DNA of 64,000 nucleotides from Actinomycetes bacterium (GCA_021846325.1 JAJZBX010000010.1:1-64000), one strand, 5' to 3'. Counted from the stretch's first letter, positions 1-64,000 are shown. Notes: a model not told the origin generated them from the letters alone. Numbers and translations: made by a program.

Positions 1-126
1 TCGGTGAACCTCAATTGACACCAGATCACCGGTCTGGGAACATCAGAGATGGCCGGCACGGATTGAGGGACGAGGTGGTCCCTTACTCGTGGCGGAGGGG
101 TGGTCCCTTAACCCTGGCGGGTGACA
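1..126 (-). mobile_element. Putative terminus of an IS21-like element (rest lies outside the window)
   Basis: Two imperfect 21-bp direct repeats ggtggtcccttactcgtggcg (74-94) and ggtggtcccttaaccctggcg (99-119), then TGACA at 122-126 (5'-TGTCA on the minus strand). Multiple terminal repeats with TG/CA ends are typical of the IS21 family. No transposase visible in the window. Confidence 0.45.
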
Positions 127-1423
127 GTGAGCCGTATCGTCGTAGTTCTGACAACTTGGTCTTACCTCCCCTCCACGTCCAGCCACGGAGTGTGTCCCCG
201 CAGAGGTGGGATTACTCTCTTGCGTGCTGGCCCACCTAGCCAGATTGATGGCCGCGTTGAGGTCGCGGTCAATGCTGCGGTCACAGACCCCACAGTGAAA
301 CGTCCTGTCACCGAGGGGCAGCGTGACTTTTACCACCCCACACGATGAGCAGGTCTTTGATGAAGCAAAGAATGGATCGGCCTTCACCACTCGTGAGCCG
401 TACCAGGCGGCCTTGTACTCGAGTTGCCGGGTGAACTCACCCCAGGCGGCGTCACTGACGTGCTTGGCCAGCCTGTGGTTCTTTAGCATCCCCCTCACGT
501 TGAGGTCCTCAATGACGATGAGGTCGTAGTTCTTGGTGAGGTGCGTAGTGGTCTCGTGGATCAAGTTCTTGCGGGCGTTGGTGATGTCGGCGTGAATGCG
601 TTGCACCTGGGCGTTGGCGCTTCCACCGGTTCGATGGTGCGACGCCACCGCGGGGTCCCTGACGGCGTGAAGCTCGGCGCTGGGCCCGGGCCAGGCGCTG
701 TTCCTTCTTTTGGTAGTTCCGGGGGTTCGCCACACTGAGCACCCATTCGCCCTCAGGGGTGGCGCCGGTGTAGAGGGTCGAGATACCCACGTCGACACCA
801 ATAACCCGTTCGGGGCCGCGAACAACGCGGATCGTCCGGATGACCTCGACGCTAAAGGCCAGGTGGTACTGACCGCGGCGTTCTGAGATCGTGACCGAGG
901 TGACGCGGCCAGTGCCACGACTGAGGTGCCGGTGGAGCTTGCGCATTGACTCGTAGGTCTTTATCTCCCCGATGCGGCTCAGTCGTACGTGGTGGGAATC
1001 AACGAGCCGGGTCGCGCCACTCGCCACGGTGAAGGACTCGGCTCGCCCCTTGCGCTTGAACTTCGGGACCCGGGACCGTCCCTGATAGAAGTTGGTGAAG
1101 GCGCGGGCGAGGTGGAGTTGGGCGTAGTTGTAGGTTGACGACGAGTTCTCTTGGTACCACGCAGTAGCCTCGTGCCGGCGCTCGTACCAGAGTCGTTGGA
1201 GGTCGAGTTGGCGAGTACCGAGGTAGTGCTCGTTGGTGACCTCGAGGCCCGCCTCTTTGGCCACGCGAGCTTCTTCCCAGTTGTCCAGCACGAGCCCTAG
1301 GAGAAAGTTATGGCAGAACCGAGCCGCTCCCATGTGGCCCGCGAGTAACCGGCGTTGTTCGGGGGTGGGATCGAGCCGGTACGAGAATCCCTGGTGGATC
1401 TTGGTCGTTGCCGGCTCGGCCAT
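127..1423 (-). pseudogene. tnpB: TnpB (IS200/IS605-IS607 OrfB family RNA-guided nuclease), coding frame interrupted by a frameshift near 619
   Basis: N-terminal half MAEPATTKIHQGFSYRLDPTPEQ...GVDVGIST...NRWK in one frame and C-terminal half ANAQVQRIHADITNARKNL...IVIEDLNV...CSSCG..FHCGVCDRSIDRDLNAAINLAR in another. RuvC D/E/D motifs and zinc ribbon are all recognisable. Confidence 0.85.
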
Positions 1424-1539
1424 ACGTTCAGTATCGGCACCGGGTGTGACGTATTTGCCGTACTCCTCAACCAACCGACTTTGCCGTGGGGGGGGGGTAC
1501 GCTCTTTCTCTGTTAGGAAGATTTCTTTTGAGTGCCCAC

Positions 1540-1657
1540 CCCCCCGTGTGATTGAGTGGGGATTTAGTCGAGTGCCCGAAACGCCAAAACTCCTTGTGAA
1601 CACCGGAGTCTCTCCCGATTCAGACTCGACATAATCTCTACACAATCACACGGGGGG
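1540..1657. repeat. 118-bp MITE-like element with 34-bp imperfect terminal inverted repeats
   Basis: 1540-1573 CCCCCCGTGTGATTGAGTGGGGATTTAGTCGAGT versus reverse complement of 1624-1657 CCCCCCGTGTGATTGTGTAGAGATTATGTCGAGT; 29/34 identical, outer 15 bp perfect. Confidence 0.6.
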
Positions 1658-1669
1658 AGCGTTCAACTG

Positions 1670-2828
1670 TCATCGTGCTCGAGTCCTCGCTCGAAGCGTG
1701 AAATCCTGGTGGGCCAGACGCTGAGGTCGTCCGACACGGTCTGCAGAGATGTGCGCTGAGGTTCTCGTCGTGCGAAGTTCGGGACTGACTTCCTTGTAGG
1801 CGCGATGCTGGAGCAGGTGAAAAACCTCGCGGGCGATATGGCGCTTCAAATAGCGTGTGACATCGCGCTTGGTCGTGCCCTGCACGCTGCGCCGGGCCAG
1901 GTAGGTCTTGGTCTCCTCGTCGCTGGTCATCCCCACCATGGCAATGCGCCACAGCGCGTCGTTCGCCTGTCGGTCCCCCGATCGGTTGAGGTGATGACGG
2001 TTGGTCTGACCCGACGAGGCAAGGATCGGAGAGACCCCGCACATCGAAGCGAAGGCCGACTCCTTGCGCAGACGCTGGCAGTTGGATCCCGCGACGACGA
2101 GCAGGATCGAGGCCACGTCGACGCCCACCCCCTTGGCCGCGCGCAGCGCCGGGTTCGCCTCGTTGGTCAGCTCGTCGGGCAGTCTCGTCCGGTCGGCCAT
2201 CTCGTCGCTCAAATCCTCGTAGCGACGCGACAGCGTCTTGAGCGCCAGTCGGGTGGCCTCGTGGAGACTGCGGACATCCCCCGGACGGAACCTCCACGCA
2301 GTGGACCACCCGATCGACTGTCCTTGCGGGCAGTGACTCGCGAGGCGACGCCGGTGCGCTGACGATGAGGTCCCTGATCTGCAGTGCCAGGCGGGTCCAG
2401 GTGTCGCGAGCCGAGCAGAAGGCGACGCGCAGGACCCGGATCGATTCCACGATGTCGTCGTGGTCCTTGGGCACGACCGTGGTTTCGCCGTTGAGGGCCG
2501 CTCGGGCGGCCGCTTCGGCGTCGACCGGGTCGGCCTTGCCCCGTTGGCGGCGCATCTGACGGTTGGGGCGATTGACCTCGACGACCTCGACGCGGTTGTC
2601 CTGGAGGTAGCGAGCGAGGCCGACGCCGTAGGAACCAGTGCCCTCGACACCGACCCTTTCGAGCGTGCCGAAACTCTCCGGCCAGCGCCGCAGAGTCGCG
2701 TAGCCCCGCGCGTTGGCGTCAAAGATCGCCGTGTTGAGGATCTTGCCTCGCTCATCGACGACGGCTGCCACGTGGAAGTCCTTGTGGGTGTCAACCCCGC
2801 CGAACACGCGGAGTGGTTCTTTTGCCAT
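1670..2828 (-). pseudogene. IS110-family transposase (DEDD + transposase_20), interrupted by a frameshift near 2300
   Basis: Frame A: MAKEPLRVFGGVDTHKDFHVAAVVD...VGVEGTGSYG...RRQRGKADPVDAEAAARAAL. Frame B: TRLALKTLSRRYEDLSDEM...GVGVDVASILLVVAGSN...MCGVSPILASSGQTNRHHLNRSGDRQANDALWRI. Confidence 0.85.
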
Positions 2829-2833
2829 GATGG

Positions 2834-3080
2834 CTCTGCCTTCTTGATTGATGGGATGGCACCGCCGGCGGGTTTGCGGACAGGACACACAAGGCGTTTG
2901 TCAAAGCGCTTATCAAGTCAAGTCCGACCGGCCAGCTGGTGCATCCCCGGTAAGGAGTTGGGTCGACAAATCACTCATCCAGGCGCGAAGCCAGTCACAG
3001 ACATCGAGTCAGGCCCAACCCCTTGCCGGGGACCAAACCAGTATGTGTGTCACAGAGGTCGCCCAACATCAATGAAAAGG
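2834..3080 (-). ncRNA. Candidate IS110 upstream non-coding end / bridge RNA region
   Basis: Non-coding region directly upstream of the IS110 transposase, containing an 18/21 inverted repeat (2944-2964 and 3012-3032). Position matches bridge RNAs described for the IS110 group (e.g. IS621). Boundaries are approximate. Confidence 0.4.
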
Positions 3081-3250
3081 AACCCGCGTCAGTCGACTAT
3101 TACCCTGCAGCTGGGACGCCACCGTCGCGTCGCTCGTCTCAATATCCTGGATGTGAATTCCGTCGAATAGACCTTCATCCGACTCGTCTCGTCGGCGTAT
3201 GCGACATCGCAGCGTTGAGCCCGAGGATACCGTGGCATCGGAGGTTTCTA

Positions 3251-4108
3251 ATGTCTCGCTCATCGAAGCTGCGCCGGGTGTTGTTCGCAGCCGCTTTCTC
3301 CACGGCGCTCTTCGCAACGATGGCGAGCGCCAGTGCAGGAGCTGCGACGTTCTCGGCGTCTTCTGGAAATCTGCGTGCCACGTTCTCGTATACCGGGCAC
3401 TTTCCTCAGACTGAAAATGCACGACTCGTGATCACAGAGTCAAACAAGGTCCTCTACGACCGACCAGTCTCCTCGAAGTGGTGCGGTTCTCGATGTTGGC
3501 CTTTGCAGCTCACTGCACACAGCGCCGTTCTTCACCTTGTGCACTTGCAATCGAGTGGCCCGGCGTCAGTGGTACTCGGTCTTTACACCGGTGGCGCCCA
3601 TTGCTGCTCGATCGAGCAGGTGTTTTCGTTTGACGCACGCACCATGAGGTTTGAGAAGATCCAACACAACTTCGGCGATCCGGGCGTGCGAGTCGTTCCC
3701 ATTGGTCCAGACGCGAGCTCAGTCTTTTTGAGTGCGGACTCTTCGTTCGCGTACGCGTTCACGGACTACGCGGCGTCGGGCATGCCCATTGAGATTCTGA
3801 GCGTCTCACGGGGTCGCTTTATTGATGTGACGCGCTCTTTTCCAAACCTCATTGCTCGTGACGCAACAATGTGGCGTAACGCGTTTGATGAATCAGCCCG
3901 CAGCCACTACCAAGACACGGTTGGCCTCGCGGCGGCGTGGGCCGCGGATGAAGAACTGCTCGGACACGCCGCCGCGGTGAATCAGTTCCTTGCACGCCAA
4001 GCCGCCGCCGGACACCTCAACAGCTCGATTAGCCCCGAGGAGCCGAGTGGGCAGCGCTTCGTTGTCGCGCTGCAACGTTTTCTTCGCCAACACGGCTACG
4101 TGAAGTAG
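3251..4108 (+). CDS. Secreted hypothetical protein with signal peptide
   Basis: ORF from ATG 3251: MSRSSKLRRVLFAAAFSTALFATMASASAGAATFSASSGNLRATFSYTG...; no family recognised. Confidence 0.7.
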   Translation: MSRSSKLRRVLFAAAFSTALFATMASASAGAATFSASSGNLRATFSYTGHFPQTENARLVITESNKVLYDRPVSSKWCGSRCWPLQLTAHSAVLHLVHLQSSGPASVVLGLYTGGAHCCSIEQVFSFDARTMRFEKIQHNFGDPGVRVVPIGPDASSVFLSADSSFAYAFTDYAASGMPIEILSVSRGRFIDVTRSFPNLIARDATMWRNAFDESARSHYQDTVGLAAAWAADEELLGHAAAVNQFLARQAAAGHLNSSISPEEPSGQRFVVALQRFLRQHGYVK

Positions 4109-4554
4109 CTCCCACTCCACTTGCTGGTCACCCTGCGTGTCACGACCGGCTTGCAGTCACCGGCGAGAGAACTGCAGCAAGGTCGAGTTGAAATGAGGGG
4201 TGTGACTGCACACCGTGCGGATCAGAACTCGCCGGCCATCACCTCGAGGGTTTCGAGATTGCCCGCGCCGTCGAGTGAACTCGACTGCGCACGAACTTGG
4301 AGTGACCACAACACCGTCTGCTGACGGGGCCGAATTCTTGGCATTCGGTTCCATCACTGGCATCTTGGAATTCCCAGTGTGGGACGGAATCTTTTATCTG
4401 CAAACGGATCTGGTTATTCCGACGATCAGATTCCAACGGAGAGAAGTCCACGAGTTGACGAAAGTCGTCAAACCCAGCTGGCGTAGGGCACTGGTCACGC
4501 GCCGGAAGCACCTCTCCACACAGTTCTGGTGATTCTGACCACATACGTCGCATG

Positions 4555-4863
4555 CGCTGCGACGGCTCCCCGCCGGGTCTGCGCGCCCACGTCGAAGGCA
4601 TCGTCGCCAACCTGCGCAGTCCGAGCACCCAGAACATCCGGCGCGGCTTCTGTCGCGTCACGGGTCTGATCAAGACGACCCTGATGCTCGCCTTCGAGGT
4701 GAGCGGCCAACCTACGCCTGGTGCGCGAGTGGGCTGCGCACGGGCGAGAACTCTGACCCGCTCCACGAGCCCTTCCCCGAGGACTTGGGCTTCGAGGAGA
4801 TCGACGCTGAGGGCAACGTCTGGCCCGCGGCGACCGACGACCCCAGCCCACCGGGCAGCTAGC
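4555..4863 (+). pseudogene. Degenerate transposase-like remnant
   Basis: Conceptual translation needs frame changes: RCDGSPPGLRAHVEGIVANLRSPSTQNIRRGFCRVTGLIKTTLMLAFE, then AANLRLVREWAAHGREL in one frame and ENSDPLHEPFPEDLGFEEIDAEGNVWPAATDDPSPPGS* in another. Confidence 0.45.
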
Positions 4864-5067
4864 GCTACCTCGCTTCATCCCCGAGACCCGCGGGAAGGAA
4901 CACGTCGCGCAGGTCTCTCGCGTCCCGTTGGACGGTCTCGGCGGCACGTGGCGCTGCCGATCGGAATGCTTGCACGTCTGTTTCCGCTTCCGGAGTCTGA
5001 ATCTGGTCTCCTGGCACCGCGCCGCGACTTTCGTCACCCTATCGGTCCGACTTTCGTCAAGACCCCG

Positions 5068-5156
5068 TGGCGGAGGAGGTGGGATTTGAACCCACGGTAG
5101 GTTGCCCTACACACGATTTCCAATCGTGCCGATTCGGCCGCTCTCGCACTCCTCCG
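5068..5156 (-). tRNA. tRNA-Ser(GGA)
   Basis: Reverse complement cggaggagtgcgagagcggccgaatcggcacgattGGAaatcgtg...ggttcaaatcccacctcctccgcca; type II tRNA with variable arm and CCA. Confidence 0.93.
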
Positions 5157-5232
5157 ATAACCCGTTAGACCCAACGAGTACCGCGCAAGGCTAGCCGAGG
5201 TACCTGCGCAGTTGAGGCGGTAACCTGGACGC

Positions 5233-5364
5233 GCCGGAGTCGAGAGCGGTGGCTGGGTCCCGTGCGACGGTCGTTCGTGAATCGAGTCAGGGGTGGAAGC
5301 CAGCAGCTCTCAGCGGGTCAGACTGGGTGCCACGGATCGCCTGGCCACCGCTTTCGACTCCGGC
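5233..5364 (+). ncRNA. ffs: Signal recognition particle RNA (4.5S-like)
   Basis: Domain IV core GTCAGGggtGGAAGccAGCAGC; ends pair over about 21 bp (gccggagtcgagagcggtggc / gccaccgctttcgactccggc); immediately upstream of dnaX. Confidence 0.85.
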
Positions 5365-5393
5365 GTCGTACTGCCCCCCATTAGCATTCGGGC

Positions 5394-7091
5394 ATGACCG
5401 ACGCGACCACGCCCCCCTCGCTGGAGGGAGTGACCGCGCTCTATCGCCGGTTTCGACCCGGTCGCTTCGCGGAGTTGCGCGGTCAGGACCACGTCGTGCG
5501 AGCGTTGCAGGGGGCTGTTCGAAATGAACGCGTCGTGCACGCCTATTTGTTCTCCGGACCTCGTGGAACTGGCAAGACGACGGCCGCGCGCATCCTGGCT
5601 AAGGCACTGAACTGTGAGCACGCGCGCGATGGCGACGCGTGCGGTGTCTGTGCGAGTTGCGTGGCAATCTCGAAGGGCTCGTCCCTCGACGTTGTTGAGC
5701 TCGACGCGGCCTCTAACAATGGCGTTGACGATGTTCGCGAAATCACCGCCGGGGCGTGGCACGCCACGCCCGGTCGCTGGAAGGTCTACATCGTCGACGA
5801 GGTGCACCAGCTCTCGAAAGCCGCTTCGGCTGCGCTGCTCAAGACCCTTGAGGAGCCGCCGACGCACGTGGTCTTCGTCCTGGCGACGACGGACCCCCAC
5901 AAGGTCCTCCCGACGATTCGCTCACGAACCCAACACCTCGAGTTCCGACTTATCGCCGGCGACACGCTGTCGGGTTTGCTCCACGACATCGGTGGAGCGG
6001 CCGGCTTGGGGGTCGATGACGCAACGATTGACGCCGCCGTGCGGCTGGGCCGCGGTTCGGCACGTGACGCCCTGAGCGCCCTCGATCAGTTGATCGCGAC
6101 CGGATCACTCGCCGACGCGCTGCCACGTTTCGACGACGTCTTTGCGGCGCTCGACGCGGGTGATGCGGCCGGTGCGATGGCCGCACTCGGCGGGCTGTCA
6201 CGTGAGGGGTGGGATCCCGAACAACTCGCCGCGGGGCTCGCCGGCGACGTCCGCCAGATGTTCCTGCTCCAAGTCGCCCCGTCCGTCGCCGACGCGGTGG
6301 ACGAGGATCGCAATCGGCTGGTGGCCTGGGGCGAGCGCTACGGTCTCGCGCGGACCGTGCGCATCCTCGAGACCGTGGGTCGCGCGATGCGCGACATGAA
6401 GAGTGCTCCCGACAAGAACGTGGTCTTGGAGATTGCGTTGGTGCGTCTGGCCCGACCCGACCTCGACCACTCCATCGATGCGCTCGACGAGCGCGTGACG
6501 CGACTCGAGCGTCAGACCGTTGCGCCGCCCACGGTGGTTGCGCCGTCGCCGCTCAAACCAATCGGAACGATCCCGACCACAACCACCGATCCCCCCATCA
6601 TCGAGACGTCCGGCGTGCCGGTGGGCGAGTCAGGTGCTCGCGCCGCCGCGCCAGTGGCGCACGCCGAAGTGCACGCCGTGCCCCTTGACGCCGATGACCT
6701 GGTCGACCGCTTTTTGCACCGCGTGATACCGCGCACGTCGCGCGCGGCCCAGTTGCTACTGCGCAGTGCCCAGGTACGCTCATTCGACGGCGCGCGCCTC
6801 GTGCTCGCGGTGCCTAGTGATGAGCTTCGCCAGAACACCGAACTGATTCAGCAGGGATTGCGCGGCGCGCTCGAGCACGAGTTTCGGTGCTCCATCGACG
6901 TGCGGTGGGAGGTCGACCGGTCACTGTCAACGGATGCCGCCACGAGCGTTGCGGCCCGCCGGCCAGACGCGACGAGCAACGCCGACGACGGGGACGAGGT
7001 GGCCGACACCGACGTCGTCGTGGCGGTGGTTGACTCGGTCGGCGAGCACTTGATCACCGAGATGTTTCCCGGTGCTGAAGAGGTATCGTGA
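5394..7091 (+). CDS. dnaX: DNA polymerase III subunit gamma/tau
   Basis: LYRRFRPGRFAELRGQDHVVRAL...FSGPRGTGKTTAARILAKALNCE; zinc Cys cluster; VDEVHQLSKAASAALLKTLEEPP. Confidence 0.97.
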   Translation: MTDATTPPSLEGVTALYRRFRPGRFAELRGQDHVVRALQGAVRNERVVHAYLFSGPRGTGKTTAARILAKALNCEHARDGDACGVCASCVAISKGSSLDVVELDAASNNGVDDVREITAGAWHATPGRWKVYIVDEVHQLSKAASAALLKTLEEPPTHVVFVLATTDPHKVLPTIRSRTQHLEFRLIAGDTLSGLLHDIGGAAGLGVDDATIDAAVRLGRGSARDALSALDQLIATGSLADALPRFDDVFAALDAGDAAGAMAALGGLSREGWDPEQLAAGLAGDVRQMFLLQVAPSVADAVDEDRNRLVAWGERYGLARTVRILETVGRAMRDMKSAPDKNVVLEIALVRLARPDLDHSIDALDERVTRLERQTVAPPTVVAPSPLKPIGTIPTTTTDPPIIETSGVPVGESGARAAAPVAHAEVHAVPLDADDLVDRFLHRVIPRTSRAAQLLLRSAQVRSFDGARLVLAVPSDELRQNTELIQQGLRGALEHEFRCSIDVRWEVDRSLSTDAATSVAARRPDATSNADDGDEVADTDVVVAVVDSVGEHLITEMFPGAEEVS

Positions 7092-7690
7092 ACTACCCCG
7101 CGCCCTTGCAGGCAGTCGTCGACGAACTGGGGCGATTTCCCGGCGTTGGTCCGAAGTCGGCTCAGCGCATCGCGTTCTGGCTGTTGCGTCAACCCGCCGA
7201 AGACGTCGCAAGATTGGCGCGATCCCTCGATGACATGAAGACGAAGTTGGCCCTCTGCGAGCGGTGCTGCAACGTCGCCGAATCGGGTGGGCTGTGTCCG
7301 ATCTGCGCCGACCCGCGCCGTGACCAGACGATCGTGTGCGTGGTGGAGAGTCCTCCCGACGTGGTGGCGGTTGAGCGTTCAGGCGCGTTTCACGGCACCT
7401 ATCACGTTTTGCACGGCGTGTTGAATCCGCTCGATGGGGTGACCCCAGACCGGTTACGGATTCAGGAGCTGCTCGCACGTCTGCGAGGTCCGGTCAAGGA
7501 GGTCATCCTCTGTTTCAACTCCAACGTGGAGGGCGACGCGACGGCCATGTACCTCAGTCGCCTGCTCAGTGTGCCGGGCCTCGTTGTCTCCCAACCCGCG
7601 AGCGGTCTGCCGGTCGGCGGGGATCTGGAGTTCGCAGACGATCTCACGCTGGGCCGGGCGATTGACGGCCGTCACGTCCTAATCCAGTAG
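7088..7690 (+). CDS. recR: Recombination mediator RecR
   Basis: LQAVVDELGRFPGVGPKSAQRIAFWLL; CERCCN...CPIC zinc finger; Toprim VCVVESPPDVVAVE. Overlaps the dnaX end. Confidence 0.97.
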   Translation: MNYPAPLQAVVDELGRFPGVGPKSAQRIAFWLLRQPAEDVARLARSLDDMKTKLALCERCCNVAESGGLCPICADPRRDQTIVCVVESPPDVVAVERSGAFHGTYHVLHGVLNPLDGVTPDRLRIQELLARLRGPVKEVILCFNSNVEGDATAMYLSRLLSVPGLVVSQPASGLPVGGDLEFADDLTLGRAIDGRHVLIQ

Positions 7691-7770
7691 AGCGCGGACT
7701 TCTCGGGCCCGACGTCGCCGATTGCCTACGCGGCTGGCCGCGGCGCCCCAAGGTCGGGCAGACTAGCGCC

Positions 7771-8289
7771 GTGCGCTACCTCACCGTCGTGCGACACGCC
7801 AAGGCCGTCCCCGCACCGGCCGGAGGGCCCGACGTCGACCGGCCGCTCGCGGCACGAGGACGCGACCAGTGCGCGACCCTGCGCGTGTGGGCCACCGATC
7901 CGTCGTCCCTGGGCGCCTACGGTCCCGCGATGGCGCTGGTGAGTGCGGCCGCGCGCACGCGCGAGACGTTCGAGCGGGCCTTCGACGGGACCCCGTTCAT
8001 CCTCGGCTACGAGCTGAGTTCGCTGATCTACAACGGCGCTCGAGACGTGACGGCCGAAGACGTCCTCATCGAGTTGGCCGCGATTGACCCGGTGACGTCG
8101 TCGCTGCTCGTGGTCGCCCACAATCCCACGGTGCACGAGCTCGTACTCACCCTCGCGCTACGCGCACCGAAGGAGTTGCGCAACGGCCGGTATCCCCTAG
8201 CGGGCGCCTACGTGCTCGCGTTGGCCGACGACCGGCCCATCGGGCTCGGCCGTCTCGAAGTCATCGATCGATACGTGCCGCTCGACTAG
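7771..8289 (+). CDS. Histidine phosphatase family protein (SixA-like)
   Basis: MRYLTVVRHAKAVPAPAGGPDVDRPLAARGRDQC with RHxK motif; VVAHNPTVHEL. Confidence 0.85.
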   Translation: MRYLTVVRHAKAVPAPAGGPDVDRPLAARGRDQCATLRVWATDPSSLGAYGPAMALVSAAARTRETFERAFDGTPFILGYELSSLIYNGARDVTAEDVLIELAAIDPVTSSLLVVAHNPTVHELVLTLALRAPKELRNGRYPLAGAYVLALADDRPIGLGRLEVIDRYVPLD

Positions 8290-8301
8290 GCCCTAGCTCG
8301 G

Positions 8302-9480
8302 CTAGCGCGAGCGCAGAATGGCCGCGTCACCCTGACCGCCGCCACCGCAGAGCGCGACCGCCGCGACGCCGCCGCCGCGCCGGCGAAGTTCGATCAGGGC
8401 GCTGAGGGCGATTCGGGTGCCCGACATGCCAACCGGATGACCGAGCGCGATCGCGCCGCCGTTGACGTTGATCTTGCGCTCGTCGAGACCAAGGTCATCG
8501 GCTGAGGCGAGTCCGACCGCCGCGAACGCCTCGTTGATCTCGTAGAGGTCCAAGCCTCGCGGATCGACGTTGGCGCGCTCGGCGGCTTTAGCGATGGCTC
8601 GTGAGGGCTGGGTCAGCAGTGAGGGGTCTGGTCCGGCCACCTGGCCGTAGCCGATGAGCTCGCCGATCGGCGCCAGACCGAGTTGGGCCGCGCGCTCGGC
8701 CGACATCACGAGGACCGCCGCCGCACCGTCGGAGATCTGCGACGCGTTCCCGGCGGTGATGGTGCCCCCGTTCTCGAAGGCGCCGCGTAGCTTGGCGAGC
8801 GACTCGACGGTCGTCTCAGCCCGAACGCCCTCGTCGGTATCGACGACGAGGGGTTCGCCGCGCCGCTGGGGAACCGACACCGGAACGATCTCCTCGGCGA
8901 ACCGGCCGGACTTGATCGCGGCGGCGGCCAGCTCGTGGCTCCGCGCCGAGAACTCGTCCTGGCGCGCCCTCGAGATCCGACCGCCGTTGTAGCGTTCCGT
9001 GGCCAGGCCCATCGCGCACTGGTCGAAGGCGCACGTCAAGCCGTCGAACATCATCGAGTCGACGACGGTCTGATCTCCGATGCGGTAGCCGGCGCGCGCG
9101 TTGGGCAACAGATACGGCGCGTTGGTCATCGACTCCATGCCGCCGGCGACCACGACGTCGGCGTCGCCGGCGCGAATCATGAGGTCGGCGAGGTAGATGG
9201 TCTGCAGGCCCGATAGGCAGACTTTGTTGATGGTCGTGGCGTGCACCGTCATCGGCACGCCAGCCTTCGCCGCGGCCTGGCGCGCGGTGATCTGGCCCTG
9301 GCCGGCCTGGATCACCTGACCCATCAAGACGGCGTCGATCGTCGCCGGGTCCAGGCCAACGCGATCCAGCACCCCGCGAATCGCGGCGCCGCCCAGATCC
9401 TGGGCACTGAGGCTCGCGAAGCCCCCGGCTAGTTTGGCGATCGCGGTACGCGTACCGGCGACGATGACGCTGTTGGACAT
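8302..9480 (-). CDS. Acetyl-CoA C-acetyltransferase (thiolase)
   Basis: [30 protein letters not shown]...[12 protein letters not shown]...[12 protein letters not shown]...[20 protein letters not shown]...[11 protein letters not shown]. Confidence 0.93.
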
Positions 9481-9511
9481 GGGACCCTCCCTGGCAGAAC
9501 CGGTCGTGTCC

Positions 9512-10954
9512 TTACGATACTCGCGACGGTGACCGGGCCCCGACGGTAGCGGTGCGCGACGGTGCGTCAAAGGGGATGATCGCCTCGACGACGGTGCCGA
9601 CGCCGAGCGTCGACTGAACGGTGAGCGAGCCCCCGAGTAGGCGAGCCCGTTCGCGCATGCCGACGATGCCGAGCGACGGTGCCTCCTTGTCGCTGCGCAG
9701 CGCACGTTGCTGGTCGAAGCCGCTGCCGTCGTCGACCACGCTCAGGTGCAGGGCCTCATCACCGAACTCAACGCTGACGCGCAGGTGCCGGGCGCTGGCG
9801 TGTCGCTGCGCGTTGCGCATCGACTCCTGAACGATACGAAAGGCGCCGAGCTCGACGTCGGGCGAGAGGCGAATCGGCGTGCCCCGTACGGCGAGGTGCG
9901 TCGTGGCGGCCCCCTCGTCGTCGATGTCGGCGACGAGGCTCGAGAGCGCGGCCACCAGGCCCAACTGGTCGAGGGCCGGTGGACGCAGATCACGCGCCAG
10001 GGTGCGCAGTCGGGTGGCGGCGTCGAGCGCCTGGTTGCGCGTCTCGGCGAGTCCGGTCGCCACGCTCGGCGGCACGCCGCCGGCGTTGCCGAGCGTCTCG
10101 AGCCGCCGAGCCAAGTGCAAGAAGAGTTGCAGCGGCTCGTCGTGCAGCTCGCGGGCCAGTCGTCGCCGCTGATCCTCTTCGACCTGGACGACCTGCTGGG
10201 CGAACTGGCGCGCGCGACGCTCTTCGTGGCGCTCCTCGGTGACGTCTTCGAAGGTCACCTGACGTCGACGCGCGGTGGTGTCCAGTGGCAGTGAGACCAT
10301 GTCGAGTCGATAGTCGCGACCGTCACTGAGCGTGAGGACGCGGCCCGACAGCGATCCGACGTCGGCGTCGTCGTTGAGCACGGCGGTGATCGCACGGCCG
10401 ATGACCGCCGCGCCGAGCAGCGCCACCGCGGCGGGGTTCGCGTCACCGACGACGCCGCGGTCGTCGAGCACGACGATGGGCGACCGGTTCGACTCGAAGA
10501 GCCGTCGATAACCGGCTTCCACGGCGAGCGTACGCGCCGTCGCCTCGTCGATACGCCGTTGGGTGAGCCGTTCGGTCTCGATACGGCGACCGAAGATGAT
10601 CGCGACCATGACGATGATGGCGAAATTGATGAGGTCATCACCGGCGTGGCCCTCGTCGTTGGGGAGCATCAGATCAGGCAGCCACAACACGAAGGCCCAC
10701 AATGTCGTCGCGGCCGAGCCGGCCAGCCCGTAGCGCAGGGCGGCGTAACCGATCGGGATCACCAGGATCGCCACCGGAATGCCCGTAGGCAGTGACTGGT
10801 TGATTAACGACGGGTGGATGTCGACGAAGTAGTGCAGGGCGACGATGACGAGCACTCCGGCCTGAATGATCCAGAACGGTCCGTCGCTGATCGGCGGGTG
10901 CAGAATCCGATCGAGGATCGAGCGGTGGGCCGCTGACGGGTCAGGGGTGTTCAT
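9512..10954 (-). CDS. NarL-class sensor histidine kinase with N-terminal membrane region and PAS domain
   Basis: Multi-TM N-terminus; PAS-like RRLFESNRSPIVVLDDRGVV; HisKA_3 VEEDQRRRLARELHDEPLQLFLHLARRLE; HATPase QESMRNAQRHASARHLRV. Confidence 0.9.
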   Translation of the reverse strand: MNTPDPSAAHRSILDRILHPPISDGPFWIIQAGVLVIVALHYFVDIHPSLINQSLPTGIPVAILVIPIGYAALRYGLAGSAATTLWAFVLWLPDLMLPNDEGHAGDDLINFAIIVMVAIIFGRRIETERLTQRRIDEATARTLAVEAGYRRLFESNRSPIVVLDDRGVVGDANPAAVALLGAAVIGRAITAVLNDDADVGSLSGRVLTLSDGRDYRLDMVSLPLDTTARRRQVTFEDVTEERHEERRARQFAQQVVQVEEDQRRRLARELHDEPLQLFLHLARRLETLGNAGGVPPSVATGLAETRNQALDAATRLRTLARDLRPPALDQLGLVAALSSLVADIDDEGAATTHLAVRGTPIRLSPDVELGAFRIVQESMRNAQRHASARHLRVSVEFGDEALHLSVVDDGSGFDQQRALRSDKEAPSLGIVGMRERARLLGGSLTVQSTLGVGTVVEAIIPFDAPSRTATVGARSPSRVS

Positions 10955-11663
10955 GGTTGGGGGTTGTCACGAGTCGGTGGCTGATGGCGTGGGTGACCGC
11001 CTCGGTGCGTGACGTGACGCCGAGTTTGCCGAGGATGTTGGACACGTAGCCCTCGACGGTTCGGATGCCGAGCTCGAGCTCCGACGCGATCTGCTTATTG
11101 GAGCGTCCCTGGGCGAGCAGTTCGAGTACGGCCGTCTCGCGCGGGGTGAGCGTGCCGATGGTGGCCGGGGTGGCGTCGCGCCGGCGAACCAGGCGCTTGG
11201 AGACCTGGCGGTCGAGGACGAAGACGCCGTCGTGCACGGCGCGCACGGCGTCGATCAGCTCCTTGGCGCTCGCGGTCTTGAGGAGGTAGCCGCCGACGCC
11301 GACCTCGAGCGCTTCGGCGATATAGGCGTACTCGTCGTAGGCCGACAGGATCAGGATTCGCGCGGTGGGTCGGTCGTCCAGCATCGTGCGCGACAACTCG
11401 AGGCCGCTCATCGATGGCAGGTTGATATCGACGAGGGCGACGTCCGGGGTTAGCGTGGCGAGCAGCTCGAGGGCCTCTTCGCCCGAGCCGGCCGTCGCGA
11501 TGACCTCGATGGCGTCGTCTTGTTCGAGCAGCTGGCGGGTGCCCTCGCGCACCAGGGCGTGGTCGTCGACGATCAACACGCGGATCGGGTTAGACCTCGA
11601 CGGCAAGACCGAAAGAGGGTGCGAGTGTCGGTCGGTACCCGACGGATCGGTCTCGTCACTCAT
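10941..11663 (-). CDS. NarL/FixJ-family response regulator
   Basis: Receiver IRVLIVDDHALVREGTRQLLEQDD...VALVDINLPSMSGLEL; LuxR HTH LTPRETAVLELLAQGRSNKQIASELELGIRTVEGYVSNILGKLGV. Confidence 0.95.
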   Translation of the reverse strand: MSDETDPSGTDRHSHPLSVLPSRSNPIRVLIVDDHALVREGTRQLLEQDDAIEVIATAGSGEEALELLATLTPDVALVDINLPSMSGLELSRTMLDDRPTARILILSAYDEYAYIAEALEVGVGGYLLKTASAKELIDAVRAVHDGVFVLDRQVSKRLVRRRDATPATIGTLTPRETAVLELLAQGRSNKQIASELELGIRTVEGYVSNILGKLGVTSRTEAVTHAISHRLVTTPNHEHP

Positions 11664-11874
11664 CGGTCCCCCTTCGATCTCGTCGGCGCGCCGACGTCCC
11701 CCAATGTGTCACAGCACGCCGCGTGGTGCCCACTGTGGTGCTCTACACGCCGGTCGCGACGATCGTGACGGGATGACACCCCCGTAGTACGTGCGTAGAC
11801 GGCACGGCGTACCCACCACGTATCACGCCCGTTGCCAACTTCTCCACTCACTAACTCTAGGTATAGCACCGTAC

Positions 11875-11953
11875 TTGACAAAGGGGAAGCCTCGTGGTAG
11901 TACTTACGTATACCAGTACAAATACGGTAATACTCAAGTGATGCACTCAAGTA
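11875..11953 (+). promoter_or_regulatory. Candidate promoter and operator cluster of the Fe-S/flavoprotein operon
   Basis: TTGACA (11875-11880), 17 nt, TAGTAC (11898-11903); GTACT-N10-AGTAC (11900-11919); ACTCAAGT direct repeats (11932-11939, 11945-11952); TACTTGA (11872-11878) inverted relative to TCAAGTA (11947-11953). Confidence 0.45.
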
Positions 11954-11967
11954 ACAGAGGGGGCAGT

Positions 11968-13554
11968 ATGGCAGTCCAGACCGAAGTGCCAGCGGGTGGC
12001 CGAGCGAGCGCCACCCCGCGGGCACACCTCGTTGACCCGATCGCGGTAGCGATCCGGACTCGCACGCCCGAGGACCCCGCGGTCCACCAGCGTTTCGCGG
12101 CCACCGATCCGTCGCCCGGGCTCGACATTGCGCGCAGTCCGCGCGTCGCCAAGATTCTGCGCGACCGTAAGTTCCAGTTCCTGATGATCCTGCCGAACCA
12201 GATCATCTTCTGGCTCGTGATCGGCATCGGACTGCTCGGCACCGTCGTACCGGGCCTCAACTTCGCGACCGCCATCACGTGGTACCTCTGGTTCGCGCTG
12301 GTCTTCGTGATGATGGTCGTCGTGGGGCGAGCCTGGTGCGCGATGTGCCCCTTCGGCGGCTTTGGCGAGTGGGTGCAGCGCCACACCTTTTGGAAGCGCA
12401 AGGAGAGCGGCATCGGTCTCGGCCTGAAGATGCCCGAAAAGGTCGCCCAGTACGGCTTCTTGCTCTCGGTGGCGGCCTTCTTGCTGCTGACCTGGATCGA
12501 GGAGTTCTTTAACATCGCGGGTCCGGGAAACCCGGCGTCGACGAGCTTCATGGTTCTCGGCATCGTGGGCAGCGCGCTCGTCTTCTTCCTCGTCTTCGAA
12601 CGGCGCACCTTCTGTCGCTACGTATGCCCCCTCACCGCCCTGATCGGGACGGTGGGCACTATGGGTTCGGTGGCGGGCTTTCGCACGCGCGATCGTGAGG
12701 TCTGCCAGGCCTGCACGACCAAAGACTGCATGCGCGGCGACGCCGACGGCTACGGCTGCCCGTGGTACACCTGGCCCGGCAGCGCGGACTCGAACTCGGC
12801 GTGCGGCTTGTGCACCGAGTGCTACAAGGCCTGCCCGAGCGACAACATCGGTCTCTTCGTCCAAAAGCCGCTCACCTCGGTCGTCGCCCCGACGCGGCGG
12901 CGCGCCGACGTCGCCTGGTCCGTCGCGCTGCTCTTCGGTCTGGTCGTCTACCAGCAGCTGAACGCGCTCACCCCCTTCACCAACTTCGACACCTGGCTGA
13001 ACAATCACACCTTCTTTCCGCACTACCCCGACCCGATCAGCTACCTGGGCATCATCGGCGCCGTCGCGCTCGTCATGGCCGGCGTCGCGTGGCTCTTCGA
13101 GCGGGCCTTCGTCAGCCGCGACTACGTGCCGGCGATCGGTGGACGGACGTTCGTCGACCGCACGAGTAAGTTTCGGGCCTACTTCGTACCGTTGATGTAC
13201 GGGATCATTCCGGTCGTCGGTGCTGACTACTTCGCGCGCCAGCTGCCCAAGTTCTTCCAGCACGTGCCGCGCGTGCCGGTCGCGATCGGCCACCTATTCG
13301 GATTCGGCTCAACGCACTCATCGCTGTACAACGCCTCACTCATCTCATCCAACGCCGGCATCATCGCCGTCCAGGTGGGCGTCATGGCCGCCGGCACGCT
13401 GGCCGCCATGTGGGCGAGTTGGCGAATCGCCGGGCGCGACCTCGCGCCGGTCGGCACCAGCAAGCGCAGTGTCCAGGTGAGCGCCGCCACCTTCGCACTG
13501 GTCATCGGCGTCATCACCGCCGTGCTCTACGTACTCATGAACGCCGCGGACTAG
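11968..13554 (+). CDS. Membrane 4Fe-4S protein, NapH/NosR/CcoG-like
   Basis: Several TM segments; CAMCPFGGFGEW, FCRYVCPLTALIG, CQACTTKDCMRG...CGLCTECYKACPSDNIG. Confidence 0.85.
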   Translation: MAVQTEVPAGGRASATPRAHLVDPIAVAIRTRTPEDPAVHQRFAATDPSPGLDIARSPRVAKILRDRKFQFLMILPNQIIFWLVIGIGLLGTVVPGLNFATAITWYLWFALVFVMMVVVGRAWCAMCPFGGFGEWVQRHTFWKRKESGIGLGLKMPEKVAQYGFLLSVAAFLLLTWIEEFFNIAGPGNPASTSFMVLGIVGSALVFFLVFERRTFCRYVCPLTALIGTVGTMGSVAGFRTRDREVCQACTTKDCMRGDADGYGCPWYTWPGSADSNSACGLCTECYKACPSDNIGLFVQKPLTSVVAPTRRRADVAWSVALLFGLVVYQQLNALTPFTNFDTWLNNHTFFPHYPDPISYLGIIGAVALVMAGVAWLFERAFVSRDYVPAIGGRTFVDRTSKFRAYFVPLMYGIIPVVGADYFARQLPKFFQHVPRVPVAIGHLFGFGSTHSSLYNASLISSNAGIIAVQVGVMAAGTLAAMWASWRIAGRDLAPVGTSKRSVQVSAATFALVIGVITAVLYVLMNAAD

Positions 13555-13565
13555 GGGGAACCGAG

Positions 13566-15770
13566 ATGACCATTACCACCACGACCAACACGCCCAAGGG
13601 CACCGAGCGTCACGTGCGGGTCTTCGTCGACCGCTGCGCCGGCTGCCAGGAATGCGTGATTCGCTGTCCCGTCGGGGCCCTCTCGATGGAGCCCGCCAGC
13701 TGGACGGCCGTCGCCGACGACGCTCTGTGCGTGGGCTGTCGCCAGTGCGAGCGTACGTGTCCGTTCTCGGCGATCGCGGTCGAAGGGCCGCTCGCGGTCA
13801 CCGAACGCTTCGACCCGCCACTGCACCAGCCCGTTGAGCTTCGGGGCAACGTCGAGGAGACCCGTCGCGGCTACGACACGTGGGACGAGGCGATCGCCGA
13901 GGCGAACCGCTGCCTCGCCTGCCCCGACCCGACGTGCATGCGCGGCTGCCCCGCGCACAACGACATCCCCCAGTTCGTCGCCGCGGTGCGCGATCACGAC
14001 CTCGAGCGGGCGCACGCGATTCTGCGGCGCACGACGGTGATCCCCGACATCTGCTCGCGGGTGTGCAACCAGTCGGCCCAGTGCGAGGGGGCGTGCACCT
14101 GGTCGCTTGCGGGTGGCGTGCCGGTCGCCATCGGCCGACTCGAGCGCTTCATCGCTGATCACGCGGCCGTGCCGGCGCCCGCCGTGGCGGTGGCGTCGAG
14201 CGACGCGATGTCCGTCGGCGTCATCGGCTCGGGCCCCGCCGGCATCGGCGCCGCCTGGGACCTCATCGAGGCCGGGGTCGCGGTCACGGTCTACGAGCGT
14301 GACGCGGTTCCCGGTGGGTTGCCGATCTGGGGCATGCCGGACTTCACGTTGCCCGACGACGTGGCGTCGCGCCCGTGGCGCCAGCTGGTTGAGGCCGGCG
14401 TCGACTTGCGAGTCAACACGCCGATTCCCGCGGAATCGATCGACCAGCTGCTGACGATCCACGATGCGGTCGTGGTGGCCAACGGCGCCGGCGTGCCCAT
14501 TCGCCTCCCGGTGCCCGGAGCCGATCTGGACGGCGTCGTTGACGCCACCATGTTCCTCCAGGGCGCCAAGCGCGCGTTGCTGGCCGACGGGGACGCGGTG
14601 GCGTTTCGCGCCGAACTCGGCGTCGCCGATGCGCGTGGCGCTCGCGTGCTGGTGCTCGGCGCCGGCAACACGGCCATGGACGTGGCCCGTATGGCGAGGC
14701 GCCTCGGCCTCGAAGCGACGTGCGTCGACTGGCTCGACGAGCGCTTCGCGCTGGCGCGCCCCGACGAGTTGGCTGAGGCCCGCCACGAGGGCGTCGAGGT
14801 TCGATTCCTGCGCACGCTCACGGCGCTCGAGGGTGACGGTCGCGTCGAGCGCGCTCAGCTCGCCCACACCGTCCAGCCTGAGCGCACCAAGGTGCCGACG
14901 GTGTTAAAGACGACGCCCGACGTGCTCGACGTGGACCTCGTCGTGATGGCCATGGGCTATCGGCTCGACGCCACCTTCCGTGAGGCGTTGCCCACCCTGC
15001 CCATCGTCAAGCGCCACGTGGGCCTGCCCCACGGTCGCTGGTCCGCGAGCGGGGTGTTGAAGAACGCTGCCTCGGCCTACAACCACCACAGCCCGGTGGG
15101 CGCGTTGTCCTTGGACCGCGAGGTCGGCCTGTGGGCCGCGGCGATGCCCCAGCGCGAGCGCTTGTGGGTCGCCGGCGACGCGTTGACCGGTCCGGCGACG
15201 GTGGTCGAGGCGATGGCGCAGGGTCGTCGCGCCGCGCGCGCCATCCTCGACGCCCACCCCGCGCGCCCCGATCGAGCGCCCGAATTTCGGGCCGACCACG
15301 AAGTGCGCGTGCTCGTCGCCTACGCTTCAGCCGGGGGGACGACGGCGGCGCTCGCCGGTCGGCTCGCCGACCGGCTGAGTGTCGCCGGAGCGCTCGCCAG
15401 CGTGCTGCCCGTCGAGCAGGTTGGCGCCCAGGAGTTGGCCGCGGCCGACGTCCTCGTGCTGGGCACGTGGGTCGAGGGTCTGGTCGTGGCGAAAGTGCAC
15501 CCGGCCGCAGCGATGCGCCGGTGGCTCGCCACGCTGCCCAACCTCGGAGCGAAGCCGGTGGCGACGTTCTGCACCTACGGCGTGAATCCGCGCGGGGCTG
15601 GCGAGGAGCTGGCGCAGGCCGTGCGCAGCGCCGGTGGCGTCGTGATCGCCTCGGAGACCTTCGGCCGCGAGGATCGCGCCGACGGGGCACGACTGCACCC
15701 GACCAAGACTGAAGCCTTCGCGAACCGAATCGCCGCGCGGGTGATCACTCGCGTCGCAGCGGTCGCCTAA
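13566..15770 (+). CDS. Fusion flavoprotein: 2x[4Fe-4S] ferredoxin, GltD-like NAD(P)/FAD oxidoreductase and C-terminal flavodoxin-like domain
   Basis: CAGCQECVIRCP and CVGCRQCERTCP; CLACPDPTCMRGCPAHNDIPQFV; VGVIGSGPAGIGAAWDLIEAG; VLVLGAGNTAMDVARMARRLG; C-terminus VRVLVAYASAGGTTAALAGRLADRL...DVLVLGTWVEGL. Confidence 0.85.
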   Translation: MTITTTTNTPKGTERHVRVFVDRCAGCQECVIRCPVGALSMEPASWTAVADDALCVGCRQCERTCPFSAIAVEGPLAVTERFDPPLHQPVELRGNVEETRRGYDTWDEAIAEANRCLACPDPTCMRGCPAHNDIPQFVAAVRDHDLERAHAILRRTTVIPDICSRVCNQSAQCEGACTWSLAGGVPVAIGRLERFIADHAAVPAPAVAVASSDAMSVGVIGSGPAGIGAAWDLIEAGVAVTVYERDAVPGGLPIWGMPDFTLPDDVASRPWRQLVEAGVDLRVNTPIPAESIDQLLTIHDAVVVANGAGVPIRLPVPGADLDGVVDATMFLQGAKRALLADGDAVAFRAELGVADARGARVLVLGAGNTAMDVARMARRLGLEATCVDWLDERFALARPDELAEARHEGVEVRFLRTLTALEGDGRVERAQLAHTVQPERTKVPTVLKTTPDVLDVDLVVMAMGYRLDATFREALPTLPIVKRHVGLPHGRWSASGVLKNAASAYNHHSPVGALSLDREVGLWAAAMPQRERLWVAGDALTGPATVVEAMAQGRRAARAILDAHPARPDRAPEFRADHEVRVLVAYASAGGTTAALAGRLADRLSVAGALASVLPVEQVGAQELAAADVLVLGTWVEGLVVAKVHPAAAMRRWLATLPNLGAKPVATFCTYGVNPRGAGEELAQAVRSAGGVVIASETFGREDRADGARLHPTKTEAFANRIAARVITRVAAVA

Positions 15771-15771
15771 C

Positions 15772-16692
15772 TCAGTCGCTCTCGAGCGCGTCGGCCAGCC
15801 GGCGCAGGAACGACCGGATGGTCGAACGCGCCAGGCGGGTCATCACGGCGTCGTCGAGCGCGTGTCCGGCGCGCCCGAGCGGCGGCCGGTAGCGTCCGGC
15901 GATGGTGAGTTCGCTGCGCTCGGCATCGAGTTCGGCGACCTGCAACGTGCCAACCAGGCGGGGAAAGAGGCCCGACGGGCCAGTGGCCTCCCAGCGAAGG
16001 GGGATGGCGACGCCCTCGGGCGTCTGTACGGGATCGCCGAGTCGCACCGCAACCGTCTTAGTGAGCCAACCCGACTCGCCCGGACCGACGCGCAGCAGGA
16101 TCGACTCGGCGTCGTCGCGAGCGGCGTCGAGGTGTTCGATGAGCCAGCCGCCACTGCCGTTGAGTCGTTCCGTGATCCGCTCGACCGGTCGCGCGACGTG
16201 CACGGTGTCGCGCACCTCGACGGTCTCGACCGTCTCGTGGCGGTGCCCCACGACGTGGTATTCACCCGCGGTGATCGCCCGGTCGCGCTCGAGCAGGGTG
16301 GCGAGCGTGGTGGCGGCGAGCTCCGCGCGCATCGCCGCGGTCGCGGCACTCCAGGTCTCGTGCATCGGGCAGACCGACTCCCACTGGCACGGGTCGTCGC
16401 CGAGCACGCACGTGTCGGACTCCAAGGGTCCCTCGCCGGCCTCGACGACCTCGAGCAGCGTGATCTCACCGGGCGGGCGGGTCAGTCGGTAGCCACCCTT
16501 GGCCCCGAAGAACGACGTCGCGATGCCAGCCTGGACGAGGTCGCCGAGTATCTGGGAAACGAAGGTCCGCGGCACGCCCATCTCCACCGAGACCTGGCGC
16601 AGCTTGGTCGGATTGGGCGCGCCGTAGCCACCGGCCAAGCAGAGCGCCGAACGCACGACGTAGTCACCCCGCTTGGAGAGCTTGAGCTTCAT
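15772..16692 (-). CDS. Rrf2-family regulator with C-terminal SRPBCC/START-like domain
   Basis: N-terminus MKLKLSKRGDYVVRSALCLAGGYG...GVPRTFVSQILGDLVQAGIATSFFGAKGGYRLTRPP; Cys cluster C-x6-C-x5-C (DTCVLGDDPCQWESVCPMHETW); about 150-residue C-terminal extension HVARPVERITERLNGSGGWL...SFLRRLADALESD. Confidence 0.8.
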   Translation of the reverse strand: MKLKLSKRGDYVVRSALCLAGGYGAPNPTKLRQVSVEMGVPRTFVSQILGDLVQAGIATSFFGAKGGYRLTRPPGEITLLEVVEAGEGPLESDTCVLGDDPCQWESVCPMHETWSAATAAMRAELAATTLATLLERDRAITAGEYHVVGHRHETVETVEVRDTVHVARPVERITERLNGSGGWLIEHLDAARDDAESILLRVGPGESGWLTKTVAVRLGDPVQTPEGVAIPLRWEATGPSGLFPRLVGTLQVAELDAERSELTIAGRYRPPLGRAGHALDDAVMTRLARSTIRSFLRRLADALESD

Positions 16693-16755
16693 GGGGCAAG
16701 GTTATCGGCGCGCCCCACGTCGGGTTCCTGGCACTACGTGCGCCTGAGGATTGAT

Positions 16756-16962
16756 TCAGCGAGTTCCGGTCGTGCCCACGACGTCACGCGGGCCGAGCAC
16801 ATCGGCGAGCACGCGGTCCAGGTCGGCCCGCAGGAGGGCGTCGCGCCGACTGGCCCGCACGGCCGCGAGCGCGGCGACGAGGGCCGCGAGCGCGAAACCC
16901 GCGATAGCGAGCAGCGACGCGCCGATGAGCGCCGCGACGGCCAAGCCAAGCATCGTTCCCAC
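16756..16962 (-). CDS. Small hypothetical membrane protein
   Basis: 68 aa ORF, MGTMLGLAVAALIGASLLAIAGFALAALVAALAAVRASRRDALL...; one hydrophobic hairpin. Confidence 0.5.
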   Translation of the reverse strand: MGTMLGLAVAALIGASLLAIAGFALAALVAALAAVRASRRDALLRADLDRVLADVLGPRDVVGTTGTR

Positions 16963-17003
16963 GAATCAAGTGTCGACCAGTCGACGCGGCGGCGAAACCC
17001 AGA

Positions 17004-17048
17004 TTCCACGGACGTCGAAGTCCGATTTCCACGTGGTCGTACGTGGAA
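17004..17048. promoter_or_regulatory. Candidate operator upstream of ccr
   Basis: TTCCACG (17027-17033), 8 nt, CGTGGAA (17042-17048), plus an extra TTCCACG half-site at 17004-17010. Confidence 0.4.
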
Positions 17049-17096
17049 CTACTCGGACGTCGGCGCGCCGGCGGCGCGGCCAACTATTCTCGACCA

Positions 17097-18440
17097 ATGA
17101 GCGAGATTCTCGACGCGGTGCGCGGTGGGTCAGACCCCGCAACGCTGGCCGCCACCGCGCTGCCGACCATGACGCGCGCGGTGTTCGTGCGCCGCGACGA
17201 GCAGGAGAAGTTCGACGGCGTGGCCACGCGTGACAAGGATCCGCGCGCCAGCCTGCACGTCGACGAAGTTCCCCTGCCCGAGTTCGCCCCCGACGAGGTC
17301 GTCATCGTGGTGATGGCTTCGTCGATCAACTTCAACACCGTTTGGACGAGCATCTTCGAGCCGATGTCAACCTTCGCCTTTCTCGATCGGCTGGGCAAAG
17401 AGTCCTACTGGGGGGCGCGACACGCGCTCGACCACCACGTCATCGGCTCGGACGCCGCGGGCGTCATCGTGCGCGTCGGCTCGGCGGTGCGCAACTGGTC
17501 GATCGGCGACGCCGTAACGGTGCACTGCAACTACGTCGACGATCAGGACCCCACGAGCCACGACGACTCCATGCTCGGCAACCAGCGTATCTGGGGCTTC
17601 GAAACGAACTTTGGCGGTTTGGCCGATCTCTCGATCGTGAAGGCGAATCAACTCATGCCCAAGCCGGCCCACCTGACGTGGGAGGAGGCGGCGGTGAACG
17701 CCCTGTGCAACTCGACCGCCTATCGCATGCTCGTCTCGCATCACGGGGCGCCCGTGACCCAAGGCGACAAGGTTTTGATCTGGGGCGCGTCGGGGGGCAT
17801 CGGCTCCTTCGCCGTCCAGCACGTCCTGAACTCGGGGGGCACGCCGATCGGGGTGGTCTCGAGCGCGGCGAAGGCCGAGACCTTGCGCGAGCTGGGCTGT
17901 CGCTACGTGATCAATCGCGCCGAACGGGACTACCGATTCTGGAAGGACGAGCACACCCAGGACGAATCCGAGTGGCGCCGGCTCGGCAAGGACATTCGCG
18001 CGCTCGTGGGCGACGACCCCGACATCGTCTTCGAGCACCCGGGCCGATCGACGATGGGCGCGAGCGTCTTTGTCGCCAAGCGCGGGGGCACCATCGTCAC
18101 CTGTGCGGCCACGACCGGCTACCTCGTCGAGTACGACAACCGCCACCTGTGGATGAAGCTCAAGACCATCAAGGGTTCGCACTTCTCGAACTACCGCGAG
18201 GCCTGGGCCGCCAACCAGACGATCATCGACGCCAAGGTGGTGCCGCCCCTGTCGGCCGTCTTCCCCCTGGAGCAGACCGGTGAGGCGACTTACGAGATGC
18301 ACCACAACCGCCACGAGGGCAAGATCGCAATCCTCTGCGCCGCGACGCGTGAGGGGCTCGGCGTGACCGATCCGGCGCTGCGCGCCGAGGTCGGCGAATC
18401 GAAGCTCACCATCTTTCGCCGTCACGACCGCGAGACCTGA
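17097..18440 (+). CDS. ccr: Crotonyl-CoA carboxylase/reductase
   Basis: MDR-superfamily protein with Ccr-typical FNTVWTSIFEPMSTFAFL, HVIGSDAAGVIVRVG, VHCNYVDDQDPTSHDDSMLGNQRIWGFETNFGGLAD. Confidence 0.95.
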   Translation: MSEILDAVRGGSDPATLAATALPTMTRAVFVRRDEQEKFDGVATRDKDPRASLHVDEVPLPEFAPDEVVIVVMASSINFNTVWTSIFEPMSTFAFLDRLGKESYWGARHALDHHVIGSDAAGVIVRVGSAVRNWSIGDAVTVHCNYVDDQDPTSHDDSMLGNQRIWGFETNFGGLADLSIVKANQLMPKPAHLTWEEAAVNALCNSTAYRMLVSHHGAPVTQGDKVLIWGASGGIGSFAVQHVLNSGGTPIGVVSSAAKAETLRELGCRYVINRAERDYRFWKDEHTQDESEWRRLGKDIRALVGDDPDIVFEHPGRSTMGASVFVAKRGGTIVTCAATTGYLVEYDNRHLWMKLKTIKGSHFSNYREAWAANQTIIDAKVVPPLSAVFPLEQTGEATYEMHHNRHEGKIAILCAATREGLGVTDPALRAEVGESKLTIFRRHDRET

Positions 18441-18874
18441 TGGAGAACCTGCTCACCGAGATCGATCACGTCGCGATCGCCGTTAGCGACCTCGAGGCCG
18501 CGATCGAGTGGTACCGCGACACCCTCGGTGCGAGCGTCGCGCACCGCGAGGTGGTCGAGTCCGACGGCGTCGCCGAGGCCCTGTTGCGCGTGGCGGACAG
18601 CTACGTCCAGCTCCTTACGCCCACCCGACCCGATTCCCCGGTGGCGCGATTTCTCGCACGACGGGGTGAGGGACTGCACCACGTCGGTTACCGCGTCGCG
18701 GACTGCGCCGCGGCGCTGGCCGCCGTGCGCGCGCACGGCGGACGCGTGATCGACGAGCGGCCCCGACCGGGATCGCGCGGTACACTCGTCGCCTTCGTTC
18801 ACCCGAGTGCCTCCTTTGGCACGCTAATCGAACTCGTCCAAGACGACGCTGACCACGGCGTTACCCGCAAGTAG
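18440..18874 (+). CDS. mce: Methylmalonyl/ethylmalonyl-CoA epimerase (VOC family)
   Basis: IDHVAIAVSDLEAAIEWYRDTLGASVAHREVVESDGVAEALL...GEGLHHVGYRV. Confidence 0.92.
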   Translation: MENLLTEIDHVAIAVSDLEAAIEWYRDTLGASVAHREVVESDGVAEALLRVADSYVQLLTPTRPDSPVARFLARRGEGLHHVGYRVADCAAALAAVRAHGGRVIDERPRPGSRGTLVAFVHPSASFGTLIELVQDDADHGVTRK

Positions 18875-18921
18875 GGGGCCCCGCCGATGCGTAGGGCGCG
18901 CGGTGGGTAGCCTGACCTGCT

Positions 18922-20478
18922 ATGGAACACACCATGTCGCAGCGGTTGGCGGATCTCGAGGATCGCAAGGCGAGAGCCCGCGTGGCCGGTGGTGAGACGG
19001 CCATCGCGCGTCACCACGCCAAGGGCAAGCTGACCGCGCGTGAGCGCGTCGAGTACCTGCTCGACGAGGGCTCGTTTCACGAGCTCGACATGCTGACGCG
19101 CCACGTCTCGTCGGGAATGGGCCTCGAGGACAACCGCCCGTACACCGACGGCGTCATCACCGGTTTCGGCACCATCGACGGACGCAAGGTCTGCCTCTAC
19201 AGCCAAGACTTCACCGTCTTCGGTGGTGCCCTTGGCGAATCGCACGGCGCCAAAATTCACAAGATCATGGACCTCGCGACGACGATGGGCCTGCCGATCA
19301 TTGGGCTGAACGATGGCGCCGGCGCGAGGATCCAGGAGGGGGTGGCGGCGCTTAACGCCTACGGGGGGATCTTTCGGCGCAACGCCACGGCCTCGGGCGT
19401 GGTGCCCCAGGTCTCGGTCATCCTCGGTCCCTGCGCCGGCGGCGCGGTCTACTCGCCGGCGCTGACTGACTTCATCTTCATGGTGAAAGACACCAGTCAC
19501 ATGTTCATCACTGGTCCCGACGTCGTCAAGACCGTCACCGGCGAAATCGTGACCCTCGAGGAGCTCGGAGGCGCCCAGACCCACGCCACGAAATCGGGCG
19601 TGGCGAACTTCGTGATGCCCGACGAGAAGAGCGTGCTCGACGAAGTGCGCTACCTGCTGTCGTACCTGCCGTCGAACAACATGGAAGAGCCGCCACGGAT
19701 CATGTCGGGCGACCCCGCGGATCGGTCCTGTGATGGTCTGCGTGACCTGCTGCCGACGTCTTCGAATCAGCCCTACGACATGAAGAAGGTGATCGCGGCG
19801 GTCGTCGACGACGGCGACTACCTCGAGGTGCACGCGACGTACGCCCAGCAGGTCACCTGCGGATTCGCCCGGGTCGACGGGCACACCATCGGCGTGGTCG
19901 GCAATCAGCCGGCGGTGCTGGCCGGCGTGCTCGACATCGCATCGAGCGAGAAGGCCGCGCGGTTCGTGCGCACGTGTGACGCCTTCAACGTGCCGATCGT
20001 CACCTTCGTTGACGTGCCCGGTTTCATGCCCGGGGTCGATCAGGAGTACGGCGGCATCATCCGTCACGGCGCCAAGCTGCTCTACGCCTTCTGCGAGGCG
20101 ACGGTGCCGCGTATCTCGGTGATCACCCGCAAGGCCTACGGCGGGGCGTACGTGGTCATGAACTCGAAGTCGATCGGGGCGGACCTCGTCTACGCGTGGC
20201 CGACGGCCGAACTCGCGGTCATGGGTTCCTCCGGCGCGGTCGAGATCGTCCACCGCCGTGATCTCGTGGACGCCGAGGACCCCGCGACGAGACGCGCCGA
20301 GTTGATCGACGAGTACGAAGAGCGCTACGCGACGCCGTACATCGCGGCGGAACGAGGTTTCGTCGATGACGTGATCGACCCCGCCGACACCCGTCGCGTC
20401 CTGGCGCGCGCGCTCGATCTGCTGCGCTCCAAACGCGAGGAGCTGCCCAAGCGCAAGCACGGGAACGTTCCGCTGTGA
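18922..20478 (+). CDS. pccB: Acyl-CoA (propionyl-CoA) carboxylase beta subunit
   Basis: Carboxyltransferase: [31 protein letters not shown]...[12 protein letters not shown]...[20 protein letters not shown]. Confidence 0.95.
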
Positions 20479-20660
20479 GCCACGGACTCGCGCCGCGACC
20501 CGGACCGACGCCGGTCGAGTTGGCCGCGGTGGCCGCGGCGATGAGCGTCGTGGGCGCGTCGCGCGCTGCGTCGGTGGACGTCGCGCCGGCGTGGCGGTTC
20601 TCGGGTCGGTGGTTCAACGCCGGGCGCTACGCGAATCGGCGCCCGATCGTTCCCCACTAG
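20475..20660 (+). CDS. Acyl-CoA carboxylase epsilon-like subunit
   Basis: 61 aa, 4-nt overlap with pcc[17 protein letters not shown] and [18 protein letters not shown] resemble actinobacterial AccE/PccE peptides. Confidence 0.6.
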
Positions 20661-22624
20661 GGCGTGGCGGCCTCGACCAGTGCGAGCAGGTCGCTCATGA
20701 TGGCCGCCAGCGAGAAGTCCTTGGGCGTGTAGACCGCCGCGACGCCCGCGGCGCGCAGGCGCTCGGCGTCGGCCTCGGGGACGATGCCGCCCACGACCAC
20801 CGGTACTGTCACGCCGGCCCGAGCGAGGCCGTCGAGGAGTCGGGGCACCAGCGCGAGGTGCGAGCCCGAGAGCAATGAGATGCCCACCACGTCAACGTCC
20901 TCGTCGCGCGCGACGGCGACGATCTCCTCGGGGCTGAGTCGGATGCCCTGGTAGACCACTTCGAAGCCAGCGTCGCGCGCGGCGACGGCGATCTGCTCAG
21001 CGCCGTTGGAGTGGCCGTCGAGACCGGGTTTGGCGACGAGCAGCCGCGGCGGTGACCCGCGCCGCTCGGTCAGCGCACGCGACCGCGCGACGAGATCAGC
21101 GAAGCCCGCCGCGCGATGGCCGACGCCGGCCCGCACGCCCGTTGGCGCCCGGTACTCGCCGTAGACCGCACGCAGGCAGCTCGCCCACTCGCCCGTCGTG
21201 CCGCCGGCCCGCGCCAGGGCGCAGGTGGGGATCATGATGTTGTCGGCCGGATCACGGCTCGCGGCGACGCGCGCCAGTTCGGCGAGCGCGTCGGCGACCG
21301 CCCGGGGATCGCGCGCGGCGCGCCACGCGGCGACGTCCTCGACGAGCTGACGCTCGACGTCAGGGTCGACCGTGAGGATTGCGTCGTCGAGGTCGGCCGT
21401 GAGCGGTGATGGCGCGGTGTCGGTGAAGCGATTGACCCCGACCACCACCTGATCGCCAGATTCGATGCGGGCGATGCGTTCGGCCTGGCTCGCGACGAGT
21501 CGAGCCTTGAGCTCGTCGACGGCGGCAAAGGCCCCACCGAGCGACAAGACGTCGTCGAGCTCGGCCCGCGCGGCGGCGGCGAGCTCGCGCACCTTGGCGT
21601 CCATGACGATCGATCCGGCGAAGAGGTCGGGGTACTCGAGCAGGTCGCTCTCGTAGGCGAGCACCTGTTGAAGCCGCAGGCTCCACTGCTGATCCCACGG
21701 TCGAGGTAGCCCGAGGGCCTCGTTCCACGCGGGCAGCTGCACCGCGCGAGCGCGCGCGTCGGCCGACAGGGTCACCGCCAACATCTCGAGCACGATGCGC
21801 CCGACATTGTTTTCGGGCTGTTGCTCGGTGAGGCCGAGTGAGTTGACCTGGACCCCGTAGCGGAACCGCCGCTTGGCGGGATCCTGCACGCCGTACCGGT
21901 TCCGACAGATCTCGTCCCAGAGCTCGGTGAAGGCGCGCAGCTTGGCGATCTCCTCGACGAAGCGCACGCCGGCGTTCACGAAGAACGAGACGCGGCCGAC
22001 GACGTTCGCCATCGCCGACGGGGCGACCTTGCCCGACGCGGCCACGGCGTCGAGCACGTCGATGGCGGTCGCGAGCGCGAAGGCGATCTCCTGGACCGGC
22101 GTGGCCCCGGCCTCTTGGAGGTGATAGCTGCACACGTTGATGGGGTTCCACCGGGGCGCGTGCGACTGCGCGTAGGCGATCATGTCGACGATCAGCCGCT
22201 TGGACGGCTCGGGCGCGAAGATGTACGTGCCCCGACTCAGGTACTCCTTGACGATGTCGTTCTGCGTGGTGCCCGCGAGCGACGCGGGATCGAGTCCGCG
22301 CTCCTCGGCGAGCACCAGGTAGAGCGCCCAGAGCCACGCCGCGGTCGCGTTGATGGTCATCGAGGTGTTCATGTCCTCGAGGGGCAGGTCCGCGAAGAGT
22401 TCGCGTACGTGCCCGAGGTGGGCGACCGGCACGCCGACCTTGCCGACCTCGCCCGCCGCGTTCGGGTCGTCGGGGTCGTAGCCGGTCTGGGTCGGCAGGT
22501 CGAAGGCAATCGAGAGGCCCGTCTGACCCTTGGCTAGGTTGGCGCGAAAGAGCTCGTTGGACGCGCGAGCCGTCGAGTGGCCCGAATAGGTCCGCATCAC
22601 CCAGGGTGCCGACCGCTCGGTCAT
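20657..22624 (-). CDS. ecm: Ethylmalonyl-CoA mutase (B12-dependent acyl-CoA mutase)
   Basis: SNELFRANLAKGQTGLSIAFDLPTQTGYDPDDPNAAGEVGKVGVPVAHLG...NTSMTINATAAWLWALY...GTTQNDIVKEYLSRGTYIFAPEPS; C-terminal cobalamin domain AKPGLDGHSNGAEQI. Confidence 0.85.
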   Translation of the reverse strand: MTERSAPWVMRTYSGHSTARASNELFRANLAKGQTGLSIAFDLPTQTGYDPDDPNAAGEVGKVGVPVAHLGHVRELFADLPLEDMNTSMTINATAAWLWALYLVLAEERGLDPASLAGTTQNDIVKEYLSRGTYIFAPEPSKRLIVDMIAYAQSHAPRWNPINVCSYHLQEAGATPVQEIAFALATAIDVLDAVAASGKVAPSAMANVVGRVSFFVNAGVRFVEEIAKLRAFTELWDEICRNRYGVQDPAKRRFRYGVQVNSLGLTEQQPENNVGRIVLEMLAVTLSADARARAVQLPAWNEALGLPRPWDQQWSLRLQQVLAYESDLLEYPDLFAGSIVMDAKVRELAAAARAELDDVLSLGGAFAAVDELKARLVASQAERIARIESGDQVVVGVNRFTDTAPSPLTADLDDAILTVDPDVERQLVEDVAAWRAARDPRAVADALAELARVAASRDPADNIMIPTCALARAGGTTGEWASCLRAVYGEYRAPTGVRAGVGHRAAGFADLVARSRALTERRGSPPRLLVAKPGLDGHSNGAEQIAVAARDAGFEVVYQGIRLSPEEIVAVARDEDVDVVGISLLSGSHLALVPRLLDGLARAGVTVPVVVGGIVPEADAERLRAAGVAAVYTPKDFSLAAIMSDLLALVEAATP

Positions 22625-23478
22625 CGCCGCGGGTACTCGTAGAAGCCGCGCCCGGTCTTGCGACCGAGCCGACCGGCCGTGACCATGCGACGCAACGTCG
22701 GCACGGGCGCGACGGCGGGGTCCGCGAACTCGGCGTAGAGCGCCTCGAGGATCGAGACTGAGGTGTCGATTCCGACGAGATCGAGCAGCGCGAAGGGTCC
22801 CATCGGGAAGCCGCAGCCCCCCGTCATCGCCAAGTCGATCCCCTCCATCGACGCGACGCCCTGCTCGAGGAGTCGCACCGCGTGGTTGAGGTAGGGGAAG
22901 AGTAGGGCGTTGACGACGAAGCCGGCCTGGTCCTTCACGACGACCGGGCTCTTGCCACAGGCGGTGACGAACGCCAGGACTGACTCGATGGTCTCGTCAC
23001 TCGCCGAGATGGGTCGCACAACTTCGACTAGCGACATGAGGGGCGCCGGGTTGAAGAAGTGAACGCCGCAGACGAGCTGGGGCCGGGCGGTCTCCATGGC
23101 GAGATCGATGACCGAGAGCGTCGAGGTGTTGGTGGCGAGAATGGCGTCGGGGCGTACGACGTGATCGAGCTCATTGAACAGAACCCGCTTGACGTCCATA
23201 TCCTCGACGACGGACTCGATGACCAGTTCACAGTCGGCGAGGGCGGCGAGGTCGGTCGTCACGCTCACTCGCGCGTGCAGCGCGGCGGCCTCATCGGCGT
23301 CGCGCTGACCGCGCTCGACCTGTTTGGCGAGGGATCGATCGAGGCCGGCCAGCAGGGCGTCGGCCGCACCCTGGCTGCGACTGCGTACCACGACGCGCGC
23401 GCCGGTGGCCGCGACGACTTCGGCGATACCGCTGCCCATGATGCCCGAGCCCAAGACGCCGACGGTGCGCAAGTTCAT
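22621..23478 (-). CDS. hbd: 3-hydroxybutyryl-CoA dehydrogenase
   Basis: VGVLGSGIMGSGIAEVVAATGARVVVRSRS...LATNTSTLSVIDLA...VCGVHFFNPAPLMSLVEVVRP...DQAGFVVNALLFPYLNHAVRLLE. Confidence 0.93.
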   Translation of the reverse strand: MNLRTVGVLGSGIMGSGIAEVVAATGARVVVRSRSQGAADALLAGLDRSLAKQVERGQRDADEAAALHARVSVTTDLAALADCELVIESVVEDMDVKRVLFNELDHVVRPDAILATNTSTLSVIDLAMETARPQLVCGVHFFNPAPLMSLVEVVRPISASDETIESVLAFVTACGKSPVVVKDQAGFVVNALLFPYLNHAVRLLEQGVASMEGIDLAMTGGCGFPMGPFALLDLVGIDTSVSILEALYAEFADPAVAPVPTLRRMVTAGRLGRKTGRGFYEYPRR

Positions 23479-23523
23479 TGCTGGATAGTACTGCCCGACA
23501 CTTCGCGTGGAAGACTGGCGAAC

Positions 23524-24132
23524 GTGTCCACCATCGTCGTCGGCTCGCTGTCCGCGCTCGCGACGTCATCGCTGGCGCCCGATGCCGGCGCCGACGTCGT
23601 CGTCGTGACCACCGCGTCGGCCTTCCGCGGGGCCGCCGAGGCGGCGCTGGAGGTAGCCGGCGCCCTCGAGGCTACTGGCGCTACGTTCGAGGCCCTCATG
23701 GCCCTGGACCGGGCGTCGAGCGACGAGGCGTACTTCGTGGCGCGCATCGCGCGGGCCGATCTGGTCGTGCTGACCGACGGCTCGCCACTGCACGCTAAAT
23801 CCGTCTGGCGCGACAGCGCGCTCGGCGACGCGCTGCGCGCGGCGGCGCTCGTCGCCATCGGATCAGTCGCCACCGTGCTCGGCGACGTCATGATCGACCC
23901 GCGCGGTGGCGCCCCGACGGTCGGCCTGGGTTATCGCCACGGGGTCGTCCTGACCACGCCGGCCGCTGGCGATCAGCTGCGGCGCACGCGATCGCTGCTC
24001 GGCGCCGACGACCCGCTCGTCATCGTCGGACCACGCGGGGTGATCGTTGAGGACGTCGGCCACTGGCGCGTCGCCGATGGTCACGACGACGTGGTCGCGA
24101 CTCGTGGGTCGAATCCGGTCTCGCTCGACTAG
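23524..24132 (+). CDS. Cyanophycinase-like / peptidase S51-like protein
   Basis: GTG start; MSTIVVGSLSALATSSLAPDAGADVVVVTTASAFRGAAEAALEVAGALEATGATFEAL...RIARADLVVLTDGSPLHAKSVW. Confidence 0.5.
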   Translation: MSTIVVGSLSALATSSLAPDAGADVVVVTTASAFRGAAEAALEVAGALEATGATFEALMALDRASSDEAYFVARIARADLVVLTDGSPLHAKSVWRDSALGDALRAAALVAIGSVATVLGDVMIDPRGGAPTVGLGYRHGVVLTTPAAGDQLRRTRSLLGADDPLVIVGPRGVIVEDVGHWRVADGHDDVVATRGSNPVSLD

Positions 24133-24207
24133 CGCTTTTGGGGGTCGCTATCGGTTCGACGCGACGTCCGAGCATCGGCCACGTTCGACGTCACGATCCG
24201 GCGTCGT

Positions 24208-24792
24208 TCACAGCGCGAAGCGCTGTGACCAGTAGGCGCCGACGTTGCTCGGCGAGTGCGCCTGGACGGAGCAGACGTTGGGAATACGACGACGGGCGTA
24301 GCGTCCCACGCCGGTCCCCTTGGCGTACCCCTGCACCAAGATGGCGTGGGCCGTCGTTCGATGGCACTGCTTCGCCAACGGGTTCGCGAGCGAGGTCACG
24401 ACGAGATAGACGACCTGGTTCGCACCGTGCGTGAGGCGTGGGGCCAGCGAGAACGGTAGTGGGCCGACGGGATTGGACAGCTGGGAGGGCCGTACCGTGG
24501 GCGCCGGTCCGGGCGCGCCGAACTCGAGGCGCAAGAGCGGTCCGCCGAACGCCAGGTGGCAGGTGGACCCCCGGTTGGTGAAGGTCACCGGCGTAAGAGA
24601 GATGCCCCATCGCGCGGGGAGGTTCCAGGGCCGATTCTCGGTGGTCCCGAACTTGACCGAGACCTGCGATGCGGTGCACTCGGGGAACTGGTAGCCGTCG
24701 GCCGGCGTCGAACCTGCGAGCTCGAGGGTACTGGTGACCACCACGAGAGCGACCACCGCGCCCCAGCGCGCCACGAGCGAGTGGTGTCGCAT
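24208..24792 (-). CDS. Secreted hypothetical protein (DUF4232-like)
   Basis: Signal peptide MRHHSLVARWGAVVALVVVTSTLELAGS; YQFPECTASQVSVKF...VTFTNRGSTCHLAFGGPLLRL. Confidence 0.6.
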   Translation of the reverse strand: MRHHSLVARWGAVVALVVVTSTLELAGSTPADGYQFPECTASQVSVKFGTTENRPWNLPARWGISLTPVTFTNRGSTCHLAFGGPLLRLEFGAPGPAPTVRPSQLSNPVGPLPFSLAPRLTHGANQVVYLVVTSLANPLAKQCHRTTAHAILVQGYAKGTGVGRYARRRIPNVCSVQAHSPSNVGAYWSQRFAL

Positions 24793-24939
24793 CGGTTCTC
24801 CAAGCCTTGGTCGACGTGGGCCGACCGAGTCCGCTCGTCCAATCTAACCACGTTTCCTCAAACGAGGCTCAAACGCTGCGCCGCTCAGGTGGTCCCCGCA
24901 GGGGCGTTCGCTCGGCGCTAGGCGAACCTTCCAGTCCCA

Positions 24940-25491
24940 TTAAGACTCGGTGATCGTCACCGAGTCGATGACGACCCGCTCACGGGGTTTACCCGACGGG
25001 GTACCGATGTCGTTAATCGTGCTGACCACGTCGAGGCCGCTGACCACCTTGCCGAAGAGGGAGTAGAGGGGCGGCAGTCGCACGCCGTCGGGTCCCGATA
25101 TGACGAAGAACTGGCTGCCGTTGGTATTCGGCCCGGCGTTGGCCATAGCCAGCGACCCCAGCTCGTAGCGGCCGGCCCTGGGCAGCTCATCGTCGAATCG
25201 ATAGCCCGGGCCCCCGCTGCCCGATCCCGTCGGGTCACCACCCTGCAGCACGAAGCCGGGGATGACGCGATGAAAGACGATCCCGTCGAAGTAGTGAAAG
25301 CGAGCGAGGTAGACGAAACTGTTGACGGTCACCGGGGCCGCGAGTGGGTCGAGGGCTATCTCGAGTGTCCCTTTGGAGGTCACCATCGTGGCGCGGTAGG
25401 TCTTGGTCGGGTCGATGATCATCGGCGGCGCCGCGTCGAAGCGCTGACGGGGCTCGCTCGAACCGTCGACGTTGGGTATGGGCTGGGACAC
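24940..25491 (-). CDS. Peptidylprolyl isomerase (cyclophilin)
   Basis: NSFVYLARFHYFDGIVFHRVIPGFVLQGGDPTGSGSGGPGYRFDDE...LAMANAGPNTNGSQFFV. Confidence 0.92.
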   Translation of the reverse strand: MSQPIPNVDGSSEPRQRFDAAPPMIIDPTKTYRATMVTSKGTLEIALDPLAAPVTVNSFVYLARFHYFDGIVFHRVIPGFVLQGGDPTGSGSGGPGYRFDDELPRAGRYELGSLAMANAGPNTNGSQFFVISGPDGVRLPPLYSLFGKVVSGLDVVSTINDIGTPSGKPRERVVIDSVTITES

Positions 25492-25492
25492 G

Positions 25493-26350
25493 TCAAACCT
25501 CGCTGATCGTTACCGAAAGCATGCGGTGCACGACCGCTGGCGTTCCACTGGCGGTGCCGGCGTCATTGATCTTGCGCACGACACTCTGGCCACTCACCAC
25601 CTGGCCGAAGAGCGAGTAGGAGTTGGGCAGCGCTTCACCGGAGGGTCCCGTCACGATGAAGAACTGGCTGCCGCCGGTGTGCGGTTTGTCGGTGTTGGCC
25701 ATCGCCACCGAGTAGAGCGGATAGGTCGGACTGGCGGCCTTGGGATACTCGTCGGGGATCGTATAGCCGGGCCCACCGGTACCGGTGCCGGTCGGGTCAC
25801 CTCCCTGGACCACGAAGCCGGGAATCACGCGGTGAAAGATCACGCAGTTGTAGAACTTGTGCTCGGCGAGGAAGACGAAGTTGTTGACGGTCACCGGTGC
25901 GGTCGCGGCGTCGAGTTTCACGACGAACGTGCCGGCGGTCGTCACGAAGTTGGCGTAGTACGTCTTGGCGGTGTTGATGGTCATGGGCGGCGCCGATGAC
26001 CACGTCAGCGTGTTGACCCGCGTCGTGGTCGACGCCGGGCAACCGGCTTTGACGGCCAGCGCGTTGGCCGCGGTCTGAGCGCTCGAGGCGCTCGACGCGG
26101 TCGTCGTGGTGGTCGTCGACGACGTCGAGGAGGTTGAGGACGTCGAGGTCGTGGTGGTCGTCGACGACGCGGCGTTCTTCGCCGGCGGCGAGCTTGAGAA
26201 GAGGAACGCGGCGGACACCACGATCACTATCGCGACGACCGCGACGATCGACGTGCGCTGGATCGTCTTGCGTCGCTTCGCGGCGCGCTGCTGCGCCTCG
26301 ATCTTTTGGCGCCGGGCCGCCTTCTGTCGCTCTCGTTTCTCAGTTGCCAT
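25493..26350 (-). CDS. Membrane-anchored cyclophilin-type peptidylprolyl isomerase
   Basis: TM anchor and Ser/Thr-rich linker, then NNFVFLAEHKFYNCVIFHRVIPGFVVQGGDPTGTGTGGPGYTIPDE...SVAMANTDKPHTGGSQFFI. Confidence 0.9.
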   Translation of the reverse strand: MATEKRERQKAARRQKIEAQQRAAKRRKTIQRTSIVAVVAIVIVVSAAFLFSSSPPAKNAASSTTTTTSTSSTSSTSSTTTTTTASSASSAQTAANALAVKAGCPASTTTRVNTLTWSSAPPMTINTAKTYYANFVTTAGTFVVKLDAATAPVTVNNFVFLAEHKFYNCVIFHRVIPGFVVQGGDPTGTGTGGPGYTIPDEYPKAASPTYPLYSVAMANTDKPHTGGSQFFIVTGPSGEALPNSYSLFGQVVSGQSVVRKINDAGTASGTPAVVHRMLSVTISEV

Positions 26351-26408
26351 GGGTGCGACATTACTTGGCCCGAGAAAGGTCGCTGGCGTCGTCCGATAAC
26401 TTTGGTTC

Positions 26409-27626
26409 ATGGCGCTGGTGGTGCAGAAGTACGGTGGGACGTCGGTCGGGGACGCCGAACGCATCCGGGCCGTCGCTGATCACGTCGCTCGAACACGCGC
26501 GGGCGGTGACGACGTGGTCGTCGTGGTCTCGGCGATGGGCAAGTTCACCGACGACTTGATTCGACTGGCCGACGACGTCTCACCGACGCGTCCCCCGCGC
26601 GAGCTGGACATGCTGCTGACCGCCGGCGAGCGAATCTCCATGGCCCTGGTGTCGATGGCCCTCGCGGCCCGAGACGTGGAGTCGGCCTCCTTTACCGGCT
26701 CCCAGGCCGGGATCATCACCGATACCGATCACACCCGGGCCAAGATCCTCGAGATGCGGCCCGATCGGATTCGCGAAGCGCTCGACGACGGCCTCGTCCC
26801 CGTCGTGGCGGGCTTCCAGGGCGTTTCGACCGACCGCGACATCACCACGCTCGGGCGCGGCGGTTCCGACGTCACCGCCGTCGCGCTCGCCGCGGCGCTG
26901 GGTGCCGACGTGTGCGAGATCTACACCGACGTGACCGGCGTGTTCTCGGCGGACCCCAGGGTGGTGCCCAAGGCGCGACGTCTCGCGAAGGTCTCGTTCG
27001 ACGAGATGCTCGAGATCGCCGCCACCGGCGGGCGCGTCTTGATGCTTCGTTCGGTCGAGTTCGCTCGTCGACACCACGTGCCGCTGCACGTGCGTTCGAG
27101 TTTCACGTGGGAACCGGGAACCTGGATTGTGGAGGAGGACGCCACTATGGAAGACGCCGTCGTTTCGGCCGTCACCGACGACACGTCGGAGGCGAAGGTG
27201 ACCGTCGGGGGCGTGCCCGACCGTCCGGGCATCGCCGCCCACCTCTTTCGCGCGCTGGCCGATCGCTCGATCAATGTCGACATGATCGTCCAGAACACCG
27301 GGGCGAACGGGCTCACCGACATCTCATTCACCGTGGCCAAGACTGACCTCGACGCCGCGCGCGACGCCTGCACCACGGTCAAGGACGAGATTGGCGCGGC
27401 CGAGGTCTCCACGGACGACGACATTGGGCGCGTGACCATCGTCGGTGCCGGCATGAAGTCCAGTCCCGGGGTGACGGCGCTGATGTTCGAGACACTTTCG
27501 ACCAACGGCATCAACATTGAGATGATCTCGACCAGTTCGATTCGCATCTCCTGCGTGGTGCGCGCGGACCGCGTCGCCGACGCGGTGCGTCACCTGCACA
27601 CCGCGTTCGGACTCGACGCCGCGTAG
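26409..27626 (+). CDS. lysC: Aspartate kinase
   Basis: [26 protein letters not shown]...[39 protein letters not shown]-terminal ACT domains. Confidence 0.97.
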
Positions 27627-27635
27627 CGGCGTCGC

Positions 27636-27998
27636 TCAGCTGACCACGATCGCCCCGGTCATGAAGGGGTGCACGGTGCAGTCAAAGCGGTAGACGCCGG
27701 CACGGCGCGGGGCGCGAAAGGTGCGCGTGGCGTCGTAGCGGATCCGCCCGGTGTTAAAGATGGCGCCCAGCGCGGTGAGCGTGTGCACGACGTGATCGTG
27801 GTTGACGACGCGCACGACAGCCCCCGGTGCCACGCGCACGCGCATCGGGTGAAACATGAAGTTCGAGATGGTGATGGTGACCCTCGCGGGCGCACTCGCG
27901 CCGGCCGGCACTGGGGCCGGGCCGAGCGCGAGTGCGCCGAGGGTCGTGGCGCTCGCGAGGGCGACGCCCGCGACCGCCACGCGCCAGGGGCCGGTCAT
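27636..27998 (-). CDS. Exported cupredoxin-like protein
   Basis: Signal peptide; cupredoxin ITISNFMFHPMRVRVAPGAVVRVVNHDHVVHTLT...FDCTVHPFMTGAIVVS (His, Cys-x2-His-x2-Met ligand pattern). Confidence 0.85.
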   Translation of the reverse strand: MTGPWRVAVAGVALASATTLGALALGPAPVPAGASAPARVTITISNFMFHPMRVRVAPGAVVRVVNHDHVVHTLTALGAIFNTGRIRYDATRTFRAPRRAGVYRFDCTVHPFMTGAIVVS

Positions 27999-28000
27999 TG

Positions 28001-28813
28001 CTACAGCGCCTTCGCGGTGGAGCTGAACGCCAGGGGTACGCCGGCGGCGTTCTGGGCCCCCGGGTACTCACCGAGCACGTAGTACAAGATCGCGATGTGT
28101 TGCATCTCGACCGGTTCGATCGATGCCGCCAGGGTGATGGCGGCCGGGCTCGAGAGCCGCGACGTCTGGGCCTGGTAGGTCTCGGCGGCGATCGTTTCCA
28201 AGGTGAGGGCCAGTTTGGCCAGTCCGACGACGTCGGTGACTGAGGCGAAGTCGGACTTCACGACGGGGGCGAGCGTTGGATTCACTTCGCTGACCCGCGC
28301 CCGGTGATGCTCGCGCAGTACGGCGTTCCAGGCGGCGGCGTGTTCGGCGTGCTGCGCGCGGGCCGTCGCGGCGAATGTGACCACCGCCGGTGGCACGGTG
28401 CCGAGCTTGCCGGCGGTCGCGGCGCCGATCCCCGCCGTGTAGGCGAAGATGGCGAGGTTCTCGAGGCTGGCCGCCACGGCCGCGACCGCGAGGTCGCCCG
28501 AAAGGCCGGCCGGGGGGAACGCGGCCGGCCTTTCGGTACCCCTCGGTGCGCGCGACCGGGCGGCGGCGCCCGCGAGTGACGGCACGGCCAAGGCCGTGAC
28601 GCCGCTCAGTACGCCGGCGCCGGCGCCGCGCAGGAAGGTTCGACGGCTCGTCTCGCGGGCCGTGCGCTGGTGGAGTCCGTCCACGACGGCGGCCAGTCCG
28701 TCGCGCATCGCCGGCTGGCTCACGTCGCGGTGTAGCGCATCGAGGTCACGGGTCATCGCGGCGAGCTCGTGCTCAGTGCCGTGCCACGCGTTGTTGGGTT
28801 GGTTCTGGTTCAT
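28001..28813 (-). CDS. Tat-exported ferritin-like domain protein
   Basis: Twin-arginine SRRTFLRGAGAGVLSGVTALAVPSLAG; ferritin-like helices ASLENLAIFAYTAG, ARAQHAEHAAAWNA, LTLETIAAETYQA, EPVEMQHIAIL. Confidence 0.8.
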   Translation of the reverse strand: MNQNQPNNAWHGTEHELAAMTRDLDALHRDVSQPAMRDGLAAVVDGLHQRTARETSRRTFLRGAGAGVLSGVTALAVPSLAGAAARSRAPRGTERPAAFPPAGLSGDLAVAAVAASLENLAIFAYTAGIGAATAGKLGTVPPAVVTFAATARAQHAEHAAAWNAVLREHHRARVSEVNPTLAPVVKSDFASVTDVVGLAKLALTLETIAAETYQAQTSRLSSPAAITLAASIEPVEMQHIAILYYVLGEYPGAQNAAGVPLAFSSTAKAL

Positions 28814-29673
28814 CGGAGGGCTCCTTGACCGGCCGGGGCGGCCGCGCTAGTTGGGTAGAAGGCGTTGGGAAAACCGACGCGGCCGGCGACCCCGGGTAGG
28901 GAGGCGGCGGTCGAGGTACTGAGTGCGATGAGCTGGGGTGCGTCGGCCCGCAAGAGGGCCTGGACCGCGAGCAGGACGGCGACGTGCTGGGCTTCGACAC
29001 CCATGACACTGGCGAGCAGCGCTCGATTCGACGCGGACTTGACCAGGGTGGTGTCGCGCACGTAGGTCTCGGCGGCGATGTTCTCGAGCTCGAGGGCGAG
29101 CCCCACGACGCCGAGCGCACCGGCGGCGGCGCTGGCGCCCTGCAGGCTGGCGACCGCGCGATTCACCACCGGCACGAAGGCGGGGTCGGGTTTGCCCTGA
29201 GCCCGCGCGCCGAGGTTGCGCAACGCGGCGTTGAAGGCGTCAGCGTGCTCGCGGTGCTGACCCATGGTGACGCGTGCGAACGTCTTGATCACGGGGTTGG
29301 CCGAGGTCCCACCGATGTAGGGCAGCGTCAGTGCCGTGGCGTAGGTCATCACCGCGAGGTTCTCGATCGAGGCGGCCGTCTGGAGGACTTGCACGTCGCG
29401 GCTACTCGCCGCCGACGCCGCGCTCGCCAGGGCGCCGACCAGCACGGCTCCGCCGGCCGCGCCGAGCAGCGTGGCGCCCGCGAGACTCGAGGCCACCGCG
29501 CGCTGGTGTTCGGCGTGGAAGGTGGCGACGTCGCCGGGCTCCTCGTCGTTGTCGCGCGCGTGGTGGAACTCAACGAGTTCGTCCAGGGCGTCGCGGGTGG
29601 GGCGCAGGGCGTCGGCCTGCAGATCTTGGGATGCCTCGAGCAACTCGGCGAGTGCTCTGGGATCAGCGGTCAT
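28810..29673 (-). CDS. Ferritin-like domain protein with internal hydrophobic segment
   Basis: ASIENLAVMTYATAL, MGQHREHADAFNAAL, ALELENIAAETYVRD, MGVEAQHVAVLLAV. Confidence 0.8.
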   Translation of the reverse strand: MTADPRALAELLEASQDLQADALRPTRDALDELVEFHHARDNDEEPGDVATFHAEHQRAVASSLAGATLLGAAGGAVLVGALASAASAASSRDVQVLQTAASIENLAVMTYATALTLPYIGGTSANPVIKTFARVTMGQHREHADAFNAALRNLGARAQGKPDPAFVPVVNRAVASLQGASAAAGALGVVGLALELENIAAETYVRDTTLVKSASNRALLASVMGVEAQHVAVLLAVQALLRADAPQLIALSTSTAASLPGVAGRVGFPNAFYPTSAAAPAGQGALR

Positions 29674-29818
29674 GGTCGTTCTCCTCTAGTGGGTTAGGAG
29701 AGTCTTCGGTGCCGACGCCGATCCGGATGACGAAATCTCGCCGGTCACGCCGCGCCGGGGCGTCGATACGCTCCAGGAACCGACATCCGCCGGCGCGGCC
29801 GCGACGAAGTAGTGGGGT

Positions 29819-30397
29819 ATGGACGACGACTTCGATGAGACCAGTGACGCGCAGCTCGTCACGTGCGTCGCACGCTTCGATGAGGCCGCCCTGGCCGAGC
29901 TCTACCGACGTCACGGCGGCGCGGTCTTCGGATTGGCGCGACGCGTCACCGGCAGCGTCGCCGAGGCCGAAGACGTGACCCAAGAGGTCTTCCTTCGCCT
30001 GTGGAACCGCCCCGAGGCCTACGACTCGGACCGAGGCGCCCTGCGATCGTTTCTACTGACCCAGTCCCACGCCCGCGCCGTCGACGTCGTGCGCTCGCGC
30101 GCCGCGCGCAGCCGCCGCGAACTGCGCGAGGCCGGACGAACCCCGCGCGCCGGCTATGACGTCGCAAGAGAAGCGTGGGACCACGTGCTCGCCGAGGAGG
30201 TTCGCCGAGCCCTGGCCACGCTGCCGCCCGACGAGCGACGCGCCATCGAGCTGGCCTATTTCGAGGGTCGTACGTACGTCGAAGTCGCGGCGATGCTGCA
30301 CGAGCCCGAGGGGACCATCAAGAGTCGGATCCGCAAGGGCATGGGCCGCATGCGCGGCGCGCTCGCGGCGTCGGGCGTACAAGGATTGGAGCGATGA
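29819..30397 (+). CDS. ECF RNA polymerase sigma factor
   Basis: Sigma2 VFGLARRVTGSVAEAEDVTQEVFLRLWNRPEAYDSDRGALRSFLLTQSHARAVDVVRSR; sigma4 LATLPPDERRAIELAYFEGRTYVEVAAMLHEPEGTIKSRIRKGMGRMR. Confidence 0.95.
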   Translation: MDDDFDETSDAQLVTCVARFDEAALAELYRRHGGAVFGLARRVTGSVAEAEDVTQEVFLRLWNRPEAYDSDRGALRSFLLTQSHARAVDVVRSRAARSRRELREAGRTPRAGYDVAREAWDHVLAEEVRRALATLPPDERRAIELAYFEGRTYVEVAAMLHEPEGTIKSRIRKGMGRMRGALAASGVQGLER

Positions 30398-31131
30398 TGA
30401 CCCACGACGAGGCCGCGTCACTGCTCGCCGCCCTCTCGCTGCACGCCGTCGAAGCCGAAGAGGTGGCCCGCGTCGAGGCACACGTGCGCACCTGCGCTCG
30501 GTGCCAACTCGAACTCGACGGGCTGCGCGAGACGGCCGCAGCCCTCGGGACCTCGGTCGAAACACTGCCCGAGGGCCTCTGGTCGTCCATTGCGTCACGA
30601 CTCGACGCCGCCCCCGCGACACCGCCCGCTGCGGTAACCCTCATCGGTGAGGGGCCATCACGTCGCCAACGCGCGTCGCTGCCCCGGGTGCTCGCCCTCG
30701 CCGCCGCCGCGGTGATCGTCGTGCTCGCGGTGAGCCTGGTGAACGCTAATTCACGGGTCTCGCGGCTCCAGGGAGCGCTCGCGCTGGCTCGCCAGGGGGT
30801 CGTCGCCCAGGCCCTCGCGACGCCGGGCCATCGGCTGGTCACCTTGACCGCCGGCGCGTCGCGCGTGGCCGAGTTCGTCCTCGTGCCCGGCGGGCGCGGG
30901 TACCTCGTCAGTTCGTCGATGCCGGCGCTGGGGTCGCGACGCACTTACCAGCTCTGGGCGATTGTCGACGGCTCGCCGATCTCACTCGGCCTGCTCGGTC
31001 CCTCGCCTCGTTCGGTGGCCTTTACGCTCGCTGACGCACACGCGACGGTGCTCGCCGTCACGGTCGAACCGGTCGGCGGATCGGTTCGACCGACGAGCTC
31101 GCCGGTGGCCGACGGGCGGATCGCGGCCTGA
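30394..31131 (+). CDS. Anti-sigma factor (zf-HC2 / RskA-like)
   Basis: 4-nt overlap with the sigma gene; HVRTCARCQLELDGLRE zinc-binding ASD; one TM segment; RskA-like C-terminal domain LGSRRTYQLWAIVDGSPISLGLL. Confidence 0.9.
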   Translation: MMTHDEAASLLAALSLHAVEAEEVARVEAHVRTCARCQLELDGLRETAAALGTSVETLPEGLWSSIASRLDAAPATPPAAVTLIGEGPSRRQRASLPRVLALAAAAVIVVLAVSLVNANSRVSRLQGALALARQGVVAQALATPGHRLVTLTAGASRVAEFVLVPGGRGYLVSSSMPALGSRRTYQLWAIVDGSPISLGLLGPSPRSVAFTLADAHATVLAVTVEPVGGSVRPTSSPVADGRIAA

Positions 31132-31159
31132 CTTCGGGGTCGCGGTGCTTCGGCCCTAG

Positions 31160-32194
<1,035 letters not shown>

Positions 32195-32860
32195 TCAGTC
32201 GGCGCCGTCACGGCCAACTTGGCGCCGCGCGAGGTTGACGCAGTGGTCGCCGAAGCGTTCGTAGAAGCGCGCCAGCAGGGACACCTCGACCGCGACCGGC
32301 AACGCCATTGACCCCGATACCAGCTCGGCGGTCAGTGCGACGTGGAGCTCGTCGAGTTCGTCGTCGATGTCCTCGATGGCCCCGGTCGCTTCCGGTTTGT
32401 CGTCGATGATGACGTCGGTCGCCTCGCGCCAGATCGTCGACGCAACCTCGCCCATTCGCTCGATCAATCCCCGGCTGCGCGGGGACATCTCGCTGCCCAG
32501 TCCGCGTGCGGCCCGGCGCGCGATGTGCTCGGCCAGGTCGCCGTTGCGCTCGACCTCGGGCAGGACGCGCAGCAGGGTGAGCAGCGCGCGGCGCGCCTCG
32601 ACCGAGAGGCCGTCACTCTCGAGGAGCTGGGTTTCGACGGCGGCGACGATCTCGTTGACGAGTTGGTCGATGGTGGCGTCCTGATCGACCACGCGCTTGG
32701 CGAGCTCGCGATCGCCGGCGAGCAGCGCGTGGGTTGCTTCGGCTATCGCCTCGCCGACCAAGGCGAAGACCCGCACGATGGCGTGGTGCAAGACGGGGGG
32801 CACCGGTGGTGCGGTGGTGGGCGCGGGGGAGCGACCAGAGAACGAGAAGCGCCGAAGCAT
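32195..32860 (-). CDS. PhoU-like phosphate signalling protein
   Basis: LLAGDRELAKRVVDQDATIDQLVNEIVAAVE...LLRVLPEVERNGDLAEHIARRA...LARFYERFGDHCVNLARR. Confidence 0.85.
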   Translation of the reverse strand: MLRRFSFSGRSPAPTTAPPVPPVLHHAIVRVFALVGEAIAEATHALLAGDRELAKRVVDQDATIDQLVNEIVAAVETQLLESDGLSVEARRALLTLLRVLPEVERNGDLAEHIARRAARGLGSEMSPRSRGLIERMGEVASTIWREATDVIIDDKPEATGAIEDIDDELDELHVALTAELVSGSMALPVAVEVSLLARFYERFGDHCVNLARRQVGRDGAD

Positions 32861-32921
32861 CGCCTCAGGCTACCGCCACGTCACGACCGTTCTCTAGGGT
32901 GGGTGGCGACGGGGAGGTGTC

Positions 32922-34235
32922 ATGGTCGCGGTCCTTAGCGCGGTGCTCGGTCTGCTGGTGGGCGTGCTGGCGACGTGGGGATGGTCGACGAGGCGTCTGC
33001 AGCGCGCGCGCGACGACGGTTCGGCGCTGCGCGCCACCGTCGCGGTGCGCGAGGCCGAGCTCGCGCACGCCAGCGACGTGGCCGAACGCGATCGCCTCGC
33101 GCACGAGGCGGCGTTGGCCGAGGCTGACGTGCGATTCGAAAACCTCTCCAACCGCGTGCTCGCCCAGACGATCGACCGCTTCAACGAGTCCCAGTCGGCG
33201 ATTCAGCGTGAGCGCGACGCCCGTCTCGACGTCACGCTGCAGCCGTTGCGCGATCTGCTCGACGAGTACCAGCGCAACCTCGCCGACTTCGACAAGGAGC
33301 ACGTGGGCGCGCTCGCGGCGGTGCGCCAGGGGGCCAGCGACCTCTTGGAGGCCCAGTTGCGTACGCAGGCCGAGACGCAACGGCTCAACCAGCTGCTTGG
33401 ACGCTCCAGTCAGCGCGGGCACTGGGGTGAGGTCCAGCTGGCCAACGTGCTGCGCGCGTCGGGCCTGCACGAGGGCATCGACTTCGACGTGCAGGTGTCG
33501 GCGATGAGCGACGCCGGTCAACTGCGCCGCCCGGACTGCGTGGTGACCTTGCCCAACGGCCGGGTGGCCATCGACGCGAAGTTCCCCTTCGATCGCTTCG
33601 AGGCGGCCGTGGCCGCCGAGGAACCCGAGCGGCGCGAGGAGCTCTACCGCGAGCACGCCCAAGCCCTGCGCGGGCACGTTAAGACCTTGCGTGAGAAATC
33701 GTATTGGGAGTTGATCGCGCCAGCGCCGGAGTTCGTCGTCTGCTTCGTGCCCAGCGACGCCGCGGTCACCGCGGCCTTTAGCGTAGACCCCGAGCTGCAC
33801 GCGTACGCGACCCGAGAGCGCGTGCTGATCGTCGGCCCGACGAATCTGCTCGCCCTGCTGTGGTCGGTGCAGATGGTGCTGCGACAGCATGACGTCGCGG
33901 TCAACGCCGAAGAGATCTTGCGGGCCGCCGAAACGGTTTACGACCGGATACGGCTCGTGGCCGAACCGGTCGGCGCCATGGGCAAGGCGCTCAACGACGC
34001 GACTAAGGCGTACAACAAGATGGTGGCCTCGGTGGAGAGCCGTCTCATCCCGGCGGCCCGGGGCCTTCGCCGACTCCACGTGGCCGGCTCGGCCAAGGCG
34101 ATGCCCGAGCTACAGGAGGTGCCCACGCTCGCCGCGGGACTCGACCCCCAGCGCTGGGGGATCGAGAGCGACGGGCCGATCGAGTCCGACGTCGTCGAGA
34201 TCATCGAGGTGGAGCCCGACGAGCTCGAGGCGTGA
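32922..34235 (+). CDS. rmuC: DNA recombination protein RmuC
   Basis: RSSQRGHWGEVQLANVLRASGLHEGIDFDVQ...RRPDCVVTLPNGRVAIDAKFPFDRFEAAV...LIAPAPEFVVCFVPSDAAV. Confidence 0.93.
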   Translation: MVAVLSAVLGLLVGVLATWGWSTRRLQRARDDGSALRATVAVREAELAHASDVAERDRLAHEAALAEADVRFENLSNRVLAQTIDRFNESQSAIQRERDARLDVTLQPLRDLLDEYQRNLADFDKEHVGALAAVRQGASDLLEAQLRTQAETQRLNQLLGRSSQRGHWGEVQLANVLRASGLHEGIDFDVQVSAMSDAGQLRRPDCVVTLPNGRVAIDAKFPFDRFEAAVAAEEPERREELYREHAQALRGHVKTLREKSYWELIAPAPEFVVCFVPSDAAVTAAFSVDPELHAYATRERVLIVGPTNLLALLWSVQMVLRQHDVAVNAEEILRAAETVYDRIRLVAEPVGAMGKALNDATKAYNKMVASVESRLIPAARGLRRLHVAGSAKAMPELQEVPTLAAGLDPQRWGIESDGPIESDVVEIIEVEPDELEA

Positions 34236-34275
34236 CCGATCGCCACGCGCGAGCCAGTGAGTAAGTTGGACCGCC

Positions 34276-35277
34276 GTGGCCCGTACTCGCGCGAAGCGCC
34301 GGCGTAATCAGGCACTGGTGACGATCGCGCTCGTCCTGAGCGTGCTCGTCATCGGCTTCGCCCACGACGTCTCGCGGTCGGCGCACGGGGCGCGATCCCC
34401 GCGGCGCAGCGAGAATCGCAGCTTCGGCGCGCTGACGAATCGGTTAGTGGGCGAGCAGAACGCGTTCGACGCCCGATTGGCCTACCTGTTGGGTCACGGC
34501 GCTTCGCTCAGCCGCGCCGTCGTGCTCGCCCGATTGGACCAACTGGCCCAGCAGCTGCCGGGCTGGCAGACCGACGCCTCGCTGCTGCGTCGCCCGACGA
34601 TCGCCCATCAGCTGAACACCGTCACCGCCCAACTCTTCGAGCAGCGCATCGACGACGACGCGACGCTGCTGGACACCATCGCCGGAGCGCTCCGGCTCCC
34701 GTGGACACCCCTGGTCACGCCGTCACAGTCGTTCTCGGCGGCGCAGGCGTCACTCGCGAATACCACGGCCGCGTGGTCGCTGGCGCGCTGGGGGCTCGTG
34801 CGAGAGCCCGGACTGGTGCGGCTCGCCCCACTCAGCGACACCATGGCGACGGTGCCGTTGCGTTCGGCACTCGCCGACCTCAGCGCCGCGCCGACACTGA
34901 CCCTGGTGCGCGGCATCGGCATCACCGCCGTCGCCGTCACGCCCTCGCCACTGCCGGCACCGCCCGGGCAGTTGGTGCTGCCCCCCACGACGACGGTGCA
35001 TCTCGCCGTCACGGTCTCCAACGCCGCCGTGGACGTCCAGCCGGTAACGCTCACCATTGTCGCGACGCCGACCGGCGCGCTCGGCGTCGCCCAGCGCCAG
35101 GTCATGTCGGTCACCCTGGGTCCGCTCGCCTCCTACGGCTTCGTTGCCAACGATCTCGCCACGGTCGCGAGCGAACACTTCACGCTCGCCCTGAGCGTCG
35201 CCGGTGCACCCGGTGCTCGACGGTGGCCGACAACGCGGACCTACCACGTGACGATGGCGCCCTCGGGCGCGGGCTGA
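34276..35277 (+). CDS. Hypothetical membrane-anchored protein
   Basis: GTG-start ORF, MARTRAKRRRNQALVTIALVLSVLVIGFAHDVS...; N-terminal TM, otherwise unrecognised. Confidence 0.65.
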   Translation: MARTRAKRRRNQALVTIALVLSVLVIGFAHDVSRSAHGARSPRRSENRSFGALTNRLVGEQNAFDARLAYLLGHGASLSRAVVLARLDQLAQQLPGWQTDASLLRRPTIAHQLNTVTAQLFEQRIDDDATLLDTIAGALRLPWTPLVTPSQSFSAAQASLANTTAAWSLARWGLVREPGLVRLAPLSDTMATVPLRSALADLSAAPTLTLVRGIGITAVAVTPSPLPAPPGQLVLPPTTTVHLAVTVSNAAVDVQPVTLTIVATPTGALGVAQRQVMSVTLGPLASYGFVANDLATVASEHFTLALSVAGAPGARRWPTTRTYHVTMAPSGAG

Positions 35278-35338
35278 CGACGTCGCTTCGGCGCGGGTGG
35301 CCTAGTGTGGATGGGGGCCCTGAAGGAAGTGAGGAACC

Positions 35339-36607
<1,269 letters not shown>

Positions 36608-37072
36608 TCAGGCGTTGATCGCTTCGAGCAACTGCGCAGCGTGCTCGCGCGGGTGACGCGTATAGATCTCGATCCAGTGCTCGAGCGTGTAGTGACCGCT
36701 CTCGCTGTGGCGACCACTGCGCGCGAGGTCGGATTCGTTCAGACGTCCGAGCACGTCGAGCGACGCCTGTCGCACCGCCGCAAAGACCGCGAGGGCGGAC
36801 TCGATGGGCAGCGCGGTGTAGCCGAGGGTCGCGCACTCGCTCCACGCCCGTTCGTCGTAACCCTGGATCAAGGTCCCCGATGGCTCGGCGAGCAGCCGAC
36901 GCAGCCGAACGTAGGCGTTGGTCTCGGAGTCGGCGAGGTGGTGGACCACCTGGCGGGCCGACCAGCCACCGTCGACGTGACGATCGAGGTCGGCCGGATC
37001 GACCCGGCTCGCCAACTCGAGCAGCTCGATGGTGGCGCGTTCGTACTGGGCGCACCGATCGCTGAGGTTCAC
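36608..37072 (-). CDS. DinB-family protein
   Basis: WSARQVVHHLADSETNAYVRLRRLL...GHYTLEHWIEIYTRHPREHAAQL. Confidence 0.8.
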   Translation of the reverse strand: MNLSDRCAQYERATIELLELASRVDPADLDRHVDGGWSARQVVHHLADSETNAYVRLRRLLAEPSGTLIQGYDERAWSECATLGYTALPIESALAVFAAVRQASLDVLGRLNESDLARSGRHSESGHYTLEHWIEIYTRHPREHAAQLLEAINA

Positions 37073-37081
37073 GACGAGAGT

Positions 37082-37966
37082 TTACTGAGACCCAGCCGGA
37101 CTCGCGGGGCCCCCGCGCGCCGGGTCGACCAGCCGCGTGAGGCCCTCTTGGACCATCGAGACGCAGAGCTCACCGGCCCGGTTGAAGAGGAAACCGCGCG
37201 CCAGGCCACGGCCACCGTGGGCGATCGGTGAGTCGGTGTCGTAGAGGAGCCACTGGTCGGCCCGCAGGTCGCGATGAAACCACATGCAGTGGTCGAGGCT
37301 GGCGCCCATGAAGGACCCGTCATCCCAGCGCACCGCGTGCGGCGCGAGAATGGCGTCGAAGAGGCTCATGTCGCTGGCGTAGGTCACGACGCCAGCGTGC
37401 AGTAGCGGGTCGTCGGGCAGGTCGCCGTCGGCTCGAATCCACAGTCGCTGTCGCGGCTCGCGGGCGCGCTGGGGACTCCACGGCAGCTCGCCGATGAAGC
37501 GCTGGTCGATGGGGTGGGGGCGGCGGAACCACTCGTCGATGACGCCGAACTCCGCCTGGACGCGCTCGGCCAGTGGCGCGATCGTTTCGGGGCCGGGAAC
37601 CTCGGGCATCGTGAACTGGTGCTCGAGGCTCACTTCGTCGACGTGAAAGCTGGCCTGCATGTTGTAGATCGCGCGGCCGTGCTGAATGGCGACGACCCGT
37701 CGGGTCGTGAAGCTGCGCCCGTCGCGGATCCGGTCGACCTCGTAGAGGATTGGCGTGCTCGGATCGCCGGGGCGAAGGAAGTACGAGTGCAGCGAGTGGA
37801 CCCGCCCACGCGCTACGGTGCGACCGGCCGCCACGAGGGCCTGGGCTGCCACCTGACCGCCGAAGGTGCGCTGACGCTCTTCCTTGGGGTGCTGGCCCCG
37901 GTAGGTGTTGACCTCGATAGTCTCCAAATCGAGCAGCGCGAGCAGGAAATCGAGGGCTTCGGACAT
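37082..37966 (-). CDS. tesB: Acyl-CoA thioesterase II
   Basis: LETIEVNTYRGQHPKEERQRTFGGQVAAQALVAAGRTV...LHSYFLRPGDPSTPILYEVDRIRDGRSFTTRRVVAIQHG. Confidence 0.92.
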   Translation of the reverse strand: MSEALDFLLALLDLETIEVNTYRGQHPKEERQRTFGGQVAAQALVAAGRTVARGRVHSLHSYFLRPGDPSTPILYEVDRIRDGRSFTTRRVVAIQHGRAIYNMQASFHVDEVSLEHQFTMPEVPGPETIAPLAERVQAEFGVIDEWFRRPHPIDQRFIGELPWSPQRAREPRQRLWIRADGDLPDDPLLHAGVVTYASDMSLFDAILAPHAVRWDDGSFMGASLDHCMWFHRDLRADQWLLYDTDSPIAHGGRGLARGFLFNRAGELCVSMVQEGLTRLVDPARGGPASPAGSQ

Positions 37967-38023
37967 GGACCCATTGTGGCACTCGGCCGGGGGCGAACCA
38001 CCCGGTCCGGTAGACTGGTCCGG

Positions 38024-38527
38024 ATGATCAATCGACTACGCGCCCTCTGGGCGTGGTCTAAGACGCACGAGGGTCGTAAGATCATCCGCTTCACCTCGGT
38101 CTCGGTCATCTCGACGATCGTGTCGTTCACGTCGATCTCGGTGCTCTACGGCTTTCACATCGTCAAGGGCGTCATCTACGCGACCGTCTACGGCAACCTG
38201 ATCGCCACCCTGCCGTCGTACTACCTCAACCGCACGTGGACGTGGGGCAAGCACGGCCGTAGCCACTTTCGCACCGAGATCGTTCCGTTCTGGCTGATGT
38301 CGTTCCTCGGCATCGGGGTGTCGATGCTCGGGGCCAGTTGGGCCAAGGGTGTGGTCAAGGATCACCACTGGGCCCACATCGTCAACACCGCGATCGTCTC
38401 GGGTACCAACCTGGTGAGTTTCGGTCTCTTCTGGGTGCTCAAGATGATGGTCTTCAACCGGATCTTCCACGACCACACCCTCGAGGAGATGGACGAGCAC
38501 CTGGCCGCCGAAGAGGCGCGCCGCTAG
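38024..38527 (+). CDS. GtrA-family membrane protein
   Basis: KIIRFTSVSVISTIVSFTSISVLYG...YGNLIATLPSYYLNRTWTWGKHGRSHFRTEIVPFW. Confidence 0.85.
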   Translation: MINRLRALWAWSKTHEGRKIIRFTSVSVISTIVSFTSISVLYGFHIVKGVIYATVYGNLIATLPSYYLNRTWTWGKHGRSHFRTEIVPFWLMSFLGIGVSMLGASWAKGVVKDHHWAHIVNTAIVSGTNLVSFGLFWVLKMMVFNRIFHDHTLEEMDEHLAAEEARR

Positions 38528-39012
38528 TCGCGAAAGTTCGTGAACTGCAAGGGCACCACGAGATCGGCGGCCTTGAGTCGAGCGATCGCGGCCTGGAGGT
38601 CGTCGCGCTGCTTGCCGGTGATGCGAACCTGGTCGCCCTGGATCGACGAACTGAGGTTCTTCAACCCCATTTCCTTGACGAGCTTGTTGATCTGCTTGCC
38701 CACCTCCTGGGAGATGCCCGCGCGCAGCGGGACGCGCTGACGGGCCGAGCCGTGGCTCGCGGTGTCGATCTTGCCCGGGTCGAGGGTCTTGAGTGAGACG
38801 TTGCGCTTCACGAGCTTTTCTTCGAGCAGCGTATAGAGCGCCCGCAGCCGGTCCTCGGTGCTGGCGCTCAGCGTGAGCACCTGGTCGGCCAGCTCCACGA
38901 CTGCGTTGGTGCCCTTGAAGTCGAAGCGGGTCGTCGCCTCGCGGTTGGCCTGGTCGACCGCGTTACGCACCTCCTGGAGGTCGATCTCGGACACGACGTC
39001 GAAACTGGGCAT
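38524..39012 (-). CDS. YajQ-family nucleotide-binding protein
   Basis: MPSFDVVSEIDLQEVRNAVDQANREATTRFDFKGTNAVVEL...KKLVKRNVSLKTLDPGKI-type motif; VRITGKQRDDLQAAIARLK. Confidence 0.95.
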   Translation of the reverse strand: MPSFDVVSEIDLQEVRNAVDQANREATTRFDFKGTNAVVELADQVLTLSASTEDRLRALYTLLEEKLVKRNVSLKTLDPGKIDTASHGSARQRVPLRAGISQEVGKQINKLVKEMGLKNLSSSIQGDQVRITGKQRDDLQAAIARLKAADLVVPLQFTNFRD

Positions 39013-39073
39013 GGCCCCATCGTAGAAGACGCTCGACGGACGGCGGGTGGTCGCGTCTTGTAGGATGCTCGGC

Positions 39074-39155
39074 GGGTCGGTGCCCGAGCGGCCAATGGGA
39101 TCTGGCTGTAAACCAGACGGCTTTGCCTACGGGGGTTCAAATCCCTCCCGGCCCA
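39074..39155 (+). tRNA. tRNA-Tyr(GTA)
   Basis: GGGTCGGTGCCCGAGCGGCCAATGGGATCTGGCTGTAAACCAGACGGCTTTGCCTACGGGGGTTCAAATCCCTCCCGGCCCA; acceptor stem pairs with one G-U. Confidence 0.92.
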
Positions 39156-39159
39156 CCGC

Positions 39160-39187
39160 GGCCGGCCCCGCTGCGGCGGGGCCGGCC
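39160..39187 (+). terminator. Strong GC hairpin downstream of tRNA-Tyr
   Basis: ggccggccccgc-TGCG-gcggggccggcc; perfect 12-bp stem; no U tract. Confidence 0.45.
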
Positions 39188-39227
39188 ACCGTGGTGCTCG
39201 CGAACGACGGGCGGGGAAAGGAGAGGC

Positions 39228-40991
39228 GTGCGTCGAGTCCAGCAGTTGGGCGTCCGCGTGCGCCACACCTACGAGGGCCTCGCCGAGAGGTTCGAGTCGG
39301 GCGTCCAGCTCCTCGAGCGCCGTTACACGCCACTCGGTCGCTTCTCGCCGGGACCCTTCGAGGGGTGGAGATTCCTCTGGCAGCCCGCCGTGCTCGGCCT
39401 CGTCGCGATGAGTCTCATCCTGGCCGGCGGCTCCTTTACCAACTCGCCCTTCAAGCTCGACATGACTGGGACGTGGTTCTTCGGCGAGCCCTCGGCGCGC
39501 GCCGTGGGCACCCCCAGCGAGACCAAGCTCATCGTCGCCATCGTGCTCACCTACGGTGGTCTGCTACTGCTGATGCGGGTCTGGCTGCGCTTGGCCGAGG
39601 TGATGAAGATCCACGCGGGCTCGCCCACCCGTCAACTGTGGCTGATGCTCGCCCTGTGGAGCCTGCCCATGATCATCGCGCCACCGATGTTCTCGCGTGA
39701 CGTCTTTAGCTACGCGGCCCAGGGCGAGATGACGAGCCACCACCTCAGCCCCTACATCTACGGCCCCTTCACCCTGGGCGCCGGTCCCTACGTGAACCCG
39801 GTCGATCCGCTATGGGGCAACGCCCCGGCGCCCTACGGGCCGCTCTTCCTCTTCCTCGACGGCAGCATCGCGCGTCTGACGAACCACAATCAGCTGGCCA
39901 CCGTCGTGGGCCTGCGGCTGCTGGAGGTCGTGGCGGTCGCGTTGATCGGCGTTGGTCTGACGATGCTCGCGCGAGGTCTCGGGCGCGATCCCGGTGAGGC
40001 CTTCGTCCTGGGTGCGATGAACCCCCTGGTCCTGCTCACCCTGATCGGCGGCGCCCACAACGACGCGATCATGACGGGCCTGCTGGTCATCGGCGTCGCG
40101 CTGGCGGTGCGACGACGACCGTGGTGGGCCCTGCTCTTCTGCTCGGCGGCGACGGCGATCAAGGCCCCGGCCGCACTCGGGCTGGCCTACGTCGCGTGGA
40201 CGTGGCTCGGGTCCACGGCGAGCCTGCGACAGCGAATCGTACCGATCCTCAAGGCGACGCTGGTGGCGGTACTGACCCTGGTCGTGTCGTCGTGGCTCGC
40301 GGGCTTCGGCTTCGGGTGGGTCAAAAACCTGCTCTCCAACGGGACCGTGCGTTCGTGGGCCGCCCCGGCGACCGCGGTGGGCATGGCGCTCGGCAACACC
40401 CTGCACGCCGTGGGACTGACCGGGATCTCGGTGACGTCGGTGCTGTCGGGTACCCGATTCGTGGGGCTGCTCATCGCGGGGATCTTCGCGCTGTGGCTGC
40501 TCTGGCGCAGCGAGGAGCGCGGCTGGGTTCGCTCGCTCGGGGTTTCGCTCATCCTCGTCGTCGAGCTGGGGCCGGTCGTGCAGCCCTGGTACCTCGCGTG
40601 GGGCCTGGTGCTGCTAGCCGCGAGCTACCGCGGCCGCGAGCACTTCTGGCTGCTCGCCCTGTCGATCACCGGACCCTTTATCGGGCTGCCCGGCGGACGC
40701 CAGCTCCTCGCCGGGCTCGTGCACGCCAACCCCTTGCTGATCGCCGTGGCGGTGGCGATCCTCGGTGGTGTCCTGGTCGCGCCGATGGGTCGGTGGACCC
40801 AGTGGTCGTGGCCCGAGCAGCGTGGCGCTGACGGTCTAGCCGCGATCGGCAATCACGTACTGGTACTCGACGACGTCAAGCCAGCGGCCGTGCTTGCGCC
40901 CCACCTCGATCTCGGTGCCCACGAGGGTGAACCCACACTTCTCGTGCAGGCGGATCGAGCCGTCGTTCTCCCCGACGATGCGGGCCATTAA
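39228..40991 (+). CDS. Polyprenol-phosphomannose-dependent mannosyltransferase (MptA/MptB-like)
   Basis: Multi-TM GT: MFSRDVFSYAAQGEMTSHHLSPYIYGPFTLGAGPYVNPVDPLWGNAPAPYGPLFLFLDGSIARLT; GGAHNDAIMTGLLVIGVALA. Start codon uncertain. Confidence 0.8.
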   Translation: MRRVQQLGVRVRHTYEGLAERFESGVQLLERRYTPLGRFSPGPFEGWRFLWQPAVLGLVAMSLILAGGSFTNSPFKLDMTGTWFFGEPSARAVGTPSETKLIVAIVLTYGGLLLLMRVWLRLAEVMKIHAGSPTRQLWLMLALWSLPMIIAPPMFSRDVFSYAAQGEMTSHHLSPYIYGPFTLGAGPYVNPVDPLWGNAPAPYGPLFLFLDGSIARLTNHNQLATVVGLRLLEVVAVALIGVGLTMLARGLGRDPGEAFVLGAMNPLVLLTLIGGAHNDAIMTGLLVIGVALAVRRRPWWALLFCSAATAIKAPAALGLAYVAWTWLGSTASLRQRIVPILKATLVAVLTLVVSSWLAGFGFGWVKNLLSNGTVRSWAAPATAVGMALGNTLHAVGLTGISVTSVLSGTRFVGLLIAGIFALWLLWRSEERGWVRSLGVSLILVVELGPVVQPWYLAWGLVLLAASYRGREHFWLLALSITGPFIGLPGGRQLLAGLVHANPLLIAVAVAILGGVLVAPMGRWTQWSWPEQRGADGLAAIGNHVLVLDDVKPAAVLAPHLDLGAHEGEPTLLVQADRAVVLPDDAGH

Positions 40992-41366
40992 CGCGTGGAA
41001 GCCTGACTCCTGGGCGACACCGATCAGCTGGCGTAGCAGTAGTTCGCCGACCCCGCGTCCGCGGGCCGCGCGGTGGACGTAGACGGAGTTCTCGACCGAG
41101 GTCCGGTAGGCCGGCCGGTCACGAAAGGGCGAGACGAGGGCGAAGCCCACGATGCGCTCGCCGCCGGCGCCCAGTTCGCCGACGTCGTCGTCGTCGTTGA
41201 CCGCCACCAGACAGGGGTGGGTTGCGCGGTGAGCCCGGATCCAGTCGACCTGCTCGTCGTAGGTCCTCGCCACCAGGTCGAAGGTCACCGTCGTCTCGAC
41301 AACTTCGGGATTGTAGATGTTCATCAGCGCCGACGCGTCGTCCTCGTCGACCAGGCGGATCCGCAT
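40836..41366 (-). CDS. GNAT-family N-acetyltransferase (phosphinothricin acetyltransferase-like)
   Basis: MRIRLVDEDDASALMNIYNPEVVETTVTFDLVARTYDEQVDWIRAH...VENSVYVHRAARGRGVGELLLRQLI...LHEKCGFTLVGTEIEVGRKHGRWLDVVEYQ. Confidence 0.92.
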   Translation of the reverse strand: MRIRLVDEDDASALMNIYNPEVVETTVTFDLVARTYDEQVDWIRAHRATHPCLVAVNDDDDVGELGAGGERIVGFALVSPFRDRPAYRTSVENSVYVHRAARGRGVGELLLRQLIGVAQESGFHALMARIVGENDGSIRLHEKCGFTLVGTEIEVGRKHGRWLDVVEYQYVIADRG

Positions 41367-41447
41367 GGAGCCAGGGTAGTGCGGGCCGGGTGGAAAGGAT
41401 TGGCCCAGGGGCACTACAATTCCCCTTCGCGCCGATTGCGGCGTGTC

Positions 41448-41519
<72 letters not shown>

Positions 41520-41524
41520 CGCCA

Positions 41525-41601
41525 GGCGGCGTAGCTCAGGTGGTTAGAGCACACGGCTCATAATCGTGGTGTCGCGGGTTCGACTCCCGCCGCCGCTACC
41601 A
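41525..41601 (+). tRNA. tRNA-Met(CAT)
   Basis: GGCGGCGTAGCTCAGGTGGTTAGAGCACACGGCTCATAATCGTGGTGTCGCGGGTTCGACTCCCGCCGCCGCTACCA; elongator-like, anticodon CAT. Confidence 0.93.
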
Positions 41602-41632
41602 GGCGGAGTACCGAGACGTTAAAGGAGTGGTG

Positions 41633-41797
41633 ATGGCCAAGAATGAGAAGCGGGTGCAGGTGACGCTGGCCTGCGAGGAGTGCAAGCGGCGCAACTACAT
41701 CACGATGAAGAACAAGGTCAACGACCGCGAGCGCATCGAGATGTCCAAGTACTGCCGGTTCGACCGGCGCCACACCACGCACAAAGAGACCCGCTAG
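41633..41797 (+). CDS. rpmG: 50S ribosomal protein L33
   Basis: Manual translation [54 protein letters not shown] (54 aa, below the ORF-track cutoff). Confidence 0.92.
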
Positions 41798-41849
41798 GGG
41801 CTCGCCGGCGATGGTGGTAGGCTGGTATCTCCCTACGGCCGTCGGCCAG

Positions 41850-41922
41850 AGGGCAGTGGCTCAATTGGTAGAGCACCGGTCTCCAAAACCGGGGGTTGGG
41901 GGTTCGAGTCCCTCCTGCCCTG
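41850..41922 (+). tRNA. tRNA-Trp(CCA)
   Basis: AGGGCAGTGGCTCAATTGGTAGAGCACCGGTCTCCAAAACCGGGGGTTGGGGGTTCGAGTCCCTCCTGCCCTG; immediately upstream of secE. Confidence 0.95.
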
Positions 41923-41970
41923 CTCGAAGAGTCCTTCGAACCGCAGTACGAGATAAGTGATCGAGACGAG

Positions 41971-42270
41971 ATGAACCGCGAACAGAAGCGCATGATGCAG
42001 CGACAGGGCCAGGTTGGCGCCGACGGTGCCGCCACGACTCGTCGCGCCACCACCGCCCAGGATCTCCAGCGCCGTCGCGGTCAACGCACCAAGCCCCGCC
42101 AGTTCCTGCGCGAGGTTCGCGACGAGATGCGCCAGGTCGCCTGGCCGAATCGCCCCGAGGTCATCAACTACACGACCATCGTCTTCTTTGTCCTGGTCTT
42201 TATGACCGCACTGATCTTCGGACTGGGCGCCGGGTTCTCCAAGTTCGTCACGTTCTTCTTCCAGAAGTAG
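41971..42270 (+). CDS. secE: Preprotein translocase subunit SecE
   Basis: FLREVRDEMRQVAWPNRPEVINYTTIVFFVLVFMTALIFGLGAGFSKFV. Confidence 0.93.
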   Translation: MNREQKRMMQRQGQVGADGAATTRRATTAQDLQRRRGQRTKPRQFLREVRDEMRQVAWPNRPEVINYTTIVFFVLVFMTALIFGLGAGFSKFVTFFFQK

Positions 42271-42275
42271 GCACC

Positions 42276-42911
42276 ATGAGCGACATCTCCACGACCGACG
42301 ACGACCACGACCTCGAGGACGAGGTCTTCGAGGACGTCACCGAGGCCGTCGAGAGCGCCTTTGAGCGTCCCGGCCGCTGGTACATCGTGCACACCTTCGC
42401 CGGTCACGAGCAGAAGGTCATCGGGGCGCTGAACAACATCATCAAGAGTCGCGAGCTGGGCGACAGCATCTACGAGATCTATCTGCCCGAAGAGGACGTG
42501 ACCGAGTTCAAGGGCGGCAAGAAAGTCACCGTCTCGAAGCGGATGTTCCCGAGCTACCTGCTGGTGCGCTGCGAGCCCGATCCGGAGATCTTCTACGTCA
42601 TCGGCTCGACGCCCGGGGTGACGGGCTTCGTGGGCGCTGAGAAGACCCGTCCGACCGCCTTGACGCGCGCCGAGGTCGACAACATCATTCGTCCCCACGT
42701 CGAGGGGGCCGAGCCGACCCAGAAGCGACGCCTGCCGACCCACGAGTTCGAGGTCAACGACACCGTGCAGATCAAGACGGGACCGTTCGCGACCTTCTCG
42801 GGCCACGTGGCCGAGATCAACGAGGACCAACTCAAGGTCAAGGTGCTCGTCGACATCTTTGGTCGCGAGACCCCGGTGGAGCTCGACTTCACCCAGGTCA
42901 CCAAGCTCTAG
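42276..42911 (+). CDS. nusG: Transcription termination/antitermination protein NusG
   Basis: [26 protein letters not shown]...[15 protein letters not shown]...[26 protein letters not shown]. Confidence 0.97.
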
Positions 42912-42928
42912 GACCTAAGGAGAACACC

Positions 42929-43354
42929 ATGGCAAAGAAGATCACCGCGGTCGTGAAGATCCAGCTCGACGCGGGCGCGGCGACGCCCGCGCCGCCGGTG
43001 GGCACCGCGCTCGGGCCACACGGCATCCAGACGATGGAGTTCTGCAAGCAGTACAACGCCGCCACCGAGTCGATGCGCGGTACCGTCATCCCGGTCGATA
43101 TCACGATCTACGAGGACCGCTCCTTCACCTTCGTCCTGAAGACGCCGCCCACGCCGGTGCTGCTGCGTCAGGCCGCGGGCGTGGCCAAGGGCGCCAAGAC
43201 CGCCGGGCGCGAGACCGTGGCCTCGGTGACGATGGATCAGATCGAAGAGATCGCTACGACCAAGCTCAAGGACCTCAACACGGACGACCTCGAGATGGCC
43301 AAGCTTCAAGTGGCGGGCACGGCCCGCTCCATGGGCATCGCGGTGGCGGGCTAG
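42929..43354 (+). CDS. rplK: 50S ribosomal protein L11
   Basis: [41 protein letters not shown]. Confidence 0.97.
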
Positions 43355-43363
43355 GAGAGAGCA

Positions 43364-44080
43364 ATGAAGCACGGCAAGAAGTACCTACAGGCCTTGTCCC
43401 AGGTGGACCGCGAGTCGGCGGTCGGCGTCACTGAGGCCGTCGAGCGGGTCAAGACGCTCGCTAGCGCTAAGTTCGACGAGACGGTGGAGCTCGCGGTGCG
43501 ACTCGGGGTCGACCCGCGTCGCGCCGAGCAGATCGTGCGCGGCACGCTCTCGCTGCCCGCGGGGACCGGCAAGACGAACCGGATCGTGGTCTTCGCCGCC
43601 GGTGAGGCGGCCCAGGCGGCCCGCGACGCCGGAGCCGACGAGGTGGGCGCCGACGACCTGGTCGCCCGCGTCGCCGGTGGCTTCCTCGACTTCGACGTGG
43701 CAATCGCCACGCCCGACATGATGGGCAAGGTCGGGGGACTCGGCCGCGTCCTCGGTCCGCGTGGCCTCATGCCCAACCCCAAGACCGGCACGGTCACCGT
43801 GGACGTCGCGCGGGCGGTGAGCGAGTTCAAGGGCGGACGGGTCGAGTACCGCACCGACAAGGTTGGCAACGTGCAACTTCGCGTGGGCAAGGTGAGTTTT
43901 GCCAGCGCCGACCTGGTGCGCAACGTGCACGCGGTGATCGACGAGTTGGTTCGCGTGAAGCCCTCGAGCGCGAAGGGCCGGTACCTGTTGAGCGTCACGC
44001 TCTCGTCGACGATGGGTCCGGGGGTCAAGATTGACCCGGCGAGCAGCCGCGAGGCTGACGAGGCGCTGGCTTCGGCCTAG
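43364..44080 (+). CDS. rplA: 50S ribosomal protein L1
   Basis: [17 protein letters not shown]...[30 protein letters not shown]...[16 protein letters not shown]. Confidence 0.97.
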
Positions 44081-44157
44081 GTTTTGCGCGATCGAGGGCT
44101 CGCGCGCTAGCATCGTGACCCGGCGCCCGCGGGCGCCACAGTCGTAGAAGAACGCCG

Positions 44158-44242
44158 AAGACATCCGGTGGGGGAAACCCCTCAAGGGACCAGACGGTCC
44201 GCCTGACGAGGAGTTCGAGGGGCCGCGCCCTTCGGATGTCTT
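44158..44242 (+). ncRNA. Ribosomal protein L10 leader (rplJL autoregulatory element)
   Basis: Perfect 10-bp closing stem AAGACATCCG / CGGATGTCTT around GGGGGAAACCCC, directly upstream of rplJ. Confidence 0.8.
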
Positions 44243-44276
44243 GGCCCGCACCGGGCGGCATCCGGAGAGGAGCACC

Positions 44277-44993
44277 ATGAGCAAGGTTCGTCCCGAGAAG
44301 ATCGCCACCGTCGACGAGGTGTCCTCGCGCGTGTCGTCCACCACGACCGCGGTCGTGACGGAGTATCGGGGTCTCACCGTCGCCCAGATCTCGACCCTGC
44401 GACGCAGACTGCGATCGCTCGACGCCGACTACAAGGTCTTTAAGAACACCCTCGTTCGCCGCGCGATCGCCGGCACCGCGGTCGAACCGATCAGTGCCTT
44501 CCTGGAGGGCCCGACGGCGATCGCCTTCGTCCACGGGGACGTCTCGGCGGTCGCCAAGGCCCTGCGTGATTTCACCAAGGAAGCGCCGGCCCTGGTGGTC
44601 AAGGGCGGCGTGCTCGACGGCCGGGCGCTGTCGTCCAAGGAGTTGGGCGTGCTCGCTGACCTGCCGAGCCGTGACGCGTTGCTCGCCCAACTCGCCGGAC
44701 TGCTCGCGTCGCCCCTTCGCACCATGGCCGGCCTGTTGAAGGCCGTGCCGCAGAACCTCGCCTACGGCCTCGCGGCCCTGATCGACAGCCGCGGTGGTTC
44801 CGCCGTGGCGTCGACCGAGTCGCTGGCCACCGAGACTCCGGCCGGGGTCGAGGACGCCGCACCCGCGGCGAGCGACGACGCCGCGGCACCCGTCGCGGCA
44901 GTCGCGGATGACGCGGCAGCTAGCGCCGTCGCCGAGTCCGAAGCCCCCGAGGCGCCCGCCGTGGACGCCGCGAACGAAGAACCGGCCGAATAA
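44277..44993 (+). CDS. rplJ: 50S ribosomal protein L10 with extended acidic/Ala-rich C-terminus
   Basis: MSKVRPEKIATVDEVSSRVSSTTTAVVTEYRGLTVAQISTLRRRLR...; tail GVEDAAPAASDDAAAPVAAVADDAAASAVAESEAPEAPAVDAANEEPAE. Confidence 0.95.
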   Translation: MSKVRPEKIATVDEVSSRVSSTTTAVVTEYRGLTVAQISTLRRRLRSLDADYKVFKNTLVRRAIAGTAVEPISAFLEGPTAIAFVHGDVSAVAKALRDFTKEAPALVVKGGVLDGRALSSKELGVLADLPSRDALLAQLAGLLASPLRTMAGLLKAVPQNLAYGLAALIDSRGGSAVASTESLATETPAGVEDAAPAASDDAAAPVAAVADDAAASAVAESEAPEAPAVDAANEEPAE

Positions 44994-45020
44994 CCACCAC
45001 GAAAGAGAGAAGGAGACATC

Positions 45021-45410
45021 ATGGCTGCATCACTGACGAAGGAGCAGATTCTCGACGGGATCGCCGAGTTGACGGTCATCGAGCTGAGTGAACTGCTGAA
45101 GGAGTTTGAAGAGAAGTTCGGCGTCACCGCGGCGGCCCCCGTGGCCGTCGCCGCACCGGCCGCGTCCGGTGGCGGGGCCGACGAGCCCGTCGAGGAGAAG
45201 AGCGACTTCGACGTCATCCTCGTCAGCGGCGGTGAGAAGAAGATTCAGGTCATCAAGGAAGTGCGCGCGCTGACGAGCCTGGGTCTAAAGGAAGCCAAGG
45301 ACCTCGTGGACGGGGCGCCTAAGCCCGTGCTGGAGAAGGTATCCAAGGGCGACGCCGAAAAGGCCAAGGCCGCCCTCGAGGGCGCCGGCGCCACCGTCGA
45401 ACTGAAGTAA
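45021..45410 (+). CDS. rplL: 50S ribosomal protein L7/L12
   Basis: [27 protein letters not shown]...[45 protein letters not shown]. Confidence 0.98.
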
Positions 45411-45422
45411 CCACGCACGACG

Positions 45423-45462
45423 CGGTTCGGGCCCGACGCCTCGGTCGGTCGGGCCCGAACCG
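45423..45462 (+). terminator. Terminator/attenuator-like hairpin between rplL and rpoB
   Basis: CGGTTCGGGCCCGA (45423-45436) and TCGGGCCCGAACCG (45449-45462): perfect 14-bp stem, 12-nt loop. Confidence 0.6.
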
Positions 45463-45686
45463 ATTCCCCGAGGTACTTGACCTTGGGGGCGAAGTTGCCT
45501 AACGTGGCCCCAACCGCTTTGCGGCCGCGTATCCCCTAGGGGGCGCCACTTGCGCATTGCCCGTCGGAGCGACTAGAGTCGTAAGACCGTGCCCGTGCGT
45601 TCCGCTTCGTCGTCCCCTGTTGTCGTCGTCGCAGTCGCGCTGACGCGCTGCCTGGTTCACCCACCCACCACACGGAGGTTAGACCG

Positions 45687-53395
<7,709 letters not shown>

Positions 53396-53491
53396 GCGGT
53401 TTGCCGTTGACGGCCGCTGTGTCGTAGAATTGACAGTCCGCGTGCCGACGTCGTCGGCTTCGAGTCGTAGTACACCGAGAAGAGGTTTCGC

Positions 53492-53863
53492 GTGCCCACC
53501 ATCGCGCAACTGGTCCGCAAGGGCCGGCAGGACAAGATCACCAAGACCAAGACGCCCGCGCTGAAGGGCGCGCCCCAACGGCGCGGCGTTTGCACGCGCG
53601 TGCACACGGTGACGCCCAAGAAGCCGAACTCGGCGTTGCGCAAGGTCGCGCGCGTGCGCCTGACCTCGGGCGTTGAGGTCACGGCCTATATCCCCGGGGT
53701 GGGCCACAACCTCCAAGAGCACTCGATCGTCCTGGTGCGCGGGGGCCGCGTGAAGGACCTGCCGGGCGTGCGCTACAAGATCATTCGTGGTGCGCTCGAC
53801 ACGTCGGGCGTGCGCGACCGCAAGCAGGCCCGTAGCCGCTACGGCGCGAAGAAGGAGAGCTAA
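53492..53863 (+). CDS. rpsL: 30S ribosomal protein S12
   Basis: [57 protein letters not shown]. Confidence 0.98.
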
Positions 53864-54333
53864 TGCCCCGCAAAGGACCCGCCGAGCGACGCGAGCTGGT
53901 GCCCGACCCGATCTACAAGTCGGTCCTGGTGACCCAGGTGACCAACAAGATCCTCGAGCGCGGCAAGCGCACGATCGCCGAGCGCATCGTCTACGGCGCC
54001 CTCGAGACGGTCGAGCAAAAGGCCGGCGGCGACCCCGTGGCGACCCTGAAGCGGGCGCTGGAGAACGTGCGCCCCGAGCTCGAGGTGCGCAGCCGCCGCG
54101 TCGGTGGCACGACGTACCAGGTGCCCGTCGAGGTGCGTCCGCGCCGCGCGACGACCCTGGCGATCCGCTGGCTGACCGACTTCGCCAAGAAGCGCCGCGA
54201 GAAGACTATGGCCGAACGGCTGGCCAACGAGATCATCGACGCCGCCAACGGCGTCGGCGCCGCGGTGAAGCGTCGCGAGGACATGGCCAAGATGGCCGAG
54301 TCGAACAAGGCGTTCGCCCACTACCGCTGGTAA
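53863..54333 (+). CDS. rpsG: 30S ribosomal protein S7
   Basis: [47 protein letters not shown]. Confidence 0.98.
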
Positions 54334-54355
54334 CGAGAGAGATAACCCCACCAAC

Positions 54356-56446
54356 ATGACCGCTCGCGAATTCCCCCTCGAAAAGGTTCGCAACATTGGC
54401 ATCATGGCGCACATCGACGCCGGCAAGACCACCACGACCGAACGCATCTTGTACTACACGGGCAAGAACTACAAGATCGGCGAGGTCCACGAGGGCGCGG
54501 CGACGATGGACTGGATGGTCCAAGAGCAAGAGCGCGGCATCACGATCACCTCGGCGGCGACCACCTGTCACTGGAACGGCAACCGCATCAACATCATCGA
54601 CACCCCGGGCCACGTCGACTTCACCGTCGAGGTCGAGCGCTCGCTGCGCGTGCTCGACGGGGCGGTCGCGGTCTTTGACGCCGTGGCCGGTGTCGAGCCC
54701 CAGACCGAGACCGTCTGGCGCCAGGCCAACAAGTACCACGTGCCGCGCATCTGCTTCGTGAACAAGATGGACCGCATCGGCGCGGACTTCTTCCGCTGCG
54801 TGGACATGATCGCGGACCGGTTGGACTGCGTGCCGGCGGTCATCCAGCTGCCGATCGGCGCCGAGTCGAACTACCGGGGCCTGATCGACCTGACCTCGAT
54901 GAAGGCCCTGGTCTGGCGGGACGACGACAAGGGCGAGAACTACGACGAGGTCGAGATCCCCGAGGAGTACCGCGCGCAGGCCGCCGAGTACCACACCGCG
55001 CTGATCGACGTGCTCACCACCTTCGACGACCACCTCATGGAAAAGGTCCTGGGTGACGAGGTCGTCACGGCCGGCGACATCCGCCGCGCGCTGCGCGTGG
55101 GCACCCTGGAGAACCACTGCGTGCCGATCCTCAACGGGACGGCCTTTAAGAACAAGGGCGTCCAGCCCATGCTCGACGCGGTCGTGGACTTCCTGCCCTC
55201 GCCGGTCGACCTGCCACCGACCCAGGGCACTAAGCCCGGCAAGGACGAGGTCGTCGAGCGCAAACCCAGCGACAACGAGCCGTTCGCGGCCCTGGCCTTT
55301 AAGATCATGACCGACCCCTACGTCGGCAAGCTCACGTACTTGCGCGTGTACTCGGGAACCCTGGAGAAGGGCGACACGGTCATCAACACCACGCGGGGCA
55401 TGAAGAAAGAGCGCCTCGGTCGACTGCTCTTGATGCACGCGAACAACCGCGAAGACCTCGACACCATCCGCACCGGGGACATCGTCGCGGCCGTCGGACT
55501 CAAGCAGGTCACCACCGGTGACACCCTGTCGGACCCGACGAACCCGGTCCAACTCGAGACCCTGACCTTCCCCGAGCCGGTCATCCACGTGGCCGTGGAG
55601 CCCAAGACCAAGGCCGACCAGGAGAAGCTCGGCAAGGCGCTCTACGCGCTGTCCGAGGAGGACCCGACGTTCCGCGTGCGCACCGATGAGGAGACCGGTC
55701 AGACGGTCATCTCGGGAATGGGCGAGCTGCACCTCGAGGTGCTGGTCGACCGCATGCTGCGCGAGTTCTCGGTCGACGCCAACGTCGGCAAGCCCCAGGT
55801 CGCCTACCGCGAGACGGTGCGCAAGACCGTCGCCAAGGTCGAAGAGAAGTACGTTCGCCAGACCGGTGGCAAGGGCCAGTACGGCCACGTCGTGATCACC
55901 CTGGAGCCCACGGGACCCGGCGGCGGCTACGAGTTCGTCGACGAGATCACCGGCGGGGTCATCCCCAAGGAGTACATCCAGCCCGTCAACCAAGGCATCA
56001 CCGAGGCGCTGACCTCGGGCGTGCTCGCCGGCTACCCGATGGTCGACGTGCGCGTGCGGCTCACCTTTGGTAGCTACCACGACGTCGACTCGTCGGAGAT
56101 GGCCTTCAAGATCGCCGGCTCGATCGCGGTGAAAAAGGCCGCCCGCCTGGCCAGTCCCGTGCTGCTCGAGCCGGTGATGTCGGTCGAGGTGGTCACCCCC
56201 GAGGACTACATGGGCGACGTCATCGGCGACCTGTCCAGTCGACGGGGTCGGGTCGAAGGTATGGAGCAGAAGGGCAATAGTCAGGCAATTCGGGCGTTGG
56301 TGCCCCTGGCCGACATGTTCGGCTACGCTACTGACCTGCGCTCGCGTACCCAGGGGCGCGCGACGTACACCATGCAGTTCCACTCGTACGCGGAAGTACC
56401 GGACGCGATCGCCAAGGAGATCGTCGCGAAGGCCACCGGCGCGTAG
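54356..56446 (+). CDS. fusA: Elongation factor G
   Basis: [60 protein letters not shown]. Confidence 0.99.
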
Positions 56447-56557
56447 GAGACTGGGCAACCAGTGCCAACCAGGTCCAAACCGTCGTCGGGGCGGGCCGCA
56501 AGAAACCAGACGAGCCCACCGCGGGCCCGTCACGAGAGAGAAAGTTAGTCCCCGACA

Positions 56558-57745
<1,188 letters not shown>

Positions 57746-57747
57746 CC

Positions 57748-58071
57748 GTGGCCGACAACCGTCAAATGATCCGGATCCGGCTGAAGGCCTTCGACCACGG
57801 GGTGCTCGACCAGTCAACGGCGAAGATCGTCCAGACGGTCGAGCGGACCAACGCGCGCGTGCAGGGCCCGGTGCCGCTGCCCACCGAGACCCACCGGTAC
57901 ACGGTGGTGCGCGGTCCCCACAAGCACAAGGACAGTCGCGAGCACTTCGAGATGCGGGTGCACAAGCGCCTGCTCGACATCGTGGACCACACGGCCAAGA
58001 CGGTGGACTCGCTCCAGCGCCTCGACCTGCCGGCCGGGGTCGACATCGAGATCAAGATTCGTCAGGGTTGA
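57748..58071 (+). CDS. rpsJ: 30S ribosomal protein S10
   Basis: [71 protein letters not shown]. Confidence 0.98.
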
Positions 58072-58080
58072 AACGTCGGT

Positions 58081-58234
58081 CCCGCCGGTGCCTTTGCGCC
58101 GGCGGGCCCCGATGGTGTACGGTAGGTAGCCCGCCGAGCGGCGGGAAAACGTGATGTGTTCAGTCGCCTCCTCGGAGGGACACTGAACCGAACCAGTCGA
58201 GCGCTCCGTTCGGGTTTGTCACCTGAACGGAGCG
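58081..58234 (+). promoter_or_regulatory. Structured leader between rpsJ and rplC (four hairpins)
   Basis: CCCGCCGG/CCGGCGGG (58081-58106); CCCGCC-GAGC-GGCGGG (58130-58145); GTTCAGT/ACTGAAC (58158-58188) with inner CCTC/GAGG; CGCTCCGTTC/GAACGGAGCG (58202-58234), extendable to 14 bp with one G-U. Confidence 0.55.
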
Positions 58235-58280
58235 TCTGTGTGTCGGGATCCGACGTGCAGACCAGTAGAGAGAGGCAAAC

Positions 58281-58940
58281 GTGGCGACCAAAGCGATCGT
58301 CGGCGAGAAGGTCGGCATGACCCAGGTCTGGGACGACCAGAACCGGGCCGTACCGGTCACGGTGGTGCGCGTGAGCCCGGCGCGCGTCGTGCAGGTCAAG
58401 ACGCCAGAAAAAGAGGGCTACAGCGCCGTGCAGGTCACGTGGGGGACCCGTCGGGCCAATACGCTGACCAAGCCCGAGCTCGGACACTTCGAGAAGGCGG
58501 GCGTCGCGCCGGGCGCCAAGCTCGTCGAGCTGCGCCTCGACGACGTCACCGGCTACGTCGTGGGCCAAGAGATCCTCGCCGACGCCTTCGCCAAGGGCGA
58601 GAAGATCGACGCGACGGCCGTGGCCAAGGGTAAGGGCTTCGCCGGCGGTATGAAGCGCCACAACTTCAGCGGCCAGGGCGGTGCGCACGGTAACCACAAG
58701 CACCACCGCGCGCCGGGCTCCATCGGTGCGTGCTCGACCCCCGGGCGCGTCTTCAAGGGCACCCGCATGGCCGGTCGCATGGGCGGCGGCCAGGTCACCA
58801 CGACCAACCTCGAAGTGGTCGCGGTGGACCTCGAGCGACACCTGGTGCTGGTCAAGGGTGCTGTGCCCGGCCCCCGTGGCGGCGTGGTGGTGCTGCGCAC
58901 CTCGGTGAAGAACCCGATGAAGGCGGGAGGTCTGCGATGA
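58281..58940 (+). CDS. rplC: 50S ribosomal protein L3
   Basis: KAIVGEKVGMTQVWDDQNRAVPVTVVRVSPARVVQVKT...GGAHGNHKHHRAPGSIGACSTPGRVFKGTRMAGRMG. Confidence 0.98.
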   Translation: MATKAIVGEKVGMTQVWDDQNRAVPVTVVRVSPARVVQVKTPEKEGYSAVQVTWGTRRANTLTKPELGHFEKAGVAPGAKLVELRLDDVTGYVVGQEILADAFAKGEKIDATAVAKGKGFAGGMKRHNFSGQGGAHGNHKHHRAPGSIGACSTPGRVFKGTRMAGRMGGGQVTTTNLEVVAVDLERHLVLVKGAVPGPRGGVVVLRTSVKNPMKAGGLR

Positions 58941-59617
58941 GTGAGGTCTTTACGCTGCGTGGCCCGGTCAAGAAGGAGCGACCCGCTCCGGCGACGCGCG
59001 TCGTCGAGCGGCGCGGCTTGGACGGCGGGGTGCTGGGCACCGTCGAGCTCGAGCCGACGATCTTTGGCATCGAACCCAACGTCGCCGTGCTGCATCAGGT
59101 CGTCACCGCGCAGCTCGCGGCCCGGCGCGCGGGCACCCAGTCGACCAAGACGCGCAAGGAAGTTCGCGGCGGTGGCAAGAAGCCCTTTCGCCAGAAGGGC
59201 ACCGGCGGGGCCCGACAGGGCACGATCCGCGCGCCCCACTACCCCGGCGGTGGCATCGCCCTGGGGCCCAAGCCGCGCTCCTACGACCAAAAGACACCCA
59301 AGAAGATGATCCGCCTCGCGCTGCGCTCGGCGCTGTCGGACCGCGCGGCGTCGTCGCGCGTGGCGGTGGTCGATTCCTTCGCCGCCTGGAGCGAGCCGCG
59401 CACGAAGGCCGCCCTAGCCGCCCTCTCGGCCCTCGCGCTCGACGGCAAGGTGCTCGTCGTGCTCGGTCGCGAGGACGCGACCGCCTTCTTCTCGTTCAGC
59501 AACCTCGACCGGGTCACGACCATCGACGCCGGTGAGCTCAACGCGTACGACGTGCTCGATGCGGACTGGGTGCTCTTCACCGACGCCACGTTGCCGCGAG
59601 CCAAGGAGGCGAACTGA
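58937..59617 (+). CDS. rplD: 50S ribosomal protein L4
   Basis: [66 protein letters not shown]. Confidence 0.97.
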
Positions 59618-59907
59618 TGCGTGACGCCATGAGCATCTTGATCCGTCCGGTGGTCTCGGAGAAGACCTACGCCCTGATGGACCGGGGCACCTACGTCTTC
59701 GTCGTTGACCCGCGAGCGACCAAGGTCGACGTGCGCAACGCCGTCGAGCAGGCCTTCAGCGTGAAGGTCGTCAACGTCAACACCCTCAACCGCAAGGGTA
59801 AGTCGACCCGCAACCTGCGCACCGGCGTGCGCGGCTCGCGACCCGACTCCAAGCGGGCCATCGTCACCCTGCGCCAGGGCGACACGATCAACCTCTTCGA
59901 GAACTAA
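59617..59907 (+). CDS. rplW: 50S ribosomal protein L23
   Basis: [56 protein letters not shown]. Confidence 0.97.
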
Positions 59908-59915
59908 GGAAGGCC

Positions 59916-60749
59916 ATGGCACTGCGTTATCGCAAACCCACGAGCCCGGGTCGTCGGTTCCAGACGGTCTCGGACTTCGCGGAGATCACCAAGGACCACC
60001 CCGAGAAGTCGCTGCTCGCCCCCAAGCCCCGTACCGGCGGGCGCAACAGCTACGGCCGCAAGACTTCGCGCCACCGCGGTGGCGGTCACAAGCAGCAGTA
60101 CCGCGTCATCGACTTCAAGCGCAACAAGGACGCCGTCCCGGCGAAGGTTGCCGCGATCGAGTACGACCCCAACCGATCGTGCCGCATCGCTCTGTTGCAC
60201 TACGCCGACGGTGAGAAGCGCTACATCCTGGCTGCCCAGGGCCTCAAGGTGGGCGACGTCGTCGAGTCGGGCCCCCGGGCCGACATCCGCACCGGCAACG
60301 CCCTGCCGATGCGCTACATCCCGACGGGTTCCACGGTGCACAACGTCGAGCTGCGCCCCGGCGGTGGGGGCAAGATGGCCCGCAGCGCCGGCATGAGCGT
60401 CCAGCTCGTCGCTAAGGACGGCGGCTTCGCCACGTTGCGCCTGCCGTCGACTGAGATGCGACGGGTGCCGATCGACTGCCGGGCGACCCTCGGGGCGATC
60501 GGCAACGCCGAGCACGAGCTCATCAAGGTGGGCAAGGCCGGTCGAAATCGGTGGAAGGGCATTCGTCCCCAGACGCGCGGCGTCGCGATGAACCCCGTTG
60601 ACCACCCCCTCGGTGGCGGCGAGGGCAAGACCTCGGGCGGACGCCACCCGGTCTCGCCCTGGGGCCAGCCCGAAGGACGTACGCGCCTGCCCAAGGCGTC
60701 AGACGCACTCATCATTCGGCGTCGTCGTGGACGCGGATCGCGGAGGTAG
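59916..60749 (+). CDS. rplB: 50S ribosomal protein L2
   Basis: [34 protein letters not shown]...[31 protein letters not shown]. Confidence 0.98.
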
Positions 60750-60752
60750 GAC

Positions 60753-61031
60753 ATGTCACGCAGCCTGAAGAAGGGCCCGTTCATCGACGCCCACCTGTTG
60801 AAGAAGGTGGACGCACTGAACGCGGCCAACGAGAAGAAGGTCATCAAGACCTGGAGTCGACGATCGACGGTGATCCCCGACATGGTCGGCCACACCTTCG
60901 CCGTGCACGACGGTCGGCGTCACGTGCCGGTCTTCGTGAACGAGTCCATGGTGGGCCACAAACTCGGCGAGTTCGCCCCGACGCGGACCTTCCGCTTCCA
61001 CGCGGGCCAAGAAAAGACGGGTAGGCGCTGA
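60753..61031 (+). CDS. rpsS: 30S ribosomal protein S19
   Basis: [62 protein letters not shown]. Confidence 0.98.
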
Positions 61032-61678
61032 TGAGCGGACCCAAGACCAACGAGCGGCCCGGCACCCGGGCGGTCCTGCGCGGCTATCACATGTCGGCGA
61101 GCAAGGCCCGCGTCGTGCTCGACCTCGTCCGTGGCCAGGACGTCACGACGGCGCGCGAGATCCTTGCGCTCACCAGTCGAGAAGCGGCCGACGTCGTCGG
61201 CAAGGTGCTCGCCTCCGCGGTGGCCAACGCCGTGAACAATGACGGCCAGTCGGCCGACGAGCTCTACGTGTCGGCGGCCTTCGCCGACGAGGGCACGACG
61301 ATGAAGCGCTTCTCACCGCGCGCGCGTGGTCGCGCTGGCAAGATCCGCAAGCGCTCGTGCCACATCACGGTGATCGTGTCGCGACTCGACGACGAGCGCC
61401 TCGAGGTGCTGCGCGCCTCGCGCAGCGCCCAAGCGACCGCGTCACGCAGCCGTCGGGTCGCGTCCTCGCGTCGGCGCGCGGACCAGCAGGCCAGTCTGAA
61501 CAAGCGCGTGGCCGAGGCCGGGGCCGAGGCCGAGCGCGAGGCCGAGCGCGAAGCGGCCAGTAGCGCCGAGGTGACCGAAGCCGAGACGCCCGAGGCGGTC
61601 GGGGTCGACGAGACGGCCGAGGCGGCCGGGGTCGACGAGACGGCCGAGGTCGTCGAGAACGAGGAGACGGAGAAGTAG
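61031..61678 (+). CDS. rplV: 50S ribosomal protein L22 with acidic C-terminal extension
   Basis: RAVLRGYHMSASKARVVLDLVRGQDVTTAREILALTSREAADVVGKVLASAVANA...; long tail with repeated GVDETAE. Confidence 0.96.
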   Translation: MSGPKTNERPGTRAVLRGYHMSASKARVVLDLVRGQDVTTAREILALTSREAADVVGKVLASAVANAVNNDGQSADELYVSAAFADEGTTMKRFSPRARGRAGKIRKRSCHITVIVSRLDDERLEVLRASRSAQATASRSRRVASSRRRADQQASLNKRVAEAGAEAEREAEREAASSAEVTEAETPEAVGVDETAEAAGVDETAEVVENEETEK

Positions 61679-62611
61679 ATGGGTCAGAAGGTAAATCCCT
61701 ACGGGTTCCGTCTCGGCATCACGACCGACTGGAAGTCGCGCTGGTTCAAGGAGAAGGGGTACAAGGATCTCGTCATCGAGGACTGGAAGATCCGCGACTA
61801 CCTCACGCGCCAGCTCGAGAGCGCGGCGGTGAGCCGCATTGAGATCGAGCGCAACTCGGATCGCATCCGCGTGGATATTCACACCGCGCGCCCAGGCATC
61901 GTGATCGGCCGACGCGGTGGCGAGGCCGACCGACTGAAGAAGGACCTCGAGAAGATCACGGGTCAGAAGAACAAGATCTCGCTCAACATCCAAGAGATCA
62001 AGCAGCCCGAACTCGACGCCGCGCTGATCGCCCAGGGGATCTGCGATCAGCTGATTCGCCGGGTGGCCTTTCGACGAGCGATGAAGCGCGGGATCCAGAC
62101 GGTCCAGAAGGCGGGCGCCCTCGGCGTGCGCATTCAGGCCTCGGGTCGACTCGGCGGCGCCGAGATGTCTCGTCGCGAGTCCTACCGCGAGGGACGCGTG
62201 CCGCTGCACACGCTGCGCGCCGATATCGACTACGGCTTTCGCGAGGCCCGCACCTCGACCGGACGCATCGGCGTCAAGGTGTGGATCTACAAGGGCGACA
62301 TCCTGCCCTACCAGCTCACCAACGACGAGAAGATCGTGCGCGAGGCCGCCATGGCCGCCGGCGACGCCGTACCGGTTGGGACCACCGCGCCCAAGGGCGT
62401 CGTGCGCGCGGGCGGCGGTCGCCGGCGCGCCCCCGAAGCCGGGGCCGAGGCCGCGTCGGTGATGCCGGTCGAGCCCGTGGACGCGGCGCCGGTCGACCTT
62501 CTGGTTGCGCCCGACGACGTCGAGCGTCGCCTCAGCGTCGAAGAAGAGATCGAGCGCCGCACCGCCACCGAGCACACGGACACGCCGCACTTTCGCAAGG
62601 AGGTGGAGTAG
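61679..62611 (+). CDS. rpsC: 30S ribosomal protein S3 with C-terminal extension
   Basis: [23 protein letters not shown]...[32 protein letters not shown]. Confidence 0.98.
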
Positions 62612-62613
62612 CC

Positions 62614-63051
62614 ATGTTGATGCCCCGTAAGGTCAAGCACCGCAAGCAACAGCGTGGCCGGATGGCCGGTATGGCCAAGGGTGGCACCGAACTCACCTTC
62701 GGCGACTTTGGCATTCAGGCCATGGAAGCCGGCTGGATCACCGCTCGCCAGATCGAGGCGGCGCGCATCGCGATGACCCGTCACGTGCGCCGCGGCGGCA
62801 AGGTGTGGATCCGGGTCTTCCCGGACAAGCCCGTGACCCAGAAGCCGGCCGAAACCCGCATGGGTTCGGGCAAGGGAAACCCGGAGTTCTGGGTTGCCGT
62901 GGTCAAGCCCGGCCGCGTGATGTTCGAGCTCGGTGGGGTCGACGAGGCCCTGGCGCGCGCCGCGATGGAGCGCGCCATTCAGAAGCTGCCGATCAAGGCG
63001 AAGTTCGTCGTGCGCCCCGGGACTCACGGCGCCCCGGAGGTGATGATCTGA
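62614..63051 (+). CDS. rplP: 50S ribosomal protein L16
   Basis: [91 protein letters not shown]. Confidence 0.98.
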
Positions 63052-63284
63052 TGGCCAAGACCAGTGAGCGACTGGCCGAGCTTCGTCAGCTCGGCGACGC
63101 TGAGCTCATCGAGCGTCTCGGCGAGACCCGACGGGCGCTGTTCAACCTGCGCTTTCAGCTGGCCACCGGCCAGCTCGACGACTCGGCGCGCCTGCGCGAG
63201 GTGCGCAAGGACATCGCGCGACTCGCCACGTTCGTGCGCGAGCGCGAGATCGCGGCCGCCGAGGCCCAAGGAGAGGGTGAGTGA
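63051..63284 (+). CDS. rpmC: 50S ribosomal protein L29
   Basis: [61 protein letters not shown]. Confidence 0.95.
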
Positions 63285-63562
63285 TGACTGAGGAGTCCAC
63301 CAACGTGACGCGCGAGAACCCCCGCAAGGTGCGCGAGGGCATCGTCGTGTCCGACAAGATGAACGCCACGCTGGTCGTCGCCGTGAACGAGCGGGTGAGC
63401 CACCCGCGCTACGGCAAGACGGTCCAGCGCACCAAGAAGCTCTACGTCCACGACGCGGCCAACGAGGCCAAGGTGGGTGACCGCGTTCGGGTCCAGGAGA
63501 CCCGGCCGCTGTCCAAGCTCAAGCGGTGGCGCCTGACCGAGATCGTGGAGCGTGCGCGATGA
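63281..63562 (+). CDS. rpsQ: 30S ribosomal protein S17
   Basis: [79 protein letters not shown]. Confidence 0.96.
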
Positions 63563-63927
63563 TTCAGCAAGAGTCTCGTCTCAAGGTCGCCGACAACTCG
63601 GGCGCGAAAGAAGTGCTCTGCATCCGGGTGCTCGGCGGCTCGCGCCGTCGATACGCCTCCATCGGGGACGTCTTCATCGCAACGGTCAAGGACGCGATCC
63701 CCGGTGCGGCGGTGAAGAAGGGCGACGTGGTGCGCTGCGTCGTCGTGCGCACCGCCAAGGAGAAGCGTCGCCCCGACGGCTCCTACATCAAGTTCGACGA
63801 GAACGCGGCCGTACTGATCAACGACCAGCTCCAGCCGCGCGGAACGCGCATCTTCGGTCCGGTCGGACGCGAGCTGCGTGACAAGAAGTTCATGCGAATC
63901 ATCTCGCTGGCGCCGGAGGTGCTGTGA
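63559..63927 (+). CDS. rplN: 50S ribosomal protein L14
   Basis: [87 protein letters not shown]. Confidence 0.98.
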
Positions 63928-64000
63928 TGAAGATCCACAAGGGTGACGAAGTGCTCGTGATCGCGGGCAAGTTCCGCGGCGAGCGCGCCGTCGTCGAAGA
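63927..64000 (+). CDS. rplX: 50S ribosomal protein L24 (truncated by window end)
   Basis: [24 protein letters not shown] from ATG 63927; position in S10/spc gene order. Confidence 0.9.
   Translation, partial: MKIHKGDEVLVIAGKFRGERAVVE

Follow-up and report, generated by a model that had tools for sequence, protein, structure and literature searches.

The two adjacent genes described here, which we call mem and fus, form an obligate pair in Acidimicrobiia. Their products, a membrane Fe-S protein and a ferredoxin-GltD-flavodoxin fusion, work like a NapH/GltD-type electron-transfer unit, yet this unit is a member of no named system. In our estimate there is about an even chance that the two proteins constitute an oxidoreductase, attached to the membrane, through which electrons pass between NADH and the menaquinone pool.

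Gene order and distribution of the mem-fus pair

The DNA analysed was a stretch of 64,000 nucleotides (the window) from an Actinomycetes bacterium genome of 2.28 Mb (97 contigs, 93.75% complete); its nearest named relatives are Actinomycetes and Acidimicrobiaceae MAGs. Both genes lie on the plus strand, separated by 11 bp. The original prediction of two consecutive genes, encoding a multi-TM membrane protein and a 734-aa fusion, agreed with the open reading frames and with their Pfam domains. That description omitted the neighbouring genes, a histidine kinase (HK) and a response regulator (RR) upstream and an Rrf2 regulator downstream, which together with mem and fus form a recurrent module of five genes (Table 1). 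HK and RR are divergent from mem, and a kinase homologue was present near mem-fus in about 50 loci. The Rrf2 gene is convergent downstream in the window; in other loci it lies either upstream in divergent orientation or downstream on the same strand. Neighbouring genes were predicted with a simple script based on codon usage, which mis-called some antisense ORFs, while the positions of mem and fus in the loci were taken from BLAST matches.

Table 1. Positions of the genes, protein domains and putative control elements of the module in the window.
Feature	Position	Strand	Basis
HK: sensor histidine kinase, 480 aa	9512..10954	-	Pfam: N-terminal hydrophobic region, PAS, HisKA_3, HATPase_c
RR: NarL/LuxR-type response regulator, 240 aa, overlaps the kinase gene	10941..11663	-	Pfam; conserved with mem-fus
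Candidate Rrf2 operator, 11-5-11 imperfect palindrome CTAGGTATAGC-ACCGT-ACTTGACAAAG	11857..11883	+	Motif discovery, genome-wide consensus search
Probable mem promoter: -35 TTGACA, 17-bp spacer, -10 TAGTAC (TGATAATAC-like in relatives)	11875..11903	+	Inferred from sequence reading and relatives
mem: polytopic membrane Fe-S protein, 528 aa, Fer4_5, 12 invariant Cys	11968..13554	+	Pfam, alignment
fus: ferredoxin-GltD-flavodoxin fusion, 734 aa	13566..15770	+	Pfam, alignment
fus residues 18-73: 8Fe (2x[4Fe-4S]) ferredoxin domain, two CX2CX2CX3CP motifs	13617..13784	+	
fus residues 95-200: Fer4_20 two-cluster domain, eight invariant Cys and invariant E193	13848..14165	+	
fus residues 213-563: GltD/NfnL-type FAD and NAD(P)H domain, D388-W389 ending the second strand	14202..15254	+	
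fus residues 577-734: flavodoxin domain	15294..15767	+	Profile, Pfam, AlphaFold model
Rrf2-family regulator, 306 aa, C95/C102/C108/H111 and D10	15772..16692	-	
SRPBCC-like C-terminal domain of the Rrf2 regulator	15781..16221	-	Polyketide_cyc2 E 1.8e-4, below cut-off; 9 of 31 members

Scanning a genome collection yielded 134 relatives of mem, of which the best 80 were kept. Within these best 80, mem identity ranged from 62 to 88%, and fus followed mem in 76 loci, as it does in the window, the remaining loci ending too early; the median gap between the two genes was 16 bp (77 loci). Carriers of mem accounted for 19 of 61 genomes of the genus and order, where presence of the pair is patchy. All 18 other carrier genomes had fus beside mem, and 14 non-carrier genomes had neither gene, showing only paralogous GltD matches of at most 38% identity among the top matches. 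This conservation across loci, together with that of the invariant cysteines, indicates that the pair is not a chance find. In a phylum-wide sample, mem-like proteins occurred in 10 of 397 genomes. One of these genomes, presumably that of the cultured type strain Acidimicrobium ferrooxidans ICP-T, has the close form of mem, with fus and the Rrf2 gene beside it. Viral contigs gave no match. On plasmids, mem had none but distant relatives (in Deinococcus, haloarchaea, cyanobacteria and others), the relatives of fus were ordinary GltD/AegA proteins, and the pair was present in none of five plasmid mem neighbourhoods inspected.

Domain composition of the two proteins

In the fusion protein, Pfam searches identified a Fer4 dicluster at residues 23-69, Fer4_20 (DPYD domain II) at 95-200 (1e-33) and Pyr_redox_2 at 216-472 (1.5e-19). 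Sixteen cysteines are invariant over the ferredoxin and Fer4_20 regions of 28 aligned sequences. The combination of a Fer4_20 two-cluster domain with an FAD/NAD(P) domain is that of the GltD-like superfamily, and the Foldseek neighbours were NfnL, GltD and DPD, with E values of 6e-33 to 8e-33 for NfnL (4ylf, 5jca). However, fus scored under every GltD/AegA/Nfn equivalog cut-off (for the GltD/gltA, NfnB and AegA group of models, 251 vs 472 bits with gltA, 268 vs 1103, and 204 vs 1003 with AegA), and a literature search found no paper describing the mem-fus pair. The view that this three-part fusion stands outside the named systems therefore holds.

Among known proteins, the best structural match is to NfnB/NfnL and GltD-like subunits, which share the Fer4_20 two-cluster and FAD/NAD(P)H domains. 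The invariant E193 presumably occupies, judging by its position, the place of the non-Cys cluster ligand of these subunits. Unlike NfnB/NfnL, fus lacks an NfnS partner, carries an extra 8Fe ferredoxin and a flavodoxin, and has a membrane partner. It also differs in the dinucleotide site. Where the second strand of the fold ends, NfnL and GltD have a YRR motif that recognises the NADPH 2'-phosphate, whereas fus has D388-W389 there; the position is occupied by Asp in 69 of 70 sequences and by Glu in one, with Trp next. By the usual rule, Asp in place of the NADPH-binding Arg pair predicts NADH, which is probably the dinucleotide used. E. coli AegA and YgfT resemble fus in carrying an Fe-S ferredoxin domain before the GltD-like domain in one chain (PMC8097209), but fus scored only 204 and 197 bits against their cut-offs of 1003 and 1154, and neither a flavodoxin nor a mem partner is described for them. 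Dihydropyrimidine dehydrogenase has the same cofactor set in one chain, namely FAD, four [4Fe-4S] clusters and FMN (PMC8097209); its FMN, however, is bound in a substrate-reducing barrel and it has no membrane partner, whereas the FMN of fus would lie in an electron-carrier flavodoxin.

The C-terminal domain of fus is a true flavodoxin. This assignment had been set beforehand as the point on which the original prediction could fail. In the full-length protein, flavodoxin families matched residues 583-676 under the curated Pfam cut-off. When scanned alone, the C-terminus of the window protein passed the PF00258 cut-off (25.5 vs 25 bits). Of 24 C-termini, 23 matched this family, and a profile built from the 24 sequences matched PDB flavodoxins with an E value of 3.3e-10. 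The AlphaFold model of residues 581-732 shows a five-fold strand/helix alternation in an alpha/beta fold (pLDDT mostly 75-92). The phosphate-loop pattern S-x-x-G-x-T is conserved, and FMN is the predicted cofactor. The domain is missing from seven of 70 complete fus sequences and from the three most divergent pairs, and its presence and absence on the tree correspond to about four changes, the placement of loci L145-L148 being unsure on long branches. No stand-alone flavodoxin was found in the sequence stretches examined near the loci without the domain. Because it is absent from some fus proteins, we rate the flavodoxin as accessory: it is a dispensable add-on, and the core machine is ferredoxin-GltD-mem.

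The membrane protein matched Fer4_5 in two stretches (Pfam, 8.7e-13), and its 12 cysteines were invariant in an alignment of 25 relatives. C124 and C127 form a CX2CP motif (C124-A-M-C127-P) following the second TM stretch, and C216 and C220 a CX3CP motif following the fourth. Two ferredoxin motifs come next, an unusual one (C246-x2-C249-x4-C254-x9-C264) and a second one of C279-x2-C282-x2-C285-x3-C289, and the protein ends in a multi-TM extension with the invariant charged residues D420, R424 and K428. A soluble partner such as fus requires cytoplasmic Fe-S loops, and the topology predicted from positive-inside counts fits this.

This arrangement, in which Cys-Pro motifs come after TM pairs and the [4Fe-4S] loops are cytoplasmic, is also that of NapH, NosR and RdhC, for which a quinol-linked role is proposed, quinol oxidation being the proposed task of the membrane part of NapH/NosR (PMC5928378). 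The homology of mem to NapH is, on sequence grounds, distant, with one motif altered. Scores were far under the curated NapH cut-offs (36 vs 213 and 29 vs 234 bits), and the NapH trait of two CX3CP motifs is replaced by CX2CP followed by CX3CP. Further differences from NapH/NosR/RdhC are the spacing of the first ferredoxin motif, the extra C-terminal TM region, the GltD fusion as partner and scores under all cut-offs. No CcoG/RdxA family model was among the mem matches. Of the earlier NapH/CcoG-like label, the NapH/NosR-type membrane and Fe-S module is thus retained, while membership of NapH or CcoG is not. AlphaFold gave a weak model of mem (pLDDT 65), and a fold search with it returned only noise, matching no solved fold, so that no quinone site could be located. 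Homologues of mem at a greater distance (about 25-35% identity) are found in the absence of fus. At locus L151, genes for a Fer4_11 protein and an ethylbenzene-dehydrogenase-like subunit precede a distant mem homologue, a setting that also speaks for a quinone link.

Promoter region and regulators

All 31 members of the Rrf2 group contained PF02082. C95, C108, H111 and D10 are invariant and C102 is near-invariant, so that the protein combines an Rrf2 domain with Fe-S ligand cysteines. This ligand set suggests that the regulator binds an Fe-S cluster. Rrf2 proteins are sensors of Fe-S status, NO, redox state or quinones (PMC9218516); the module protein scored under the NsrR (39 vs 182 bits) and IscR (57 vs 208 bits) cut-offs.

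An unsupervised motif search in 59 non-redundant upstream regions returned the palindrome CTACGTNWAGT-N5-ACTWNACGTAG, overlapping the -35 TTGAC, with a log-likelihood of 649 vs 120 and 109 in shuffled sequence; the site in the window scored 30.2 bits. Searching 20 whole genomes for the consensus with up to three mismatches gave 13 sites, of which contig coordinates place 10 just upstream of mem and three elsewhere, and the reversed control pattern gave two. Because the palindrome occurs elsewhere only at chance level, the regulator looks dedicated to the mem-fus locus. The size of the palindrome, the fact that it overlaps the promoter, and its location between divergently oriented Rrf2 and mem genes point to Rrf2 as the protein bound there, the response regulator being the alternative.

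Proposed function and competing explanations

In the scheme that we favour, NADH would reduce the FAD of the GltD-like domain by hydride transfer, and single electrons would pass from this FAD to the two [4Fe-4S] clusters of the Fer4_20 domain and on to the 8Fe ferredoxin. From there they would reach the [4Fe-4S] clusters on the cytoplasmic side of mem and reduce a quinone at its membrane part. The flavodoxin may serve as an optional FMN side port or outlet toward soluble acceptors. The Rrf2 Fe-S regulator, through an operator overlapping the -35 box, would control transcription, the adjacent two-component system being a second probable control; the complex would then be produced in response to one particular redox or iron condition only. 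Complex formation, the quinone partner and the direction of electron flow are our inferences, and the direction is a matter of judgement.

At the membrane end, the likely partner is the quinone pool, given the quinone-related genes nearby: a PF04075 F420H2:quinone reductase lies 7-199 bp downstream of the pair on the same strand in seven loci, and cytochrome b genes adjoin the pair in five. These neighbours occur in a minority of loci from partly related lineages, and are supportive but short of proof. The menaquinone of A. ferrooxidans is MK-9(H8) (PMC3035218). The original prediction of NAD(P)H electrons passing through flavin, Fe-S and FMN with a membrane partner is thus kept as to cofactor set and pairing, and refined to probable NADH and the quinone pool, with a dispensable flavodoxin.

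Transfer from NADH to menaquinone is downhill and needs no low-potential Fe-S chain, which counts against this main reading, as do the remote kinship of mem to NapH with its altered motif and the presence of complex I in all 51 genomes of the genus. It is possible, if unlikely, that the pair works uphill, with the proton-motive force, large in acidophiles, driving menaquinol electrons via mem-fus to NAD+, ferredoxin or flavodoxin. The C-terminal extension of mem with its invariant charged residues speaks for such a generator, as do hosts that include an Fe(II)-oxidising acidophile and the fact that 8Fe ferredoxins and flavodoxins are low-potential carriers. However, RuBisCO was found in none of the 51 genus genomes, so there is no large autotrophic need there, complex I is present in all members and is able to run in reverse, and the presence of the pair is patchy. 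We consider it very unlikely that mem-fus is a bifurcating complex like FixABCX made of unrelated parts, in which the FAD of fus would split NADH electron pairs between menaquinone, via mem, and the ferredoxin and flavodoxin domains. NADH, quinone and a low-potential carrier are common to both, by analogy only, but the module presumably differs from FixABCX in having no ETF-type or FixC/FixX protein.

The fused 8Fe ferredoxin and flavodoxin domains would also suit an NADH:ferredoxin/flavodoxin reductase feeding soluble acceptors, with mem anchoring it or relaying electrons through Fe-S clusters to another membrane enzyme; GltD-like modules often serve acceptors of the P450, radical-SAM or Fe-S enzyme kind (PMC8097209). 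This is distinctly unlikely, since conservation is higher in mem than in fus (mean column identities of 68% and 59%), unlike what a mere anchor would show, the flavodoxin is absent from part of the complete fus proteins, and most loci have no linked acceptor enzyme. Reductase maturation had been suggested originally, and the CX2CP and CX3CP cysteines of mem might reduce a metal or thiol target instead of quinone: NapH and NosR depend on motifs of this type to bind their partners and to function, and a disulfide role was considered there (PMC5928378). With no client enzyme or terminal reductase travelling with the pair and no CcoG match, maturation or repair appears highly improbable. The suggested role in nitric oxide or nitrate-linked stress fared no better and we regard it as remote. 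Although mem resembles NapH/NosR, and regulators of NO and nitrate responses are known in the Rrf2 and NarL families, narG was found in one of 16 genus carriers, a result on which nitrate respiration was rejected as well; moreover, none of the annotated neighbours of the pair was a nitrogen-oxide gene, and the Rrf2 protein lies far under the NsrR cut-off.

Further candidates were rejected. The NuoD family was present in 51 of 51 genus genomes, excluding a substitute for complex I; the absence of RuBisCO from all 51 excluded, for the genus, a link to CO2 fixation; and six of 16 genus carriers had no match above cut-off to an assimilatory nitrite/sulfite reductase, excluding it as a required partner. 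Cytochrome bd was found in 10 of 16 carriers and 8 of 21 non-carriers (first 37 genomes), too weak a difference for a claim of association.

The module is a recurrent, self-regulated redox unit of widespread, little-studied acidophilic Actinomycetota, and it combines well-known parts in an unusual way. If true, an NADH-quinone link through GltD-type chemistry would be an extra route besides complex I, NDH-2, Nqr/Rnf and Fix. With A. ferrooxidans as presumed carrier of mem, fus and Rrf2, the question can be tested in a cultured strain. The carrier hosts are acid-loving soil and mine-water bacteria, with one cultured species among them.

Candidate regulatory elements

Repeats of two types, ACCTAMGTA and GTAGTTCTACGGTA, downstream of the -10 box of the membrane Fe-S protein gene (mem) are common to members of the genus, and were found at the equivalent position in loci L047, L054, L066 and L071. 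They may possibly serve as response-regulator sites. The Rrf2 regulator carries a C-terminally fused SRPBCC-like domain, with a weak Polyketide_cyc2 match in 9 of the 31 members. Since SRPBCC proteins bind hydrophobic ligands, it is conceivable that a lipid or quinone acts through this domain as input to the Rrf2 switch.

Coordinates of the features (L, locus carrying a mem relative)
Feature	Position	Strand	Remark
Repeated elements	window 11896-11945		below -10 box
SRPBCC-like domain	window 15781-16221	-	weak Polyketide_cyc2 match
mem-like Fe-S membrane region in proteins annotated otherwise	L129:5540-8254; L130:5546-8239		cyanobacterial plasmids
FTR1-family and mem-like 4Fe-4S membrane proteins	L131:4730-7173		Azospirillum plasmid
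Distant mem homologue and neighbours	L151:3154-10721

Taxon labels and a genome with two pairs

The locus pairing mem with the ferredoxin-GltD-flavodoxin fusion gene (fus) was also present in L067, L071, L085, L090 and L097, whose record titles name Acidobacteria, Mycobacteriaceae or Dormiibacterota. Their locus identities were at the level typical for the Acidimicrobiia group; the titles may be wrong or the bins mixed. One genome, G280, carried two divergent mem-fus pairs (L147 and L148), neither with a flavodoxin domain.

Distant and plasmid-borne relatives

Upstream of the distant mem homologue in L151 were a 979-aa ORF and genes for an Fe-S protein of the Fer4_11 family and for a subunit like that of ethylbenzene dehydrogenase, a gene set resembling a type II DMSO-reductase-family operon. 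The L129 and L130 proteins, annotated as nitrogen-assimilation regulator or cyclic-nucleotide-binding protein, were adjoined by a cysteine synthase. In L131, the mem-like protein immediately followed the FTR1-family protein.
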